A DNA stretch of 64,000 bases from Deltaproteobacteria bacterium (GTDB lineage: Bacteria; Desulfobacterota; GWC2-55-46), in NCBI GenBank assembly GCA_016234935.1, contig JACRNL010000005.1, positions 1-64,000 on the forward strand, in the 5' to 3' direction. How positions within the stretch are numbered: the stretch's first letter is position 1; each line of letters opens with the position of its first letter. A program made the position numbers and the translations under genes. The notes under the pieces are model-generated. The model searched no databases and was not told the DNA's origin. It saw only the letters and a list, made by a program, of their open reading frames with translations. Positions 1 to 64,000 of the stretch are shown here, in pieces.

Positions 1-1631
1 ATGATGGTATTGTATGAGGCCGGCAGTTCGGGCTTTATGAGGCTCATCCCCCCCCTGCAAACCTCTCCGGTGGAGCCGTTTATGGTAATCTTCCCGCCCT
101 CCGGCACACTGGCGCCGCCCACGGAGACGGTCTTTGCCTCATAGTCTATCGCCAGGTCTTCGCACCCGACCACGCAGCACTTGCCCCAGCCTCTGGCTAC
201 CACCGCCGCGTGGGAGGTCTTGCCGCCCGTGGCCGTCAGTATCCCCTTTGCCGCGTGCATGCCGCCGACGTCCTCAGGGGAGGTCTCTTTTCTGACGAGT
301 ATCACGCTTTTGCCCTGCGCCGTCCAGGCCTCCGCGTCCTTCGCGCTGAAGACTACCGCGCCGGAGGCCGCGCCGGGAACGGCGGCTATGCCGGTCGCAA
401 ACAGGTTTTTCTGGAGTTCTTCGTGCGGTATGGCCGGATCTATGACCGGGTAAAAAAGGCCTTCTATGTCTTTGTCGGTGATTCTGAGAAGGGCGTCCTC
501 TTTGGTGATGAGCCTGTCCTTTACCATGTCCACGGCTATCTGGAAAGAGGCCATCGGGGAGCGCTTTCCCGTCCTGCACTGGAGGATATAGAGCTTGCCT
601 TCTTCGATTGTGAACTCTATGTCCTGCATCTCCTTGTAGTGCTTCTCAAGCACGTTCCTTACCTTGCACAATTCCTTGTATATCTCAGGCATGAGCTTGC
701 CGAGGTCGCCGAGATGCATCGGCGTGCGGATGCCTGCCACCACGTCCTCGCCCTGCGCGTTCATGAGGATGTCGCCGTAGAATTCGTCCGCGCCTGTATT
801 TGGCTCTCTTGTGAAGCATACGCCTGTGCCGGAATTATCGCCCTTGTTGCCGAAGACCATCTGGACGATGCTCACCGCCGTGCCGAGCAGGCCGTTGATC
901 TTTTCAAGCTGCCTGTAAGTCACGGCCTTTTCCGCCATCCACGAGCCGATTACCGCGCCTATCGCGCCCCAGAGCTGTTCGTGGGGGTCCTGCGGAAAAT
1001 CCTTGCCGGTGTGCTCTTTATACACGGCCTTAAGGCGCGCTATCAGCTCCGCCATCTCCTCTTCGTTCACGTCCGTGTCATGGACAAAACCCTTCCTGAG
1101 ATTGAGCCTGGGCTTGGTGCGCCGTTCCTTTACGTCGTCGAATTCATCGTTGAACTTTTCCTTTGGCACTCCCATGGCGGTCGAGCCGTACATGACGATA
1201 AAGCGCCTGTACGCGTCAAGGGCGAATCTCTTATTGGCGGTCTTTCTCGCCAGGCCCTCGACGGACCGGTCGTTAAGCCCCAGATTCAATATCGTCTCCA
1301 TCATGCCCGGCATGGACCTGGCCGCTCCGGAGCGAACCGACACCAGCAGCGGGTCTTCCGGGTCTCCGAGCCTTTTGCCGGTCATCTTCTCAAGGCGGGC
1401 GAGGTTTTTATCAAGCTCCTCGGCAAAGCCCTTTGGCATCTTCTTGCCGTTCTTGTAATAATAATCGCAGACTTCCGTTGTGACGGTATACCCAGCCGGA
1501 ACAGGCAGGCCGATGTTGGTCATCTCGGCAAGCCCGGCGCCCTTGCCGCCGAGCAGGTCCTTCATGTTCCCCCTGCCCTCGGCCTTTCCGCCGCCGAAAT
1601 AGTAGATATACTTGTTTTTTTTCGTAGCCAT
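1..1631 (-). CDS. ppdK: pyruvate, phosphate dikinase (3' end cut by window edge)
   Basis: Interconverts pyruvate, ATP and phosphate with phosphoenolpyruvate, AMP and pyrophosphate in the cytosol, at the entry to gluconeogenesis. The frame starts with MATKKNKYIYYFGGGKAEG and stays open to base 1, giving about 543 residues of a family that is usually near 880-910, so the C-terminal PEP/pyruvate barrel lies outside. The ORF track misses it because no stop is in the window. Visible marks are the N-terminal nucleotide-binding stretch (LLGGKGAGLAEM, SVRSGAARSMPGMMETILNLG), the QCRTGKRS segment that closes the ATP-grasp domain, and the phosphohistidine motif GGKTSHAAVVARGWGKCCV with the catalytic His near residue 473. 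It is transcribed away from gpsA across a repeat-rich gap. The identification is firm; only the truncation by the window is notable. Confidence 0.96.
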   Translation of the reverse strand, partial: MATKKNKYIYYFGGGKAEGRGNMKDLLGGKGAGLAEMTNIGLPVPAGYTVTTEVCDYYYKNGKKMPKGFAEELDKNLARLEKMTGKRLGDPEDPLLVSVRSGAARSMPGMMETILNLGLNDRSVEGLARKTANKRFALDAYRRFIVMYGSTAMGVPKEKFNDEFDDVKERRTKPRLNLRKGFVHDTDVNEEEMAELIARLKAVYKEHTGKDFPQDPHEQLWGAIGAVIGSWMAEKAVTYRQLEKINGLLGTAVSIVQMVFGNKGDNSGTGVCFTREPNTGADEFYGDILMNAQGEDVVAGIRTPMHLGDLGKLMPEIYKELCKVRNVLEKHYKEMQDIEFTIEEGKLYILQCRTGKRSPMASFQIAVDMVKDRLITKEDALLRITDKDIEGLFYPVIDPAIPHEELQKNLFATGIAAVPGAASGAVVFSAKDAEAWTAQGKSVILVRKETSPEDVGGMHAAKGILTATGGKTSHAAVVARGWGKCCVVGCEDLAIDYEAKTVSVGGASVPEGGKITINGSTGEVCRGGMSLIKPELPASYNTI

Positions 1632-1742
1632 CCCGCCCCCCGAATATCAATCCCTGTAAAAGGGAATTTTTAACCGTGTCCTGTCTTGCAAAGCCCATAA
1701 AGATTAACAAAAAAGGGGAATAAAGTCATCTTAAAATTTGCC

Positions 1743-1900
1743 GCCCGCCTTTTTTGAAAAAAAGGGCGCTGCGCACGGCAAAAGTCTAAAATGATACACT
1801 TTCAGGCTTTGCTCACCGCAGGTGCTGCGCACGGCTAAAGCCTGAAATGATACACTTTCAGGCTTTGCTCGCCGCAGGCGGCCAAAAAACTTTAATTTCA
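1743..1900. repeat. family B palindrome end carrying two family C units
   Basis: This fills most of the 322-base gap between ppdK and gpsA; I see no gene there. A hairpin of the form cctttttttgaaaaaaagg is followed by two near-identical units (gctgcgcacggctaaagc ... ggctttgctcgccgcag) and then by ggccaaaaaactttaatttc, which resembles the other end of family B. The same arrangement occurs at 25771-25861. The 64-residue track ORF here is only the repeat read in frame. Confidence 0.7.
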
Positions 1901-1953
1901 AAAACGCTCGCGCCTGCGGGGTCAACCCGGGCTTGTTTTCAGCCGACCCGGCC

Positions 1954-2958
1954 TCACTCGCCCTTCAGATCCCTGTTCATAAGTTCAAAGACCGCGTCCC
2001 TTGCCCCTTTGCCTTCGTAAAGCACGTCGTAGACGGCGGAGGTGATGGGCATATCCACAGAGGCGGACGCGGCCAGCGACCGGGCGGCCTTTGAGGTCTT
2101 TACACCCTCGGCGACCATTGTCATGCCCTTTGTTATCTCATCTATGCGTTTGCCCTGCCCTATGGCGACCCCTACGGAATAGTTCCTGCTGAGCGGCCCG
2201 GTGCAGGTAAGAACAAGGTCTCCCATGCCCGAAAGGCCGGAAAAGGTAAGCGGGTTTGCCCCCATCCTCACGCCGAGCCTCGTCATCTCGGCAAGCCCCC
2301 TTGTAATCAGCGCGGCGCGCGCGTTGTGGCCGAGCTTGAGGCCGTCGGAGATGCCCGACGCGATGGCCATGACGTTTTTAAGCGCGCCGCCAAGCTCCAC
2401 GCCGATGACGTCCGCGTTGGTGTAGACGCGGAAGTATGGCGTAGAAAAGGCCTTTTGCACCGTTACCCCGGCCCTGGCCGACAATGACGCCACGGTCGCC
2501 GCCGCGGGCAGCTTTAAGGCCACTTCCGTCGCAAAGGTCGGCCCGGAGAGCACGACTATGCCGTCGTGGCTGACGCCTTTTAAGGCGTCATTCAGGATGC
2601 CCGTAGCCGTAAGGCCGGTAGCCTCTTCCATGCCCTTTGTCGCGCTGACGATAACGGCGTCTTTGGAGATAAAAGACCGCGCCTCGTTAAAAACAGCGCG
2701 CAGGCCGTGCGAAGGCACGGCGCTAAGGACGATGAATGCGCCGCCAAGCGTATCTTTGAATTCCCTGCATGGCGTGAGGTTTGATGGAAGTTTAACGCCG
2801 GGCAGAAAGGTCCTGTTCTCGCCGGTTTTGGCTATCTCCTCAAAGACCTCAGGCTCCCGCACCCAGAGCTTTACGTCAAAGCCCTTGCCCGCAAGCAGGG
2901 CCGCCAGCGTGGTTCCCCAGCTTCCGGCCCCCAGAACGCCTATTTTCCATGTTTGCAT
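1954..2958 (-). CDS. gpsA: glycerol-3-phosphate dehydrogenase [NAD(P)+]
   Basis: Reduces dihydroxyacetone phosphate to sn-glycerol 3-phosphate, the backbone for phospholipids. The 334-residue length is normal for the family. The N-terminal Rossmann motif GVLGAGSWGTTLAALLAGKG is at residues 8-27, the catalytic-lysine motif GGALKNVMAIASGISDGL at about residue 187, and the substrate-binding stretch NARAALITRGLAEMTRLG follows. The ATG has a good Shine-Dalgarno (AAGGAG) upstream. It lies about 100 bases downstream of the BamD-like lipoprotein gene on the same strand and may share its transcript. Nothing unusual is seen in the protein. Confidence 0.97.
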   Translation of the reverse strand: MQTWKIGVLGAGSWGTTLAALLAGKGFDVKLWVREPEVFEEIAKTGENRTFLPGVKLPSNLTPCREFKDTLGGAFIVLSAVPSHGLRAVFNEARSFISKDAVIVSATKGMEEATGLTATGILNDALKGVSHDGIVVLSGPTFATEVALKLPAAATVASLSARAGVTVQKAFSTPYFRVYTNADVIGVELGGALKNVMAIASGISDGLKLGHNARAALITRGLAEMTRLGVRMGANPLTFSGLSGMGDLVLTCTGPLSRNYSVGVAIGQGKRIDEITKGMTMVAEGVKTSKAARSLAASASVDMPITSAVYDVLYEGKGARDAVFELMNRDLKGE

Positions 2959-3058
2959 GTTATAAGTCTCCTTCCCGTAAGGGCTTCCAAACCCGCCCCT
3001 ACCAGACGTGCGAGCACAGACGGGAATGACATCGGTTATTCAAACCCATGATGCGGCA

Positions 3059-3868
3059 TTAATCCTCGCCCTCTTTAAGCCTCTGCTCAATGGACTGCAA
3101 CTTTAAAATTATCACCGGCTTGTACGGATAATCCGGCAGGAGTTTTTTAAGCACGCCCTGCGCCTCGGCAAGGCGGCCCGTCTCCTCAAGCGCCCTTGCC
3201 TTGTTGAATTTGGCGTCAATGGCGGCCTTATGATCCGGGAACTTCTCGATTATCTCGTCATACCCTTCCATAGCGGTCTTGACGTCGCCTTCAAGGTAAT
3301 ATGTGTTTGCCGCTTCGATCTTCGCCTCGGCTATCATGTCCATGCTGCCGGTGGTCTTTATGATGTCGTCAAGTTCAATGCGCGCCTGCCTGAAGTCGTT
3401 CATCTTCACGTATTCCATGGCGATGAGGAACTTATACTCAGGGGCGTCAAGCGACGTGCTTTGCTTTAAAAGCCATTGATACTCCGCAAGGGCCTTCCGG
3501 TGGTCTCCGAAGTTTGAGTAAATCCCGGCAAGCTCCTTTTTCGCGAGCAGCGCCTCAGGGCTGTTCGGATAGACGAAAAACACGGCGCGAAAGGCGCTTA
3601 TCGCCCTTTTCCTGTCGTGGAAGTAGTTGTTGAAGATAATGCCTATCTTATATTGGCTTTTCGGGGCGTATTCACTGCCGGGGAAGTCATTGGTTATGGT
3701 GTAATATCTCTTCAGGGCTTCAACATACTCGCCCTGGCTCAAAAGCTCCTCAGCCCTGTCATAGTCCTTTGCCGCCGGGTCCTTGGCGCACCCGGCAAAG
3801 AGACAAAGGCAGATGAGGAAGGTAATGAAAAGAACGGGCCTCTTGCTGTTTCGTGCATGTATGCGCAT
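3059..3868 (-). CDS. BamD-like tetratricopeptide outer-membrane lipoprotein
   Basis: A 269-residue exported lipoprotein. Residues 10-28 form a hydrophobic signal ending in a lipobox (LCLFAGC, Cys about 26). The rest is helical and matches tetratricopeptide/Sel1-like repeats, for example DYDRAEELLSQGEYVEALKRY and later GDVKTAMEGYDEIIEKFP. The order lipobox, then TPRs, resembles BamD (YfiO), which supports outer-membrane protein insertion, but it also fits the wider family of periplasmic TPR lipoproteins, so I give no symbol. It lies between gpsA and the AT-rich restriction endonuclease gene. In an ancestral order it would probably follow gyrA directly, with the endonuclease module inserted between (inference). 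No clear Shine-Dalgarno precedes the ATG. Confidence 0.75.
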   Translation of the reverse strand: MRIHARNSKRPVLFITFLICLCLFAGCAKDPAAKDYDRAEELLSQGEYVEALKRYYTITNDFPGSEYAPKSQYKIGIIFNNYFHDRKRAISAFRAVFFVYPNSPEALLAKKELAGIYSNFGDHRKALAEYQWLLKQSTSLDAPEYKFLIAMEYVKMNDFRQARIELDDIIKTTGSMDMIAEAKIEAANTYYLEGDVKTAMEGYDEIIEKFPDHKAAIDAKFNKARALEETGRLAEAQGVLKKLLPDYPYKPVIILKLQSIEQRLKEGED

Positions 3869-3998
3869 GGTGAAAAAGTTTTTTAGATAGCACGCTGGAC
3901 GCTTGAATACAGCTCTTTCCAGCGTCCTTGTTTCAGTCGAAATTTGGTTCCGTGATTGTGGCCTGTTCTGGCATCGAAATCAAATTCTTTTCAGGTTT

Positions 3999-5219
3999 CT
4001 ATGTTTGCGATTTAATAAGTTTCAGTGAGCGATTTAGCTGCAACAATAGTATCGACTGAACCCCTTTGGGCGTTAAATAGAAATGATTGTCAACCTTTGC
4101 CAAAAATTGCAACTCGCAAGCATAATTTGAATATATATAAGTGGCGGTTTTGCGAGCTTTATCCGCTTTCCAAGTTTGCTCTTTACCGACTGATTTTACA
4201 AAATAATTTTGAATCGAATTAATTGCCACAGGGTATGTATTTTTTGCTAATATAAAAACCGCTTCAACAAGCGATAAAATCGTATATGTTACTGAAGAAA
4301 AGAAGGGGGTTTCTTTTGCAAAGTCCGATAACAATTCAATTTGTTTATCGTTAAACCTATCATCTATTATGCCATTGCCACTTCCTAAAAAAGTACTTCC
4401 AAAATCCGTCAAGAAAAATTTGTTTTTGAATTTAGTGGCAAGATTTAGTTGTGCCGCAATTGACAGGCGATTTCTTATAGTTTTGTGAGATTTACCTTCA
4501 ATTTTAGAAATTTCTTCAATTCCCCTGCCCTGAGACAAAAATTGCAATGTGGTTTTCAGAAGACCCAGTCTGACAACGCCATAATCACCTGATTGAATTT
4601 TTAAAAAATATGAGCGCTCCTTGAAGTTTTCATAATATTTAGAAAGTATAAATTCTGGCCTGTATGTTAGCAGTTGAATAAATTCTTTTTTACATCTTTC
4701 TACATCTCTATTTTTACAATCTGTAACTAAAATAATCTTTCTGATGTTAGAATTTATAAGTTTGTGCTGTTCTTGCAGTTCCCTAAGATTTTCAAAATAA
4801 CCGTTTATTTGATTAACTATGTCGCTGTAAAAACCAACCGCCTTCAACTCAATAAGAAATAATTCGTCTTTATAAAGATAGAGCAAGTCGAGCTTGCCGG
4901 ATTGCACGATTTTTTGTCTGGCAACAAGACTTAAATCCGCAGCATTTATATTAAGAAGTTCCGCTAAAATAGCTTTGTCACTACTCAGAATGTCTTCAAT
5001 TATTTTTTCTGAAATTAAGCTATTCTTCTTAAATACCTCATATTCGTCACTCGTTTTTGAATCACAATCACAACATACAAAATCTCCATACGGATAATTA
5101 AGCCTGTTAGCTTTCCGCGTTTTAATATCATTGCCGTCCGACACACGGTTTGCAAACAGGCCAGAACCAAAAGATACATCTTTTCCACAATGATTACATA
5201 TTTCTACCTCACGAGGCAT
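3999..5219 (-). CDS. putative type II restriction endonuclease (PD-(D/E)XK, N-terminal Cys motifs)
   Basis: A 406-residue protein in an AT-rich block unlike its neighbours. It begins with paired cysteines (CNHCGKDV near residue 8 and FVCCDCD near residue 48) that could bind zinc. Around residues 110-125 is GKLDLLYLYKDELFLIELKA, which fits the PD-(D/E)XK nuclease pattern of an Asp, a beta hairpin, then E-x-K. A central stretch (GIEEISKIEGKSHKTIRNRLS) looks like a helix-turn-helix. The start has a strong Shine-Dalgarno (GAGGAG) that lies inside the end of the upstream methyltransferase ORF, with an overlap of 11 bases. Its position beside a methyltransferase gene suggests the endonuclease of a restriction-modification pair. 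Specificity cannot be read from the sequence. A DUF91/NucS-type nuclease is an alternative. Confidence 0.65.
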   Translation of the reverse strand: MPREVEICNHCGKDVSFGSGLFANRVSDGNDIKTRKANRLNYPYGDFVCCDCDSKTSDEYEVFKKNSLISEKIIEDILSSDKAILAELLNINAADLSLVARQKIVQSGKLDLLYLYKDELFLIELKAVGFYSDIVNQINGYFENLRELQEQHKLINSNIRKIILVTDCKNRDVERCKKEFIQLLTYRPEFILSKYYENFKERSYFLKIQSGDYGVVRLGLLKTTLQFLSQGRGIEEISKIEGKSHKTIRNRLSIAAQLNLATKFKNKFFLTDFGSTFLGSGNGIIDDRFNDKQIELLSDFAKETPFFSSVTYTILSLVEAVFILAKNTYPVAINSIQNYFVKSVGKEQTWKADKARKTATYIYSNYACELQFLAKVDNHFYLTPKGVQSILLLQLNRSLKLIKSQT

Positions 5220-5628
5220 AATTAAATCTCCTCATCTTTTCCTGCAAATCAAAACCTGCCGCATTACGGTTAAGTTCCTGTGCGGCAACAAGGGTTGTCC
5301 CGCTTCCAACAAACGGATCTATAACAAGTTCGCCCTCATGGGTAAAAAGTTCTATTACCTTTTTGGCCAGAGTTATCGGAAAAGTCGCAGGATGAATACT
5401 CTTGTTGCGTATATCCCTGCTTTCATAAAAAAATTGCCACACGCCAATTTGACTCTTTAACCATTCTTTGGCGGTCATACAATTGATATGCGTAAGGGGA
5501 CATTTGCAGGTTCGTACAGAAGCTATATCCAACTTTGCGCCATAAGCCACAGTTGACTCTTTGACACTTTTTACTGATTTCTTTTTAACCTTTTTCTTTT
5601 CATCTATTGCATAAACTGCTTTTGCCAT
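5209..5628 (-). CDS. truncated DNA methyltransferase (motifs X and I only)
   Basis: This 139-residue ORF resembles the front part of a circularly permuted DNA amino-methyltransferase. It has a Lys-rich start, HPATFPITLAKKVIELFT at about residues 78-95, and the S-adenosylmethionine motif I, VIDPFVGSGTTLVAAQELNR, at about 101-120. The catalytic (D/S/N)PPY motif IV, which in this arrangement should follow motif I, is absent. Translation instead runs into the Shine-Dalgarno and start of the endonuclease gene and stops at FNYAS. The ORF is AT-rich and about half the length expected of a complete enzyme. It may be a deletion remnant, or one half of a split enzyme whose other half is elsewhere. As it stands it is unlikely to methylate DNA alone. 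Confidence 0.65.
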   Translation of the reverse strand: MAKAVYAIDEKKKVKKKSVKSVKESTVAYGAKLDIASVRTCKCPLTHINCMTAKEWLKSQIGVWQFFYESRDIRNKSIHPATFPITLAKKVIELFTHEGELVIDPFVGSGTTLVAAQELNRNAAGFDLQEKMRRFNYAS

Positions 5629-5659
5629 AATCCCCCGCTTGCCGCAATTTTTACGAGCC

Positions 5660-8125
5660 TCACTCCACTATCTCCGCCTCTTCTACGTCCGCCTCGCCGT
5701 TGTCTTCTTCCTTTTCGGCTATGGGAGCTATGCCGGTTATCTTTTCGTCTTTTTCTATGTCCATCAGGCGCACGCCCTGGGTGTTTCTTCCTATGACGGC
5801 TACGGACTTCATGACTATACGGATTATCTTGCCGGCGGAGGTCGTTATCATCAGCTCGTCGGAGTCCTTGACCTTGACGATGCCGGCGACAGGGCCGTTC
5901 TTCTCGGTTATCTTGATGTTTATGACGCCGCTTCCGCCCCTGTGCGTGTCCCTGTATTCGTCAAATTCCGTCCTCTTGCCGTAGCCCTTTTCCGTGACGG
6001 TCAGGACTGTGGCGCCGGCCTCGACCGTTTCCATGGACACGACCTCGTCGCCGCCTGAGAGCTTTATGCCCTTAACGCCCCTTGCCTGACGGCCCATCTC
6101 CCGCACCTCTTCCTCGTGGAACCTGATGGCCTGCCCCTGGCGCGTGCCGAGGAACAGGTCTGTCTTGCCGTCGGTAAGGCGGGCGGAGATGAGGCTGTCT
6201 CCTTCGTCGAGGTTTACGGCGATAAGGCCGCCGGAGCGGATGCTTGAAAAGGCCATGAGGTCGCTCTTTTTGATGACCCCGAACTTCGTGGCCATGACGA
6301 TATACCTGTCCGGCGTGAATTCGCGCACCGGCAGATAGGCCGTTATCTTCTCATCCTGCGCGAGGTTGAGGATATTGACGATGGCCTTGCCCTTTGCGAC
6401 CCTTCCGGCCTGCGGTATGTCATAGACCTTCAGGGCGAATGCCTTGCCCCTGTCCGCGAAAAAGAGTATATCGCTGTGCGTGGAGGCCACGAAGAGGTTA
6501 GAGACAAAATCCTCCTCTTTTGTGGTCATGCCCATCTTGCCCTTGCCGCCGCGCCTCTGCTGCTTAAACAGGCTCGTAGGGTTTCTCTTGATATAGCCTC
6601 CCGAGGAGATGGTCACGACCATGTCCTCCTCGGCGATGATGTCCTCAAGGGTTATCTCGCCGCTCTCCTCGACTATCTTCGTCCTTCTTGCGTCGCCGTA
6701 TCTTTCCTTTATTTCCTTTAATTCCGTTACGATGACGTTCATAAGAAGGACGTCGCTTGCAAGTATCTCCTCAAGCGACTTGATAAGCTTCAGGGTTTCC
6801 TTATACTCCTCTATTATCTTGTCCCTCTCAAGGGCCGTAAGCCGCTGGAGGCGCATCTCCAAAATGGCCGTTGCCTGTATATCGGAAAGACCGAACTTCG
6901 CCATGAGGCCGGTCTTGGCGTCCGCCGGAGACTTCGAAGCGCGGATGAGCTTGATGACCGCGTCAAGGTTGTCAAGGGCTATCCTGAGGCCGTCCAATAT
7001 ATGCAGGCGCGCCTTTGCCTTTTTAAGCTCAAAGACGGTCCTTCTCGTGACGACCTCGCGCCTGAACTTCACGAACTCCTTTAAAAGCGAGGCAAGGGGC
7101 AGCACCTTTGGCTGGCCGTCGACGATGGCAAGGTTGATTATCCCGAAGGTCGTCTTCATCTGGGTGTGCAGATAGAGGTTATTGAGTATCACCTCGGCCA
7201 CCTCGTCCCTTTTAAGCTCGACGACGACCCTCATGCCGTCGCGGTCCGACTCGTCCCTCACGTCTGAGATGCCTTCAATCCTCTTATCCCTCACAAGGTC
7301 GGCGATGCTTTCTATGAGCCGCGCCTTGTTGACCATGTAGGGTATCTCTGTAATGACTATCGCCTGTCTGTTCGTGCGCGGGTTCTTTTCTATGCTGGCC
7401 CTGGCGCGAAGCTGTATTATGCCCCTGCCGGTCTCGTAAGCGTCCCTGATGCCCTTTGTCCCGTGGATAAAGGCCGCCGTTGGAAAGTCCGGCCCGGGTA
7501 TGATCTTAAGCAGATCCTTCGAACCCGCCTCAGGATGCTTGATGATATGGATAAGGGCGTCTATTATCTCCGTGAGGTTATGCGGCGGCATATTGGTGGC
7601 CATGCCCACGGCAATGCCGGATGAGCCGTTCACGAGCAGGTTCGGAAAGGCCGCCGGCAGGACAAGCGGCTCCTGCTGGCTGCCGTCGTAGTTAGGCCCG
7701 AAGTCGACGGTCTCTTTGTCTATGTCCTTTAAAAGCTCTCCGGCAAGGCGCGCCATGCGGACTTCCGTGTATCTCATGGCCGCCGGCGGGTCGCCGTCTA
7801 TCGAGCCGAAGTTTCCCTGCCCGTCTATGAGCGGATAGCGGAGCGAGAAGTCCTGCACCATCCTCGTGATGGCGTCGTAGATGGCCGAGTCGCCGTGGGG
7901 GTGGTATTTACCCATGACGTCTCCGACCACGCGGGCGGACTTCTTATAGGGCTTGTTCCACTCGACCCCCATCTCGTGCATGCCGAAGAGTATCCTCCTG
8001 TGCACGGGCTTTAGGCCGTCGCGCACGTCTGGAAGGGCCCTGCCGACTATGACGGACATGGCATAGTCCAGATAGGACTTTTTCATCTCATCTTCTATAT
8101 AAACAGGCTTATGCTCCCCGGCCAT
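5660..8125 (-). CDS. gyrA: DNA gyrase subunit A
   Basis: Breaks and rejoins DNA in the A2B2 gyrase that introduces negative supercoils. The 821 residues are full length. The N-terminal hallmark [20 protein letters not shown] is at 21-40; the catalytic tyrosine is Tyr119 in [10 protein letters not shown]. The quinolone-resistance region reads [11 protein letters not shown], with Ser80 and Asp84 at the two positions most often mutated to resistance, that is, the sensitive state. The C-terminal beta-pinwheel carries a GyrA box, [11 protein letters not shown], near residue 521. The protein ends in an acidic tail ([18 protein letters not shown]). A strong AAGGAGGAG Shine-Dalgarno precedes the ATG. 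AT-rich restriction-modification genes lie on both sides, and gyrB is not in the window. Confidence 0.98.
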
Positions 8126-8213
8126 CGCTCCTCCTTATATCAATATGACTACAAACTAACGGGCCAGGCCCGATAATAACCGTTCAAATGCCGATGCTAA
8201 CGGTAAAAAATTT

Positions 8214-8978
8214 TCAATATTTTTTGGTTTGCAGAACATATGTTGCTTGCTGATATACTGAGGAGAAAAGATTTATTGCTTGTCCGTTCAAGCGTTTCTC
8301 TGCCGCTTTGAAATATTTCTCATCAATTTCAACGCCAATAAATCTTCTATCCAAGTTGAGTGCAGCAACGCCTGTTGAACCAACACCCATAAACGGGTCA
8401 AACACTATATCGCCTTCTTTTGAAGCAAGCTTTATACAATGTTCTAAAACCCTAACTGGCTTTTGTGTTGGATGGTTCGGATCTTTTAGGCGCTCAAGGC
8501 CCATACATATAGGCGTTTCAATAAAATTGTGCATCTCGTTTTGTTTTGTGAAGTTCCACGTATGGTTTTTATTCCACATACACACGATAAGTTCGCAACT
8601 ATTCAAGAAACCTGCTCGGCGAATTTTGGGCGCGGGGTTTGTCTTGTGCCACACCATAAATTGAAAAGTATCAAATTCTGAGTCAAAAGCTTCGTGCCAC
8701 TTGCCGAGCAGATTATAACTCGTGAACGCAAAAATATTCCCCGTTGGTTTTAATATTCGCTTAAATTCTTTTACCCAATCACGCGGCACAAACTCCTTTT
8801 TATCCCAATCCGCCAAATCGTTATTTAATTCTTTACGCCACGATAACTTGATATTTCCGGTTGAGTATGGGCTTAAATTATAGGGCGGGTCGGTCAAAAT
8901 CAAATCCGCCGAGCTTTCGGGAATTGTTTTGATGTGTTCATAGCTATCCGCGAGATGGATTTGATATTGATCTTTCAT
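8214..8978 (-). CDS. site-specific DNA methyltransferase, N6-adenine/N4-cytosine type
   Basis: A complete beta-type amino-methyltransferase of 254 residues. Catalytic motif IV, LTDPPYN, is at residues 28-34; HPTQKPVRVLEHCIKLA (motif X) is near 190 and the S-adenosylmethionine motif DPFMGVGSTGVAAL near 212, the order IV ... X-I of the beta group. The track starts it further upstream inside the neighbouring gene. I prefer the ATG of MKDQYQIHLADSYEH at 8978, four bases after the endonuclease stop, because the family fold starts there. With the upstream TdeIII-like endonuclease it forms an AT-rich pair, presumably protecting the recognition site. The target base cannot be told from these motifs. 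Confidence 0.88.
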   Translation of the reverse strand: MKDQYQIHLADSYEHIKTIPESSADLILTDPPYNLSPYSTGNIKLSWRKELNNDLADWDKKEFVPRDWVKEFKRILKPTGNIFAFTSYNLLGKWHEAFDSEFDTFQFMVWHKTNPAPKIRRAGFLNSCELIVCMWNKNHTWNFTKQNEMHNFIETPICMGLERLKDPNHPTQKPVRVLEHCIKLASKEGDIVFDPFMGVGSTGVAALNLDRRFIGVEIDEKYFKAAEKRLNGQAINLFSSVYQQATYVLQTKKY

Positions 8979-8982
8979 AATT

Positions 8983-9792
8983 TTAGCCAAGATATGTTTT
9001 CTTAATTGAGTCCAAAGCTTCTTTGATAAGATATGCGCTTGACCGATACGCTTCCAAAATCCACTCATAACCCCTATCGTTTTGACAGACAAAATTCCAG
9101 AAACTCCGCCCGATCAAGAGTTCATCGTCGACGAAAAATTGGCGGACGCGCTCTTGTCGCCATGGCTTATCTTCGCCAAAACGATTATATGCGGTAGCAA
9201 AAAAAATTTGAATTTTCTTATCTTTTGGCAGGGTGTTAGACAATATCGCAAACTGTTCCAAAATTGCTTCTTTTTCTGAACGCGCTTTCTTGTTATCCAA
9301 ATCTCCGCCAATTTTTAGCTCAATAAGATAATGGTTATTTGTTTCTTTATCAATTAAATAGTAATCGCTGTCGTGGCGTTTGATGACTTCATTTTTGCCG
9401 TTCTTGTGCGTTCGCAAAACTTGATAGTCGGACACTTCCGGTTTTTTCTCTCGACGCTTATATTTTTCCAAAAGCTCGGCAATAATCCTTGTTTGGTCAT
9501 TGCTCAGCGGCCCCTCAACATTTCGTTTTATTTCAAAAGAAAGTTTAGCGATGTTGATTGCCAAACTCTCAAGCATATTTCCAAGCGAGCTATCCAAGGA
9601 CCGAACGAGCGCGGCATAATATTGAACATCTTTTCCAAGCGCCTCGATAAAAACATTATGGACTTTCATGTTGATAATTCCTTCCAGATTATCAACTTCA
9701 CCTTCGTGTCGCGCTCTAAAGCCCTCAGCGTAGGATTCTACCGCCGTATGGACTAGTGCTTGTATTGCTTTTTTCTCTGTAAGATTTTTCAT
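8983..9792 (-). CDS. putative type II restriction endonuclease, TdeIII-like
   Basis: A 269-residue protein directly upstream of a methyltransferase gene (4-base gap), AT-rich like it. The segment YYAALVRSLDSSLGNMLES near residues 56-74, followed by INIAKLSFE, recalls the TdeIII/MjaII restriction endonuclease family (known GGNCC cutters). A PD-(D/E)XK-like core is visible as DSDYYLID then HYLIELKIGGDLDN at roughly 140-167. The gene context makes a restriction endonuclease very likely; the family name comes from memory of its motifs and is less certain, and the recognition site is not established. The start is the only sensible ATG of the frame. Confidence 0.72.
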   Translation of the reverse strand: MKNLTEKKAIQALVHTAVESYAEGFRARHEGEVDNLEGIINMKVHNVFIEALGKDVQYYAALVRSLDSSLGNMLESLAINIAKLSFEIKRNVEGPLSNDQTRIIAELLEKYKRREKKPEVSDYQVLRTHKNGKNEVIKRHDSDYYLIDKETNNHYLIELKIGGDLDNKKARSEKEAILEQFAILSNTLPKDKKIQIFFATAYNRFGEDKPWRQERVRQFFVDDELLIGRSFWNFVCQNDRGYEWILEAYRSSAYLIKEALDSIKKTYLG

Positions 9793-10081
9793 AGCTATTT
9801 ATCTCAAATAATTCTACCACAAAAACGCTTATGACTTTGACGATTTTCTCTGACGTCTTAACGGTATGGCTTTGATTTTTCTAAATCTTCAACTCGGTTA
9901 GCAAGAATGATATCGAAAATTCCACGACTAAGCAATCTCAAAGTAAGTTTCGCATTCAAACCCCTTTCTCCACGCCGCAATGGCAAGAGGACAACGGCGC
10001 AGGCTTTGCCCGCAGGCGCGATTCGCCGCAATGCGAAAAAACGACGGCGCAGGCTTTGCCCGCCGCAGGCGCGGAAATGGC
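9793..10081. other. gene-free stretch with degenerate repeat
   Basis: The AT-rich composition of the restriction module fades out near 9960. From about 9985 to 10078 there are two degenerate copies of a motif like ggcgcaggctttgcccgc(cgc)aggcgcg, related to the closing half of family C. The track ORFs across it (9858-10175 minus and 9907-10206 plus) have repeat-like, Arg-rich translations and no recognisable domain, so I call no gene. The minus ORF ends with a more protein-like stretch (FDIILANRVEDLEKS) that could be a remnant. Confidence 0.5.
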
Positions 10082-10110
10082 TTGACAACCTGCCTTGTTT
10101 TTTATATATT
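10082..10110 (+). promoter_or_regulatory. sigma-70-type promoter for the riboswitch / serA operon
   Basis: A perfect -35 box TTGACA at 10082-10087 and a -10 box TATATT at 10105-10110 are separated by exactly 17 bases. The expected transcription start lies just before the riboswitch aptamer. Confidence 0.75.
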
Positions 10111-10135
10111 AATATGCCGTATAAAAAACATATAT

Positions 10136-10222
10136 CAGGGCTGTCCGTGACTGACGGAATCAAGGTGGACACCACCGGGGAACGGATGGATTATATGATG
10201 GATTAGCCGGCCGTCTGGGCAT
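10136..10222 (+). ncRNA. ZTP (pfl) riboswitch aptamer
   Basis: The sequence reads tgtccgtgactgacgg, then a short ggtg...cacc hairpin running into caccggggaacgga, then after a linker gccggccgtctgggca. These match the conserved parts of the pfl motif: the GUGACUG segment, the CACCGGGGA segment, and the distal CCG-CUGGGC hairpin. GTCCGT pairs with ACGGAT to close P1. The class senses the folate-stress alarmone ZTP/ZMP and is known to control one-carbon, purine, and serine/glycine genes. Here it precedes an aminotransferase-serA operon, which fits serine as the one-carbon donor. The match was made by eye; a covariance-model search would settle it. Confidence 0.85.
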
Positions 10223-10270
10223 TTAGTGGTATAACTATACCATTCAATCAACGCTCAGCCGGTTTTTTTT
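10206..10270 (+). terminator. riboswitch-controlled intrinsic terminator
   Basis: GCTCAGCCGG at 10253-10262, followed by eight Ts, can pair with CCGGC and TGGGC at 10207-10220, which form the distal hairpin of the aptamer. An inner hairpin TGGTAT...ATACCA extends the helix. The terminator and the ligand-bound aptamer are therefore mutually exclusive, the layout of an ON switch in which ZTP allows read-through. Confidence 0.78.
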
Positions 10271-10277
10271 ATTTCCC

Positions 10278-10396
10278 CTACCTTTCTTGAAAGAAAGGTA
10301 GGCCCAAAGAACTTTACTTCCTGCTACGCAGGTTCGTGCTTTTGCAATCTTTTGAATTAAAGTTCTTTGGCTCACCTTTCTTTCAAGAAAGGTGAG
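10278..10396. repeat. family B inverted-repeat element (complete copy)
   Basis: About 119 bases with long terminal inverted repeats: ctacctttcttgaaagaaag at the left and its near complement at the right, each followed inward by ccaaagaacttta. Each end is itself a hairpin. There is no coding content. It sits between the riboswitch terminator and the aminotransferase start, so it is part of the mRNA leader. Other ends of the family are at 1743, 13324, 25608 and 25771. Confidence 0.8.
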
Positions 10397-10433
10397 TGCC
10401 GGGCAAAACACTAACGTAAGGAGAGTTTATATC

Positions 10434-11579
10434 ATGAAAAAAAGGTATCTCTTGGCGCCGGGGCCGACACCCGTGCCGGAAAGCGCGCTGCTCGCGATGG
10501 CGGCGCCCGTAATCCACCACAGGACGCCTCAGTTCTCCGAGATTTTCAAAGAGACCGCCGAGCTCCTTAAATACGTCTTTCAGACAAAGCAGGACGTCCT
10601 TATTCTCGCGGCGTCCGGAACCGGCGCGATGGAAGGCTCCATAACAAACCTCTTTTCCCCGGGAGACGAAGTAATCGTCGTAAACGGCGGAAAGTTCGGC
10701 GAGCGGTGGGCAAAGATATCCGAGGCCTACGGTTTAAAGGTCAACATGATAACGGTTGAATGGGGAAAGGCCGTTGACCCTGCGGCCGTTAAAAAGATAC
10801 TTGACGAAAAGCCCGGAATAAAAGCCGTGATGGTGCAGGCCAGCGAGACCTCCACCTGCGCCGCGCACCCGGTTAAGGAGCTTGCCGCCCTTACGAAGGA
10901 CAGGGACTGCCTCCTTATAGTAGACGGCATCACGGCGGTCGGCGTATTCGACCTGCCGATGGACGCATGGGGAATAGACGTCCTTGTCTCAGGCTCACAG
11001 AAGGCCTTCATGCTCCCTCCGGGCCTGGCCTTTGCGGCGCTGAGCGAAAAGGCGTGGAAGTTCCAGGAGACCGCAAAGTGCCCTCGCTTTTACTTTGACT
11101 TCAAAAAAGAACGCAAAAACCTCAAGGACAACACCACGGCCTACACCCCGGCGGTCTCCCTCATCATCGGCCTCGGCGAGGCCCTGAAGATGATAAAGGA
11201 AGAGGGCCTTCAGAACGTATTTGCAAGGCACGACAGGCTTGCGCGCTCCGTAAAGGCCGCCGCAAAGGCGATGAATCTGAAACTCCTCGCCCCTGACGCC
11301 CCTTCCAACGCCGCAACGGGCGTCTATGTGCCGGAAGGCGTTGACGGCGGGAAGCTCGTAAAATACCTGCGCGACGAGATGGGCGTCACCATGGCCGGAG
11401 GGCAGGACCACCTGAAGGGCAAGATTTTAAGGATTGCGCACCTGGGCTACGTGGACACTTTTGACATAATAGTCGCCATAGCGTCCATTGAAATGGCGCT
11501 AACAAAGCTCGGCCATAAGGCCGAACTCGGCAAGGGCGTTGCCGCGGCGCAGCAAATTCTCCTGGAAGGATATAAATAA
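10434..11579 (+). CDS. class V aminotransferase (alanine/serine-glyoxylate or phosphoserine type)
   Basis: A PLP-dependent enzyme of 381 residues. The start MKKRYLLAPGPTPVPESALLA with a good Shine-Dalgarno (AAGGAG, 10 bases upstream) is preferred over the track start 42 bases earlier, which lies in the repeat. The PLP lysine is in SGSQKAFMLPPGLA near residue 189, and VDGITAVGVFDLPMDAWGID carries the cofactor-binding Asp. It overlaps the serA start by one base (TAATG). Annotated relatives are alanine-glyoxylate or serine-pyruvate aminotransferases. Because it is translationally coupled to serA behind a ZTP riboswitch and no classic serC is nearby, I infer it may act as the phosphoserine aminotransferase of serine synthesis. 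Confidence 0.88.
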   Translation: MKKRYLLAPGPTPVPESALLAMAAPVIHHRTPQFSEIFKETAELLKYVFQTKQDVLILAASGTGAMEGSITNLFSPGDEVIVVNGGKFGERWAKISEAYGLKVNMITVEWGKAVDPAAVKKILDEKPGIKAVMVQASETSTCAAHPVKELAALTKDRDCLLIVDGITAVGVFDLPMDAWGIDVLVSGSQKAFMLPPGLAFAALSEKAWKFQETAKCPRFYFDFKKERKNLKDNTTAYTPAVSLIIGLGEALKMIKEEGLQNVFARHDRLARSVKAAAKAMNLKLLAPDAPSNAATGVYVPEGVDGGKLVKYLRDEMGVTMAGGQDHLKGKILRIAHLGYVDTFDIIVAIASIEMALTKLGHKAELGKGVAAAQQILLEGYK

Positions 11580-13162
11580 TGAAGATACTTATCAGCGACA
11601 GCATGTCCGCGAAGGCCGTGGAGATATTAAAAAGCAAGCCCGGCCTTGACTGCGAGGTATCAACCGGCCTTAAGCCGGATGAACTGAAGATCAAGATAAA
11701 AGATTTCCACGCCCTCGTGGTCAGAAGCTCGACAAAGGTAACCGCCGACATAATGGAAGCCGCCGAGAACCTGAAGGTCATAGGCAGGGCAGGCACGGGC
11801 GTGGACAACGTGGACGTGGCAGCCGCCACGAAAAAGGGCATCGTCGTCATGAACACGCCCGGCGGCAACACAATCACCACGGCGGAGCACGCCATAGCCA
11901 TGATGGTCGCTCTGGCGCGCAAGATTCCTCAGGCCACCGCCTCCATGAAACGCGGCGAGTGGGAAAAAAAGAAGTTTGAAGGCACGGAATTGACCGGAAA
12001 GACCCTCGGCATACTCGGCGTTGGCAACATCGGCAGCGTCGTAGCCTCACGGGCGCAGGGCCTGCGCATGAACGTCATCGCATACGACCCCTTCATCTCC
12101 TTGGATGCCGCCGACAAGATGGGCATCGCCCTCGTCAACCTGGACGATCTTTTCGCCAAGAGCGATTTTCTCTCCATCCACGTGCCTTTGATGAACGAGA
12201 CAAAAAACCTTGTCAACGCAGAGGCCTTTAAGAAGATGAAAAAGGGCGTAAAACTCATAAACTGCGCGCGCGGCGGCATCGTCAACGAGAAAGACCTTGC
12301 CGGGGCCATAACGGCCAAGATCGTCTCAGGCGCGGCCCTTGACGTGTTCGAAAAAGAGCCGCCTCCGGCGGATAACCCCCTTCTTGCGATGGACGAGGTC
12401 ATCCTCACCCCGCATCTTGGCGCGTCAACGCACGAGGCGCAGGAGTCGGTGGCCGTCGCCATAGCGGAGCAGATAGCGGACTATCTCTCCACCGGCACCA
12501 TCAGGAACGCCGTCAATGTCCCGTCCATACCCGCGGAGCTTCTGACCGCCCTGGGCCCGTACATCAGCCTCGGAGAGAAGCTCGGCAGCTTCCAGGGGCA
12601 AATACTGAAAGACGCGGTGGAGGAAATCACCGTTGAATACAGCGGCGACGTCGTCAACTACGACGTGGCTCCGATTACCATAGCCTGCATCAAGGGGCTT
12701 CTCGACCGGATGCTCGACCTTTACGTAAACTTCGTCAACGCCCCGTTCGTAGCAAAAGAAAGAGGCATAAAGGTCATCGAGATAAAAAGCTCAAGGACCA
12801 CGGACTTTGCAAGCTCCGTCACCATCAAGGTGAAGACAAAGACGGAAGAAAACGTCATCGAGGGCGCGCTCTTCGGTAAAAAAGAGGCCCGCATCGTAAG
12901 GATAGGCAAGTTCTTCCTCGACGCCGTCCCCGAAGGCAACCTCCTCCTCCTGCATAACGAAGACAAGCCCGGCGTCATCGGAAACGTAGGCACGCTCCTT
13001 GGCGCGAGCAACGTAAACATCGCAAGGCTCCACCTCGGCAGACAGACCGTCGGCGGCGAGGCCGTCTCCGTATGGAGCATTGACACCCCGCCTTCAAAGG
13101 GGCTTATTGAAAAGATACTCAAGCTCCCGCACATGATCTCCGCAAAGGCAGTAGAACTCTAA
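11579..13162 (+). CDS. serA: D-3-phosphoglycerate dehydrogenase, long ACT-domain form
   Basis: Oxidises 3-phosphoglycerate to 3-phosphohydroxypyruvate, the first committed step of serine synthesis. The 527 residues match the long type 1 form. The NAD-binding motif GILGVGNIGSVVASRAQGL is near residue 145, the catalytic Arg in NCARGGIVNEKDL near 236, and the catalytic His in LTPHLGASTHEAQE near 279. Then come an allosteric substrate-binding domain and a C-terminal ACT domain (LLLLHNEDKPGVIGNVGTLL), the usual site of serine feedback. It is coupled to the preceding aminotransferase by a one-base overlap and is presumably under the same ZTP riboswitch. Confidence 0.97.
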   Translation: MKILISDSMSAKAVEILKSKPGLDCEVSTGLKPDELKIKIKDFHALVVRSSTKVTADIMEAAENLKVIGRAGTGVDNVDVAAATKKGIVVMNTPGGNTITTAEHAIAMMVALARKIPQATASMKRGEWEKKKFEGTELTGKTLGILGVGNIGSVVASRAQGLRMNVIAYDPFISLDAADKMGIALVNLDDLFAKSDFLSIHVPLMNETKNLVNAEAFKKMKKGVKLINCARGGIVNEKDLAGAITAKIVSGAALDVFEKEPPPADNPLLAMDEVILTPHLGASTHEAQESVAVAIAEQIADYLSTGTIRNAVNVPSIPAELLTALGPYISLGEKLGSFQGQILKDAVEEITVEYSGDVVNYDVAPITIACIKGLLDRMLDLYVNFVNAPFVAKERGIKVIEIKSSRTTDFASSVTIKVKTKTEENVIEGALFGKKEARIVRIGKFFLDAVPEGNLLLLHNEDKPGVIGNVGTLLGASNVNIARLHLGRQTVGGEAVSVWSIDTPPSKGLIEKILKLPHMISAKAVEL

Positions 13163-13208
13163 GATATCGCCGCATAGCGGCATGAAGGTCTGACAAGACC
13201 AGACTAAA

Positions 13209-13244
13209 GCAGCGCGGGGCTTTGGCCTCGCGCTGCGAGTTTTG
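13209..13244 (+). terminator. intrinsic terminator after serA
   Basis: A GC-rich hairpin, gcagcgcggggc / ggcctcgcgctgc with a three-base loop, is followed by gagtttt, 46 bases after the serA stop. Confidence 0.7.
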
Positions 13245-13248
13245 CGGC

Positions 13249-13289
13249 ATTAATTCCCGCGTATTTGCATATGCGGGAATTAATGCTTT
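13249..13289 (+). terminator. second hairpin (perfect 12-bp stem) after serA
   Basis: attaattcccgc and gcgggaattaat form a perfect 12-base inverted repeat with a 12-base loop, followed by gcttttt. It could be a back-up terminator or another small repeat. Confidence 0.55.
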
Positions 13290-13323
13290 TTGGCGCCATC
13301 AGAATTCGGCCCGCGAAGCGGAG

Positions 13324-13364
13324 TTGAAGTTCTTTGGACTTGCCTTTCTTTCAAGAAAAGCAAG
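13324..13364. repeat. family B element, one end only
   Basis: gaagttctttggacttgcc and then tttctttcaagaaaagcaag match the right end of the complete copy at 10278-10396. No left end is seen. The 312-base gap between serA and hisZ therefore holds two hairpins and this half element, and I see no gene in it. Confidence 0.65.
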
Positions 13365-13474
13365 CGAAAAAGGCGGGTTGCTTTTTGATGCCTGTCGATG
13401 CATAATAAGCAAGTTTGGGCGCCATGGCCTTTTTATCCTGAAAACGCGCCTGACGCTGAACATTTACGGTATTC

Positions 13475-15822
<2,348 letters not shown>

Positions 15823-15995
15823 GAATGCTGCAAAGGGCGCGCGGCGCGCCGGCTTGCCTGACATGTTCAGACCGGCTGATAAGCCCTGCAGGACGCGTCC
15901 CGCCGGTCAACTCACCAATACCCTCTCGTAAAATTCAAAAGGAATTTTTGGCGCGCAGGCAGAAAAGGCGGCCCAGACCGCCGGTGCGCCGGGGA

Positions 15996-17627
15996 TTACG
16001 GCTGCGGGGCTTTGAGGAAGGCGGCCACGGTCGGGAACATATTCTCTTTGCCGACTTTATTTGTGATGCCGGCGCGTTCTAATTTCTTTGCCACGTTGCT
16101 CTGCACGCCGCAAAGCACGACGCGCGTCTTGTGCTTCCGGAAGTTGTTCACCATTTCATCCAGCGCCTGCAGTCCGGTAGAGTCGGTGAAGGGAACCTTC
16201 GCCATATTAAGAATCACGGTATCAGGATGGCGCTGAATGTTTGAGAGCGTCCGCTCAAGTTTTTCAGCCACGCCGAAAAAGAACGGCCCGTTGATGGAAT
16301 ACACCGCCGTGTTCTTCGGCAAGACGAGCTTTTCCGCGGCATACCTATTTTTGACGTCCTCGTGCGTGTGCTCCTCAACCTGCACGGCGTGCGACATCCG
16401 GCGCATGAAGAGGAGCGCGCCCAGCACCACGCCCACGTTTACCGCTATTACCAGATCGCTGAATACGGTAAGGAAAAAGGTGATAAGCAAAAGCGCCATA
16501 TCGGCGCGCGGCGCGGTCTTCAGCAGATGAGCGGCGTGCTTGACCTCGCTCATATTATACGCGACTACAAATAGAATGGCCGCCAGGGCGCAAAGCGGAA
16601 TATAAGAGGCAAGCGGCGCCAGCAGCAATATGACAAGCACAAGCGTCAGCACATGAACCATGCCGGCCAGAGGACTGGTGCCCCCGCTCTTGATGCTGGT
16701 GGCCGTGCGCGCGATAGCGCCGGTTGAGGCGAACCCGCCCAGTAGCGGCGCGAAGAAGTTGGCTATGCCCTGCCCGATAAGCTCCTGGTCCGAGTCGTGC
16801 CTTGTGCCGGCCATGCCGTCCGCCACCACGGCGGAAAGGAGCGATTCAATGGCGCCAAGCAGGGCTATGGTGAAGGCCGGCCCGATAAGCTTGAGCATGT
16901 CCCTAAACGTAAGAGCGGGCCACTGAAAAGACGGAAGATTTTGAGGAATGCCGCCGAAGGCGCTTTCTATGGTGGCGACGCCGTCAAACTTGAAGATGGC
17001 TTGCAGGCCCGCCGCCGCCACCATGACCACAAACGGCGCAGGTATCTTTTTTAATAACTTCGGGGTAATAATGAGAAGAGCAAGGCTGAGCAGCGCCAAT
17101 CCCGCGGTAGCCGGGTGAAAACGCGGCGCCGCCTGCAGCAGATGCCAGACCTTCTCGTGAAAGTGCTCTCCGCCCGCCACATTCTGAAGGCCTAAGAAGC
17201 TATCCCACTGCCCCACAAAGATGATTACGCCGATGCCGGCGGTAAAACCAACTATGACAGGGATAGGGATGTATTTTATTACCCCTCCGAGGCGCGCAAA
17301 ACCCAAGGCCGCCAGCATAACGCCGGCCATCAGGGTGGCCACCTGCAATCCGCCCATGCCGTATTTGGCGGTTATGCCGGAAAGGATGACTATGAACGCT
17401 CCCGTAGGACCGGCAATCTGCAGCCGGCTTCCTCCAAAAAGCGTGGTCAGCAGCCCGGCGACAATGGATGTATAGATTCCCTGTTCGGGCTTTGCGCCGG
17501 ACGCGATGGCGAACGCCATGGCCAGCGGAAGCGCCACTATGCCGACGACGACGCCGGCCGCTATATTATTAAACCAATGGCCCTTGCCGAAGAGGCCGGC
17601 GCGTTTGGCTTCTAAAAATGCGATCAT
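15996..17627 (-). CDS. SulP-family anion permease with STAS domain
   Basis: A 543-residue inner-membrane transporter of the SulP (SLC26) family. The N-terminal 400 residues hold many hydrophobic segments, with the typical start FNNIAAGVVVGIVALPLAMAF and family stretches such as IAGPTGAFIVILSGI and GFTAGIGVIIFVGQ. Near residue 445 begins a cytoplasmic STAS domain (VYSINGPFFFGVAEKLERTL ... NMAKVPFTDSTGLQALDEM), with the conserved DSTG loop. The substrate could be sulfate, bicarbonate, or another anion; nothing here decides it. It converges with purA and lies downstream of lpxH on the same strand. A possible promoter (TTGACT at 17779-17784, TAAAAT at 17755-17760, minus strand) lies just upstream. 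Confidence 0.93.
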   Translation of the reverse strand: MIAFLEAKRAGLFGKGHWFNNIAAGVVVGIVALPLAMAFAIASGAKPEQGIYTSIVAGLLTTLFGGSRLQIAGPTGAFIVILSGITAKYGMGGLQVATLMAGVMLAALGFARLGGVIKYIPIPVIVGFTAGIGVIIFVGQWDSFLGLQNVAGGEHFHEKVWHLLQAAPRFHPATAGLALLSLALLIITPKLLKKIPAPFVVMVAAAGLQAIFKFDGVATIESAFGGIPQNLPSFQWPALTFRDMLKLIGPAFTIALLGAIESLLSAVVADGMAGTRHDSDQELIGQGIANFFAPLLGGFASTGAIARTATSIKSGGTSPLAGMVHVLTLVLVILLLAPLASYIPLCALAAILFVVAYNMSEVKHAAHLLKTAPRADMALLLITFFLTVFSDLVIAVNVGVVLGALLFMRRMSHAVQVEEHTHEDVKNRYAAEKLVLPKNTAVYSINGPFFFGVAEKLERTLSNIQRHPDTVILNMAKVPFTDSTGLQALDEMVNNFRKHKTRVVLCGVQSNVAKKLERAGITNKVGKENMFPTVAAFLKAPQP

Positions 17628-17780
17628 ACGATGAACACTTTCTTGCGCGGGGAAATAACGCGGGAAACATCCACGGGACTAAAGCCTGAACAGGGGTTAC
17701 CTTCCATTGTTAACGTTGCGGCCTCCATTTATTGCCTTTTGACAAAACCCTTATATTTTAATACATGCGATTATATTGAG

Positions 17781-18563
17781 TCAAATCTTTTTTAGCTTAA
17801 AATCAGCCTCGTGCGTGCCGTGCTTGCGCGTCTTGAACTTCCCTTGAAGGGGCTGAGCCCCCTCAGGGGGCTGGCCCCCTCCCTCGTAAAGGAGGTAGCT
17901 CCTGTCCGCGGCCCAGCTTCCCGGGTTTGCGTAGACGGCGGTCTTGCCTCCGGCATTTTCCATGTGGACGCCGGCAACATGCGAATGTCCGAAGATGGCC
18001 GCGCCCGCGCCCGCCTGTATCCTCTCAAGCGCAAACGCCTTCAGCCGCGTTTCTATATTTTCATAGCCCTTATTATAAGCCCTGCTCTTCGTTGACATGC
18101 GCATGGCGGTGTCCCACACGAACCGCGGCCCGGCAACGCGCATGATGAGGCAAAACAGCCTGCTCCTTAGAATCCGCCGCCACAGGGCGTGGCCGGTCCC
18201 TCCGGCTATCGCGTCGCCGTGGGCAAGATACATCCTTACGCCGTCAATGTCTCCTTCAAAGAAGTCTGAATATACCCTCGCGCCGAGGTCTTTTTCAAAG
18301 AAAGCGCCCATTGAAAAATCGTGGTTGCCCTCAAGGCAGATTATATTGATCCCGCGCCTGCGAAGCCGCATGAGGCTGTCAAGCACGGGCATATACTGCG
18401 GATAGACATAGCCCTTAAAACAGCCCGTCCAGAAGTCGAAGATGTCTCCGAGCAGGACAAGGGTGTCAATGCCCGTGAGGCTGTCCAAGAATTCAACCAA
18501 ACCCTTTTGATTAGGGTCATCAAGCCCTTTAAGATGCGCGTCCGCTACGAAGACTATCTTCAT
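17781..18563 (-). CDS. lpxH: UDP-2,3-diacylglucosamine hydrolase-like metallophosphoesterase
   Basis: A calcineurin-like phosphoesterase of 260 residues, probably the lipid A enzyme that cleaves UDP-2,3-diacylglucosamine to lipid X. All metal motifs are present: FVADAHL at residue 4, LLGDIFDFWTG near 37, EGNHDFSMG near 79, LAHGDAI near 112, and FGHSHVAG near 190. It overlaps the aroE stop by four bases (ATGA). Near the C-terminus the reading frame runs through a family D palindrome, adding [10 protein letters not shown] between EGGG and KFKTRKHG. This is one of several in-frame insertions of that repeat in the window. LpxH is the best guess; a related phosphoesterase is possible. Confidence 0.82.
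   Translation of the reverse strand: MKIVFVADAHLKGLDDPNQKGLVEFLDSLTGIDTLVLLGDIFDFWTGCFKGYVYPQYMPVLDSLMRLRRRGINIICLEGNHDFSMGAFFEKDLGARVYSDFFEGDIDGVRMYLAHGDAIAGGTGHALWRRILRSRLFCLIMRVAGPRFVWDTAMRMSTKSRAYNKGYENIETRLKAFALERIQAGAGAAIFGHSHVAGVHMENAGGKTAVYANPGSWAADRSYLLYEGGGQPPEGAQPLQGKFKTRKHGTHEADFKLKKI
17841..17883. repeat. family D palindrome inside lpxH
   Basis: cccttgaaggggctgagccc, then ccctcagggggctggcccc, lies in frame inside the 3' part of lpxH. It is nearly identical to the intergenic copy at 50867-50911. Confidence 0.85.
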
Positions 18564-19486
18564 TGACCTTTCTTTTCGCCAAGCGCCTCAAGGGCCGCGT
18601 CTCTCATGATCTTCACATCAGGCTTAACGCCAGTCCATAACTTAAAGGCAGCAGCCCCCTGATGAACAAGCATACCCAGACCAGATACTGTCTTCAGTCC
18701 CCGTAACCGTGCCCTACTAAGGAGATCCGTCTCAAGCGGGGTGTAAACTATGTCTGATACAACCGCACGGTCAGGAAGTTTACCAAGGTCAATATCCAAA
18801 CTGCCTATGCCCATCATGCCAACAGGCGTGGTGTTTATAAGGATGTCTGCATCTTGCAGATGGCTTGAAATATCTTTCAAAGACACTGCATCTGCATTCT
18901 CACTTATAATCTCCCACAACGTTCTTCTCATCTCATGCATCGCTTTTTTTTCAGCCAATGCGTTAATTAGTTTTCTTGCTCTTTTAACATCTCTGTTAGC
19001 GATAATTACCGATTCAACTTCAAAAATCAAGCAGACGAGTATAGCCCTTGCCGACCCCCCTGCGCCGATGATGACAGCTTTTTTATTGCGCAAAGAAAAA
19101 TCCTTTATCCCATGCGCCTTTAAATCCTCTTTCAAGCCACTTATATAACCGTCCCCGTCGGTATTGTAGCCGATGAGCCTTCCATTGTCGTTTACAATGG
19201 TATTTACCGCGCCGATGTCTTTGGCAGAATCATGCATATCATCAAGTAATTTTATTACCTTTTCCTTATGCGGTATTGTGACGTTCACCCCTCTGATATT
19301 CATTGCGCGGATGCCTTCAACGGCCTTTTTAAGGTCAGCGTTATTATCCAATTTCACGTGAAAGGGCACATAAACATAGTCAAGGCCGAGCGCTTCAAAC
19401 GCCGCGTTGTGCATGGCCGGTGAAAGGGAATGAGTAACCGGGTCGCCGAATATTCCGACGACCTTTGTCTTGCCTGTAATCTTCAA
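18560..19486 (-). CDS. aroE: shikimate dehydrogenase
   Basis: Reduces 3-dehydroshikimate to shikimate with NADPH in aromatic amino acid synthesis. Family signatures are clear: FGDPVTHSLSPAMHNAAFEA near residue 14, the catalytic Lys in GVNVTIPHKEKVIKLL near residue 70, GAVNTIVND, and the catalytic Asp in GYNTDGDGYISGL. The NADP loop AVIIGAGGSARAILV follows. At 308 residues it is slightly longer than most (about 280), with extra length near residues 195-215. The track start is a TTG; the next in-frame Met would remove the conserved N-terminus, so TTG is plausible. It is coupled to lpxH by a four-base overlap and follows ribF by 39 bases. Confidence 0.95.
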   Translation of the reverse strand: MKITGKTKVVGIFGDPVTHSLSPAMHNAAFEALGLDYVYVPFHVKLDNNADLKKAVEGIRAMNIRGVNVTIPHKEKVIKLLDDMHDSAKDIGAVNTIVNDNGRLIGYNTDGDGYISGLKEDLKAHGIKDFSLRNKKAVIIGAGGSARAILVCLIFEVESVIIANRDVKRARKLINALAEKKAMHEMRRTLWEIISENADAVSLKDISSHLQDADILINTTPVGMMGIGSLDIDLGKLPDRAVVSDIVYTPLETDLLSRARLRGLKTVSGLGMLVHQGAAAFKLWTGVKPDVKIMRDAALEALGEKKGQ

Positions 19487-19525
19487 TGGGAAACAGTCCT
19501 CCGGTGTTTTGTTGCCTCGCGGCCT

Positions 19526-20440
19526 TTAAAACAGCCTCTCGGCCTTTTCAATGTCCTTTTTTATCTGACGCGCCAGGGCTTCTTTGCTTGAAAATCTCTT
19601 TTCGTCTCTTAATCTTTTTATAAATGACAGGGCTATCTTTTTATTGTAGATATTATTCTTAAAGCCGAGTATGTGCGCCTCGACAGCGCGCTCCCTTTTG
19701 CCGAAGGTCGGCGCCGTGCCGACGTTGACAACGGCATTACGCCTTTTCCCGTTAACGAGCGCGTAGGCCGCGTATACGCCGTCGGCGGGGACAAGCTCGC
19801 TCATTATCTTCAAGTTGGCCGTGGGAAAGCCTATGGCCTTGCCAATGGCCCTGCCCCTTGCGACCTTGCCCTTCATTATATAGTTCCTGCCGAGGAGCGA
19901 GGCCGCCCCTTTCACGTCGCCGCCTTTTATCAATTCCCTTACCCTTGAGCTGCTGACGACCTTTCCGCCTTTTTTATACGGGCCTGCGGCAAAGACCTTG
20001 AAGTTAAACTCCTTGCCGAGGGTTTTAAGGTATTCGACCGTTCCGCTCCTTTGCCTGCCAAAGGAAAAGCCCGCGCCTACCCAGACCTCTTTGGCGCGAA
20101 GCCCCTTTACAAGGACTTTCTCGACAAACTCCCTTGGGTGGGTGGAGGCGAACTCCTGCGTAAAGCGCGCGAAGACCAGATAATCCGCGCCAAGAGAGCC
20201 GATAATCGCCTCCTTGTCCGCAATGTCAACGATAAGCAACGGGCTTTTGTGCGGAGCTACGACCTTCAGCGGATGCGGCTCAAAAGTATAAACCACCGAA
20301 GGACATCCTTGTGCCTTTGCCCTTTTCGCGAGCCGCCCGAGCAGCCGCTGGTGGCCAATATGTATGCCGTCGAAGTTGCCGAGCGTGACGATTGAACGGC
20401 TTATTCCCTTGATGCCAGCCGCGTTCCTTATTGTTTTCAT
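19526..20440 (-). CDS. ribF: bifunctional riboflavin kinase / FAD synthetase
   Basis: Phosphorylates riboflavin to FMN and adenylates FMN to FAD. The 304 residues match the family. The N-terminal nucleotidyltransferase motif TLGNFDGIHIGHQRLLGRLA is at residues 21-40, and VGAGFSFGRQRSGTVEYLK follows near 140. The C-terminal kinase domain begins near residue 185 with KVARGRAIGKAIGFPTANLK and includes GVYAAYALVNGKRRNAVVNVG. It lies between ubiB and aroE, all minus strand with short gaps, so these are probably cotranscribed. Confidence 0.97.
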   Translation of the reverse strand: MKTIRNAAGIKGISRSIVTLGNFDGIHIGHQRLLGRLAKRAKAQGCPSVVYTFEPHPLKVVAPHKSPLLIVDIADKEAIIGSLGADYLVFARFTQEFASTHPREFVEKVLVKGLRAKEVWVGAGFSFGRQRSGTVEYLKTLGKEFNFKVFAAGPYKKGGKVVSSSRVRELIKGGDVKGAASLLGRNYIMKGKVARGRAIGKAIGFPTANLKIMSELVPADGVYAAYALVNGKRRNAVVNVGTAPTFGKRERAVEAHILGFKNNIYNKKIALSFIKRLRDEKRFSSKEALARQIKKDIEKAERLF

Positions 20441-20488
20441 CTGTTTTTGGTTCGCCCGTCCGCCCTTTTTTGCGGTTTCAAACGGAGA

Positions 20489-22174
20489 TTAAAACTTGCC
20501 TGACCTGATTATCTGGAATACGAGCCACAGGCCGAGCACCGAGGCAAGGACGAAGCCTATGATGCCGAGCGCGGGGTGGCCCATGATGGTCATTTTTGAG
20601 GGCGACGTTATGACCATTGACGAGCCTATGACCAGCGCCGCCACTATGATGCCGAATGTAAGTCTGTTCGACGAACGGTCCATCTCGCCCATGAAGTCCT
20701 CAAGCCCCCTGTGCAGGAACTCTATCCTGAACTTATCGTCGGTTATCTTCTTAAGTATGCGGTCGGCGTGTCCGGGGAAGCTCTCGAAAAGATCCTTGTA
20801 GTCGGAAAATGCCGCGGCCGCCTCTTTAAAGACCGCCGACGGGCCGATACGCTCCTTTATCAGCCTCGCGGCATAGTGCTGGCCCTCGACAAGGAGGTCT
20901 ACGCCGGGATAAAGCTGGCGCGTGAGTCCCTCAAGCTCGATAAGGCACTTGTCAAAAAGGAGCAGTTCTTTCGGCAGCCTTATGTTGTGGCGCGCCGCCA
21001 GCTTGATGTAGTCCGCCATCAGCTCCCCGATGCGCACGTTCTCAAAGGGCCTGCCGAAATAGTGAAGCATGGTGTCATAGTATTCCCTTTCAAACGAGCC
21101 CCTGTCAACGCCCTCCGGCAGGATGCCCATCTTGAGGTAGACCTTGGTCAAACGCTCGAAGTCGCTTGTTACGAAGCAGATGAGGACGTCGGCGAGGCGC
21201 TCCTTCATATCGCTGTTTATCCTGCCGACTATGCCGAAGTCAACGAAGGAAATCCTGTCCCCGCCGAGGACGAAGATGTTCCCTGAATGCAGGTCGCCGT
21301 GGAAAAGGCCGTGCTCGAAGACCTGCTTGAAAAAGGCGTCCGCGATGAGGTGCGCGGCCTTCTCGGCGCTTATACCCTGCTCCTTGAGCCTTTCAACCCT
21401 GTCCGCCTTTACGCCGTCTATCCGCTCAAGGGTCAGCGCCCTTTGTCCGGAGAGTTCCCAGTAGACCTTTGGAATAATGACATGGGGATCATCGGCGAAG
21501 TTGTCCCTGAACTTCTGCGTATAACTTGCCTCAAGCGTGAAGTCCAGCTCCCTGCTGATGACCATTGTGAATTCTTCAACTATGGCGACGGGATCGTAGA
21601 TCCTGCTTTCAGCGATGTATTTTGCAAAGAGTTTGGCAAGGTAGGCGAGGATGGCCGTGTCGGTCTCGATGATCTTCTCTATGTCCGGCCTCTGCACCTT
21701 GATGACGACCTCTTCCCCTGAGATGGTCACCGCCCTGTGCACCTGCGCTATGGACGCCGCGGCTACGGGGGTTTCCTCAATGCTCAGAAAGAGCTCCCTT
21801 ACGGGCCTCTTGAACTCCTCCTCGATGACGCGCACGGCATCGAGGAAAGGCACGGGGGGCACTTCGTCCTGAAGCTTGAGCAGCTCGGTTATGAACTCCT
21901 CGGGAAGGACGTCGGGCCTCGTGGACAGTATCTGGCCGAACTTTATGAAGGTGGGGCCGAGCTCCTCAAGGGCGCGGCGCACCCGCACAGGCGTGGCTAC
22001 CGCGTCCTGATCAAAGGCTATCTTCCTGCCCATGAGCCTCTGCGGGATGGAGACAAGCCTCATGAGCTTGAGCTGCTCCATGACAGGCTGGAAGCCGTGC
22101 CTTACGAACACCGCGAGGATGGCTCGCAGGCGCTTTATGCTCTTGTATGCGACATGAAGTTTAAGGGATCGCAT
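20489..22174 (-). CDS. ubiB: UbiB/ABC1 atypical kinase family protein
   Basis: A 561-residue member of the ABC1/ADCK/UbiB family, linked to ubiquinone or other isoprenoid lipid metabolism; several members are ATPases rather than protein kinases. The diagnostic KxGQ motif is seen in TFIKFGQILSTRPDVLPEEF near residue 74. The Ala-rich nucleotide loop is VAAASIAQVHRA, and the metal-binding region is FHGDLHSGNIFVLGGDRISF followed by VDFGIVGRI. Two hydrophobic helices close the protein (LTFGIIVAALVIGSSMVI and GIIGFVLASVLGLWLVFQII), typical of the family. In an anaerobe it may serve menaquinone or another lipid; the exact role is not shown. Confidence 0.9.
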   Translation of the reverse strand: MRSLKLHVAYKSIKRLRAILAVFVRHGFQPVMEQLKLMRLVSIPQRLMGRKIAFDQDAVATPVRVRRALEELGPTFIKFGQILSTRPDVLPEEFITELLKLQDEVPPVPFLDAVRVIEEEFKRPVRELFLSIEETPVAAASIAQVHRAVTISGEEVVIKVQRPDIEKIIETDTAILAYLAKLFAKYIAESRIYDPVAIVEEFTMVISRELDFTLEASYTQKFRDNFADDPHVIIPKVYWELSGQRALTLERIDGVKADRVERLKEQGISAEKAAHLIADAFFKQVFEHGLFHGDLHSGNIFVLGGDRISFVDFGIVGRINSDMKERLADVLICFVTSDFERLTKVYLKMGILPEGVDRGSFEREYYDTMLHYFGRPFENVRIGELMADYIKLAARHNIRLPKELLLFDKCLIELEGLTRQLYPGVDLLVEGQHYAARLIKERIGPSAVFKEAAAAFSDYKDLFESFPGHADRILKKITDDKFRIEFLHRGLEDFMGEMDRSSNRLTFGIIVAALVIGSSMVITSPSKMTIMGHPALGIIGFVLASVLGLWLVFQIIRSGKF

Positions 22175-22199
22175 ATTTTCGCACCCTTTGCCAACCCTC

Positions 22200-22231
22200 C
22201 ACCTTGAAGGGGTTAAGCCCCTTCAAGGTGC
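22200..22231. repeat. family D palindrome between rnr and ubiB
   Basis: caccttgaaggggttaagcc is followed by its exact complement, a perfect long hairpin. It lies in the 80-base gap between rnr (upstream) and ubiB (downstream). It could act as a processing or termination structure. No T run follows. Confidence 0.75.
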
Positions 22232-22254
22232 GGGAGGTGAATAAGGTAAGCGGT

Positions 22255-24432
22255 TTATTTCGCCGCCCTGCGGCCCTTTTTGCGCTCCGGCTTTGAATCA
22301 GCGGGCGTCCCGTCGTCAAGCACCGCGTCTATGCGCCTTCTTTCTATGTCAACGCGCGTTATCCGGACTCTCAAAGGGTCGGCGAGCCTGAAGACTTTTT
22401 TCGTGCGCTCGCCGGTGAGGCAGTGCCTCTTGGGATCAAATACATAGTAATCGTCATTAAGCGCGGACACGTGCACAAGGGCCTCGACAAAGTAGTCCTT
22501 CATCTCGACGAACAGGCCGAAACTCGTGACGCCGGAGATAAACCCGTCAAATGTCTCGCCGGCCTTATCCTTCATGAACTGGCACTTCTTCAGGTCAACT
22601 ACCTCTCTTTCGGCCTCCATTGCCTTTCTCTCGCGGTTTGACGTATGCGTGGCTATGGAAGGCAGCGCCTCTTCCATCCGCTCCCTCTCCTTAGCCGAAT
22701 ATGTTTTGCTGATGAGGAGCTTTAAAAGCCTGTGAACGACGAGGTCCGGGTATCTCCTTATAGGAGAGGTGAAGTGAGCGTAGTCCTCAAAGGCAAGGCC
22801 GAAGTGGCCTCTATTCACGGCGGAGTAGACCGCCTGCTTCATTGATCTTAGCAGCACGTGGTTGACAAGCCTTTCCGCCGGTGTGCCTTTTACCTCTTCG
22901 AGCACGCACTGGAAGGCCTTTGGCGCGGTCCCGCCCTGCGTTTTAAGGTGCAGGCCGATGCCGGCGATAAACTCCTTGAATTCGTTTACGCTCTCTTCAT
23001 CAGGGGTCTCGTGTATCCTGTAAAGGAACGGGAGCCTGTCCGCGGAGAAGTCCGAGGCAACGGCCTTGTTGGCCGCCAGCATGAACTCTTCAATGAGCCT
23101 GTGGGCGACGTTCCTCTCTGAGCGGACGATGTCCTCGACGTTGCCGGCAAGGTCTATTATAATCTGAGGCTCCGGCAGGTCAAAGTCTATGCTTCCGGCC
23201 TCAAAGCGCCTTTCGGTCAGTTTGCCCGCAAGCTCTTCCATGAGCTTCAGGTCTTCGGCAATATGCGCGTAGCGGACATTAAGCTCCGCGTCTTCGCCGG
23301 CGAGGAGCTTTTTGACCTTCGTGTAGGTCATGCGTTCAGCGCTTTTTATGACGCTCTCGTAAAACCGTTTTTTAACCGGGTCTCCGTGGCCGTTAAAATC
23401 TATCTCAGCGGTCATGGTGAGGCGGTCTACGTTGGGGTTCAGGCTGCATATGCCGTTTGAAAGGGCCTCCGGCAGCATGGGGATGCACCTGTCCGGGAAA
23501 TAAACGCTCGTGCCGCGCTCATATGCCTCAAGGTCAACGGGCGTGCCTTCCTTCACGTAGTTGCTCACATCGGCAATGGAAACAAGCAAGCGGTATCCGC
23601 CGGGCGTCCTTTCTACAAAGACCGCGTCGTCAAAATCCTTTGCCGTCTCGCCGTCTATGGTGATTATCCTTTTGCCGCGCAGATCAACCCTGCCGCGGAC
23701 GTCCGCCTCTTCCACGGACATGGGTATGGACTTCACATCCTGCGTCACCTGCGCCGGGAACCTGCTGGGCAGGCCGTATTTTTTGAGGATTACCCCCGCC
23801 TCCACGTCCGGGTCGTCCGGCGCGCCGAGGGTCTCGATTATCCGTCCGGCGGCCCCCTGGGACTTCGACGGCCAGCGCGTTATCTCGGCCTCGACGATCA
23901 TCCCGTGCTCCGCGCCCCTTGCGTCCCTCGGAAGGATTATTATCCTGTCAAGGAGCCTTTCATCCGACGGTATCACCACGGAAAAGCCGCGGGCGCGCTC
24001 GAATCTGCCGACGACCGTCTTATGCGCCCTTTTTACGACGCGCACGATGCTGCCCTCGCGCCTGCCGCCGGATTTATAGCCGTCGACCCTGGCGACGATC
24101 TTGTCGCCGTGCATGGCGCCGGAGAGCTTTCTGGGATTTATGAATACGTCTTCACCCTCGCCGCTTTCGGGCCTGACAAAGCCGAAGCCGTCAGGGTGGC
24201 ATATAAGCTCCCCTGCGACGAGGTTGAGTTTAGAAGCAAGGGCGTAGTGTCCGGTGCGCGTCAGTATGACGCTCGCGTCGGCCTCCATCTGCCGTAAAAG
24301 TTTTTTAAACCTGCCGAGGGCGTCCCTTTTTATGCCGAGGTTCCTCGCAAGCTCCTTGAGTGAAAGCGGCCTGTCGGCCTGCTCCTTCATGAACGCTAAT
24401 ATCTTTTCCTTTAACCCGTCAATATCTTCCAT
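22255..24432 (-). CDS. rnr: ribonuclease R
   Basis: A 3'-to-5' processive exoribonuclease of the RNB family that degrades structured RNA. The 725 residues show the usual order: an N-terminal winged helix (PLSLKELARNLGIKRDALG), cold-shock domains (GFGFVRPESGEGEDVFINPR), the RNB catalytic domain (ITIDGETAKDFDDAVFVER near 266 with the metal-binding Asp residues, and SNGICSLNPNVDRLTMTAEI), an S1 domain (GETFDGFISGVTSFGLFVEM), and a short Lys/Arg-rich tail (PERKKGRRAAK). It follows the Dabb-family gene by 17 bases. Confidence 0.97.
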   Translation of the reverse strand: MEDIDGLKEKILAFMKEQADRPLSLKELARNLGIKRDALGRFKKLLRQMEADASVILTRTGHYALASKLNLVAGELICHPDGFGFVRPESGEGEDVFINPRKLSGAMHGDKIVARVDGYKSGGRREGSIVRVVKRAHKTVVGRFERARGFSVVIPSDERLLDRIIILPRDARGAEHGMIVEAEITRWPSKSQGAAGRIIETLGAPDDPDVEAGVILKKYGLPSRFPAQVTQDVKSIPMSVEEADVRGRVDLRGKRIITIDGETAKDFDDAVFVERTPGGYRLLVSIADVSNYVKEGTPVDLEAYERGTSVYFPDRCIPMLPEALSNGICSLNPNVDRLTMTAEIDFNGHGDPVKKRFYESVIKSAERMTYTKVKKLLAGEDAELNVRYAHIAEDLKLMEELAGKLTERRFEAGSIDFDLPEPQIIIDLAGNVEDIVRSERNVAHRLIEEFMLAANKAVASDFSADRLPFLYRIHETPDEESVNEFKEFIAGIGLHLKTQGGTAPKAFQCVLEEVKGTPAERLVNHVLLRSMKQAVYSAVNRGHFGLAFEDYAHFTSPIRRYPDLVVHRLLKLLISKTYSAKERERMEEALPSIATHTSNRERKAMEAEREVVDLKKCQFMKDKAGETFDGFISGVTSFGLFVEMKDYFVEALVHVSALNDDYYVFDPKRHCLTGERTKKVFRLADPLRVRITRVDIERRRIDAVLDDGTPADSKPERKKGRRAAK

Positions 24433-24449
24433 TTCCGGTCTGTCCTTTT

Positions 24450-24740
24450 TTACGGTGATTCATAGTCCACGGCCACTGCCGCCTCTCTCACCTGCCTCAT
24501 GTACTCGGCCGCGTTCACATGCTCCGGATGCCTCTGGTACGCGCCGAGTCCGGCCATATCATCGAACTTCGCGATAAGGGCGATATCGTACGACCTTTCC
24601 GAATGAAGCCCGTCCGCGCCGACCTCAAAGCCTCTCAGCTCCGGGATCCTTCCCTGAAGGCCAAGCAGCACATCCTTCGCCTTTTGGATACTCTCCTGGC
24701 TGCGGTCTTTTAATTTGAAAAGAACCACATGAGTGACCAA
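24450..24740 (-). CDS. Dabb (stress-responsive alpha/beta barrel) family protein
   Basis: A small cytosolic ferredoxin-like fold protein of 96 residues. The start THVVLFKLKDRSQESI, the middle GLQGRIPELRGFEVGADGL and SYDIALIAKFDDMAGLGAY, and the final YQRHPEHVNA match the Dabb family pattern. The biochemical role of most members is unknown. The start is a TTG with a strong AGGGGG Shine-Dalgarno nine bases upstream. It lies 17 bases before rnr on the same strand and may be cotranscribed with it. Confidence 0.88.
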   Translation of the reverse strand: MVTHVVLFKLKDRSQESIQKAKDVLLGLQGRIPELRGFEVGADGLHSERSYDIALIAKFDDMAGLGAYQRHPEHVNAAEYMRQVREAAVAVDYESP

Positions 24741-24847
24741 TGGATTCCCCCTGTTGCAGATGATTGACGCAGGCAGCGGGCGAAGCGCTGCCTTTTATGG
24801 CGGCGTAAAGGAAAGAAACGACGCGGTAAACAATTGACCGGGAAAAT

Positions 24848-24881
24848 AACATGTCCCCGCGGGCCTTAAGCGGGGAAAGGC
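24848..24881. repeat. family E palindrome
   Basis: acatgtccccgcgggcctta followed by agcggggaaagg. Other copies are at 29593, 50136, 50773 and 54511. It lies between the transaldolase-family gene and the Dabb gene. Confidence 0.75.
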
Positions 24882-24890
24882 GGCGCCTTC

Positions 24891-25535
24891 CTACTTCGGC
24901 ACCTTTTCCCAGTCCTTTAAGAAGGTCTCTATGCCCCTGTCGGTGAGCGGGTGTTTCGAGAGCTGCTCGAGCACCTTGAAAGGCACGGTGGCTATGTGCG
25001 CGCCCATTATCGCGGCGTCTCTCACGTGCAAGGGGTTCCTTACGCTTGCCACGATGACCTCGGTCTCAAAGTCGTAATTGCCGTAGATGTCGAGTATGTC
25101 GTCCACGAGGTCCATGCCCGTAGCGGCGATGTCGTCAAGGCGCCCGACAAAGGGGCTTACGTAAGCCGCCCCGGCCTTTGCCGCCATGAGGGCCTGAATG
25201 GGCGAGAAGACCAGCGTTACGTTCGTCTTTATGCCTTCCCTCGAAAGGGTTTTGGCGGCCTTCATGCCGTCAAGGGTCATAGGTATCTTAACGACGATGT
25301 TCTTGTGTATCTTCGAAAGCTCCCTGCCTTCCTTGATAAGTCCGTCCGCGTCGAGGCTTACGGCCTCCGCGCTGACAGGCCCGTCAACGATCGAACATAT
25401 CTCGGTTATCAGGTCTATGAATTTGCGCTTCTCCCTTGAAACAAGCGAAGGGTTCGTGGTCACTCCGTCTAAAAGCCCCCAGCCGGTGGCTGTCCTGATC
25501 TCCTCGATGTTGGCTGTATCAATAAAAAACTTCAT
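24891..25535 (-). CDS. tal: transaldolase, TalC / fructose-6-phosphate aldolase type
   Basis: A short transaldolase of 214 residues that acts through a Schiff base. The start [19 protein letters not shown] has an AGGGGG Shine-Dalgarno eight bases upstream, so I start there rather than at the track start 21 bases earlier. [16 protein letters not shown] is at residues 20-35, the Schiff-base Lys is in [17 protein letters not shown] near 85, and [18 protein letters not shown] and [11 protein letters not shown] follow. This small subfamily includes real transaldolases and fructose-6-phosphate aldolases, which this reading cannot separate. It stands alone between repeats. Confidence 0.94.
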
Positions 25536-25607
25536 TAAAACCCCCTGTAAAATCATTTTTGACGTTAAACAATACGGAATATTAAAACCCTGAACCTGCC
25601 AAAAGGC

Positions 25608-25649
25608 TTTAAAGTTCTTTGGGCTTACCTTTCTTTCAAGAAAGGTAAG
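25608..25649. repeat. family B element, right-hand end
   Basis: aaagttctttgggcttacc then tttctttcaagaaaggtaag, matching the right terminus of the complete copy at 10278-10396. Confidence 0.75.
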
Positions 25650-25770
25650 TGATTAAAAACGCCCTTGACTTACATTCCTTAGTATGGAATATTTTCAAGA
25701 CGGCCTTAGGCAAGATGCGCCTGACTGCCAGCTAAATATAGCCCGAAAGCAGGCTTATTTCAAGGTGTAA

Positions 25771-25861
25771 CTTAGCTTTCTTGAAAGAAAGGTGCTGTGC
25801 ACGGCTAAAGCTAAAATGCAACCCTTTAGCTTTGCCCACCGCAGGTGCCCAAAGAACTTTA
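25771..25861. repeat. family B left end with one family C unit inside
   Basis: cttagctttcttgaaagaaagg is followed by gctgtgcacggctaaagc ... ctttagctttgcccaccgcag, then by gcccaaagaactttaatg. In the complete B element the hairpin runs directly into gcccaaagaacttta, so the C unit looks inserted at that point. Confidence 0.75.
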
Positions 25862-25924
25862 ATGTCTTTACATATTTAGAAAAAACCGATTGCTCCTTTT
25901 TCAACACCCGTCGTTCAATAAAAG

Positions 25925-26010
25925 GCCGAAGTGGCGGAATGGCAGACGCGCTAGATTCAGGTTCTAGTGGGGTTACACCTGTGGGGGTTCGAGTCCCCCC
26001 TTCGGCACCA
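25925..26010 (+). tRNA. tRNA-Leu (anticodon CAG)
   Basis: Acceptor GCCGAAG pairs with CTTCGGC, followed by ACCA, so the 3' CCA is encoded. The anticodon stem and loop is CTAGA-TTCAGGT-TCTAG with anticodon CAG. A long variable arm (TGGGGTTACACCTG) marks it as class II, and GGGGGTTCGAGTCCCCC is a perfect T arm. Length is 86 bases. Confidence 0.97.
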
Positions 26011-26104
26011 CTTGCTTTCTTTTTCGAGAAAAAGAAAGCAAGCAAAGAAAAAGTAATTTTAAAAACTACTTCTTACTTTCTTTTTTTGAAAAAAAGAAAG
26101 TAAG
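26011..26104. repeat. two perfect hairpins after tRNA-Leu (family B-like)
   Basis: cttgctttctttttcgag with its complement (26011-26042), and cttactttctttttttgaa with its complement (26072-26104). Each is a near-perfect palindrome of about 32 bases, similar in design to the ends of family B. The first directly follows the tRNA and may serve as its terminator. Confidence 0.65.
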
Positions 26105-26241
26105 TAAAAAAACGGTTCAAACACCTTTTTTACGCCTTCATCCCCGTCAATGCTGCATCCTCCGGCACAACGTCAATTTGCAACGCCTTAAGATTTATGA
26201 GAAAATAAACGCATCAGGCTCTTAAGCAAGCTGGCGGCGAC

Positions 26242-26955
26242 ATGGAAGACCCCAAAACTAAAATACTCGTCATAATCCCGGCGTTCAACGAGGCGGGCAC
26301 TATCGGGGACGTTATAGCGTCAATTAAGTCCATGGCGCCCTATGCGGACATCGTCGTGGTAAACGACGGCTCAGGGGATGATACGGCGGAATTGGCCGAA
26401 AGACAGGGCGTGGTCGTATTGAACCATCCTTACAACCTCGGCATAGGCGCCACCATGCAGACGGGATACAAGTATGCCCTGCGCAGCGGCTACAACGTAG
26501 CCGTTCAGGTGGACGGCGACGGCCAGCATCCGGCAGACCAGATAAGGTTCCTCATCGAACCTGTATTGAAAGGCGCGGCGGACATCGTGGTCGGATCGAG
26601 GTTCCTTGGAGTCGGCCAGTACAGGCCTTCTATCGCGAGGCACACCGGCATCATGCTCTTTTCACGGCTCGTTTCCATGATAATTAAGGAAAAGATGACT
26701 GACACGACTTCCGGCTTTCGCGCCGCAGGTTTGAAATGCATCAATTTTTTCAGCGCCCGCTACCCGGATGACTACCCTGAAGTCGAATCCCTTGTGCTAT
26801 TGCACAGAAACGGTTTTAGCATAATGGAAGTTCCGGTGAGGATGCAGGAGAGAATATCCGGACACTCGTCCATTACGCCGACGAAGTCATTGTATTACAT
26901 GATAAAAGTGCTCCTGGCGATATTCGTCAACCTTATAAAGAAGAAAAACGTCTGA
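26242..26955 (+). CDS. glycosyltransferase family 2 (DPM1/polyprenol-phosphate sugar synthase-like)
   Basis: A 237-residue GT-A glycosyltransferase. The start ILVIIPAFNEAGTIGDVI is typical; VVVNDGSGDDTAELA gives the nucleotide-binding Asp, and VQVDGDGQHPADQI the DxD metal motif near residue 93. IVVGSRFLG and a late TTSGFRAAGLKC complete a profile like polyprenyl-phosphate mannose/glucose synthases. No transmembrane helices are obvious, so it would load a sugar onto a lipid carrier at the inner face of the membrane. It heads a small cassette with a DUF2304 protein and a GT-C-like membrane protein, which fits donor making followed by transfer (inference). Confidence 0.9.
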   Translation: MEDPKTKILVIIPAFNEAGTIGDVIASIKSMAPYADIVVVNDGSGDDTAELAERQGVVVLNHPYNLGIGATMQTGYKYALRSGYNVAVQVDGDGQHPADQIRFLIEPVLKGAADIVVGSRFLGVGQYRPSIARHTGIMLFSRLVSMIIKEKMTDTTSGFRAAGLKCINFFSARYPDDYPEVESLVLLHRNGFSIMEVPVRMQERISGHSSITPTKSLYYMIKVLLAIFVNLIKKKNV

Positions 26956-26997
26956 AGGGTTGTTTAATGCAGTAGATGGGGATTTTTCAGCCTCCGG

Positions 26998-27121
26998 CAG
27001 GCTGCTCAAAAAGCCCCAGCTACTAGGCGACGAGGAGCGAAGAATGCAGGCGTAATGCTAATTACGCCGTAATGATGAGCGACGAAGGCAACGACGTAGA
27101 TGGGGATTTTTCAGCAGCCTG
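26998..27121. repeat. family A element, copy 1
   Basis: About 124 bases bounded by caggctgctcaaaaagcccc and, inverted, ggggatttttcagcagcctg. A fragment of another right end (gtagatggggatttttcagc) lies just before it near 26970. It occupies the gap between the GT2 gene and the DUF2304 gene and ends 20 bases before the latter's start. There is no coding content; the track ORF start at 27072 lies inside it. Confidence 0.85.
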
Positions 27122-27140
27122 CTTACAGGGAGAACCGCAC

Positions 27141-27560
27141 ATGCAATACTTTCGGATATTCTCGATACTCTGCTCTTTCATCGTCTTCTTCGTGATCATA
27201 GACTTTATCAGAAGAGGGCTTTTGAAGGAGAAATACTCCCTTTTATGGCTGGCATCGGCCGTCTCCATCCTGGTGCTCTCAATAAAGGAGCGGCTTTTAG
27301 ACAAGACGGCGGCCTTGCTGGGCGTGGGCTATCCGCCGACGCTTCTGTTCATGATCGCCTTCATATTCGTCATACTCATAATGCTGCACTTCTCCGTGGT
27401 CATCTCCATCCTGCATGAAAAAAACAAGATACTGGCACAGGAGATGACCCTCCTTAAGAACGCCGTCAAACAGGCCGGCATCGACCCTGCGGGCGGCAAC
27501 CCTGCGGGCGGCAACCCTGCGGGCGGCAACCCTGCGGGCGGCGCGGCGCGCGGCCTTTGA
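27141..27560 (+). CDS. DUF2304 family small membrane protein
   Basis: A 139-residue protein with three hydrophobic helices: SILCSFIVFFVIIDFI, YSLLWLASAVSILVLSI, and a third including LLFMIAFIFVILIMLHF, then a charged helix (EKNKILAQEMTLLKNAV). This layout, with RRGLLKEKYSLLWL after the first helix, fits DUF2304, a family often found beside GT2 genes in polysaccharide clusters. I start at MQYFRIFSI, because the upstream part of the track ORF is the family A repeat. The C-terminus is a PAGGN repeat made by a 15-base tandem repeat. Function is unknown; an accessory role to the neighbouring glycosyltransferases is likely. Confidence 0.8.
   Translation: MQYFRIFSILCSFIVFFVIIDFIRRGLLKEKYSLLWLASAVSILVLSIKERLLDKTAALLGVGYPPTLLFMIAFIFVILIMLHFSVVISILHEKNKILAQEMTLLKNAVKQAGIDPAGGNPAGGNPAGGNPAGGAARGL
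27485..27542 (+). repeat. 15-base tandem repeat (PAGGN-coding)
   Basis: Almost four perfect copies of ccctgcgggcggcaa inside the 3' end of the DUF2304 gene, coding PAGGN. Since 15 is a multiple of three, copy changes would not shift the frame. Confidence 0.9.
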
Positions 27561-27561
27561 G

Positions 27562-28977
27562 ATGGAAAAATTCTTCGCCAATAGACGCTTTCACTTCATG
27601 GCCGCCGCCATCATAGCCGCGGCCACGCTCATTGTTTATTCCAACACCTTCAACGCCGCCTTTCAGTTGGACGATACTCATCATATCCTTGAAAACGAAG
27701 GCATACGGGATTTAAGGCATCTGCCCGCTCTCATGTCAGGCCTCAGGGGTGTGAGCCAGGCCACGTTCGCGCTCAACTATGCCGCCGGCGGTTTGGACGT
27801 CAGGGGCTACCACGCCGTGAATACGGTTTTGCACATCTTCACCGCCATGCTTGCCTACATCTTCCTCTATGAAACATTCAAGCTGATGAAAAAGGATGAC
27901 GTCTGGTCTAAGAAGATCGCGGCCTTCACGGCCCTCATCTTCGCCGTCCACCCCGTGCAGACGCAGGCCGTGACATACATCGTCCAGAGGATGGAGGTCA
28001 TGGCCTCTCTTTTTTACCTCCTTGCCGTGATCCTTTTCATAAAGGCCGCCGCGTCTCAGACAAGGGCGAAAAGAGGCTTCCTCTACGCCGGCATAGGCGC
28101 ATCCTATCTCCTCGCTTTTTACTCAAAGGAGATTGCCTACACGCTTCCGGCGGCAATACTTCTGTACGACATCTGTTTCATAAGCGGCGGCAGTTTAAGG
28201 GGCGTTTTATCCAGATGGCCCGCGTATGCCGTTCTGGCCGTTTTTTTCGCATTCTTCACGATTACAACCGTAATGTCCATCAGCGGGATTAGCGGCTCCG
28301 GCAGACCGTTCGGGCCGGACTCCCCGGAATCAAACGGCCGGCAAGGCTCTGCTCCAAAACCGGCCCTGCCGGCGGCCCTGCGGACGGCGGTATCCGGCTC
28401 TTCCATTATCAGCTTCATCCTGCCGGAAGCGGAGGCCGCTGCAGAGCCCCTTCAACCTGAGGCTGTCGTGCAGATACCGGCTTTGCCGCAGGCGCCTGAC
28501 TACCCGGTCACCGCCGGCTTCAAAATGAACAAGATAGGCCCCAGGGAGTATCTCTACACGCAGTTCAACGTGCAGATTTATTACCTCTCGCTCCTGCTCG
28601 TGCCGGTAAACCAGAACCTCGACTATGACTTCCCTGTCGCAAGCGGACTGTTCCAAACCCCGGAGGTCTCAAGCGGCGCGGTATTAAACATCCCCCAGTG
28701 GCCTCCCATCGTCTCCGCCGTAATACTTTTCGTTATCATCGCCGCGGCATTTTACATGCTCATCTCATCCTTTCGCGGCGATCGCCCGGCGGCGCGCATA
28801 ATACCGTTCTTCACCTTCTGGTTTTTCCTCCTGCTCCTGCCGACGTCGAGCATCATCCCCATCGTGGACGTCATCAACGAACACAGGGTATATCTCGCCT
28901 CTCTGGGCTTCTTCACTATCCTCGTTATCACCATTGACATGGCAATCGCGCGCATCTTCGGCGCCTCGCGGCGCTAA
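27562..28977 (+). CDS. multispanning GT-C-like membrane protein (TMTC/PMT type, no TPRs)
   Basis: A 471-residue membrane protein starting one base after the DUF2304 stop. The first helix is followed by an acidic loop, FQLDDTHHILENEGIRDLRH, then GVRGYHAVN-like and HPVQTQAVTYIVQRMEVMAS, which are hallmarks of the membrane half of TPR-containing O-glycosyltransferase relatives. GT-C enzymes use such acidic loops to transfer sugars from lipid carriers. Unlike many relatives there is no C-terminal TPR domain, and the protein ends soon after the last helix (ILVITIDMAIARIFG). A long Pro-rich periplasmic loop lies around residues 245-320. It probably uses the lipid-linked sugar made by the GT2 gene two positions upstream (inference). 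Confidence 0.75.
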   Translation: MEKFFANRRFHFMAAAIIAAATLIVYSNTFNAAFQLDDTHHILENEGIRDLRHLPALMSGLRGVSQATFALNYAAGGLDVRGYHAVNTVLHIFTAMLAYIFLYETFKLMKKDDVWSKKIAAFTALIFAVHPVQTQAVTYIVQRMEVMASLFYLLAVILFIKAAASQTRAKRGFLYAGIGASYLLAFYSKEIAYTLPAAILLYDICFISGGSLRGVLSRWPAYAVLAVFFAFFTITTVMSISGISGSGRPFGPDSPESNGRQGSAPKPALPAALRTAVSGSSIISFILPEAEAAAEPLQPEAVVQIPALPQAPDYPVTAGFKMNKIGPREYLYTQFNVQIYYLSLLLVPVNQNLDYDFPVASGLFQTPEVSSGAVLNIPQWPPIVSAVILFVIIAAAFYMLISSFRGDRPAARIIPFFTFWFFLLLLPTSSIIPIVDVINEHRVYLASLGFFTILVITIDMAIARIFGASRR

Positions 28978-28989
28978 TCTCCATCTGGT

Positions 28990-29147
28990 CAGGCTGCTCA
29001 AATCTTCCCATTGCAATAATAAAGACGCAATGGGAACCCAGCCAGATGCAAGGCGTCGAGGAGTGAGGAACGAGGCGCACTATGTTGTGCGCCGTTCGTT
29101 CCGAACGACGAAGACAACGCCGCAAATGGGACTTTTTCAGCAGCCTG
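28990..29147. repeat. family A element, copy 2
   Basis: Bounded by caggctgctcaaatcttcccattgc and gcaaatgggactttttcagcagcctg. It is longer than the other copies (158 bases) because of an extra hairpin, ttcccattgc ... gcaatgggaa, at the left. Core: gaggaacgaggcgcac ... gtgcgccgttcgttcc. Confidence 0.8.
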
Positions 29148-29255
29148 TTAATAAAAAAACAGCCCATTTAATAATCCTCTAATCTTGCGTCTGTATAATG
29201 GGAACATAAAGATTGAGGGTTATTCCGGAGACGGATTATGAACGGAGGGGCCTAT

Positions 29256-29372
29256 ATGAAAAACTTTCAGAAGGAAGTCGCCTTAACCAATGCTGCCGAA
29301 AAATTTGTGCTTGATATCGTTGTAGCCGTCATCGTTATCGTAACAATCATCGCCGCGATAGCGCTCCCGTAA
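29256..29372 (+). CDS. possible 38-residue single-helix membrane peptide
   Basis: Too short for the ORF track. ATG at 29256 is preceded by a strong Shine-Dalgarno (GGAGGGG, 6 bases away); an upstream in-frame ATG at 29238 is less well placed. The product has a short polar start (MKNFQKEVALTNAAEKFV), then one hydrophobic helix (DIVVAVIVIVTIIAAIALP), and ends there. A TATAAT box lies at 29194-29199. It sits alone between two family A elements. A small membrane or toxin-like peptide is possible, but nothing identifies a role; it could be a chance ORF. Confidence 0.4.
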   Translation: MKNFQKEVALTNAAEKFVLDIVVAVIVIVTIIAAIALP

Positions 29373-29484
29373 AAACCAGCGCGTTTTGCCCGCCCTGCGG
29401 CGCATAACCGTATCTTGAAAATTCCCGCGTTCCAAGCCCGTTCCAGCAGAGCAGTATCTGTTTTTTTGAGCGGCCTGCTAAGGG

Positions 29485-29634
29485 CAGGCTGCTCAAAAAG
29501 CCCCAGCTACTAGGCGACGAGGAGCGAGGAACGAAGCGTGCTTTTGGGCACGCCGCAGTGACGAGTGACGAAGGCAACAACGTAGATGGGGCTTCCCCGC
29601 TTAAAGCCTGCGGGGACATGTTTTCAGCGGCCTG
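29485..29634. repeat. family A element, copy 3, with a family E element inside
   Basis: The left end is caggctgctcaaaaagcccc and the right end ttttcagcggcctg. Between gtagatggggct and ttttcagc lies tccccgcttaaagcctgcgg plus ggacatg, a family E copy (29593-29621), absent from the other A copies. The right end supplies the stop codon of uvrA. Just upstream, near 29459-29478, is a fragment of yet another right end. Confidence 0.85.
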
Positions 29635-32458
29635 CCAAAACTTTTTTCAAGAACTCTCCGGTGTGGGATGCCTTATTCCCCGCGACGTCTTCAGGAGTCC
29701 CTTCGGCGACAACACGCCCGCCTCCGGCCCCGCCTTCGGGACCGAGGTCTATTACCCAGTCCGCTGATTTTATCACGTCAAGGTTGTGCTCGATAATCAC
29801 TATGGTGTTGCCCGCGTCACGCAGGTTTTTAAGCACTTCAAGGAGCTTGTGGATATCCGCGAAGTGAAGCCCCGTGGTCGGCTCATCAAGGATGTATATC
29901 GTCTTGCCGGTTGCTCTTTTGGAAAGTTCGCGCGATAATTTTATCCTCTGGGCCTCGCCTCCTGAAAGCGTGGTGGACGGCTGGCCGAGCTTGACGTAGC
30001 CCAGTCCCACGTCCGTAAGCGTCCGGAGCTTCTCCTTTATCGGCGGGATGTTTTCAAAAAACCTCAGTCCCTCGCTTACCGTCAGGTCAAGGCAGTCTGC
30101 GATGTTCCTGCCGCGAAAGCGTATCTCCAGCGTGTCGCGGTTGTACCTTTGCCCCCTGCACGCCTCGCACATCACGTAGACGTCCGGCAGAAAGTGCATC
30201 TCCACCTTTATGAGGCCGTCGCCCTTGCAGGATTCGCATCTGCCGCCTTTTACGTTGAAGCTGAACCTGCCGGGGCCGTATCCGCGCACGCGCGCATCGG
30301 GAAGCGTGCTGAAAAGATCCCTTATCGGCGTAAAAACGCCCGTATAGGTCGCCGGGTTTGAGCGCGGCGTCCTGCCTATGGGTGATTGGTCGATGTCTAT
30401 GACCTTGTCAATAAACTCCATGCCGGCGATGCCGGCGGCCTCGCCGGCCCTCTCCCTTGAGTCATAAAGCCTTCTGGCGAGGTTTTTGTAAAGCGTGTCG
30501 ACGACAAGCGTGCTTTTTCCTGAACCTGACACGCCCGTGACGCAGGTGATGAGTCCAAGGGGGAAGCCGACGGTCACGTCCCTGAGATTATTGGCCCGCG
30601 CGCCTTTTACGGTGATCCTTCTGTTGTCCGGCCTTTTCCTTTCAGACGGCACGGGTATCTGAAGCTCTCCTGAAAGATACTTCCCTGTAAGAGATCCGGC
30701 GTGTTTGATTAAATCATCCGCCGTGCCTTTTGCCACGACCTCGCCGCCGCCCGTCCCCGCGCCAGGGCCCATGTCTATGAGATAATCCGCCTCCCGCATG
30801 GTCTCCTCGTCGTGTTCGACGACTATAACGCTGTTGCCCATGTCGCGCAGCCGCTTCAAGGCCGCGAGAAGCCGCTTATTGTCCCTCTGGTGCAGACCGA
30901 TGGACGGCTCGTCAAGTATATACAGCACGCCGACGAGGCTTGAGCCTATCTGAGTGGCAAGCCGTATCCGCTGCCCCTCGCCGCCCGAAAGCGTCCCGGC
31001 CGCCCTTTCAAGCATGATGTAGTCAAGCCCCACGTTCGCTAAAAAGCCGAGCCTTTCGGTTATCTCCTTTAAGACCCTGCGCGCTATCTCCTCGCCGCTT
31101 GCGGTGAGCTTCAGGCCGATGAAAAACCTGACCGCGTCCTTTATGGACATCCTCACCACGTCCACTATGGATTTGCCCCCGACCTTTATGAACAGGGCCT
31201 CTCTTTTAAGCCTTGCCCCTTCGCACGCCGGGCACGGCGCGGTGTTCATGTACCGCTCCAAATCCTCTCTTACGTCATCGGAATCCGTGTCGCGGTATCT
31301 GCGTTCAAGGTTTTTCAATACCCCCTCAAACGGCTCCGTATAGGTATACCTGCTTTTTTCACTGACATAGTTGAACTCTATCTCATCTTCACCGGAACCG
31401 TGCAGTATGACGTCCCGCGCCGCCTGCGGCAGCTTTTTCCACGGCGCTGCCAGCGAGAAGCCGTAGCGGTTTGACAGCGCGCCCAATATTTGAAGATAAT
31501 ATGCCGACGTCTTTTTTCCGCCCTTTGCCGCCGACGCCCACGGCGCGAGCGCGCCGTCATGCAGGGAAATCGCGCCGTCCGGCACGCAAAGCTCCGCGTC
31601 AAAGTAGAACTTCTCTCCAAGCCCCTTGCAGTCCGGACAGGCCCCGTAGGGTGAGTTAAATGAAAAGGTCGTCGGTGTTATCTCCGGGTAGCTGATGCCG
31701 CAGTCTATACAGGAGAGCTTTTCATTAAAAAGCATCTCCTTCCTGCCTTCCGGCTCGGCCTTCACAAGGCCGCCTGAAAGGCGCGCCCCTGCCTCAAGGG
31801 AATCCGTCAGCCTTCTGAGGATGCCTTCTTTGAGAACAACGCGGTCAACGACGACGTCTATGTTGTGCTTTTTCCTCTTGTCAAGGCCGGGCGCGGCTTC
31901 AAGGTCATGCATCTGGCCGTTTATCTTGACGCGCGTATAGCCGTCTTTTCTGAGCTGTTCAAGCTCCTTTTTGTATTCGCCCTTCCTTCCGCGGACAATC
32001 GGCGAGAGGATAATTACCTTCGACCCCGGCGGCAGTTCCAGAATCCTGTCGGCCATCTGCTGTATGGTCTGCGAGGTAATGGCCTTGCCGCAGCTATGGC
32101 AAAACGGGCTTCCGACGCGCGCAAAAAGAAGCCGCAGATAATCGTAAATCTCCGTCACGGTGCCGACGGTAGAGCGCGGATTTTTTGAAGTCGTCTTTTG
32201 TTCGATTGAAATGGATGGGGAAAGCCCTTCGATGCTCTCGACGTCAGGCTTGTCTATCCTCTCAAGGAACTGCCTCGCATAAGCAGAGAGCGATTCGACG
32301 TAGCGCCTCTGCCCTTCGGCATAAATGGTATCAAAGGCAAGAGATGATTTGCCCGACCCTGACACGCCCGTAATGACCACGAGCCTGTCCCTCGGTATCT
32401 CAAGGGAGATGCCCTTTAGATTATGCTCCCTCGCGCCTTTTATGATTATTTTGTCCAT
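29624..32458 (-). CDS. uvrA: excinuclease ABC subunit A
   Basis: The damage-recognition ATPase of nucleotide excision repair. I start at [19 protein letters not shown] (944 residues, family-typical), not at the track start 123 bases upstream inside pdxA. Two ABC cassettes are visible: Walker [16 protein letters not shown] and [15 protein letters not shown], signatures [15 protein letters not shown] and [15 protein letters not shown]. Zinc-binding Cys pairs lie in [10 protein letters not shown] / CPDCKG and CESCKGDG / CEACRGQRY. The start overlaps the end of pdxA by 13 bases. The last codons and the stop (KVLAGR) run into a family A repeat. Gene order mfd, chaperones, pdxA, uvrA groups two repair genes on one strand. 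Confidence 0.97.
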
Positions 32459-33459
32459 GGTGGTTTTGCCTGAAGCTGCGCTTTTCTGCGCGAAATAAAT
32501 TCTTTCCCCCTCTTCCCCGCCATTGCCGCGGCCATTTCTATGGCGGCGACGAGGCTTTCGGGGCTGGCCTTTCCTTTCCATGCAATGTCATAGGCAGTGC
32601 CGTGGTCAACGGATGTGCGGATGATGGGAAGGCCGAGCGTGGCGTTGACGCCGTTGTCAAATGAGAGGAGTTTTAGGGGGCCGAGACCCTGATCATGGTA
32701 CATGCAGACCACGCAGTCGAACTCATGCCTTTTTACGGCCCTGTAAAAGACCGTGTCCGGCGGCAAAGGGCCTATGGCGTTTATTCCGGCCTTGCGCGCC
32801 TTTTTTATCGCCGGAATAATAATGTCCTTTTCCTCCTCACCGAACATCCCGCCTTCTCCGGCATGGGGATTTAATCCCGCCACCGCTATCCTCGGCCTTT
32901 TGAATCCAAAGTATCTCCTGAAGGAATCGTCCGTCACCTTCAGCGTCTGGAACACGGCGTCTTTCGTGACAAGGCGCGGCACGTCGCGAAGCGGAACGTG
33001 GATGGTCACGAGTATGACCTTCAATTCATTTCCGCCGAGCATCATTGCGAACTTTTTTGTATTGGTCAGATGCGCGATAAATTCGGTGTGGCCGGGAAAT
33101 TTGAAACCTGCCTTTTTGGCCGCGTCCTTGCTGATAGGAGCGGTGACTACGGCGTCGGCCTCGCCGCTTACGGCCATGCGCACGCCTTCTTCTATATAGC
33201 CTATCATGGCTCTGCCGGAGGCGACCGCCGGATGGCCGGGCCTTAATTTTTTAATGTCGAGCTGTGAGAGGTTTTTGACAACGCCGCTTTTGGGAGGCTT
33301 GAGGCCAAGCCTTTTGGAAATGTGTTTTAGCAGCCCTTCGTCGCCGAGGACAATCGGCGATGCCATACGCGAAACCCTTTTATCCGCAAGGGCCTTCAGG
33401 ATTATCTCAGGGCCGACCCCAACCGGATCGCCCATTGTTATGGCTATAACTGGTTTCAT
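32446..33459 (-). CDS. pdxA: 4-hydroxythreonine-4-phosphate dehydrogenase
   Basis: Oxidises 4-phosphohydroxy-L-threonine in the DXP-dependent route to pyridoxal phosphate. The family start is [20 protein letters not shown], so I place the ATG at 33459; the track adds 27 unlikely residues. The length of 337 residues is normal. Metal-binding histidines are in [12 protein letters not shown] near residue 130 and [16 protein letters not shown] near 205; [17 protein letters not shown] and [16 protein letters not shown] are also typical. The 3' end overlaps the uvrA start by 13 bases, so the two are probably translated from one mRNA. Confidence 0.96.
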
Positions 33460-33494
33460 AAAAAAAAGACCGTGATGCGTAAAAGGCACAATCC

Positions 33495-33562
33495 TGCTTT
33501 CCGTTACAAGACGCTGGAGCGTCCAAGGCTGCATTCCCACGCCGGAGCGTGGGAACGATAAT
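33495..33562. repeat. family G hairpins (cgctggagcgtgggaacg type)
   Basis: Two adjacent hairpins: gacgctggagcgtc, and ttcccacgccggagcgtgggaa followed by cgataa. A related copy is at 63864-63899. It lies just upstream of pdxA. Confidence 0.65.
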
Positions 33563-33592
33563 CAATTAATGATAGATAGGGCTTTTTTAGCT

Positions 33593-33716
33593 CAGGCTGC
33601 TCAAAAAGCCACAGCTACTAGGCGTCAAGGCGCGAGGAATGAGGCGTGCTTTTGGGCACGCCGTTCGTTCCGAGCAACGCGGACAACGACGTAGATGTGG
33701 CTTTTTCAGCAGCCTG
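33593..33716. repeat. family A element, copy 4
   Basis: 124 bases from caggctgctcaaaaagccac to gtggctttttcagcagcctg, with the shared core gaggcgtgcttttgggcacg. It fills the gap between surA (upstream) and pdxA on the minus strand. Confidence 0.85.
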
Positions 33717-33722
33717 ACGGGA

Positions 33723-34706
33723 CTACAGCCGAATTACAATATGCGCATACTTCTTAACCTCTTTGAGCCAGAAGGCAAAGCGCGCGTCCATTATCCTTTT
33801 AAATATCTTCTCATGTATCCGGTCCCTGACCTGTTCAAGGGGCATGGCTTCGGGGCGCATGGAGTCCTCTACCTTTAATATATGGATGCCGTCGGTCTTG
33901 AATACCGGCTTGCCGACCTCTCCGGGTTTAAGCTTCCACGCAAGGGCTTCAAGCTCTTTGTCTATCTCGCCGGGCTTTACGTATCCAAGATCGCCGCCGG
34001 CCTCTGACGTGGGCGAATCCGAATATTCGCGCGCGAGCGCGGCGAAGTCCATTCCCCTGGCAAGACCCTCCTTAACCATATTGAACTTGGCGAGCTGGCG
34101 CTTTGCGTTGCCGCCGGAAAGAAAGATGAGCCGTATCCTGAATGAGGCGGGACCGGTGAACTCGTCGATATTCTGCTTGTAGTAATCCTTTATCTCATCG
34201 TCAGGCACGGTTATCCGGGAGCGGAACTCCTTGTCTATGAACTTTACCTGCCTTATCTGCTCCTTCACCTGCTCCCTGTACTCCCTTAACGTGAGGCCGT
34301 TTTGCGCCAGAGCCAGAAGAAAGGCCTCCTGCGGCATGCTGTTCTGCCGCTTGACCTCTTCAACGGCGTTGTCTATCTCCTTTTCGCTGACCTCTATGCC
34401 GGCCTTGTCCGAGGCCTGCTTGACGAGCTTTTGCTCGATGATGGTGTCGAGGATGCCGGCCTTTAACCCCGCCATCTTCTGCGCGTCTTTTTTCTCCTCC
34501 GGACTGAGCCTGTCGGACGCGATGGCGGCGGCGGCGTTAAGCTCGGATTGCGTTATGACGCTGTCGTTGATGACGGCTATTATCCTGTCAACGGTCTCGG
34601 CAGACGATAGGCCATGACCGGAGGTAAAAAGAACAACAAGCGCGGCTGCCGCGCCGGCAAGCCGTGAGCGTTTAACCAGCGAAGGATATATTTTAAAATT
34701 CATCAT
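33723..34706 (-). CDS. surA: SurA-like periplasmic chaperone / peptidyl-prolyl isomerase
   Basis: A 327-residue exported protein that would guide outer-membrane proteins through the periplasm. A signal peptide is seen at residues 14-36 (LAGAAAALVVLFTSGHGLSSA). The SurA N-terminal domain follows (VDRIIAVINDSVITQSELNAA) and then one parvulin domain (RIRLIFLSGGNAKRQLAKF ... YSDSPTSEAGGDLGYVKPGE). Classic SurA has two parvulin domains, so this is the one-domain form. It overlaps the upstream lipoprotein isomerase gene by four bases; the two probably work in the same pathway. Confidence 0.88.
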   Translation of the reverse strand: MMNFKIYPSLVKRSRLAGAAAALVVLFTSGHGLSSAETVDRIIAVINDSVITQSELNAAAAIASDRLSPEEKKDAQKMAGLKAGILDTIIEQKLVKQASDKAGIEVSEKEIDNAVEEVKRQNSMPQEAFLLALAQNGLTLREYREQVKEQIRQVKFIDKEFRSRITVPDDEIKDYYKQNIDEFTGPASFRIRLIFLSGGNAKRQLAKFNMVKEGLARGMDFAALAREYSDSPTSEAGGDLGYVKPGEIDKELEALAWKLKPGEVGKPVFKTDGIHILKVEDSMRPEAMPLEQVRDRIHEKIFKRIMDARFAFWLKEVKKYAHIVIRL

Positions 34707-35659
34707 AACAGCCCTTCCTGCATCTCTATCTTCACGCCCTTTTTAAGCGCATCCACCCATGAGGCCATCTCCTTTTCAAACTGCTCTTCCCGCAGCCTTT
34801 CCATGATGCGCTCCTTTACGTCGTCGAACTTCAGTTTGCCCCCCTTTTTACGCGCCTCAAGGAGGAAAATGTGGTAGCCGTATTCCGTTTTGACCACGTC
34901 GCTTATCTCTCCGGGCCGGAGACTGAAGACGACCGTCTCAAACTCCTCAGGCATGTCGCCGCGTCCGAAAAAGCCGAGGTCTCCGCCGCTTTCGCGCTCC
35001 GGGCTGATGGAAACCTCCTTCGCGGTCTGCGCGAAAGTCGAAGGGGTAAGCCCTTTTCTTACCTTGCGCGCGTCTTCGATATTACCGATGACTATCATGC
35101 GCGCGCGCACCTGCTCGGCGGCGATATATTCGCCGGGATGTCCCTTATAATATTCAAGCGCCGCCTTCTCATCCGCGGTCCCCCTGGCAGCCACCCTCGC
35201 GCCTATGACCCTGCTCACCGTCTTTCGAACGATGATCTTTCTTCTGATATCCTCGTTCCAGCTTTCCATGCCGCCGTATTTGCCGGTAACGGCGTCCTTG
35301 AAAGCGTCATCCCCGGAGGCGGCCTTGATCCTGTCGCTCTCGGCGGACACTTCATCGGCAGCGGCATCTATATTCAACCTGCGCGCCTCGCCGAGTATCA
35401 GCTCTTCTTCTATAAGCTGGCTGAGAAAATCATTCTTAAGCGCCTTTAGTTCCGCCGGACTTATTCCGGCGGTATCCTCCGGCATATACCTCTTTAACGC
35501 GCTGTCATACGCCTTTTTGGCAACCGCCTGTTCGCCTATCTTTATGACCGGCTTTTCGCCTTCCTTATCCTCCTTCACGCCCTGACAGCCGGCGCAAATA
35601 AGAAGGAAAACGGCAACGGTTATATATGACCGGGATGCTCTGTTTAAGATCGTTTTCAT
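34703..35659 (-). CDS. peptidyl-prolyl cis-trans isomerase lipoprotein (parvulin type)
   Basis: A 318-residue lipoprotein with signal and lipobox (FLLICAGC, Cys about 25). After a SurA_N-like helical domain (ELKALKNDFLSQLIEEELIL), a parvulin domain begins near residue 180 (QVRARMIVIGNIEDARKV ... ISPERESGGDLGFFGRGDMP ... EYGYHIFLLEARKKGGKLKF). It resembles PrsA and SurA relatives. The next gene is a second parvulin protein, overlapping by four bases. Probably a membrane-anchored periplasmic folding factor; the precise client proteins are unknown. Confidence 0.86.
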   Translation of the reverse strand: MKTILNRASRSYITVAVFLLICAGCQGVKEDKEGEKPVIKIGEQAVAKKAYDSALKRYMPEDTAGISPAELKALKNDFLSQLIEEELILGEARRLNIDAAADEVSAESDRIKAASGDDAFKDAVTGKYGGMESWNEDIRRKIIVRKTVSRVIGARVAARGTADEKAALEYYKGHPGEYIAAEQVRARMIVIGNIEDARKVRKGLTPSTFAQTAKEVSISPERESGGDLGFFGRGDMPEEFETVVFSLRPGEISDVVKTEYGYHIFLLEARKKGGKLKFDDVKERIMERLREEQFEKEMASWVDALKKGVKIEMQEGLL

Positions 35660-35708
35660 GATTAAATATTATTCCCTGATTCCCGCTAAAACGGATTTAA
35701 CGCCACTA

Positions 35709-38700
35709 TTAAATATAACACCCCGCCACAAGCTCTTTCAACACATATCTGGCCTCTTTAAGCGGTGAAATATCCGTTGTCCCGGCTGGCGGGAAGACGA
35801 CAAGCCTTGAGTCCGGAGTAAGCCTGAACCTCTTAGGCTCCTTTTTAGCCAGGCTAAGGCATTTTTCAGCGAGCCTCCTGCCGAATGCCGCGTCTTTAAT
35901 CTCCCCGAAGGCTATGTAAAGCCGCCCGCCCCTTTGCGCCAGCTCCTTTGCCCTGACCGCCTTCAAAAGGAGCTTGAGCCCGGCCGCCTGCAGGAGGTTG
36001 TCCACCGGCTCCGGCATATCGCCGAAGCGGTCGCCGAGTTCGTCGGTAATTTCAATGACCTCGTCTTCAGTGGACACGGACGCGAGCTTCTTGTAAAAGC
36101 CGAGCCTTTGCCTCGCGTCCGGCATATAGTCCTCCGGAATATACTGCGATACCTTGAGGTTTATCTCAGGCTCTATCTCCTCCGGCGCGGCCTCTCCCTT
36201 TAACTCCCTGACCGCCTCTTCGAGCAGCTTCGCGTACATGTCAAAGCCGACCTCGGTTATATGGCCGGATTGGGACGTCCCGAGGAACTCGCCCGCACCG
36301 CGTATCTCAAGGTCATACGTGGCTATCTTGAAGCCGGAGCCCGGCTCGGTGAGTTCCTGCAATACCTCTATGCGCCTGCGGGCGTCCGCTGTAAGGCCGG
36401 CCTCTTCAGGGATTATGAAGTAGGCGTAGGCCCTGTGGCTGCTCCTGCCGACGCGGCCCCTTAATTGATAAAGCTCGGCAAGGCCGAACCTGTCGGCCCT
36501 GTTTATGATAATCGTGTTTGCCGAAGGTATATCAAGGCCGGATTCGATGATGGCGGTGGAAAGCAGGACGTCGTATTCCCTGCTTACAAAGCCGAGCATC
36601 TTTTTCTCAAGCTCAGTCTCCTTCATCTGCCCATGCGCCACGGCTACGCGCGCGTTCGGGACGACGCGGCTTAAAAATTCGTGCAGCGCGGCAATGGACT
36701 GTATCCTGTTATGCACGAAAAAGACCTGTCCGTTCCTTTTAATCTCCCTTTCAACGGCCTCGGCTATCTGCGCCTCGTCGAAACGGATGACGCTCGTCTT
36801 TATGGCGAGCCTGTCCTCCGGCGGCGTGCCTATGATGCTCATATCCCTGATGCCCCCAAGGGACATCTGAAGCGTCCTCGGTATGGGCGTGGCCGTCAGC
36901 GTCAGGCAGTCTACGGTTTTGCGCATCTGCTTGAAACGTTCCTTCTGCTTGACGCCGAACCTGTGCTCTTCGTCAATGACTATCAGCCCCAGGTCTTTGA
37001 ACTCCATGTCTTTTTGAAGGAGCCTGTGCGTGCCTATGACGATATCCACCTCGCCGGTCTTTACCTTTTCGACTACCTCTTTTTGCTCCTTTTTCGATTT
37101 AAACCGGCTTAAAACCCCCACCGTGACCGGATACGGAGCGAACCTTTTTGAAAATGTAAGATAGTGCTGCTGCGCGAGGACCGTCGTGGGCACGAGCACC
37201 GCGGTCTGCTTGTTGTCAAGGGCGGCCTTGAAGGCGGCCCTTATGGCGACCTCTGTCTTGCCGTAGCCGACGTCGCCGCAGATGAGCCTGTCCATTGTCC
37301 GCTCCTCCTGCATGTCGGCCAATGTCTCGTCAATGGCGCGCGCCTGGTCGGGCGTCTCCGTGTATTCAAACCCGGCCTCGAACTCCTGGAACATATGGCT
37401 TGGTTTTGAAAAGGCAAAGCCCACAGAGGCCTGCCTCTCGGCATAGAGCTTTAAAAGCTCTCCCGCCATCTTCTCGACCTCTTTTTTGACGCGGCCTTTT
37501 GTCCTGCCCCATCCGGCGGAGCCGAGCTTGTCAAGCAGCGGCCCCCTTCCCTCAACGCCGTGGTATTTGCTTATGAGATCCATCCGCGAAACAGGCATGT
37601 AGAGCTTGTCAGCGTCGCGGTATTCAAGGAGCAGAAAATCGTTTTCTATGCCGTCTACGCCGACCCTCTTCATGCCGCGGTAAAGGCCGATGCCGTGATG
37701 GGCGTGGACGATATAGTCGCCCTCCTTCAAGTCCTGCAGCTCGAGCAAAAAGGCGTCCAACTTCCTTGATGACGGCGCCCTGCGCTTGACCCTCTCCCCG
37801 AATATCTCCTCTTCGCTTATGATAACGAGGCGCTCAACGGACGCATTAAAACCGGTTGAAAGCGAGCCCAGCGCGAGGGCGAACTCCGTGGCTTTTCTCT
37901 CAAGGATATCCGCGCCCTTCAAGACCGCGGGTTTTAAACCGTATGCCTCTAAAAGCTCCTTTGTCCTGTCGGCCTGCCCTTTGTTGTGGACGGTCAGATA
38001 GACCCTCCAGCCTTCGCCAACGCCCTCTTTTATCCTGTCGGCAAGGGGTTTTAAGGCGAATTCACGGCCTTTTCGCCGAGCCATATCCTGTTTGACGTCA
38101 AGATTCGACCCTGCCGAAAGCTCTATCCCGCCGCTTTTAAAGCTCTCGACCTCGATGACCGCGAACCTGCCAATCTGCGCGCGCGCCTCCTTGGCGCTTA
38201 AATAAAGCTCCTCGGGCCTGACGAAAAACTGTTTCCTGGTTAAAAACCTTTCCGCCTCATTTTTCACCTCGCCCTCGAAGAGCTCAAAAGACGCCTCGGC
38301 GGAAGGCGCGTCAATCAGCGCGACGGCTGTGCTTGAATCCAGATAATCAAAGACCGCGTCGAGCTTGCCGTAAAAAAGCGGCAGAAGCATCTCCCTTCCG
38401 GCAATGCCCACGCCGTCGCGCAGGCTCGTTGAGAGCGCCTCCCACGCAGAACGCGGCAGGTCAAGCTCCTCGGCCCTCTCGATAAGACGCTCCCTTGCGG
38501 CCGAGCGCGCATGCCCGCCGAGAGAAACCTCTCCGGCAGGAAGTATCCTTACCTCGGTAAGCGCGCCCAAAGACCTCTGCGTGCTTAAATCAAAGGCGCG
38601 GATGGATTCCACCTCGTCGCCGAAGAACTCCAGCCTCAAGGGGTTGTCAAAGCCCGGCGGGAATATATCGAGTATCGCCCCCCGCACGCTCATCTCGCCC

Positions 38701-39221
38701 CTTTCCTCGACCATGCTCATGCGCGTAAAGCCGAGACCGGCGAGCGTCGCGACAAGCTCCTCGTGCGGATATGCGCCGCCTTTTAACAGCGTCACCTCGG
38801 CCCCTGCAAGACCCTCCCTGGGCATGACCCTCTGCATGAGGGTCTGGGCCGAGAGGACGGTTATGAATTTTTTAGCTGGATCCGAAAGGCCGTGCAGTAT
38901 CTCGACCCTTGCCGCCGTAAGCTCCTGATGCGCGCTTTGCGCCTCAAAAGGCAGAACCTCGGTTGAGGGGAAGAGACGAACAGCGTCCTGGCCGAGGAAA
39001 AACCGCAGATCGTCGGCAAACTCCGTGGCCGCGCCGTCCTCCGGCAATACGGCGAGCACAGGACGATTCAATGCCCTGAACGCAGATGCAAGGAAAAACG
39101 CCCGCGAGGAGCCGAAAAGCGAGCTTACCCGCAGCCGCTCACCCGCAGGCAGAGCGGCAATCTCCTTTAGCGCGGCGGCCAGAGTATCAACCGGATTATT
39201 TATCGCAGCATCCAATGTCAT
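35709..39221 (-). CDS. mfd: transcription-repair coupling factor
   Basis: A 1170-residue DNA translocase that removes RNA polymerase stalled at lesions and recruits UvrA. The N-terminus carries the UvrB-like module (RVSSLFGSSRAFFLASAF, GLGFTRMSMVEERGEMSVRG). The RNA polymerase-interacting CarD-like domain is near residue 490 (EGDYIVHAHHGIGLYRGMKR). The helicase core has Walker A ICGDVGYGKTEVAIRAAFKA and the DEEH box LIVIDEEHRFGVKQKERF, plus TATPIPRTLQMSL. The C-terminal TRCF domain (EINLKVSQYIPEDYMPD) follows. It heads a minus-strand run with two parvulins, pdxA and uvrA, so both partners of coupled repair lie in the same cluster. Confidence 0.98.
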   Translation of the reverse strand: MTLDAAINNPVDTLAAALKEIAALPAGERLRVSSLFGSSRAFFLASAFRALNRPVLAVLPEDGAATEFADDLRFFLGQDAVRLFPSTEVLPFEAQSAHQELTAARVEILHGLSDPAKKFITVLSAQTLMQRVMPREGLAGAEVTLLKGGAYPHEELVATLAGLGFTRMSMVEERGEMSVRGAILDIFPPGFDNPLRLEFFGDEVESIRAFDLSTQRSLGALTEVRILPAGEVSLGGHARSAARERLIERAEELDLPRSAWEALSTSLRDGVGIAGREMLLPLFYGKLDAVFDYLDSSTAVALIDAPSAEASFELFEGEVKNEAERFLTRKQFFVRPEELYLSAKEARAQIGRFAVIEVESFKSGGIELSAGSNLDVKQDMARRKGREFALKPLADRIKEGVGEGWRVYLTVHNKGQADRTKELLEAYGLKPAVLKGADILERKATEFALALGSLSTGFNASVERLVIISEEEIFGERVKRRAPSSRKLDAFLLELQDLKEGDYIVHAHHGIGLYRGMKRVGVDGIENDFLLLEYRDADKLYMPVSRMDLISKYHGVEGRGPLLDKLGSAGWGRTKGRVKKEVEKMAGELLKLYAERQASVGFAFSKPSHMFQEFEAGFEYTETPDQARAIDETLADMQEERTMDRLICGDVGYGKTEVAIRAAFKAALDNKQTAVLVPTTVLAQQHYLTFSKRFAPYPVTVGVLSRFKSKKEQKEVVEKVKTGEVDIVIGTHRLLQKDMEFKDLGLIVIDEEHRFGVKQKERFKQMRKTVDCLTLTATPIPRTLQMSLGGIRDMSIIGTPPEDRLAIKTSVIRFDEAQIAEAVEREIKRNGQVFFVHNRIQSIAALHEFLSRVVPNARVAVAHGQMKETELEKKMLGFVSREYDVLLSTAIIESGLDIPSANTIIINRADRFGLAELYQLRGRVGRSSHRAYAYFIIPEEAGLTADARRRIEVLQELTEPGSGFKIATYDLEIRGAGEFLGTSQSGHITEVGFDMYAKLLEEAVRELKGEAAPEEIEPEINLKVSQYIPEDYMPDARQRLGFYKKLASVSTEDEVIEITDELGDRFGDMPEPVDNLLQAAGLKLLLKAVRAKELAQRGGRLYIAFGEIKDAAFGRRLAEKCLSLAKKEPKRFRLTPDSRLVVFPPAGTTDISPLKEARYVLKELVAGCYI

Positions 39222-39394
39222 TATAAAAACCCCGCGAATTGACTTAACTTGAAATTATAACAGATTTGCCGCGGCATTAAAATGGTTTCAGAAAAAAGCG
39301 CCCTGCCCCAAACCGCAAAACAGTTTTCATGAATTTTTTTTGCGATTGAAAAAATTTGTGTTAGAGTGGATGCTGATAAACTATCCAATGGCCA

Positions 39395-40027
39395 ATGGAA
39401 CTCCTTAAAACCTTCATCGAAATATTTCTGCACCTCGACAAGCATCTTGACCTGCTCATAAAGGGCTACGGCGGCTGGACATATGCCATCCTTTTTCTGA
39501 TAATATTCTGCGAGACCGGCCTTGTGGTGACCCCTTTCCTTCCGGGCGACTCGCTCCTTTTCACCGTGGGCGCGCTCGCGGCAATAGGCTCGCTCGACGT
39601 CTACCTCGTATTCCTTCTTTTAACCGTCGCGGCCATACTCGGCGACACCGTGAACTACGCCGCCGGCAGGTTCATGGGGCCGAAGGTCTTCAGCCGTTTC
39701 CTGAAAAAAGAATATCTCGACCGGACGCACAGGTTCTATGAGAAGTACGGCGGCAAGACCATCGTCTTCGCGCGCTTTGTCCCGATAGTCCGCACCTTCG
39801 CGCCGTTCGTGGCCGGCGTCGGGGTCATGTCTTACCCCATGTTCATCTTCTACAACGTCGCCGGCGCGCTTGCGTGGATAGCCTCGTTCGTCCTCGGCGG
39901 CTACTTCTTCGGCAATATCCCGGCTGTAAAACAGAACTTCACCGCGGTCATCTTCGCCATAATCATCATATCCATCCTCCCAAGCGTAATCGAATTCATC
40001 CGGCACAAAAGACGCAAGTCCGCTTAA
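39395..40027 (+). CDS. DedA family membrane protein
   Basis: A 210-residue inner-membrane protein of the DedA/Tvp38 (SNARE-associated) family; several members move phospholipid carriers such as undecaprenyl phosphate. Typical marks are [20 protein letters not shown] near residue 43, [13 protein letters not shown] near 83, and [20 protein letters not shown] near 125 with the conserved Arg residues. Four to five hydrophobic helices are seen and the protein ends in a basic tail (RHKRRKSA). No Shine-Dalgarno is clear. It is divergent from mfd. Confidence 0.92.
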
Positions 40028-40232
40028 TTGCCAAGCAAAAAATGATTGACTTTCGACGATCTTTTATTTTATCCTATAGCGCCCTTTATAAGAAAAGCTT
40101 AGATGCCGCCTTAACACGCTGTTTTTAATGGAATTTAACCTTTATTACAGGTTATAATACATAGATACGTCAATCAACGGCGCCGGGGGTCTCTTGACCG
40201 GCGATTTCATGCAGCAAAGGAGGATGTATAAA

Positions 40233-42164
40233 GTGGGCAAAAACGTAACCCAAAAGGTGCTTGAAAGCCACATGGTCTCCGGCGAGACGGTTGCCGGCAA
40301 GGAATGCAAGATAAGGATAGACCAGACAATAACCCAGGACGCAACGGGCACGATGGCGTATCTGCAGTTTGAAGCAATGGGCGTGCCCCGCGTAAAGACG
40401 AAGTTGTCCGTAAGCTACGTTGACCACAACACCCTGCAGTATGGCGGATTTGAAAACGCCGACGACCACAGATTCCTCCAAACGCTCGCCTCGAAATTCG
40501 GCATATACTTCTCAAGGCCCGGTAACGGCATATGCCATCAGGTGCACCTTGAGAGGTTCGGCGTGCCCGGCCAGACGCTCCTCGGCTCGGACAGCCACAC
40601 GCCGACAAGCGGCGGCCTCGGCATGATAGCCATCGGCGCGGGCGGCCTTGACGTTGCCGTGGCAATGGGCGGCGGGCCATTCAGCCTCAATTATCCAAAA
40701 GTAACGCTCGTAAACCTCAAGGGCAAATTAAAAGCATGGGTCTCGGCAAAGGACGTAATCCTTGAGCTCCTTAAAAGGCTCACTGTCAAGGGCGGCGTCG
40801 GCAAGGTCATCGAATACGGCGGCCCCGGCGTGGCGAGCCTGTCCGTCCCTGAAAGGGCGACCATCACGAACATGGGCGCTGAGCTTGGCGCGACCACGTC
40901 CATCTTCCCCAGCGACGCGGTAACAAAGGAATTCCTCACGGCGCAGGACAGGGCAGGCGACTGGACTGAGATAGCCGCGGACGCTGACGCGCATTACGAC
41001 GAGACCATTGACATAGACCTTGGAAAGGTCGTCCCCATGATAGCCAAGCCCCACAGCCCGGACGCGGTATGCAAGGTCGAGGAGCTTGAAGGCATGAAGG
41101 TGGACCAGGTCTGCATCGGAAGCTGCACAAACTCGTCATACAGAGACCTGATGCTCACATCCGAGATATTCAAAAAAGGCGGCTTCAAGGTTCACCCTGA
41201 GGTCAGCATGACCATCTCCCCTGGCTCAAGGCAGGTGCTTGACATGATCTCCCTTAACAAGGGCCTTTCGCACCTAATAGAAGCCGGAGCCAGGATACTT
41301 GAGTCCACCTGCGGCCCGTGCATCGGAAACGGCATATCCCCGCCGTCCGGGGCGGTTTCTTTAAGGACATTTAACAGGAACTTCGAAGGCAGGAGCGGCA
41401 CCAAGGACGCGAAGGTCTATCTCGTCAGCCCTGAAGTCGCCGTCGCCGCCGCCATCTACGGCGTCATCACAGACCCGAGAAAACTCGGCAAGTACCCGAA
41501 GGTCAAGATGCCGGCCAAGTTCCTTATTGACGATTCAATGGTCGTGCCTCCGGCAAAAGACCCTTCAAAGGTCACCATTTCAAGAGGCCCGAACATCCAG
41601 CCCCTTCCCGCCGCCGCTCCGCTTGGCGACAGCCTCAAGGGAAAGGTGCTCATAAAGCTCGGCAACAACATAACCACCGACGATATCACGCCCGCCGGCA
41701 CGTGGCTTAAATACAGAAGCAACGTTCCCAAGTATTCCGAGTCTGTCTTTTCAGCCATAGACGCAAAATTCCACGAAAAGGCCAAGGCAGCAGGCGGCGG
41801 CTTTGTCATAGGCGGCGAGAACTACGGACAGGGCTCTTCAAGAGAGCACGCCGCGCTTTGCCCCATGTATTTAAAGATAAAGGCCATCGTCGCGAAGAGC
41901 TTTGCGCGCATACACAAGGACAACCTGATAAACTTCGGCATCCTGCCGCTGACCTTCGCCAACCCGGCTGATTACGATGCAATCGCCGCGGATGACGAGC
42001 TTGAGTTTAACAACCTCAAGGCTGGTCTCCATTCCGACACCATCACGCTTAAGAACGTCACAAAGCACACGGAGATAAAACTAAAGCACGGCTACTCACC
42101 AAGACAGGTGGATACGCTGCTCGCGGGCGGCACGCTGAACTATACAACAGCAAAAGGAAAGTAA
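40233..42164 (+). CDS. aconitate hydratase (Aquifex-type, about 640 residues)
   Basis: Converts citrate to isocitrate with a [4Fe-4S] cluster. I prefer a GTG start at 40233 (VGKNVTQKVLESHMVSGE), with the Shine-Dalgarno AGGAGG nine bases upstream; the track start would put the Shine-Dalgarno inside the gene. Cluster-binding cysteines lie in VCIGSCTNSSYRDL near 295 and LESTCGPCIGNGISPPSGA near 360. The swivel domain has GNNITTDDITPAGTW and GGENYGQGSSREHAAL. At about 643 residues it is the shorter aconitase type seen in Aquifex and deltaproteobacteria, not the roughly 890-residue AcnA. It ends in a clear terminator. Confidence 0.94.
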   Translation: MGKNVTQKVLESHMVSGETVAGKECKIRIDQTITQDATGTMAYLQFEAMGVPRVKTKLSVSYVDHNTLQYGGFENADDHRFLQTLASKFGIYFSRPGNGICHQVHLERFGVPGQTLLGSDSHTPTSGGLGMIAIGAGGLDVAVAMGGGPFSLNYPKVTLVNLKGKLKAWVSAKDVILELLKRLTVKGGVGKVIEYGGPGVASLSVPERATITNMGAELGATTSIFPSDAVTKEFLTAQDRAGDWTEIAADADAHYDETIDIDLGKVVPMIAKPHSPDAVCKVEELEGMKVDQVCIGSCTNSSYRDLMLTSEIFKKGGFKVHPEVSMTISPGSRQVLDMISLNKGLSHLIEAGARILESTCGPCIGNGISPPSGAVSLRTFNRNFEGRSGTKDAKVYLVSPEVAVAAAIYGVITDPRKLGKYPKVKMPAKFLIDDSMVVPPAKDPSKVTISRGPNIQPLPAAAPLGDSLKGKVLIKLGNNITTDDITPAGTWLKYRSNVPKYSESVFSAIDAKFHEKAKAAGGGFVIGGENYGQGSSREHAALCPMYLKIKAIVAKSFARIHKDNLINFGILPLTFANPADYDAIAADDELEFNNLKAGLHSDTITLKNVTKHTEIKLKHGYSPRQVDTLLAGGTLNYTTAKGK

Positions 42165-42189
42165 AGGTACTTTGTTTTTGGATTGGCAT

Positions 42190-42225
42190 AAAAAGCCCCC
42201 CTTCCGAAAGGAAGGGGGGCTTTTT
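42190..42225. terminator. bidirectional intrinsic terminator
   Basis: aaaaagccccccttcc and ggaaggggggcttttt form a perfect hairpin with A and T tracts on the two sides, between the aconitase and the convergent bioD. Confidence 0.93.
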
Positions 42226-42369
42226 ATGCCTTAAAAACAATATCGCAGGTCGGGTTGAAGCATGAAACCCAACAAATAACGAGCCGCCAGATTGCACAGG
42301 CGGCCAAAATCACAGAAATCGCATTGCGTTGGGTTTCGTACCTCAACGCAACCTACCCACATCCCTTTA

Positions 42370-44426
<2,057 letters not shown>

Positions 44427-44429
44427 GGG

Positions 44430-45293
44430 TCAAATCCGCCTTGCCGACGCAAAGATAACGTCATACGTCGCAACCACGCCCGCATTGCCCGCTTCATCAG
44501 ATGCGGGAAATCTCTCTTTGTAAATCCGGCCGGCCTCTTTAATGAGAGATGGATTGGCCAGGCCCCTCCTTCCCGCCCTGCCGAGCGCGCCAACGCTTTT
44601 AAGGGTCTTCAGCAGATGAACCATATCATTATAAACCTTCAGCCTCGGCCTTTCTTCAATGACGACAGCCTCAAAGCAGGCGGCCTCAAGCGCTGTTTTT
44701 ATCCCGTCAATTGTGGCGAATGGCATTGAACTATTACCATTTTTGGCGGCCTTAAAACTCTCTCTCATCTCATGGAGAGTCTTGGGGCCGAGCGTGGAAA
44801 AGATAAAATGGCCGCCTGGCCTTAAAACGCGGCCTGCCTCTTTAAAAACGCGCCCTAAATTGTCTGCCCACTGATAGGCCAGGCTTGAAACAACCGCGTC
44901 AAACAGACCGTCCGCAAACGGCAGTCCGCCGAAATCCGCGCACACGGCCCGCGATACGCGGCCCTCCTTCGCCTTCACAAGCATTGAAAGGGCAATGTCG
45001 CAGGCGATTACAGATTGAAGGGGCTCAGCCCCCGCGCCCGGGAACATCCCGCTGACGCAGGCGGCAAGCTGGCCGGTGCCTGCGCCTGCGTCAAGTATCT
45101 TGAGTTCTTTATGCGGCTGATGGCTGCCGCAGGCCGCCGCAGGCCCGCCCGCGAAACAGACGCTGCCGCCAGCCAACGCCGCGCAGGCGATTGCGGCCAG
45201 CTCGCGGCAGACATCCCTTTGAAGCTCCGCGCTTTCGTCATAGGTGGATGCCGCCCTTGAAAAGGCCCTTTTTATAAGGTTTTTATCCGGCAC
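44430..45293 (-). CDS. bioC: malonyl-[ACP] O-methyltransferase
   Basis: Methylates malonyl-ACP to start pimeloyl synthesis on the fatty acid machinery. The start is GTG (PDKNLIKRAFSRAASTYDES, a typical BioC opening). The S-adenosylmethionine motif LKILDAGAGTGQLAACV is near residue 65, and later VVSSLAYQWADNLGRVFKEA and RPGGHFIFSTLGPKTLHEM are typical. Two regions look expanded: an Ala/Gly-rich stretch before motif I (AGGSVCFAGGPAAACGS) and AGAEPLQS after FPG, which is a family D palindrome read in frame. At 287 residues it is slightly long. The bioH-bioC junction carries a 44-base tandem duplication. Confidence 0.93.
   Translation of the reverse strand: MPDKNLIKRAFSRAASTYDESAELQRDVCRELAAIACAALAGGSVCFAGGPAAACGSHQPHKELKILDAGAGTGQLAACVSGMFPGAGAEPLQSVIACDIALSMLVKAKEGRVSRAVCADFGGLPFADGLFDAVVSSLAYQWADNLGRVFKEAGRVLRPGGHFIFSTLGPKTLHEMRESFKAAKNGNSSMPFATIDGIKTALEAACFEAVVIEERPRLKVYNDMVHLLKTLKSVGALGRAGRRGLANPSLIKEAGRIYKERFPASDEAGNAGVVATYDVIFASARRI
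45014..45040. repeat. family D palindrome (partial) inside bioC
   Basis: gattgaaggggctcagcccc followed by cgcgcc, in frame, coding AEPLQS between the conserved FPG and the following beta strand (VIACDIALS). Confidence 0.7.
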
Positions 45294-45364
45294 CTCAGAG
45301 CTTCTCCGCGAACTCTTTTAATATTTTTATCCGGCATCTCATAACTTTTCCGCGAACTCTTTAA
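45280..45364. repeat. 44-base tandem duplication of the bioH/bioC junction
   Basis: tttttatccggcacctcaga ... ctccgcgaactcttt at 45280-45320 recurs with five differences at 45324-45364. On the minus strand each copy holds the end of bioH (GAGTTCGCGGA...), its stop, and a start-like TGCCGGATAAAAA. The upstream copy ends bioH; the downstream copy starts bioC. Confidence 0.88.
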
Positions 45365-46187
45365 CGAGCCTTGTAAACAGCTCCCCGTGCGTCAAAAACG
45401 GCGCATGGCCGCAGTCCGTGAAGACCTCAAGGCGCGCGCCCTTTATATTTTCCGCTAAGAACCGGCCTGCTTCCACAGGGCATACCGCGTCTTTATCCCC
45501 GTGAACGACGAGGCACGGGCATTTGACCGCGCCGAGGGCGTCTCTTAAATCCTCTTGATAGAGGGCTTCCAGCGCGGCGGTTATGCCCGCGTAGTTGAAT
45601 GACGGGAAGCAGCCCGGCAAACGGTTATCCATGCCGGCCTGACACTCGAACGGCCCCGGATATTTATAGCGGTTTACGAACGCGGCGGCCTCCGGGGTTT
45701 TCAGCTCGCCGGGCGTGAAGTTCAGCTCATAAAATCTTTTAAGCGCGGCTTCGGGGGCTTTTTTCATATCCTGTATCATGCGCCTTACAAGGGCCTTTGA
45801 CTGTCCATGCGTCCAGTCCGCGCCGCTCGTAAAGCGCGGCGTCGCGCCCACGAGGACAAGCCCCTTGAAGGGGCTGCACCCCCTGAAGGGGCTGAGCCCT
45901 TTGAACTGCGCGCCTTCTTTTATTGCCGACAGCAATATTTGCGCCCCAAGCGACCAGCCGACGCCGACAACAGACCTCTCCGGAAAGTTTGCCAGGCGCT
46001 CCGCCGCCTCGCGCACCGCCGGAACAAAAGACGGCTCGTCCCAACTGCCCTTGCCGCCGTGGCCCGGCAAATTGATATTCAGATTGAAGGGGTTCAACCC
46101 CCAGTCCGGGCCCGCAACGGCCTTTGCCGTGTCATTCCAAACAACGCTGTCCGTCGCCCATCCGTGAATGAACAAAAAGGCCGTCAT
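45339..46187 (-). CDS. bioH: pimeloyl-ACP methyl ester esterase, BioH-like alpha/beta hydrolase
   Basis: Cleaves the methyl ester of pimeloyl-ACP to end pimeloyl synthesis. LFIHGWATDSVVWN opens the fold with the oxyanion HGW motif; the nucleophile Ser is in GVGWSLGAQILLSAI near residue 80; the acid Asp in VVHGDKDAVCPVEAG; and the His in FTDCGHAPFLTHGE near residue 263. It lies between bioF (four-base overlap) and bioC, which with the BioH-like elbow supports the name. Family D palindromes add two stretches: GLNPFN near residue 31 and QFKGLSPFRGCSPFKG near 93-108, just before LVLVGATP. Total 282 residues, about 25 above E. coli BioH. Confidence 0.88.
   Translation of the reverse strand: MTAFLFIHGWATDSVVWNDTAKAVAGPDWGLNPFNLNINLPGHGGKGSWDEPSFVPAVREAAERLANFPERSVVGVGWSLGAQILLSAIKEGAQFKGLSPFRGCSPFKGLVLVGATPRFTSGADWTHGQSKALVRRMIQDMKKAPEAALKRFYELNFTPGELKTPEAAAFVNRYKYPGPFECQAGMDNRLPGCFPSFNYAGITAALEALYQEDLRDALGAVKCPCLVVHGDKDAVCPVEAGRFLAENIKGARLEVFTDCGHAPFLTHGELFTRLVKEFAEKL
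45859..45905. repeat. family D palindrome (double) inside bioH
   Basis: ccccttgaaggggctgcacc and ccctgaaggggctgagccc lie side by side and are read in frame as FKGLSPFRGCSPFKG. Confidence 0.87.
46082..46104. repeat. family D palindrome (short) inside bioH
   Basis: gattgaaggggttcaacccc, in frame, coding GLNPFN near the start of BioH. Confidence 0.7.
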
Positions 46188-47347
46188 TTGCGGCCTTTAA
46201 AAACTTCTTTAATGGCGGAAAGCCCATACGCAATGTCGCCTTCGGTATGCGCGGCGGAAAGCGTTACCCTCAGCCTCGCTGTATTTTCCGGCACCGTTGG
46301 AGGCCTGATGGCCTGTATGAAGACGCCCTTTTCAAGAAGTTCTCCGCTTATCCGCACGGCCTCACCGGATGAGCCTATGATTATCGGTATTATCTGCGAG
46401 CCGCTGTCCATGAAGCTTATCCCGGAGAGCCTCAGCCCGGCCTTGAACTGCGATACGTTCCTCCAGAGCCGCTCGCGCAGGCCCGGTCTTTGCTCGAAGA
46501 TGTCAAACGCCTTTGCCGACGCCGCGCACACGGACGGCGGCAGGGCCGTGGTGTAGATAAACGGACGGGCCTTTGAAACGAGAAGTTCTATGACATCCTC
46601 GCCGGCAACAGCGAACGCGCCAAACGACCCGGCGGCCTTGCCGAGCGTGCCGACCTGTATTATCGACGGATGCCTTTTGATGTTGAAATGCTCAAGCGTG
46701 CCCCTGCCGCCTTTGCCCATTACACCAAGGGCATGGGCGTCGTCAAGAAGAAGCATGGCATTATATCTGTCAAGCAGGGGTATTATCTCATCAAGCCGGG
46801 CAAGCGTCCCGTCCATGCTGAATACGCCCTCTGTGATTATCAGCTTTTCTGCGGCGGTTGACCTTTTCAGCGCGCCTTCAAGCGCCTGGATGCCGCCATT
46901 GGGGTATCTCCTGATATTTGCGCGGCTCATGACGCAGGCGTCGACGATTGACGCGTGGTTGAGCCTGTCGGAAAATATATCCGTTGACCTCCCCGCGAGC
47001 GCGGTTATGCAGGCGAGGTTTGCGTGGTAGCCTGAATTAAAGACAAGCGCGGCAGGGGCGTCCATAAACGCCTTGATGCGTCCTTCAAGCTGCGCGTGCG
47101 GTTCCATGGTCCCGGAAACGAGGCGCGACGCGCCCGCGCCCGCGCCGAACTTTTCCACGGCCTCGATGGCGGCCCTTTTCATCTCAGGGTCGTTTGCAAG
47201 GCCGAGATAATCGTTCGAGCACAGGATGAGCGCCGGATTGCCGTTAATAACGCCCCTCGGCCCGGTTGGCCCGGCTATGGCGCGCAGGCGTCTTTCAAGC
47301 CCCGTATCTTTGAGTTTTTTCAGTTCCGCGGTTATGCAGGCGTTCAT
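46184..47347 (-). CDS. bioF: 8-amino-7-oxononanoate synthase
   Basis: Condenses pimeloyl-ACP (or -CoA) with alanine, with loss of CO2. The 387 residues are typical. ILCSNDYLGLANDPEMK is near residue 46, FNSGYHANLACITAL near 104, LLLDDAHALGVMGKGGRGT with the PLP-binding Asp near 200, and the Schiff-base Lys in QVGTLGKAAGSFGAF near 235. It overlaps bioH by four bases and begins three bases after bioB, in the main operon order. Confidence 0.97.
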   Translation of the reverse strand: MNACITAELKKLKDTGLERRLRAIAGPTGPRGVINGNPALILCSNDYLGLANDPEMKRAAIEAVEKFGAGAGASRLVSGTMEPHAQLEGRIKAFMDAPAALVFNSGYHANLACITALAGRSTDIFSDRLNHASIVDACVMSRANIRRYPNGGIQALEGALKRSTAAEKLIITEGVFSMDGTLARLDEIIPLLDRYNAMLLLDDAHALGVMGKGGRGTLEHFNIKRHPSIIQVGTLGKAAGSFGAFAVAGEDVIELLVSKARPFIYTTALPPSVCAASAKAFDIFEQRPGLRERLWRNVSQFKAGLRLSGISFMDSGSQIIPIIIGSSGEAVRISGELLEKGVFIQAIRPPTVPENTARLRVTLSAAHTEGDIAYGLSAIKEVFKGRK

Positions 47348-47350
47348 GTC

Positions 47351-48334
47351 CTAAGCCCTCGGCCGGAGCCCCAAATCCTTTATCATCTGAAGGTCGTCTT
47401 TGGGCTCTCTGCCGGGCGTGGTCAGGTAGTCGCCTATCATCATGCCGCTTGCGCCGGCGGCGAAGATAAGCGGCTGAAGGTCGCGCAGGTTGACCTGCCT
47501 GCCGCCGCAGACCACGATGTCCTTAGCCGGCAGCATAAGGCGGATGAGCGCGATTATCTTCAGACATTCAATCGGCGCCAGCGTTGCCGCGCCCTCCATC
47601 GGCGTGCCGGGGCGCGGGTTTAAAAAATTCACCGGAATCGAATCAACGTCAAGCTCGCGGAGCGCTGCGCAAAGCTCGACCCTGTCCTCCCACGACTCGC
47701 CGAGGCCGAAGAGCCCGCCGGAGCATACGTAAAATCCAAGCTCCTTGGCAATCCTGACAACCTCGACGTCCGCGTCGTATTTGTGCGTCGAGCATATCTT
47801 GGGGAAAAAACTCCTTGATGTCTCAAGGTTGTGGTGGTAGCTCTGAAGGCCGTTTTTTTTAAGCTCGCCGAGGGTCTCCCGGCTGAGCATCCCAAGGGAG
47901 GCGCACCTTTCCACGCTTACGCCGTCCTTCATCTTTTTCAGGGCATTGATCAGCTTTTCAACGTCCTTTTCCTTCTCTACCCTTGAGCCGCTCGTGACGA
48001 TGGAAAATTCCCTTGCGCCGTTTTCAGCCGCGCACGCGGCGGCCCGGACGATGTCGTCAGGCTCGGCAAAGGGGTACTCCTTCACACCGGTAGGATACTT
48101 GACCGACTGGGCGCAAAAGGAACAGTCTTCCTTGCAAAGGCCGCTCTTGGCATTGACTATCGAACACAGGTTGACCTCCACCCCCTTGTGACGGCGCCTT
48201 ACGCGCTCGGTCACGCTCAATAATTCATAGATGGATGAATCCGGCAGGTTTACCATGGAATGCGCCTCGCTCAAAGACAGTCCCTCGCCGGAAAGGGCTT
48301 TTTCAAGGGCAATTTTCAAGATACCGTTATTCAT
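47351..48334 (-). CDS. bioB: biotin synthase
   Basis: Radical SAM enzyme that inserts sulfur into dethiobiotin. CSIVNAKSGLCKEDCSFCAQS carries the CxxxCxxC cluster motif near residue 60. The second-cluster region CASLGMLSRETL, the helix-capping VPVNFLNPRPGTPME-like stretch (SIPVNFLNPRPGTPMEGA), and the late Arg region are as expected. I start at MNNGILKIALEKALSGEGL; an upstream in-frame ATG at 48352 is possible, and neither has a good Shine-Dalgarno. It is the first gene of the operon bioB-F-H-C-A-D, with a BirA-type operator 31 bases upstream. Confidence 0.96.
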   Translation of the reverse strand: MNNGILKIALEKALSGEGLSLSEAHSMVNLPDSSIYELLSVTERVRRRHKGVEVNLCSIVNAKSGLCKEDCSFCAQSVKYPTGVKEYPFAEPDDIVRAAACAAENGAREFSIVTSGSRVEKEKDVEKLINALKKMKDGVSVERCASLGMLSRETLGELKKNGLQSYHHNLETSRSFFPKICSTHKYDADVEVVRIAKELGFYVCSGGLFGLGESWEDRVELCAALRELDVDSIPVNFLNPRPGTPMEGAATLAPIECLKIIALIRLMLPAKDIVVCGGRQVNLRDLQPLIFAAGASGMMIGDYLTTPGREPKDDLQMIKDLGLRPRA

Positions 48335-48364
48335 GGTATACATGAATAACATAGAAAGGGCATG

Positions 48365-48397
48365 ATTGTCAACCGATTAGCAGGTAGGGTTTACAAT
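48365..48397 (-). promoter_or_regulatory. BirA-type biotin operator before bioB
   Basis: ATTGTCAACC and GGTTTACAAT, separated by 13 bases, form a near-perfect inverted repeat that matches the known BirA half sites (TTGTAAACC / GGTTTACAA). On the minus strand the second half contains TTGACA, a good -35 box for bioB, so a bound repressor would block the promoter. This predicts a bifunctional BirA elsewhere in the genome. The match is by eye. Confidence 0.85.
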
Positions 48398-48410
48398 GGG
48401 CGGAGCGGGG

Positions 48411-49745
48411 CTACTTGCCCTTTTTCTTGAGCGTCTCGGCGATGTTTCTGTCGTATCCCCTGTCCGTAGGCGCGAAGTATTTTTTACCTTTGAGCTTTTC
48501 CGGCAAACAATCCCCTTCAACAAGACCGCCTTCGTAATCGTGCGGGTATTTATAGCCCTTGCCATAGCCGAGTTTTTTCATGAGGGCGGTTGGAGCGTTC
48601 CTTATGTCAAGCGGCGCCGGCAGAGCGCCGTATCTTCTGACGTCTTCAAGGGCGCTTAGATAGGCCTTGTATGAGCTGTTGCTCCTGGGGGCGGTGGCCA
48701 GGTAGACCACTCCCTGCGCAAGGGGTATAAAGCCTTCGGGCATGCCTACGAAGTCAACGGCGTCCTTTACCGAAAGTGCGACGTAGAGGGCGCGCGGGTC
48801 TGCGTTGCCGATATCCTCGGATGCGAAGATGACCATCCGTCTTGCGATGAAGAGCGGGTCTTCGCCGGCTTCTATCATGCGGGCGAGCCAATAGAGCGCC
48901 GCGTCCGGGTCTGTGGCGCGCATGGACTTTATGAACGCGGAGATGACGTTGTAATGCTCATCCCCTGCCTTGTCGTAAAGCAGCGCCTTTTTCTGAAGCG
49001 CCTCGGCGGCCACCTCCGCCGTAATCAGCCGCGTGCCGTTTGCGTCAGGCTCGGCGATGAGGAAGGCCGCCTCTACGCAGTTAAGGACGCTCCGCGCGTC
49101 CCCGTGGGAGCTTTCAGCGATAAAATTCAGAACGCCTTCGTCAAACCTTATCACAAAGCCGCCAAGCCCTCTTTCGCTGTCGCTTAGCGCCTTTTCAACT
49201 ATCTTTTTTAGCGAATCCGCCGAATGGGGCTCCAGCACCAAGACCTTGCACCTTGAAATGAGCGGCGCGTTAAGCTCAAATGACGGGTTTTCCGTAGTCG
49301 CTCCGATGAGCGTTATCGTCCCGTCCTCCACGCTGTGAAGAAACGCGTCCTGCTGTGACCTGTTGAACCTGTGTATCTCGTCAACGAACAGGATGGTTTT
49401 TTTGCCGTTAGCGAGGTTTTCACCGGCGGCCCTTACCGCCTCTCTTATTTCCTTGACGCCGGAAAGGACGGCTGAGAACTCTATAAACTCCGCATTGGCG
49501 GCCCCGGCGATAAGCCTGGCGAGGGTCGTCTTTCCCGACCCCGGCGGCCCCCAGAGGATGAGCGATTGCAGCCCCTTTTTCATCATGCGCGTAAGGAATT
49601 TGCCTTCGCCTAAAAGATGCCCCTGTCCGATGATCTCTTCCGCTAACGAAGGCCTCATCCTGTCGGCCAAGGGTTGAACCCTCCGAGGGGGCTCAGCCCC
49701 TTCAAGGGGCCGGGCCTGTTTGCGCGTGCCTTTAAAAATATCCAT
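48411..49745 (-). CDS. rarA: replication-associated recombination protein A (MgsA/RarA AAA+ ATPase)
   Basis: A clamp-loader-like AAA+ ATPase that acts at stalled replication forks. It has 444 residues. Walker A is LWGPPGSGKTTLARLIAG near residue 65, Walker B ILFVDEIHRFNRSQQDAFLH near 115, sensor 1 ATTENPSFELNAPLISR, and the C-terminal tetramerisation region includes FIKSMRATDPDAALYWLARM. The N-terminus normally reads from a short start directly into PLADRMRP. Here a family D palindrome encodes most of the stretch between MDIFKGTRKQ and PLADRMRP (ARPLEGAEPPRRVQ). It stands alone downstream of the repeat array and converges on the bio promoter region. Confidence 0.96.
   Translation of the reverse strand: MDIFKGTRKQARPLEGAEPPRRVQPLADRMRPSLAEEIIGQGHLLGEGKFLTRMMKKGLQSLILWGPPGSGKTTLARLIAGAANAEFIEFSAVLSGVKEIREAVRAAGENLANGKKTILFVDEIHRFNRSQQDAFLHSVEDGTITLIGATTENPSFELNAPLISRCKVLVLEPHSADSLKKIVEKALSDSERGLGGFVIRFDEGVLNFIAESSHGDARSVLNCVEAAFLIAEPDANGTRLITAEVAAEALQKKALLYDKAGDEHYNVISAFIKSMRATDPDAALYWLARMIEAGEDPLFIARRMVIFASEDIGNADPRALYVALSVKDAVDFVGMPEGFIPLAQGVVYLATAPRSNSSYKAYLSALEDVRRYGALPAPLDIRNAPTALMKKLGYGKGYKYPHDYEGGLVEGDCLPEKLKGKKYFAPTDRGYDRNIAETLKKKGK
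49672..49713. repeat. family D palindrome inside rarA
   Basis: gttgaaccctccgagggggc then tcagccccttcaaggggccg, in frame in the first 25 codons of rarA. Confidence 0.83.
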
Positions 49746-49780
49746 TTATGGATTCTACTAAAGACAAGGCCAAATGGCAA

Positions 49781-49988
49781 GGTGCTGCGCACGGCTAAAG
49801 CCAAGATACAACCCTTTAGCTTTGCCCGCCGCAGGTGCTGCGCACGGCTAAAGCCAAGATACAACCCTTTAGCTTTGCCCGCCGCAGGTGCTGCGCACGG
49901 CTAAAGTCAAGTTACAACCCTTTAGCTTTGCCCACCGCAGGTGCTGCGCACGGCTAAAGTCAAGTTACAACCCTTTAGCTTTGCCCAC
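49781..49988. repeat. family C tandem array, four 53-base units
   Basis: Four head-to-tail units start at 49781, 49834, 49887 and 49940 (ggtgctgcgcacggctaaag ... ctttagctttgcccgccgca). Units 1 and 2 are identical; 3 and 4 share small changes. Each contains gctaaag ... ctttagc, so each can fold. There are no spacers, so it is not a CRISPR. Together with 49989-50202, which holds family E at 50136, this makes up the 457-base gap between rarA and def. Confidence 0.93.
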
Positions 49989-50135
49989 TCAAACGCTGAA
50001 TATTTGACGTTGCCGGTCGTGAAAAAATCTTACGTTTCGCGCCCTGAATGCGATATAATAAATAAGGCAGTCGTATGGCTTGACTTGACGCGTCCAAGCC
50101 TGAATTATAAAAAGTTTTTTAATCGCGCGCTAAAA

Positions 50136-50193
50136 CCATGTCCCCGCAGGCCTGCCCTCGTGTGTCTAAAGCGGGGGCTTTAAGCGGGGAGCG
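50136..50193. repeat. family E palindrome, long form, before def
   Basis: ccatgtccccgcaggcctgc ... ggctttaagcggggagcg. An extra segment (ctgccctcgtgtgtctaaagcggg) lies in the middle. The ggggag at its right end is the only Shine-Dalgarno-like sequence before def. Confidence 0.75.
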
Positions 50194-50202
50194 TATGGCA
50201 AT

Positions 50203-50772
50203 ATGGCAATACTGCAAATACTTAAATATCCTGACCCTTTTTTGAAGAGCAAGGCCGAGCCTGTGACCGTTGTGGACGAGGGCATAAAAGGCCTTATCCG
50301 CGACATGACGGAGACCATGTACTACTCGCGCGGCATAGGGCTTGCCGCCGTTCAGGTGGGCGTCAATAAAAGGGTCATTGTCCTTGACGTGCCGGACGAG
50401 GAGGACGAAGGGGATGACGGCGAAGGCGCGCCGAAAAGGCCGGCGCTGGACCAGCGCGGCAAGAACCTTATCGCCCTTATAAATCCTGAGATAATCGAAG
50501 CAAGCGGGTCTGTTGTCTTCGAGGAAGGGTGCCTCAGCGTGCCCGGCCAGACTGCCGATGTTGAGAGGGCCGCCTGCGTGCGCGTAAAAGCTCTTAACAA
50601 AGACGGCCAGACGATAGAAGTCGCGGCAGACAGGCTCTATGCCATCGCCCTCCAGCACGAGATAGACCACCTCGACGGCATACTCTTCATAGACAGGATC
50701 TCAAGGCTCAAACGCGAGCTTATAAAAAGACGCATCCGAAAGGCGCAGGAGTCCGAAGAAAAGGCCCTTTAA
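50203..50772 (+). CDS. def: peptide deformylase
   Basis: Removes the formyl group from the initiator methionine of nascent proteins. All three motifs are present: GIGLAAVQVGVN near residue 46, EEGCLSVPGQTADVERAA with the metal Cys near 108, and LQHEIDHLDGILFIDR with the HExxH pair near 150. At 189 residues it is longer than usual because of an acidic insertion (PDEEDEGDDGEGAPKRPALD) between the second strand and NLIALINPEI. It is followed by fmt after 306 bases of repeats, so the common def-fmt pair is interrupted. Family E elements flank the gene on both sides. Confidence 0.96.
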   Translation: MAILQILKYPDPFLKSKAEPVTVVDEGIKGLIRDMTETMYYSRGIGLAAVQVGVNKRVIVLDVPDEEDEGDDGEGAPKRPALDQRGKNLIALINPEIIEASGSVVFEEGCLSVPGQTADVERAACVRVKALNKDGQTIEVAADRLYAIALQHEIDHLDGILFIDRISRLKRELIKRRIRKAQESEEKAL

Positions 50773-50806
50773 ACCATCTCCTCGCAGGCCTTAAGCGGGG
50801 AAGGTC
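50773..50806. repeat. family E palindrome after def
   Basis: accatctcctcgcaggcctt then aagcggggaaggtcg, starting directly after the def stop codon and in the same orientation as the copy before def. Confidence 0.75.
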
Positions 50807-50822
50807 GATGACCACTTCCTTA

Positions 50823-50944
50823 TCTCCTCCCCCTTTGATGGGGGAGGGTAGGGTGGGGGTGAAAGTTGCCCCTTGAAGGGGCTGAGTCCCCTCAGGGGGC
50901 TGAACCCCCCTCACCCTACCCTCTCCCGCGAGGGGAGAGGAGAA
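50823..50944. repeat. large palindrome with a family D element at its centre
   Basis: The outer arms are ctcctccccctttgatgggg plus gagggtagggtgggggtga and, inverted, tcaccctaccctctcccgcg plus aggggagaggag. Inside lies a complete family D copy (50867-50911: cccttgaaggggctgagtcc, then cctcagggggctgaac). It fills most of the def-fmt gap; no gene is seen. Confidence 0.85.
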
Positions 50945-51012
50945 AAAAGGATTTAAAAATTACGTAATATGGCACAGTCTAACATACAAGGGCAGGTTTC
51001 CGGACGGCAGAG

Positions 51013-51040
51013 GCTGGCGCGCGTGAGAACGCGCGCTTTT
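51013..51040 (+). terminator. possible hairpin terminator before fmt
   Basis: ggcgcgcgtgagaacgcgcgc is followed by tttt. It may end transcripts from def, or act as a leader structure for fmt, whose start lies 39 bases downstream. Confidence 0.5.
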
Positions 51041-51078
51041 ACGTTAATCCCCTTTTATTGGAAGTTACGGCTGCTGTT

Positions 51079-52023
51079 ATGAGAATAATATTCATGGGCA
51101 CGCCCCAATTCGCCGTGCCTTCGCTTGAGGCGCTTATAAAGGCCGGACACGAGGTAGCCGCCGTTATCACCCGTCCCGACAAGCCCAAGGGCCGCGGAAA
51201 GGCGATGGAGCCTCCGCCTGTAAAATTGACCGCCGAGGCCGTCGGCATCAAAGTGCTTCAGCCTCACGGGATAAAAGACGCGGCCATCCTCGGCGAATTA
51301 AAGGCCATTGCCCCTGACGTCATAGCCGTCGTCGCTTACGGCAGGATGCTGCCGGAGGCTCTGCTTGACATGCCGCCAATGGGCTGCATAAACGTCCACG
51401 CGTCGCTCCTTCCCAAATACCGCGGCGCCGCGCCCGTTAATTGGGCCGTCATAAACGGCGACAAAGAGACCGGCGTCACCACGATGCTGATGGACAAGGG
51501 CATGGACACGGGCGGAATACTCATGGAAGAACGCCTTCCCATAGGCGAGGACGACACCGCGGAGGAGCTCTCTGAAAGACTTTCCGTCATTGGCGCAGGG
51601 CTTCTCGTAAAAACAGTTGAACTTCTCTCCGAGGGCAAAATAAAGGCAACGGCGCAGAGCGAAGAGGCCGCGAGCTGCGCGCCGATATTAAAGAAAGAAG
51701 ACGGGCTTATTAACTGGGCCAGAAGCGCGGCGGAAATAAAAAACCTCATACGGGGCGTCCAGCCCTGGCCCGGCGCGCACACCCGCCTTAATGCCGGACT
51801 TGTAAAGATATACCGCGGGGCTATTGTCCAGGATCCGGATAACGGCGCCTATCCGTGCGCCGCGCCGGGCACGGTTATCGTTGCGTCCAGCGGCCGTATC
51901 GTTGTAAAATGCGGCGAGGGCTCATTGGAAATAATCGAATTACAGCCCGAAAACAAACGCCGCATGAGCGCGGCAGGATTTTTAATGGGTTATAAACTGA
52001 AACCGGGAGACAGGCTTGCATAA
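51079..52023 (+). CDS. fmt: methionyl-tRNA formyltransferase
   Basis: Formylates initiator Met-tRNA with 10-formyl-tetrahydrofolate. I start at MRIIFMGTPQFAVPSLEAL (314 residues); the track start is a TTG seven codons upstream. The folate-site signature is INVHASLLPKYRGAAPVNWA near residue 107, with the catalytic Asn, His and (later) Asp in GDKETGVTTMLMDKGMDTG. The C-terminal OB-like domain (GVQPWPGAHTRLNAGLVKIY) binds tRNA. It overlaps the following DUF116 gene by eight bases. With def it forms the formyl-methionine cycle. Confidence 0.97.
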   Translation: MRIIFMGTPQFAVPSLEALIKAGHEVAAVITRPDKPKGRGKAMEPPPVKLTAEAVGIKVLQPHGIKDAAILGELKAIAPDVIAVVAYGRMLPEALLDMPPMGCINVHASLLPKYRGAAPVNWAVINGDKETGVTTMLMDKGMDTGGILMEERLPIGEDDTAEELSERLSVIGAGLLVKTVELLSEGKIKATAQSEEAASCAPILKKEDGLINWARSAAEIKNLIRGVQPWPGAHTRLNAGLVKIYRGAIVQDPDNGAYPCAAPGTVIVASSGRIVVKCGEGSLEIIELQPENKRRMSAAGFLMGYKLKPGDRLA

Positions 52024-52813
52024 CAAGACCGGCAAATGGACGGGAAGCCCTGAGAGCATCGAGTACAGGCCCGGCGCTGGGGTTTTCGCTGCGCTCCTTA
52101 TAATCGCCGCCGCAGGACTTGCCGTTGCGGGCTTTTTCCTCTGGTACATACCGACCGTCGGCCTTGGAAGCATCCATCCTTCCCTGCCCTACATAACGGC
52201 CGGCCTGTTCATGGGCACGGCGGCCTTTGTGCTCGCGGGCACCGCCGTAATAACCCTGGCCGCCGCGCGCGGGAGCCTCATATTTTACGCCCCGTGGCTC
52301 CGCTGGTTCCTTGTGAAGATATTCCTGCCGGTCATGATAATGGCTGGGGGCGTCATGAGGATACCGAAGATACGGATCGAACGCATCTTCATCGACCTCA
52401 ACAACCAGATGGTCAAACACATGAGGAAAAAGGGGTTCTCGCCGAAAAAACTGCTCATGCTCATGCCGCACTGCATACAGTTCGACAACTGCAAGATAAA
52501 GGTCACAAGGAACGTAAAGAACTGCGCCGGCTGCGGCAGGTGCGAGATAGGCAGGCTTCTGGATATCGGCAGCGAGTTCGGCATAGACCTTTTCATCTCG
52601 ACCGGCGGCACCGTGGCGCGGAGAAAGGTCATGCAGGACAGACCCGACGCCGTCATAGCCGTGGCCTGCGAGCGCGACCTGACAAGCGGCCTGCAGGACT
52701 CCTACCCCCTGCCGGTCTTAGCCATAGTCAACAAGCGCCCCATGGGCTACTGCATGGAAACCGGCGTTGACTTGACGGAAATAAGGCAGGCCGTGATGGA
52801 CCTTGTGGCTTAA
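52016..52813 (+). CDS. DUF116 family membrane protein with Cys-rich domain
   Basis: A 265-residue protein with two N-terminal transmembrane segments (AALLIIAAAGLAVAGFFLWY and GTAAFVLAGTAVITLAAA), then a cytoplasmic domain. The soluble part carries cysteines in LMLMPHCIQFDNCKIKVT and NVKNCAGCGRCEIGRL, followed by AVACERDLTSGLQDSYPLP and GYCMETGVDL, the pattern of DUF116. Function is not established; the cysteines suggest metal or Fe-S binding. The start appears to be a TTG with GGGAGACAGG before it, overlapping fmt by eight bases; no other start keeps the first helix. The fmt-DUF116 link is familiar in deltaproteobacteria and relatives. Confidence 0.85.
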   Translation: MHNKTGKWTGSPESIEYRPGAGVFAALLIIAAAGLAVAGFFLWYIPTVGLGSIHPSLPYITAGLFMGTAAFVLAGTAVITLAAARGSLIFYAPWLRWFLVKIFLPVMIMAGGVMRIPKIRIERIFIDLNNQMVKHMRKKGFSPKKLLMLMPHCIQFDNCKIKVTRNVKNCAGCGRCEIGRLLDIGSEFGIDLFISTGGTVARRKVMQDRPDAVIAVACERDLTSGLQDSYPLPVLAIVNKRPMGYCMETGVDLTEIRQAVMDLVA

Positions 52814-52888
52814 ACCTGCTTGACACCGCAAGGCCTGTTGCCTATATTATATGCAGGGTTTAATTATGAATGGAGGTGTATTTAAAAG

Positions 52889-53737
52889 ATGAACTACTTC
52901 AAGACAACGGTCTTGCTTGCGGTATTAACCGCCATACTGGTCTTTTTCGGCAGCGCCTTCGGCGGCAGGAACGGCGCTGTTACGGCCCTTATCTTCGCAG
53001 GTATCATGAACTTCGTATCCTACTGGTTCTCGGACAAGATAGTTTTAATGATGTACCGCGCCAGGAAGGTCGACGAAGCCGCGGCGCCGGAGCTTCATGC
53101 CATAGTCCGCGATCTTGCCATGAAGGCGAATCTTCCCATGCCTGCGGTCTATATCATGGAAAACGACACGCCCAACGCCTTTGCGACCGGCAGGAACCCG
53201 GAGCACGCGGCCGTGGCCGCCACAACTGGCATCATAAAACTTTTGACCAGAGAAGAGCTTTCCGGCGTCATAGGCCATGAACTGGCGCACGTCGAAAACA
53301 GGGACATACTCATCTCGACAATTGCCGCCACCATCGCCGGGGCCATAACCTATCTTTCACATATGGCATACTGGGGCGCGCTGTTTGGCGGCGGCAGACG
53401 CGACGACCGCGACGGAAGCCCTATCGTCCTTATTGCGATGATGATAGTCGCGCCGATAGCCGCGATGATAATACAGCTTGCCATCTCAAGGGCGCGCGAA
53501 TACGGCGCGGACGAAGGCGGCGCGCGCATCACGGGAAACCCCCTGCATCTGGCCAATGCCCTTAAAAAACTCGACTACTACAACAAACGCATCCCGATGG
53601 AAGGCGTAAACCAGGCCACAAGCCATATGTTCATCGTAAACCCGCTCAGCGGCGGGGGCATTACAAAACTTTTCAGCACCCACCCGCCCATTGAGGAAAG
53701 GATCAAGCGGCTTGAGGCCATGGCCGGAAGGATTTAG
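52889..53737 (+). CDS. htpX: HtpX-type zinc metalloprotease
   Basis: An inner-membrane protease of membrane quality control. It has 282 residues. Two N-terminal helices ([37 protein letters not shown]) are followed by the zinc motif [19 protein letters not shown] near residue 132, with HExxH, and two further helices. The third ligand Glu is in [18 protein letters not shown] near 207. [18 protein letters not shown] is also typical. A strong Shine-Dalgarno (GGAGG) lies in the leader. Confidence 0.97.
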
Positions 53738-53812
53738 CGCGAGGCTGAACCTTGCCTTTTGAATCTGTTTCTGATAATGTAAACTATAAAAATCGTAACC
53801 GCAGGAGGATTA

Positions 53813-54415
53813 ATGATTAAAAAAATGAATTCAAAGACCGGCTTGAAGGCGTTTGCCCTTTGCGCCGTTATAGGGCTGACTGCGCTCACCTTTAGCGGAT
53901 GCTCAAAGGAAAACAATGAGCCTTCCGCCAAGCAGACGGACGCTGCCGTGAAGATGCCGTCACAGGAAGATATCGCAAAGGCAAAGGAGCGCTACGACAG
54001 GGGCGTTCAGCTTACCATTAAAGGCCGGCACGACGAGGCCATAAAGGAATACGATGAGTCCGTAAAGCTGAATCCGAACAGCGCGGAGCCGTACAACAAC
54101 CTCGGCTTTGAATATTTCGACAAGGCGATAGCTGACAAGAAAAAAATTGACGCGCCGATGCTCGACAAGGCCATCGGATATCAGCAAAAGGCCCTTGCGC
54201 TGAACCCGAACCTCGCCAACGCGCACTACGGCCTGGCGCAGTCCCTTGAGAAAAAGGGTGACAAACCGAATGCCGTAAACAGCTGGCGCGCCTTCATGCA
54301 GCTCTCAGAGCCGCACAGCAAGTGGTGGATGCAGGCAAAGGCGCATATTGATTTTCTGGAAGGTAAAAAGCCCGTTCAGAAGAAAAAAGCAGGACAACCG
54401 GCCGGGCATAAGTAA
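53813..54415 (+). CDS. TPR-containing lipoprotein
   Basis: A 200-residue lipoprotein with a signal (KAFALCAVIGLTALTFSGC, Cys about 29) and three tetratricopeptide-like repeats: AKERYDRGVQLTIKGRHDEA, SAEPYNNLGFEYFDKAIAD, and ANAHYGLAQSLEKKGDKPNA. A Lys-rich tail (GKKPVQKKKAGQPAGHK) ends it. AGGAGG lies five bases before the ATG. It stands alone 75 bases after htpX. Such proteins often scaffold envelope complexes; no specific role can be read. Confidence 0.82.
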   Translation: MIKKMNSKTGLKAFALCAVIGLTALTFSGCSKENNEPSAKQTDAAVKMPSQEDIAKAKERYDRGVQLTIKGRHDEAIKEYDESVKLNPNSAEPYNNLGFEYFDKAIADKKKIDAPMLDKAIGYQQKALALNPNLANAHYGLAQSLEKKGDKPNAVNSWRAFMQLSEPHSKWWMQAKAHIDFLEGKKPVQKKKAGQPAGHK

Positions 54416-54493
54416 AACCATCTGGATATTACAAAATAAAAACAGGATTGAAGAGACGTGTCCCCTCAACCCTGTTTAATTTTTAAAACGTAT

Positions 54494-54590
54494 TGCGAGG
54501 CTTCAGCCTCGCTTCCCCGCTTAAAGCCTGCGGGGACATGGTTTTGCGGCTCCCTTACCTGATTACAGCAAAGCGAGGCTGAAGCCTCGC
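54494..54590. repeat. family F inverted repeats around a family E element
   Basis: gcgaggcttcagcctcgc (54494-54511) and gcgaggctgaagcctcgc (54573-54590) are two hairpins that also pair with each other. Between them, at 54511-54541, is a family E copy (cttccccgcttaaagcctgc then ggggacatgg). It fills most of the gap between the TPR lipoprotein and the DUF4177 gene. Confidence 0.8.
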
Positions 54591-54605
54591 ACTACGAAGG
54601 ATGAG

Positions 54606-54794
54606 CTACGAGTCCTCTGATTCTCTCGTAAAAAGCACAAAGGCCATGGACGGTCTTTTTGAAGATTCGCGCATGGCGAAGTTTATGCCGTCGAGGTTCC
54701 AGCCCTCTTTTACCGTGGAATTAATCGTTTGTTCGATGGTTTCCTCGGTAACCGTGCTCAGCTCGACTACTTTATATTGAAGACGCTTGGGCAT
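54606..54794 (-). CDS. small DUF4177-like protein
   Basis: A 62-residue soluble protein: MPKRLQYKVVELSTVTEETI, then INSTVKEGWNLDGINFAM, and SMAFVLFTRES at the end. The pattern of an opening YKVVEL strand, the EGWxLDGI motif, and a final hydrophobic strand ending in FTR recalls the DUF4177 family, whose function is unknown. I start at MPKRLQ, eight bases after the AhbD stop; the track start lies inside ahbD. It is the last gene of the heme cluster and probably shares its transcript. Confidence 0.7.
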   Translation of the reverse strand: MPKRLQYKVVELSTVTEETIEQTINSTVKEGWNLDGINFAMRESSKRPSMAFVLFTRESEDS

Positions 54795-54802
54795 GGCCGC
54801 GC

Positions 54803-56002
54803 TCAGACCTTTGCCGCCTTCTTCTCCGCGTGGGCCTTTTTGGCGGCCTCGCCGGGCTGGTATGTGCAAAACGGCTCTTCGTCAAGGTAGTTGCCTGTGA
54901 ACGCGAAGGCCCTGGCCCTGCATCCGCCGCAGACCTTCCTGAACTCGCAGTAGCCGCACCTGCCGTTGTAATCGTCCCATGCCCTCATCTCCTGGAATAC
55001 CTTTGAGGTGTCCCATATCCTGCTGAAGGGTTCCTTCCTGATATCGCCGCATTCGGTCTCCAGAAAGCCGCATATCTGGACCTTTCCGGTGTTTGACACG
55101 AACGCGAAGCTCTGCCCGCCCATGCAGCCCTTGCTCATGGCGTCGAGGCCGTGAGTCTCCGGCGTTACGGTTATGCCTTTTTCCCTCTCCTTCTGCCTGA
55201 ATATCCTGTAATAATGCGGGGCGCAGGTCGGCTTGAACTGGAGCGGGACCTTGTCGCGCTTTTCATAAAACCACGTAAGGGTCTTTTCGTAGTCCTCCGG
55301 GGCTATCTCCTGATCTTTCAGCACCACGCCCCTGCCGGTTGGCACAAGGAGGAACGGATGGTGCGCCACTGCGCCGAGCTTTATCGCCAAATTCAATATG
55401 TCGCCAAGCTCGTGCAGATTATGCTTCGTGATGGTCGTATTTATCTGGAATGGAAGTCCCGCCTTTTTTACATTCTCTATGGCCGTCATGACGCTGTCAA
55501 ACGCGCCCTTGACGCGCCTGAAGTTGTCGTGGCTCTGGGCGGTGGCGCCGTCTATGGAAAAGCTCACGCGCTGTATGCCGGCGTCGATCATCTTCTTCAC
55601 GGTTTCATCCGTAACAAGCGCGCCGCACGGCGCCATGACCATGCGCAGGCCCAGCTTGGTGCCGTGCTTGGCGATGTCCCATATGTCGTCACGGAGCATC
55701 GGCTCTCCGCCGGTCATTATGATGATGGGGCTTGAAAACGACGCGATGTTGTCAAGAAGGTCAAAACATTCCTGGGTTGTAAGCTCGTTGGAATAAGGGC
55801 CGAAGCGCGCCGCCGCCCTGCAGTGGATGCAGTTGAGGTTGCAAGACCTTGTAAGCTCCCACGCTATCAGCCTGGGGAGCCACTTCCTCCCGCCGGTTTT
55901 ATCCTCGCCGGGCTTGCCCTGATGGTGGCCGTGGCCTTCAATCCCCTGCGGATGCCCCTTTGGATGGCCTGTCGGATGTCCTTTTCCGTCCTGTCCGTGC
56001 AT
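54803..56002 (-). CDS. ahbD: radical SAM/SPASM protein, AhbD-like (heme synthesis)
   Basis: A 399-residue radical SAM enzyme. The cluster motif is in LIAWELTRSCNLNCIHCRAA near residues 46-65 (CxxxCxxC), GGEPMLRDD follows, and a C-terminal SPASM domain has cysteines in KGCMGGQ, VQICGFLETECGD, GRCGYCEFRKVCGGCRARAF. The sequence around the first motif is like AhbD, which turns Fe-coproporphyrin III into heme in the siroheme route. The neighbours cobA/hemD and hemB support this; a NirJ-type relative is the alternative. An unusual N-terminal tail of about 35 residues is rich in His and Gly (HPTGHPKGHPQG). It lies downstream of hemB across a repeat and eight bases before a DUF4177 gene. Confidence 0.83.
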   Translation of the reverse strand: MHGQDGKGHPTGHPKGHPQGIEGHGHHQGKPGEDKTGGRKWLPRLIAWELTRSCNLNCIHCRAAARFGPYSNELTTQECFDLLDNIASFSSPIIIMTGGEPMLRDDIWDIAKHGTKLGLRMVMAPCGALVTDETVKKMIDAGIQRVSFSIDGATAQSHDNFRRVKGAFDSVMTAIENVKKAGLPFQINTTITKHNLHELGDILNLAIKLGAVAHHPFLLVPTGRGVVLKDQEIAPEDYEKTLTWFYEKRDKVPLQFKPTCAPHYYRIFRQKEREKGITVTPETHGLDAMSKGCMGGQSFAFVSNTGKVQICGFLETECGDIRKEPFSRIWDTSKVFQEMRAWDDYNGRCGYCEFRKVCGGCRARAFAFTGNYLDEEPFCTYQPGEAAKKAHAEKKAAKV

Positions 56003-56064
56003 ATGTTGAGTTCTCCTTACTGTTTATTGTTGAGTTGCCGTTACGACTGTAAATAAAATGAAGC

Positions 56065-56189
56065 ATCCGGAGCGTCAGAACAAAGCAGACCAAGGCGCGA
56101 CGACGGTGAGGAGTGAGGCGTGCTTTTAGGCACGCCGCAGCGACGAACCGAGGAGCAACGCGGGTATGCGCGGTTATGACGCTCCGGAT
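56065..56189. repeat. family A-like element with different ends, at the hemB stop
   Basis: Perfect 13-base terminal inverted repeats, atccggagcgtca and tgacgctccggat, enclose a core (gaggagtgaggcgtgctttt then aggcacgccgcagcgacga) clearly related to family A. The right end codes the last four residues (SGAS) and the stop codon of hemB. Confidence 0.82.
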
Positions 56190-57154
56190 AAGAGCTTTGC
56201 CGCTTCCTTTGCAAAGTATGTAAGTATCATGTCCGCGCCGGCGCGCTTGATGGACACGAGGGATTCAAGCATGGCCCTGTCGTGGTCAATCCAGCCCTTG
56301 TCTGCGGCGGCCTTTATCATCGAAAACTCCCCGCTTACGTTATACGCCGCCGTGGGGTAGCCGAACTCGTCCTTTATCCTTCTGATGATGTCGAGATACG
56401 GCAGCGCGGGCTTGACCATGACGATGTCCGCGCCCTCCTGGATGTCAAGGGCGGCCTCGCGGATGGCCTCGTCTGAATTATGAGGGTCCATCTGGTAGCT
56501 CCTCCTGTCGCCGAAGGACGGCGTTGACTCCGCCGCCTCGCGGAACGGGCCGTAAAACGCGCTGGCGTACTTGGCGGCGTAGCTCATTATCGGGATATTC
56601 GAATAACCGTTGTCGTCAAGCATCCCGCGTATGGCGCCCACGCGGCCGTCCATCATATCCGACGGCGCGACGATATCCGCCCCGGCCTTTGCATGGGAAA
56701 GGGCCTCTCCGGCTAAAAGCTCAAGCGTAGCGTCGTTGTCAACGTCATTGTTTTTTATAATCCCGCAATGGCCGTGAGACGTATACTCGCACATGCAGAC
56801 GTCGGTTACGACGACAAGCTCCGGCGCTTTTTCCTTAATCGCCCTTATCGCCTCCTGCACGGGGCCTTTGGGGTCGTGCGCGCTGGAGCCTTCCTCGTCC
56901 TTGCGCTCCGGTATGCCGAACAGGATGACGGACGGGATGCCGAGCGCCCTTACCTCCTTTACCTCTTTGACGATGTTGTCAACCGACAGCTGAAAATGGC
57001 CCGGCATGGAGCTTATGGGCTTTTTTACGTCTTTGCCGAAGGTCACGAAAAGGGGCAGGATGAAGTCATCCGGCGCAAGCGCCGTCTCCCTGACCATCTT
57101 TCTCAGTGTTTCGCTTTTTCTCAGCCTTCTGGGGCGGTATATCGGAAAGTCCAT
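56174..57154 (-). CDS. hemB: delta-aminolevulinic acid dehydratase (porphobilinogen synthase)
   Basis: Condenses two 5-aminolevulinate molecules to porphobilinogen. It has 326 residues. The active-site lysines lie in [19 protein letters not shown] near 200 and [17 protein letters not shown] near 250. The metal site is of the zinc type: [19 protein letters not shown] has three Cys near residues 120-130. The family start [21 protein letters not shown] is intact. The last residues and the stop come from the right end of a repeat element. It follows a 70-residue ORF and cobA/hemD on the same strand, so it belongs to the tetrapyrrole operon. Confidence 0.97.
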
Positions 57155-57184
57155 TGCGCTTTTTACCTCTAATTAGTGATATTT

Positions 57185-57397
57185 TCAGACGTGGCGCACT
57201 ATCAGGAGCTTCATAGGGATTACAACCGTGACGCCGCTGTACTCCTTGACTATGACATAGTCGTCATGCACTTCAGTAAGCTCGCCGCGTATAAGTCCCG
57301 CTTCCATTGAAATATCAAACCTGTAATTGCCTCTGTCTTCGTATAAGGCGCCCTTGACGCCTTCGATGTTTTTTAAATAATCTTTAAATGTCTTCAT
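57185..57397 (-). CDS. small conserved-looking protein, unknown function
   Basis: A 70-residue ORF between cobA/hemD (four-base overlap) and hemB (30 bases). It starts [19 protein letters not shown] and continues with beta-rich stretches (GNYRFDISMEAG, IRGELTEVHDDYVIVKEYSG, VTVVIPMKLLIVRHV), the look of a small SH3- or Sm-like barrel. I do not recognise a family. The tight packing within the operon argues that it is real. A possible role in RNA binding or in the tetrapyrrole enzymes cannot be shown from the sequence. Confidence 0.65.
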   Translation of the reverse strand: MKTFKDYLKNIEGVKGALYEDRGNYRFDISMEAGLIRGELTEVHDDYVIVKEYSGVTVVIPMKLLIVRHV

Positions 57398-58977
57398 TGC
57401 CCGCCCCTGAAGGGCGTCATGCCCCTGAAGTATTCGGCCATCGCCCCTGTGAGCGCGGGAATGGTATATTCTTCCGGCATTATATCGACATTAAGGCCGT
57501 GCGCCCTGGCCGTATCCGCCGTGACAGGCCCGATGCAGGCTATCGTTACGCCTTTTAAGGCCGCGGCCAGTTCCTTCTTTTTAAACATGGCGGCGAAGTT
57601 CGTCACGGTGGATGACGACGTGAACGTGACGACGTCTATGCCCCTGTCCATGAGGAGCTTTTTAATCTCGCCGGCCTCTTTATTCGGCCTGACGGTCTTG
57701 TAGGCCGGGGCGACGTCTATCCTGCCGCCGAGCCTTTTTATCTCAACGGGCAGTATCTCCCTTGCCTCAAGCGCGCGGGCGAGCAAAAACCTTTTCCCGC
57801 GTATTCCGCGCCTGCCGAGGCCGCTGATAACGGCCTCCGCCCTGTACTCCTTAGGCGTGAGGTCAACCCTGACGCCAAGAGACCTTACCGCCTCTTCCGT
57901 GCGCGGGCCTATGGCGCAAATCTTGACGCCCTTTAATTCCCTTAGATCATGGCCGAGCTTATAAAGGCGCTCACTAAAATATTTTACACCATTTACGCTC
58001 GTAAATACAGCCCAATCGTAGACCGAAAGCCTTTTGATGGCGGAATCAAGCTTCTTCCAATCCGGCGGCGGGCCGGTCTTTATCGTCGGGAAGATGACAG
58101 GCTCGGCGCCCTCTTTTTCAAGGAGCTTCGTGAATTCTCCGGCCTGCTCAAGCGCCCTTGTGACGAGGACGCGTTTGCCGAAAAGCGGCTTTGTCTCAAA
58201 CCAGTTCAGCCGCTGCCTCAGCCCCACCACCGCGCCGACGATTGTAACCACCGGCGGCTTCATGCCGCTCTTTTCGGAGAGGCTTACGATGCCGGCAAGC
58301 GTCCCTGCAACGCACCTTTGCTTCGTGAGAGTGCCCCAGCGCACAAGGGCAACCGGCGTATCGCCGGGCCAGCCGTTTTCAAGGAGCTTTGAGACTATAA
58401 ACGGCAGGTTCTTCCAGCCCATCAGAAAAACAAGCGTGCCCTTGCCGGTGGAAAGCCTGTCCCACGCGACACTGGACCTTTCCTTCAGCGGGTCTTCGTG
58501 GCCTGTGATGAAAGTGACCGACGAGGCCAGCTCCCTGTGCGTCAGCGGGATGCCCGCGTAGGCCGGGGCCGCTATCGCGGATGTTACGCCGGGGACTACC
58601 TCAAAGGGTATGCCCGCCTCTACAAGCTCCTCGGCCTCCTCGCCGCCGCGTCCGAAGATAAAGGGATCTCCGCCCTTCAGCCGTACGACAACTTTGCCGC
58701 TTTGGGCCTTTTTGATGATTATCGCATTTATCTCGTCTTGAGAAATGGCATTGGCGGCGCACCCCCTGAGGGGGCTCAGCCCTTTCTTGCCGACGTAGAT
58801 CGTCTCGGCCCCTTTTTTAACGTAATCAAGAAGCCGTGAGTTGGCAAGAAAATCGTAGACAACGCAGTCGGCCTCTTTCAAGAGCTCGGCGCCCTTGACA
58901 GTTATAAGCCCTGCGTCGCCAGGCCCTGCGCCCACCAGATAGACCTTCCCCCTGAGGGGGCTCAGCCCCTTTGCCAT
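57394..58977 (-). CDS. cobA/hemD: fused uroporphyrinogen-III C-methyltransferase / uroporphyrinogen-III synthase
   Basis: A two-domain enzyme of 527 residues. The N-terminal methyltransferase makes precorrin-2 for siroheme: [20 protein letters not shown] near residue 12, [19 protein letters not shown] near 97, [20 protein letters not shown] near 123. The C-terminal HemD part (from [18 protein letters not shown]) cyclises hydroxymethylbilane. The ATG of [16 protein letters not shown] is preferred; the track start adds 14 residues. Two family D palindromes are read in frame: one forms the first residues (KGLSPLRG), the other adds GLSPLRG between IYVGKK and [12 protein letters not shown], where relatives have a shorter loop. 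It leads the operon with hemB and ahbD, which fits heme made through siroheme. Confidence 0.95.
58759..58787. repeat. family D palindrome inside cobA/hemD
   Basis: accccctgagggggctcagc then cctttctt, in frame, coding KGLSPLRG in a loop of the methyltransferase domain. Confidence 0.87.
58949..58976. repeat. family D palindrome at the cobA/hemD start
   Basis: ccccctgagggggctcagcc then cctttgcc, directly after the start codon, coding AKGLSPLRG. Confidence 0.85.
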
Positions 58978-59245
58978 TGAATATGCCCTTCCCGACCTGC
59001 CTTGAATTTTAGCAAACAAAGATTAAGAATCAAAGAACGGTTTATTATAAGAAAATTAAAGGGTTTTTCCCAGCTTTTTTAATCGACGGTCTTGAAGCCT
59101 GCTTTTTTGGGATTGAGCGGGTCAGGAGAGAAAGCGCGGTGAGCGCCGCGCAGTATGAAGATGGAATGAATGGACTGCGGGAAAAATAAGATGACTGCAG
59201 GGGCGCGAAGCCAAATGCGCCCCGGATGAAGCGGCGTCTTAACGC

Positions 59246-59671
59246 TTATATCTTCTTCTCGCAATCCGGGCAGATGCCGTGCGTAAACTCCGCGTTGGAG
59301 CGCTGTTCTATGTAGGTCTCTATCTTTATCCAGCGGCCTGCGTTGTCGCGTATGCGTTTGCAGTAGGAGCATATCGGCAGGAGGCCGCTGAGGGTGTCGT
59401 GTGACGTTAGCTTTGAGATCCTGTCCTGCGCCTCATGAAGCGCCTGGCGCGCGGCGTTTTGCCTCCTTACGAGGAAGTAACTTACCACGGCAAACAAAAG
59501 AAAGGCCGTTAGCATGTATGAACGCATGAAAATGGCGTGGCTGGTACTACTGCACAATAAATGCGTCTTTAGCGGCATCTTCATGAAACACGGGTCTGTC
59601 AAAACGTCTATTCCCCATAAAAGAATGGCGCCGCCAATCCACATCCCGCTGACCTTCAATTCGCTGCGCAT
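59246..59671 (-). CDS. membrane protein with signalling-type CxxC...CxxC C-terminus
   Basis: A 141-residue protein. The ATG at 59671 has GGAGG nine bases upstream, better than the track start. Two hydrophobic segments lie in the first 60 residues (SGMWIGGAILLWGIDVL and YMLTAFLLFAVVSYFLV), then a short coiled segment (RQALHEAQDRISKLTSHD). The C-terminus GLLPICSYCKRIRDNAG ... FTHGICPDCEKKI is the Cys-pair module usually seen at the end of PAS/histidine kinase-type sensor proteins. Here it stands without a kinase or cyclase domain. It may be a stand-alone sensor stub or a remnant. The 225-base gap to cobA/hemD holds nothing I recognise. Confidence 0.75.
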   Translation of the reverse strand: MRSELKVSGMWIGGAILLWGIDVLTDPCFMKMPLKTHLLCSSTSHAIFMRSYMLTAFLLFAVVSYFLVRRQNAARQALHEAQDRISKLTSHDTLSGLLPICSYCKRIRDNAGRWIKIETYIEQRSNAEFTHGICPDCEKKI

Positions 59672-59752
59672 GATTTTGTCCCTCCCTTTGAAAGAGTTCA
59701 ACCCTTCACATGCTGTCTAAGTCAACAGACGCAACTTCAAGCCCCTGAAAAA

Positions 59753-60181
59753 TCAGTCAACCACCTCAAGCGTTCCTTCCATGCCTTTTTTCCTGTGTCC
59801 CTTGAAGAAAACAAACTTCTTCGAGCAGTAAAATGGAAATTTTCCTGTCTTAATCGGCGTAAACCTGACGATAACGGTCTTTTCAGTAGAAAACGTCTCG
59901 TCTATCTCGATGCCGGCGTCTTTTTCATCCATGATAAAATCGTGCGCAAGCCACGACCTGTCCTTTTTCAGGACAAACTCCACCGGAACGTTGACCTTTA
60001 CGATGATGTAATCCGGGTTGAAGTAGTAACTGCCGCCGTGAATCTCAACCCTCTGGATGTTGTCGGGAGATATTTCAACTCGGACTGGATTCTTAGGCTG
60101 AGCCGACAGGCTCAGGGCAGGAAATAAAAGAAAGAGCGCGAGCGCGGCATATAACAAAAAAAATTCATGCTTTTTAGACAT
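59753..60181 (-). CDS. exported cupredoxin-like protein
   Basis: A 142-residue secreted protein. The signal peptide spans residues 5-28 (FFLLYAALALFLLFPALSLSA, then QP). The rest is beta-rich and carries cupredoxin ligands: His in WLAHDFIMDE, then Cys, His and Met in FPFYCSKKFVFFKGHRKKGM, spaced C-x9-H-x4-M. This matches the cupredoxin_1 (EfeO-like) group and would bind copper in the periplasm, perhaps for electron transfer. The ATG has AGGAGG eight bases upstream. It is followed by the small sensor-like gene; the 206 AT-rich bases before it may hold its promoter. Confidence 0.82.
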   Translation of the reverse strand: MSKKHEFFLLYAALALFLLFPALSLSAQPKNPVRVEISPDNIQRVEIHGGSYYFNPDYIIVKVNVPVEFVLKKDRSWLAHDFIMDEKDAGIEIDETFSTEKTVIVRFTPIKTGKFPFYCSKKFVFFKGHRKKGMEGTLEVVD

Positions 60182-60387
60182 GTCCGCCTCCTATATCTGC
60201 TATATCGGGCAAATGCTATATAACTTTAACCAAAGGTACTATTCGTTTTAGCTATAAGTACTACATAACACACATCATGCCGGTAATCTGTGACATAAGT
60301 CCACAAGTTCATATACCGCTAAACTCATATTTCCATTAGAATATATCAGGTATTTCTATTTTTGCAAGCAAGGTTTTCTGCGCAAAA

Positions 60388-62565
60388 TCAGACAGTTACG
60401 GTAAGGCGAGATATGTCGGCGGTCTTGAAGTAAAGGCGGCGTATGGAGTCAAGCAGGACAAGGCGGTTGCGCTTTGTGTTTTCGTCTTGGGCCATGACAA
60501 GGCATTTATCAAAAAAGGTGTCTATCCTGTCTTTAATGGATGCGAGCGTTTCAAAGACGCCTTTGTAATCGGCATCTAACAGGAGCTTTTGGATAACGGG
60601 CTCTATCTTCGAGACCGCCTCAAAGAGCGCCTTTTCATGCGGGTCTGTCAGCAGCCCGGCGTCCGGCCTTTCATCTTTAAATTCCATGTGCTTCAGGATA
60701 TTTGACACGCGCTTAAACGCGACAACGAGGTTTGGGCATGCCGGGTGCGTCTTAAAGGCCTCTATGGCCCTTACCCTCTTGACCGCGTCCGGTATATCGA
60801 ACCACTCCGTCGCAAGAACGGCATCAATGGAATCAAAGGCCAGCCCTTGATTTAATAGTTGATTTCTAAGGCGCTCCTTGAAAAATTCAAGGATGTCGTT
60901 TCTTACGTCTTCCGCGTTTCTTTTGAGCTTGTTTTTCAAAAGCCCTATGGCCGCGTCCACAATCCCATCAAGGCGGAAAGTAAAGTTTTTATCGAGCATT
61001 ATCGCTATAATGCCAAGCGCCTGCCTTCTCAGCGCATACGGGTCCTGCGCGCCGGTGGGGATAAGCCCCACGCTGAAGCATCCGGCAATGGTGTCGAGCT
61101 TGTCGGCGATGCTTATTATCGCGCCCGGCACGGATACAGGCAGGACGCCGCCGGATATTGCCGGCAGATAGTGCTCGAATATGGCCGTTGCAACCTCAGG
61201 CGTTTCATTGTCCTTTCTCGCGTAGACGCTGCCCATGATGCCCTGAAGTTTCGGGAACTCGCCGACCATGCCTGAGACAAGGTCTGCCTTTGCAAGCATC
61301 GCCGCCCTGCCGAGGATATATTTTGAATAAAGCCCCGCGTCTATCTTTGACGAATCATATGCCGCCGGATTAAGGCTTTGCGTCAGAAAATCGGCCGGCC
61401 TTTCGCCGTCGTCAAAAGGCCTTGAAAAGCCTGCCTTGCTTCCTGTAATAACGGCAAGCTCGGTGAACCTCTCCACCTTTTCATACGACGTGCCGAGCTT
61501 TGCCTGAAAGACCACGCCTTTAAGGAGCAGCGCCTTTTGGGCAAGCGTCGTCTTTATATCCTTTTCAAAGTAGAATTTCGCGTCGTTCAGGCGCGCCCTT
61601 AAGACCCTTTCGTTGCCCTTTCTTATGATGTCCATGTCCGTTGCCTTTGTGTTGGCAACGGTTATGAAAAACGGCAGGAGGCCGCCGCTTTTGTCAACAA
61701 CGGAAAAATACCTCTGGTGCTCGCGCATGGCGTTAATGACGACGTCCCTCGGAAGGGTTAAAAACTCCCTGTCAAAACTGCCCTTCAGGACGACCGGGTA
61801 TTCAACGAGAAAGCAAACCTCCTCCAGAAGTCCGTCGTCAGGAAGCAGCTCGCCCCCCGCCTCTTTGGCAACGGCCGTCAGCCCTTCTTTTATAATCCGC
61901 CTTCTGTCCTCAGGGTCAAGAACAACGAAATTTTTCTTTAACGCATCAAGATAATCCTGAATGGACGAGACCTTGAGCGGCCCTGCGCTTAAAAACCTGT
62001 GGCCAAAGGTATGGCCTGCGCTCTTTACATGGCCGAATTCAACGTCAACGGACTCGTCACCAAAAAGCGCGACTATCCAATGAACAGGCCGGGCGAATGA
62101 AACGTCAAACGACGCCCAGCGCATGGACTTGGGGAAGACGTTCTCCGTGATTACGGCCTTCAGCATCTCCGGCAGGAGCGTTATTGTTTTTACGCCTTTA
62201 ATCCGCTTTGTCGCCAAGACGTATTCTCCCTTTTCGGTCTTGACTGTTTTTATCTCTTCAACAGGCACGCCCTGCGCCTTTGCAAATCCCTCAAGCGTCT
62301 TGGTTGGTTTTCCCGCTTCGTCAAAGGCCGCCTTTTTCTGCGGGCCTTTTACCTCGACCACGCAGTCCTCCTGCACGTCAGGTATGCCTTCGGCTATAAG
62401 CACAAGGCGCCTGGGCGTGCCAACGGCCCTTATCCCGGCGCAGCCGAGGCGCGCCGCGTCAAGCCGTTTTCTTAAAATGGCCTCAAGCGACGAAAGCGCC
62501 CTCGGCACAAAGGCCGCCGGTATCTCTTCAGCGCCTATTTCGAATAAAAGGCCGTGTAATTTCAT
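60388..62565 (-). CDS. glyS: glycine-tRNA ligase beta subunit
   Basis: The tRNA-binding subunit of the alpha2-beta2 bacterial glycyl-tRNA synthetase. The 725 residues are slightly longer than usual (about 690). The start LLFEIGAEEIPAAFVPRAL is diagnostic, and family stretches include FPKSMRWASFDVSFARPVHW near 144, REHQRYFSVVDKSGGLLPFF near 285, and FYFEKDIKTTLAQKALLLKG near 340. A DALR-type C-terminal region follows. The alpha subunit gene glyQ, which normally precedes glyS, is absent: the upstream region is the divergent rplM promoter. The enzyme therefore depends on a glyQ elsewhere. Confidence 0.96.
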   Translation of the reverse strand: MKLHGLLFEIGAEEIPAAFVPRALSSLEAILRKRLDAARLGCAGIRAVGTPRRLVLIAEGIPDVQEDCVVEVKGPQKKAAFDEAGKPTKTLEGFAKAQGVPVEEIKTVKTEKGEYVLATKRIKGVKTITLLPEMLKAVITENVFPKSMRWASFDVSFARPVHWIVALFGDESVDVEFGHVKSAGHTFGHRFLSAGPLKVSSIQDYLDALKKNFVVLDPEDRRRIIKEGLTAVAKEAGGELLPDDGLLEEVCFLVEYPVVLKGSFDREFLTLPRDVVINAMREHQRYFSVVDKSGGLLPFFITVANTKATDMDIIRKGNERVLRARLNDAKFYFEKDIKTTLAQKALLLKGVVFQAKLGTSYEKVERFTELAVITGSKAGFSRPFDDGERPADFLTQSLNPAAYDSSKIDAGLYSKYILGRAAMLAKADLVSGMVGEFPKLQGIMGSVYARKDNETPEVATAIFEHYLPAISGGVLPVSVPGAIISIADKLDTIAGCFSVGLIPTGAQDPYALRRQALGIIAIMLDKNFTFRLDGIVDAAIGLLKNKLKRNAEDVRNDILEFFKERLRNQLLNQGLAFDSIDAVLATEWFDIPDAVKRVRAIEAFKTHPACPNLVVAFKRVSNILKHMEFKDERPDAGLLTDPHEKALFEAVSKIEPVIQKLLLDADYKGVFETLASIKDRIDTFFDKCLVMAQDENTKRNRLVLLDSIRRLYFKTADISRLTVTV

Positions 62566-62651
62566 CGGTATCTTCCTTGCTTAATTAGAACTCTTAATCT
62601 ACCAAAATCCCAGAGAATTTCAACACCTTTTACCGTCATGGAATAATAATC

Positions 62652-62680
62652 TTGACAAAAAGCTTAAAATGCTCTAAATT
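62652..62680 (+). promoter_or_regulatory. promoter of rplM-rpsI
   Basis: TTGACA at 62652-62657 and TAAATT at 62675-62680 are spaced by 17 bases, 31 bases before the rplM start. A TATAAT at 62682-62687 is an alternative -10. The track start for rplM is a TTG inside this -35 box. Confidence 0.7.
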
Positions 62681-62711
62681 TTATAATTCAAATAGACGCT
62701 GGAGTATAATA

Positions 62712-63143
62712 ATGAAGACATACCTTCCGCAAATAGACATGCAGACAAAGAAGTGGTTTTTAGTGGACGCCGAAGGCAAGACCCTCGGCAGACTGGCGAC
62801 GCAGGTGGCCTCGGTCTTAAGGGGCAAACACAGGCCGGACTTCACGCCGCACCTCGACGCGGGCGACTTCGTTATAATCGTCAACGCCGAAAAGATACAG
62901 TTCACCGGCAAGAAGCTGACCGACAAGGTCTACTATCACCACACGATGTATCCAAACGGTCTTAAAGAAGAATCCGTCGGCAAGATACTCGCTGAAAAGC
63001 CGGAAGAGGCCATTAAAAAGGCCGTCTGGGGCATGCTCCCGAAGGACAGACTCGGCAGAGATCTCTTCAAGAAGCTGAAGGTATACACCGGCAACGGGCA
63101 TCCGCATCAGGCGCAGATGCCCGTTGCCATGCCCGCAATATAG
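62712..63143 (+). CDS. rplM: 50S ribosomal protein L13
   Basis: Large-subunit ribosomal protein of 143 residues. The start [20 protein letters not shown] is typical, with GGAG eight bases upstream; the track adds 20 residues from the promoter. [20 protein letters not shown] is near 26, and the signature [20 protein letters not shown] near 98, with [13 protein letters not shown] at the end. It pairs with rpsI, but a 141-base repeat element lies in the 212-base gap between them. Confidence 0.98.
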
Positions 63144-63171
63144 AAGATTACTGAGAACACCCGTTTCACTT

Positions 63172-63312
63172 CAGGCTGCTCAAAAAGCCCCCGACCCATG
63201 CTCCGCATGGGTGCCCCGAAGGCGTCGAGGAGCGAGGAAGGCGTGCTTTTGGGCACGCCGCAGTGACGAGTGACGAAGACAACGCAGTAGATGGGGCTTT
63301 TTGAGCAGCCTG
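63172..63312. repeat. family A element, copy 5, between rplM and rpsI
   Basis: 141 bases from caggctgctcaaaaagcccc to ggggctttttgagcagcctg. It has an extra small hairpin at the left (acccatgctccgcatgggt) and the shared core ggcgtgcttttgggcacgcc. Confidence 0.9.
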
Positions 63313-63355
63313 AATATAAGCCGCACACCAACACTTTAAAAAACAGGAGCCGCAA

Positions 63356-63754
63356 ATGTCAGAGGCAGCAGAAGTTATAAGCACGGTAGGCAGAAGAAAA
63401 ACGTCCATAGCAAGGGTCAGGATGTCAAGCGGCACGGGCGAGATAACCATCAACGACATGAAGTCGGATGATTACGTCAGCCGCGAGATACTCAAAACCA
63501 TCATCAGACAGCCCTTTGAGCTGACGAACAACAACGGGAAGTTCAACGTTGACGCGAACGTATCCGGCGGCGGCATCAGCGGCCAGGCCGGCGCCATCCG
63601 CCACGGCATTGCCCGCGCCCTGATAATATCAGACGCCGCCCTCAGGCCGGTGCTCAAAAAGGCAGGCCTCCTCACCAGAGACCCAAGGATGAAAGAGAGA
63701 AAGAAGTACGGACAAAAAGGCGCCAGAAAGAGGTTCCAGTTCTCCAAGAGGTAA
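63356..63754 (+). CDS. rpsI: 30S ribosomal protein S9
   Basis: Small-subunit ribosomal protein of 132 residues. [20 protein letters not shown] opens it, [20 protein letters not shown] is near 68, and the basic tail [18 protein letters not shown], which reaches the P-site tRNA, is intact. The ATG follows AGGAG by six bases. It is normally coupled closely to rplM; here a family A element separates them. A strong terminator follows. Confidence 0.98.
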
Positions 63755-63781
63755 TCCAAAGGGAACGTCATTATTCAATAC

Positions 63782-63814
63782 AAAAGGGAAGGCCGCTCGG
63801 CCTTCCCTTTTTTT
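63782..63814 (+). terminator. intrinsic terminator of rplM-rpsI
   Basis: aaagggaaggccg and cggccttcccttt form a perfect hairpin followed by a T run. Confidence 0.95.
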
Positions 63815-63863
63815 ATTTGGCTTTTACGGGGAGAGGTGGTAAAAAGGGGAGAGGCGGCAGGTT

Positions 63864-63899
63864 ATCGTTACCACACTCCAGCGTGGGAACGATAACGAT
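63864..63899. repeat. family G hairpin
   Basis: gttatcgttaccacactcc then agcgtgggaacgataac: an inverted repeat related to that at 33495-33562. It lies in the leader of the last, partial gene. Confidence 0.7.
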
Positions 63900-63932
63900 A
63901 CAAAACAAAACAACTTTTTGGAGGTTAGTTTT

Positions 63933-64000
63933 ATGATAAATCCGAATCCATCAAGCATAGGAGACATTCTCAACTCAACATCCCAGTTCGCGGTACCAAA
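63933..64000 (+). CDS. start of a gene cut by the window edge, possibly DUF262
   Basis: An ATG with a strong GGAGG eight bases upstream begins an open frame that runs to the edge: MINPNPSSIGDILNSTSQFA and then VP. The pattern SIGDIL...QFAVP resembles the first motif of DUF262 proteins (nucleotide-binding part of GmrSD-type modification-dependent restriction enzymes). Only 22 residues are visible, so the family is a guess; that a gene starts here is likely. Confidence 0.55.
   Translation, partial: MINPNPSSIGDILNSTSQFAVP

Follow-up and report, generated by a model that had tools for sequence, protein, structure and literature searches.

The leader upstream of a class V aminotransferase gene and serA in a Deltaproteobacteria genome very probably contains a ZMP/ZTP-sensing transcriptional ON riboswitch that drives this gene pair. 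Throughout the uncultured bacterial class to which the genome belongs, which we take to be GWC2-55-46 of the Desulfobacterota in GTDB, a class treated in PMC13386864, the same switch would govern operons of carbon and redox metabolism, with the alarmone apparently mobilising carbon and reducing power in general. We infer the ligand, the switching and the metabolic effect as the best explanation of the sequence, structure, conservation and target genes described below. The window referred to throughout is the whole 64,000-nucleotide stretch of DNA that was analysed; its features, and the other aptamers of the genome, are listed in Table 1.

Table 1. Positions of the riboswitch features, downstream genes and further aptamers (window positions unless a contig is named).
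Feature	Position	Strand	Evidence or context
Sigma-70-type promoter, TTGACA-17-TATATT	10082-10110	+	11/12 consensus positions
ZMP/ZTP riboswitch aptamer RF01750 (P1, P2, P3, pseudoknot); aptamer 1 of the genome	10137-10227	+	Rfam and clade model scores, P1 covariation over 84 sequences; before aminotransferase-serA
Intrinsic terminator (expression platform), overlapping P3 and the pseudoknot strand	10205-10270	+	Folding, class comparison
Dispersed palindromic repeat copy, in the leader after the terminator and ahead of the gene	10272-10402	.	Genome repeat search
Class V (AGXT-like) aminotransferase, proposed phosphoserine aminotransferase	10434-11579	+	Profile and structure comparison
serA, D-3-phosphoglycerate dehydrogenase	11579-13162	+	TIGR01327, 665 bits
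hisZ, conserved neighbour, transcript membership uncertain	13475-14482	+	18 class loci
purA, conserved neighbour, transcript membership uncertain	14530-15822	+	17 class loci
Aptamer L005	C8:17059-17145		Before rnfCDGEAB; RnfC TIGR01945, 510 bits
Aptamer L006	C7:47180-47264		Before monomeric NADP-isocitrate dehydrogenase (TIGR00178, 1345 bits) and an ATP-citrate-lyase/citryl-CoA-synthetase-like pair
Aptamer L007	C5:277431-277504, full aptamer to about 277640		Before inorganic pyrophosphatase-pntA-pntB (ppa-pntAB, transhydrogenase)

The riboswitch leader and its downstream genes

A scan of the entire window with Rfam covariance models returned two matches, one of them to the ZMP/ZTP riboswitch family RF01750. 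The match covers the full length of the model (positions 1 to 86) and scores 57.5 bits against a gathering threshold of 39, with an E-value of 1e-6 in the window and 8.2e-9 in a search of the whole genome; the clade covariance model R1 gives the same aptamer 77.7 bits. A reading made from the sequence alone had called a pfl-type aptamer here and named the Rfam pfl (ZTP) model as its check, and the score above gathering bears this assignment out. The pseudoknot pairs positions 10153-10156 with 10212-10215 (G-C, A-U, C-G and G-C). The order of promoter, aptamer, terminator, aminotransferase and serA also agrees with that reading, as does the presence of the promoter; it had been described as perfect and is instead near-consensus.

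The terminator hairpin spans positions 10205-10262. The P3/pseudoknot strand forms its 5' side; the 3' side, GCTCAGCCGG (10253-10262), leads into a run of eight T residues (10263-10270). The region 10200-10275 folds with a free energy of -23.9 kcal/mol (z -4.2), and none of 200 shuffled sequences was equally stable. Because P3 and the pseudoknot strand are used by both structures, the terminator would compete with the aptamer, in line with the competition with the distal aptamer hairpin proposed earlier. A scan of the window for simple-hairpin terminators was negative, overlooking this element because its inner hairpin sits in the loop; folding and comparison with relatives point to a longer, branched terminator. 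The window copy reads CAGCCGG, whereas the usual form among relatives is CAGGCGG or CAGACGG; the result is a single U-C mismatch, or a bulge in the fold as predicted. The leader as a whole is predicted to be a transcriptional ON switch for the aminotransferase and serA.

The aminotransferase gene starts with an ATG behind an AAGGAG-type ribosome-binding site. Its best NCBIfam model, the BhcA aspartate-glyoxylate aminotransferase (NF045640), scores 346.8 bits against a cut-off of 650, and serine-glyoxylate and alanine-glyoxylate aminotransferases come closest among solved structures. Against the SerC model serC_1 (TIGR01364) it reaches 22.6 bits, far under the curated cut-off of 443.6. Because it is nevertheless the sole serC_1 match in the genome, it is the strongest candidate for the phosphoserine aminotransferase that otherwise seems to be missing, and its place beside serA suggests that it may do the SerC job. 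The order serA, hisZ, purA is kept within the family, which upholds the earlier remark on purA and hisZ as neighbours; their co-transcription with serA is uncertain because 313 bp, including a further copy of a dispersed repeat (C9:13310-13369), intervene.

This palindromic repeat, with arms CCTTTCTTTCAAGAAAGG, gave 78 matches to the element or its arms in the genome, corresponding to roughly 40 sites, since a palindromic site is often matched on both strands. The copy within the riboswitch leader could add termination or stability signals. Upstream, on the minus strand, an adenine-specific DNA methyltransferase adjoins a protein with weak similarity to restriction enzymes of the HinfI type (8214-9792), the two being a probable type II restriction-modification pair. 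A 139-aa open reading frame (5209-5628, minus strand) has a DNA-methyltransferase-like motif (DPFVGSGTTLVAAQ) at its end and is apparently a truncated methylase beside a 406-aa open reading frame (3999-5219).

Conservation of the RNA across the class

We searched 59 relatives and then 61 genomes of the class (at least 70% complete), fetched and oriented each aptamer locus, and clustered the downstream proteins. The aptamer was found in 45 of the 61 class genomes, on the same strand as, and upstream of, the same few operons. In an alignment of the 84 distinct class aptamers, 87% of pairs are standard and the covariation score is 0.222, compared with 0.141 in shuffled alignments (0 of 500). P1 shows changes on both sides in eight of its ten pairs and 98.8% of P2 cells are paired, while P3 keeps its three inner pairs in all sequences and leaves its two outer pairs mostly unformed. 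At least seven of nine pairs can form between CCGTCTGGG and the bases before a T run in 75 of 95 class loci (0.5 expected in shuffles), and 80 class aptamers have a promoter-like pair of the form TTGA..-TA...T no more than 110 nt upstream (3.2 expected in shuffles). Whatever the type of target, the core, terminator and promoter are conserved. In several class aptamers (G003:C28, G003:C88, G057:C140, G018:C112 and L225) J1/2 or the linker preceding P3 carries long additional hairpins, with core and terminator kept.

The pseudoknot between J1/2 and the P3 loop, beside the ligand pocket, is GACG/CGUC in all 84 class aptamers. The Rfam consensus is GGCG/CGCC, as are six other aptamers of the phylum (L193, L194, L196, L199, L200 and L207), and the A-U pair of the class in place of G-C is a compensated change. 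It also occurs outside the class at two fhs loci of family f55 (L195 and L197). The other strongly conserved Rfam positions are unchanged in the class, including the P3-loop U described as contacting ZMP (PMC7337938).

Target operons in the genome, the class and the phylum

The whole-genome Rfam search found exactly four ZTP aptamers in this genome, and the clade model added none, returning the same four and a detached P3 half of the C5 copy. The link to aminotransferase-serA made in the sequence-only reading stands, and its single-operon view has to be widened by three further operons, none of them of one-carbon genes. The C5 copy scores 33.7 bits with Rfam; P3, the GACCGTCTGGGC strand and the terminator are intact, and the score is low only because a long linker with a hairpin parts P1 from P3. 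The small subunit of the citrate-lyase-like pair on C7 matches PF16114 and PF08442, and its nearest solved relative is citryl-CoA synthetase (6hxq). The large subunit (at L006 from about 9880, and at the G051:C4 and G040:C21 loci) is about 900 aa long, with N-terminal SucD-like domains and a C-terminal part without a Pfam match; it is possibly an unusual form of ATP-citrate lyase.

Over both searches the class yielded 101 aptamers. Isocitrate dehydrogenase (icd) and/or the citrate-lyase pair (acl) follow 36, rnf follows 30 and aminotransferase-serA 20; the rest precede pnt/ppa (5), a Na+/H+ antiporter (5), sucCD-kor (3, called with NCBIfam), kup (1) or a contig end (1). In none of the 101 loci was purH, fhs, folD or glyA found behind the aptamer. 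Five aptamers added by the last search (L223-L227), fetched once the target set had been fixed and used as a held-out test, precede icd-acl, pntAB, sucCD, icd and rnf, five known targets out of five. The icd-acl aptamers occur in six families of the class, and all 20 aminotransferase-serA loci fall in one. Several close relatives in the GTDB set have the aminotransferase with no aptamer detected upstream (for example L133, L139 and L144, and L143 and others of lower G+C). The restriction to one family and these relatives both count against the proposed switch. The named GTDB relatives are 'Deltaproteobacteria' metagenome-assembled genomes from groundwater and sediment, among them GWA2_55_10, GWB2_55_19, UBA5799 and H5_GWC. 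The switch in G051 is followed by a dimeric isocitrate dehydrogenase (407 aa) that is unrelated to the monomeric enzyme and lies before the same citrate-lyase pair, a replacement which argues that regulation follows function. The antiporter (PF00999) is a target only in genus g10 (G009, G017, G023, G026 and G028), and in loci of this genus (for example L054, L089, L097, L102 and L104) P2 covaries to GATGG/CCATC.

Of the genomes outside the class among the 297 searched for the phylum, only seven carry the aptamer. By inspection of translations, its targets there are fhs (two genomes), glyA (three loci in two genomes), an aminotransferase resembling that of the window (L199), serA (L200) and one BenE-like transporter. 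Outside the class the switch thus typically precedes one-carbon and serine genes, and inside it genes of central carbon and redox metabolism. The L199 and L200 aptamers, from other families, share the target gene type of the window; unlike it, they have the canonical pseudoknot, reach only 33.4 and 24.4 bits with the clade model and are present as one copy per genome, compared with four here.

Metabolic logic and alternative readings

ZTP riboswitches are known as switches of one-carbon and purine metabolism. In the mechanism that we propose, modelled on the T. carboxydivorans ZMP switch (PMC7337938), the P3/pseudoknot strand would pair with the 3' terminator strand when ligand is absent and transcription would stop at the T run; bound ZMP or ZTP would hold the pseudoknot and P3, the terminator would fail and RNA polymerase would read through. 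ZMP would accumulate when 10-formyl-THF is too low for PurH, and the additional serine would restore one-carbon units via serine hydroxymethyltransferase. The earlier reading, a ZTP switch on serine synthesis to feed one-carbon metabolism, is supported by the covariance model, the architecture, the 20 class loci of the same gene order and the metabolic logic. The genome encodes PurH, the user of ZMP. Formate-THF ligase was not found in a search of this genome, and serine is therefore likely to be its main one-carbon source. As a class-wide cause of the serA link this absence is weak, the ligase gene being over the cut-off in 13 of 30 genomes searched, with no aptamer before it.

The window shares with the pfl RNA motif its aptamer, pseudoknot topology and the ON-switch architecture with an overlapping terminator (PMC2864571, PMC7337938). 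The known gene associations of the ZTP class are purH, fhs, pfl, glyA and folD (PMC2864571), in contrast to icd-acl, rnf, serA, pntAB and sucCD-kor here. The serA gene feeds one-carbon metabolism, but purH, fhs, folD and glyA are absent from the targets of all 101 class loci; the usual link to purine and 10-formyl-THF genes is an association and not a defining feature. In Bacillus and Oceanobacillus, tandem ZTP/glycine riboswitches lie ahead of the opening gene of the serine pathway (PMC9481103), and there too a ZTP ON switch precedes the enzyme which takes 3-phosphoglycerate into serine synthesis; the same logic is predicted here, with a single aptamer (the Rfam scan found no glycine aptamer in the window), the aminotransferase first and a different lineage. 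Taken alone, the window locus is thus an ordinary ZTP riboswitch, well supported and with a target that makes sense, and it belongs to a known kind because a ZTP aptamer before serA has already been reported in Bacillus. The unexpected part is the class-wide regulon, outside the window. A search limited to the open-access literature found no paper that combines 'ZTP riboswitch' with 'isocitrate dehydrogenase'.

The same switch would also govern isocitrate dehydrogenase/ATP-citrate-lyase-like genes, Rnf and transhydrogenase in the class; one family would add succinyl-CoA synthetase and 2-oxoglutarate:ferredoxin oxidoreductase. From these targets we infer that ZMP/ZTP may have been co-opted as a broader anabolic and redox signal, seeming to summon carbon and reducing power generally. 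A stricter version has, in our judgement, even chances: the alarmone would signal in a general way for carbon fixation and reducing power, turning on several neighbouring reductive TCA steps (the two enzymes of the one family, and isocitrate dehydrogenase with ATP-citrate lyase class-wide, the reductive direction being presumed), Rnf, transhydrogenase and serine synthesis, with folate and purine genes gone from the regulon. Alternatively, ZTP could report an over-reduced NADP(H) pool and not a shortage of carbon: high NADPH would block the oxidation of methylene-THF to 10-formyl-THF, ZMP would rise, and reductive isocitrate dehydrogenase, transhydrogenase, Rnf and a Na+/H+ antiporter would dispose of the reductant. 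The NADP-dependent monomeric isocitrate dehydrogenase, Pnt and RnfC among the targets, and the antiporter in five genomes of one genus, are consistent with this; serA/aminotransferase and sucCD-kor fit it less directly, the flux direction through isocitrate dehydrogenase and citrate lyase is presumed, and an ordinary citrate synthase is also encoded in the genome. We regard it as unlikely, and for the targets other than serA we prefer the reading in which the alarmone asks for carbon and reducing power generally. The genome also encodes two 2-oxoacid:ferredoxin oxidoreductase alpha subunits.

It is quite improbable, in our view, that the clade aptamer keeps the pfl fold and senses another central carbon or redox metabolite. 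Such a change would explain the non-folate targets, and the missing canonical folate and purine genes could point to it, as could the base-pair change fixed in the clade beside the pocket. The compensated pair is, however, the only fixed change among the strongly conserved consensus positions, the same A-U pseudoknot stands ahead of fhs in another family of the phylum (two genomes), and serA is a plausible ZTP target. A ligand change through pocket substitutions was rejected as a first choice, as only this one pair departs from the consensus. Conservation at every target type, the spread of icd-acl aptamers over six families and the exchange of enzymes in G051 make it very improbable indeed that only serA-type targets are functional and that the rnf, icd and pnt aptamers are relics or hitch-hiking duplicates, a reading to which some divergent copies, such as the low-scoring pnt aptamer with its long linker, lend themselves. 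Should the preferred reading, of a signal that summons carbon and reducing power generally, be true, there would be a whole class with ZTP switches on TCA-cycle, Rnf and transhydrogenase operons, and a purine intermediate would become a bacterial counterpart of a central anabolic signal. Some 100 leader RNAs provide a directly testable set, and the compensated pseudoknot pair fixed in the class is a natural variant with which tuning could be studied.
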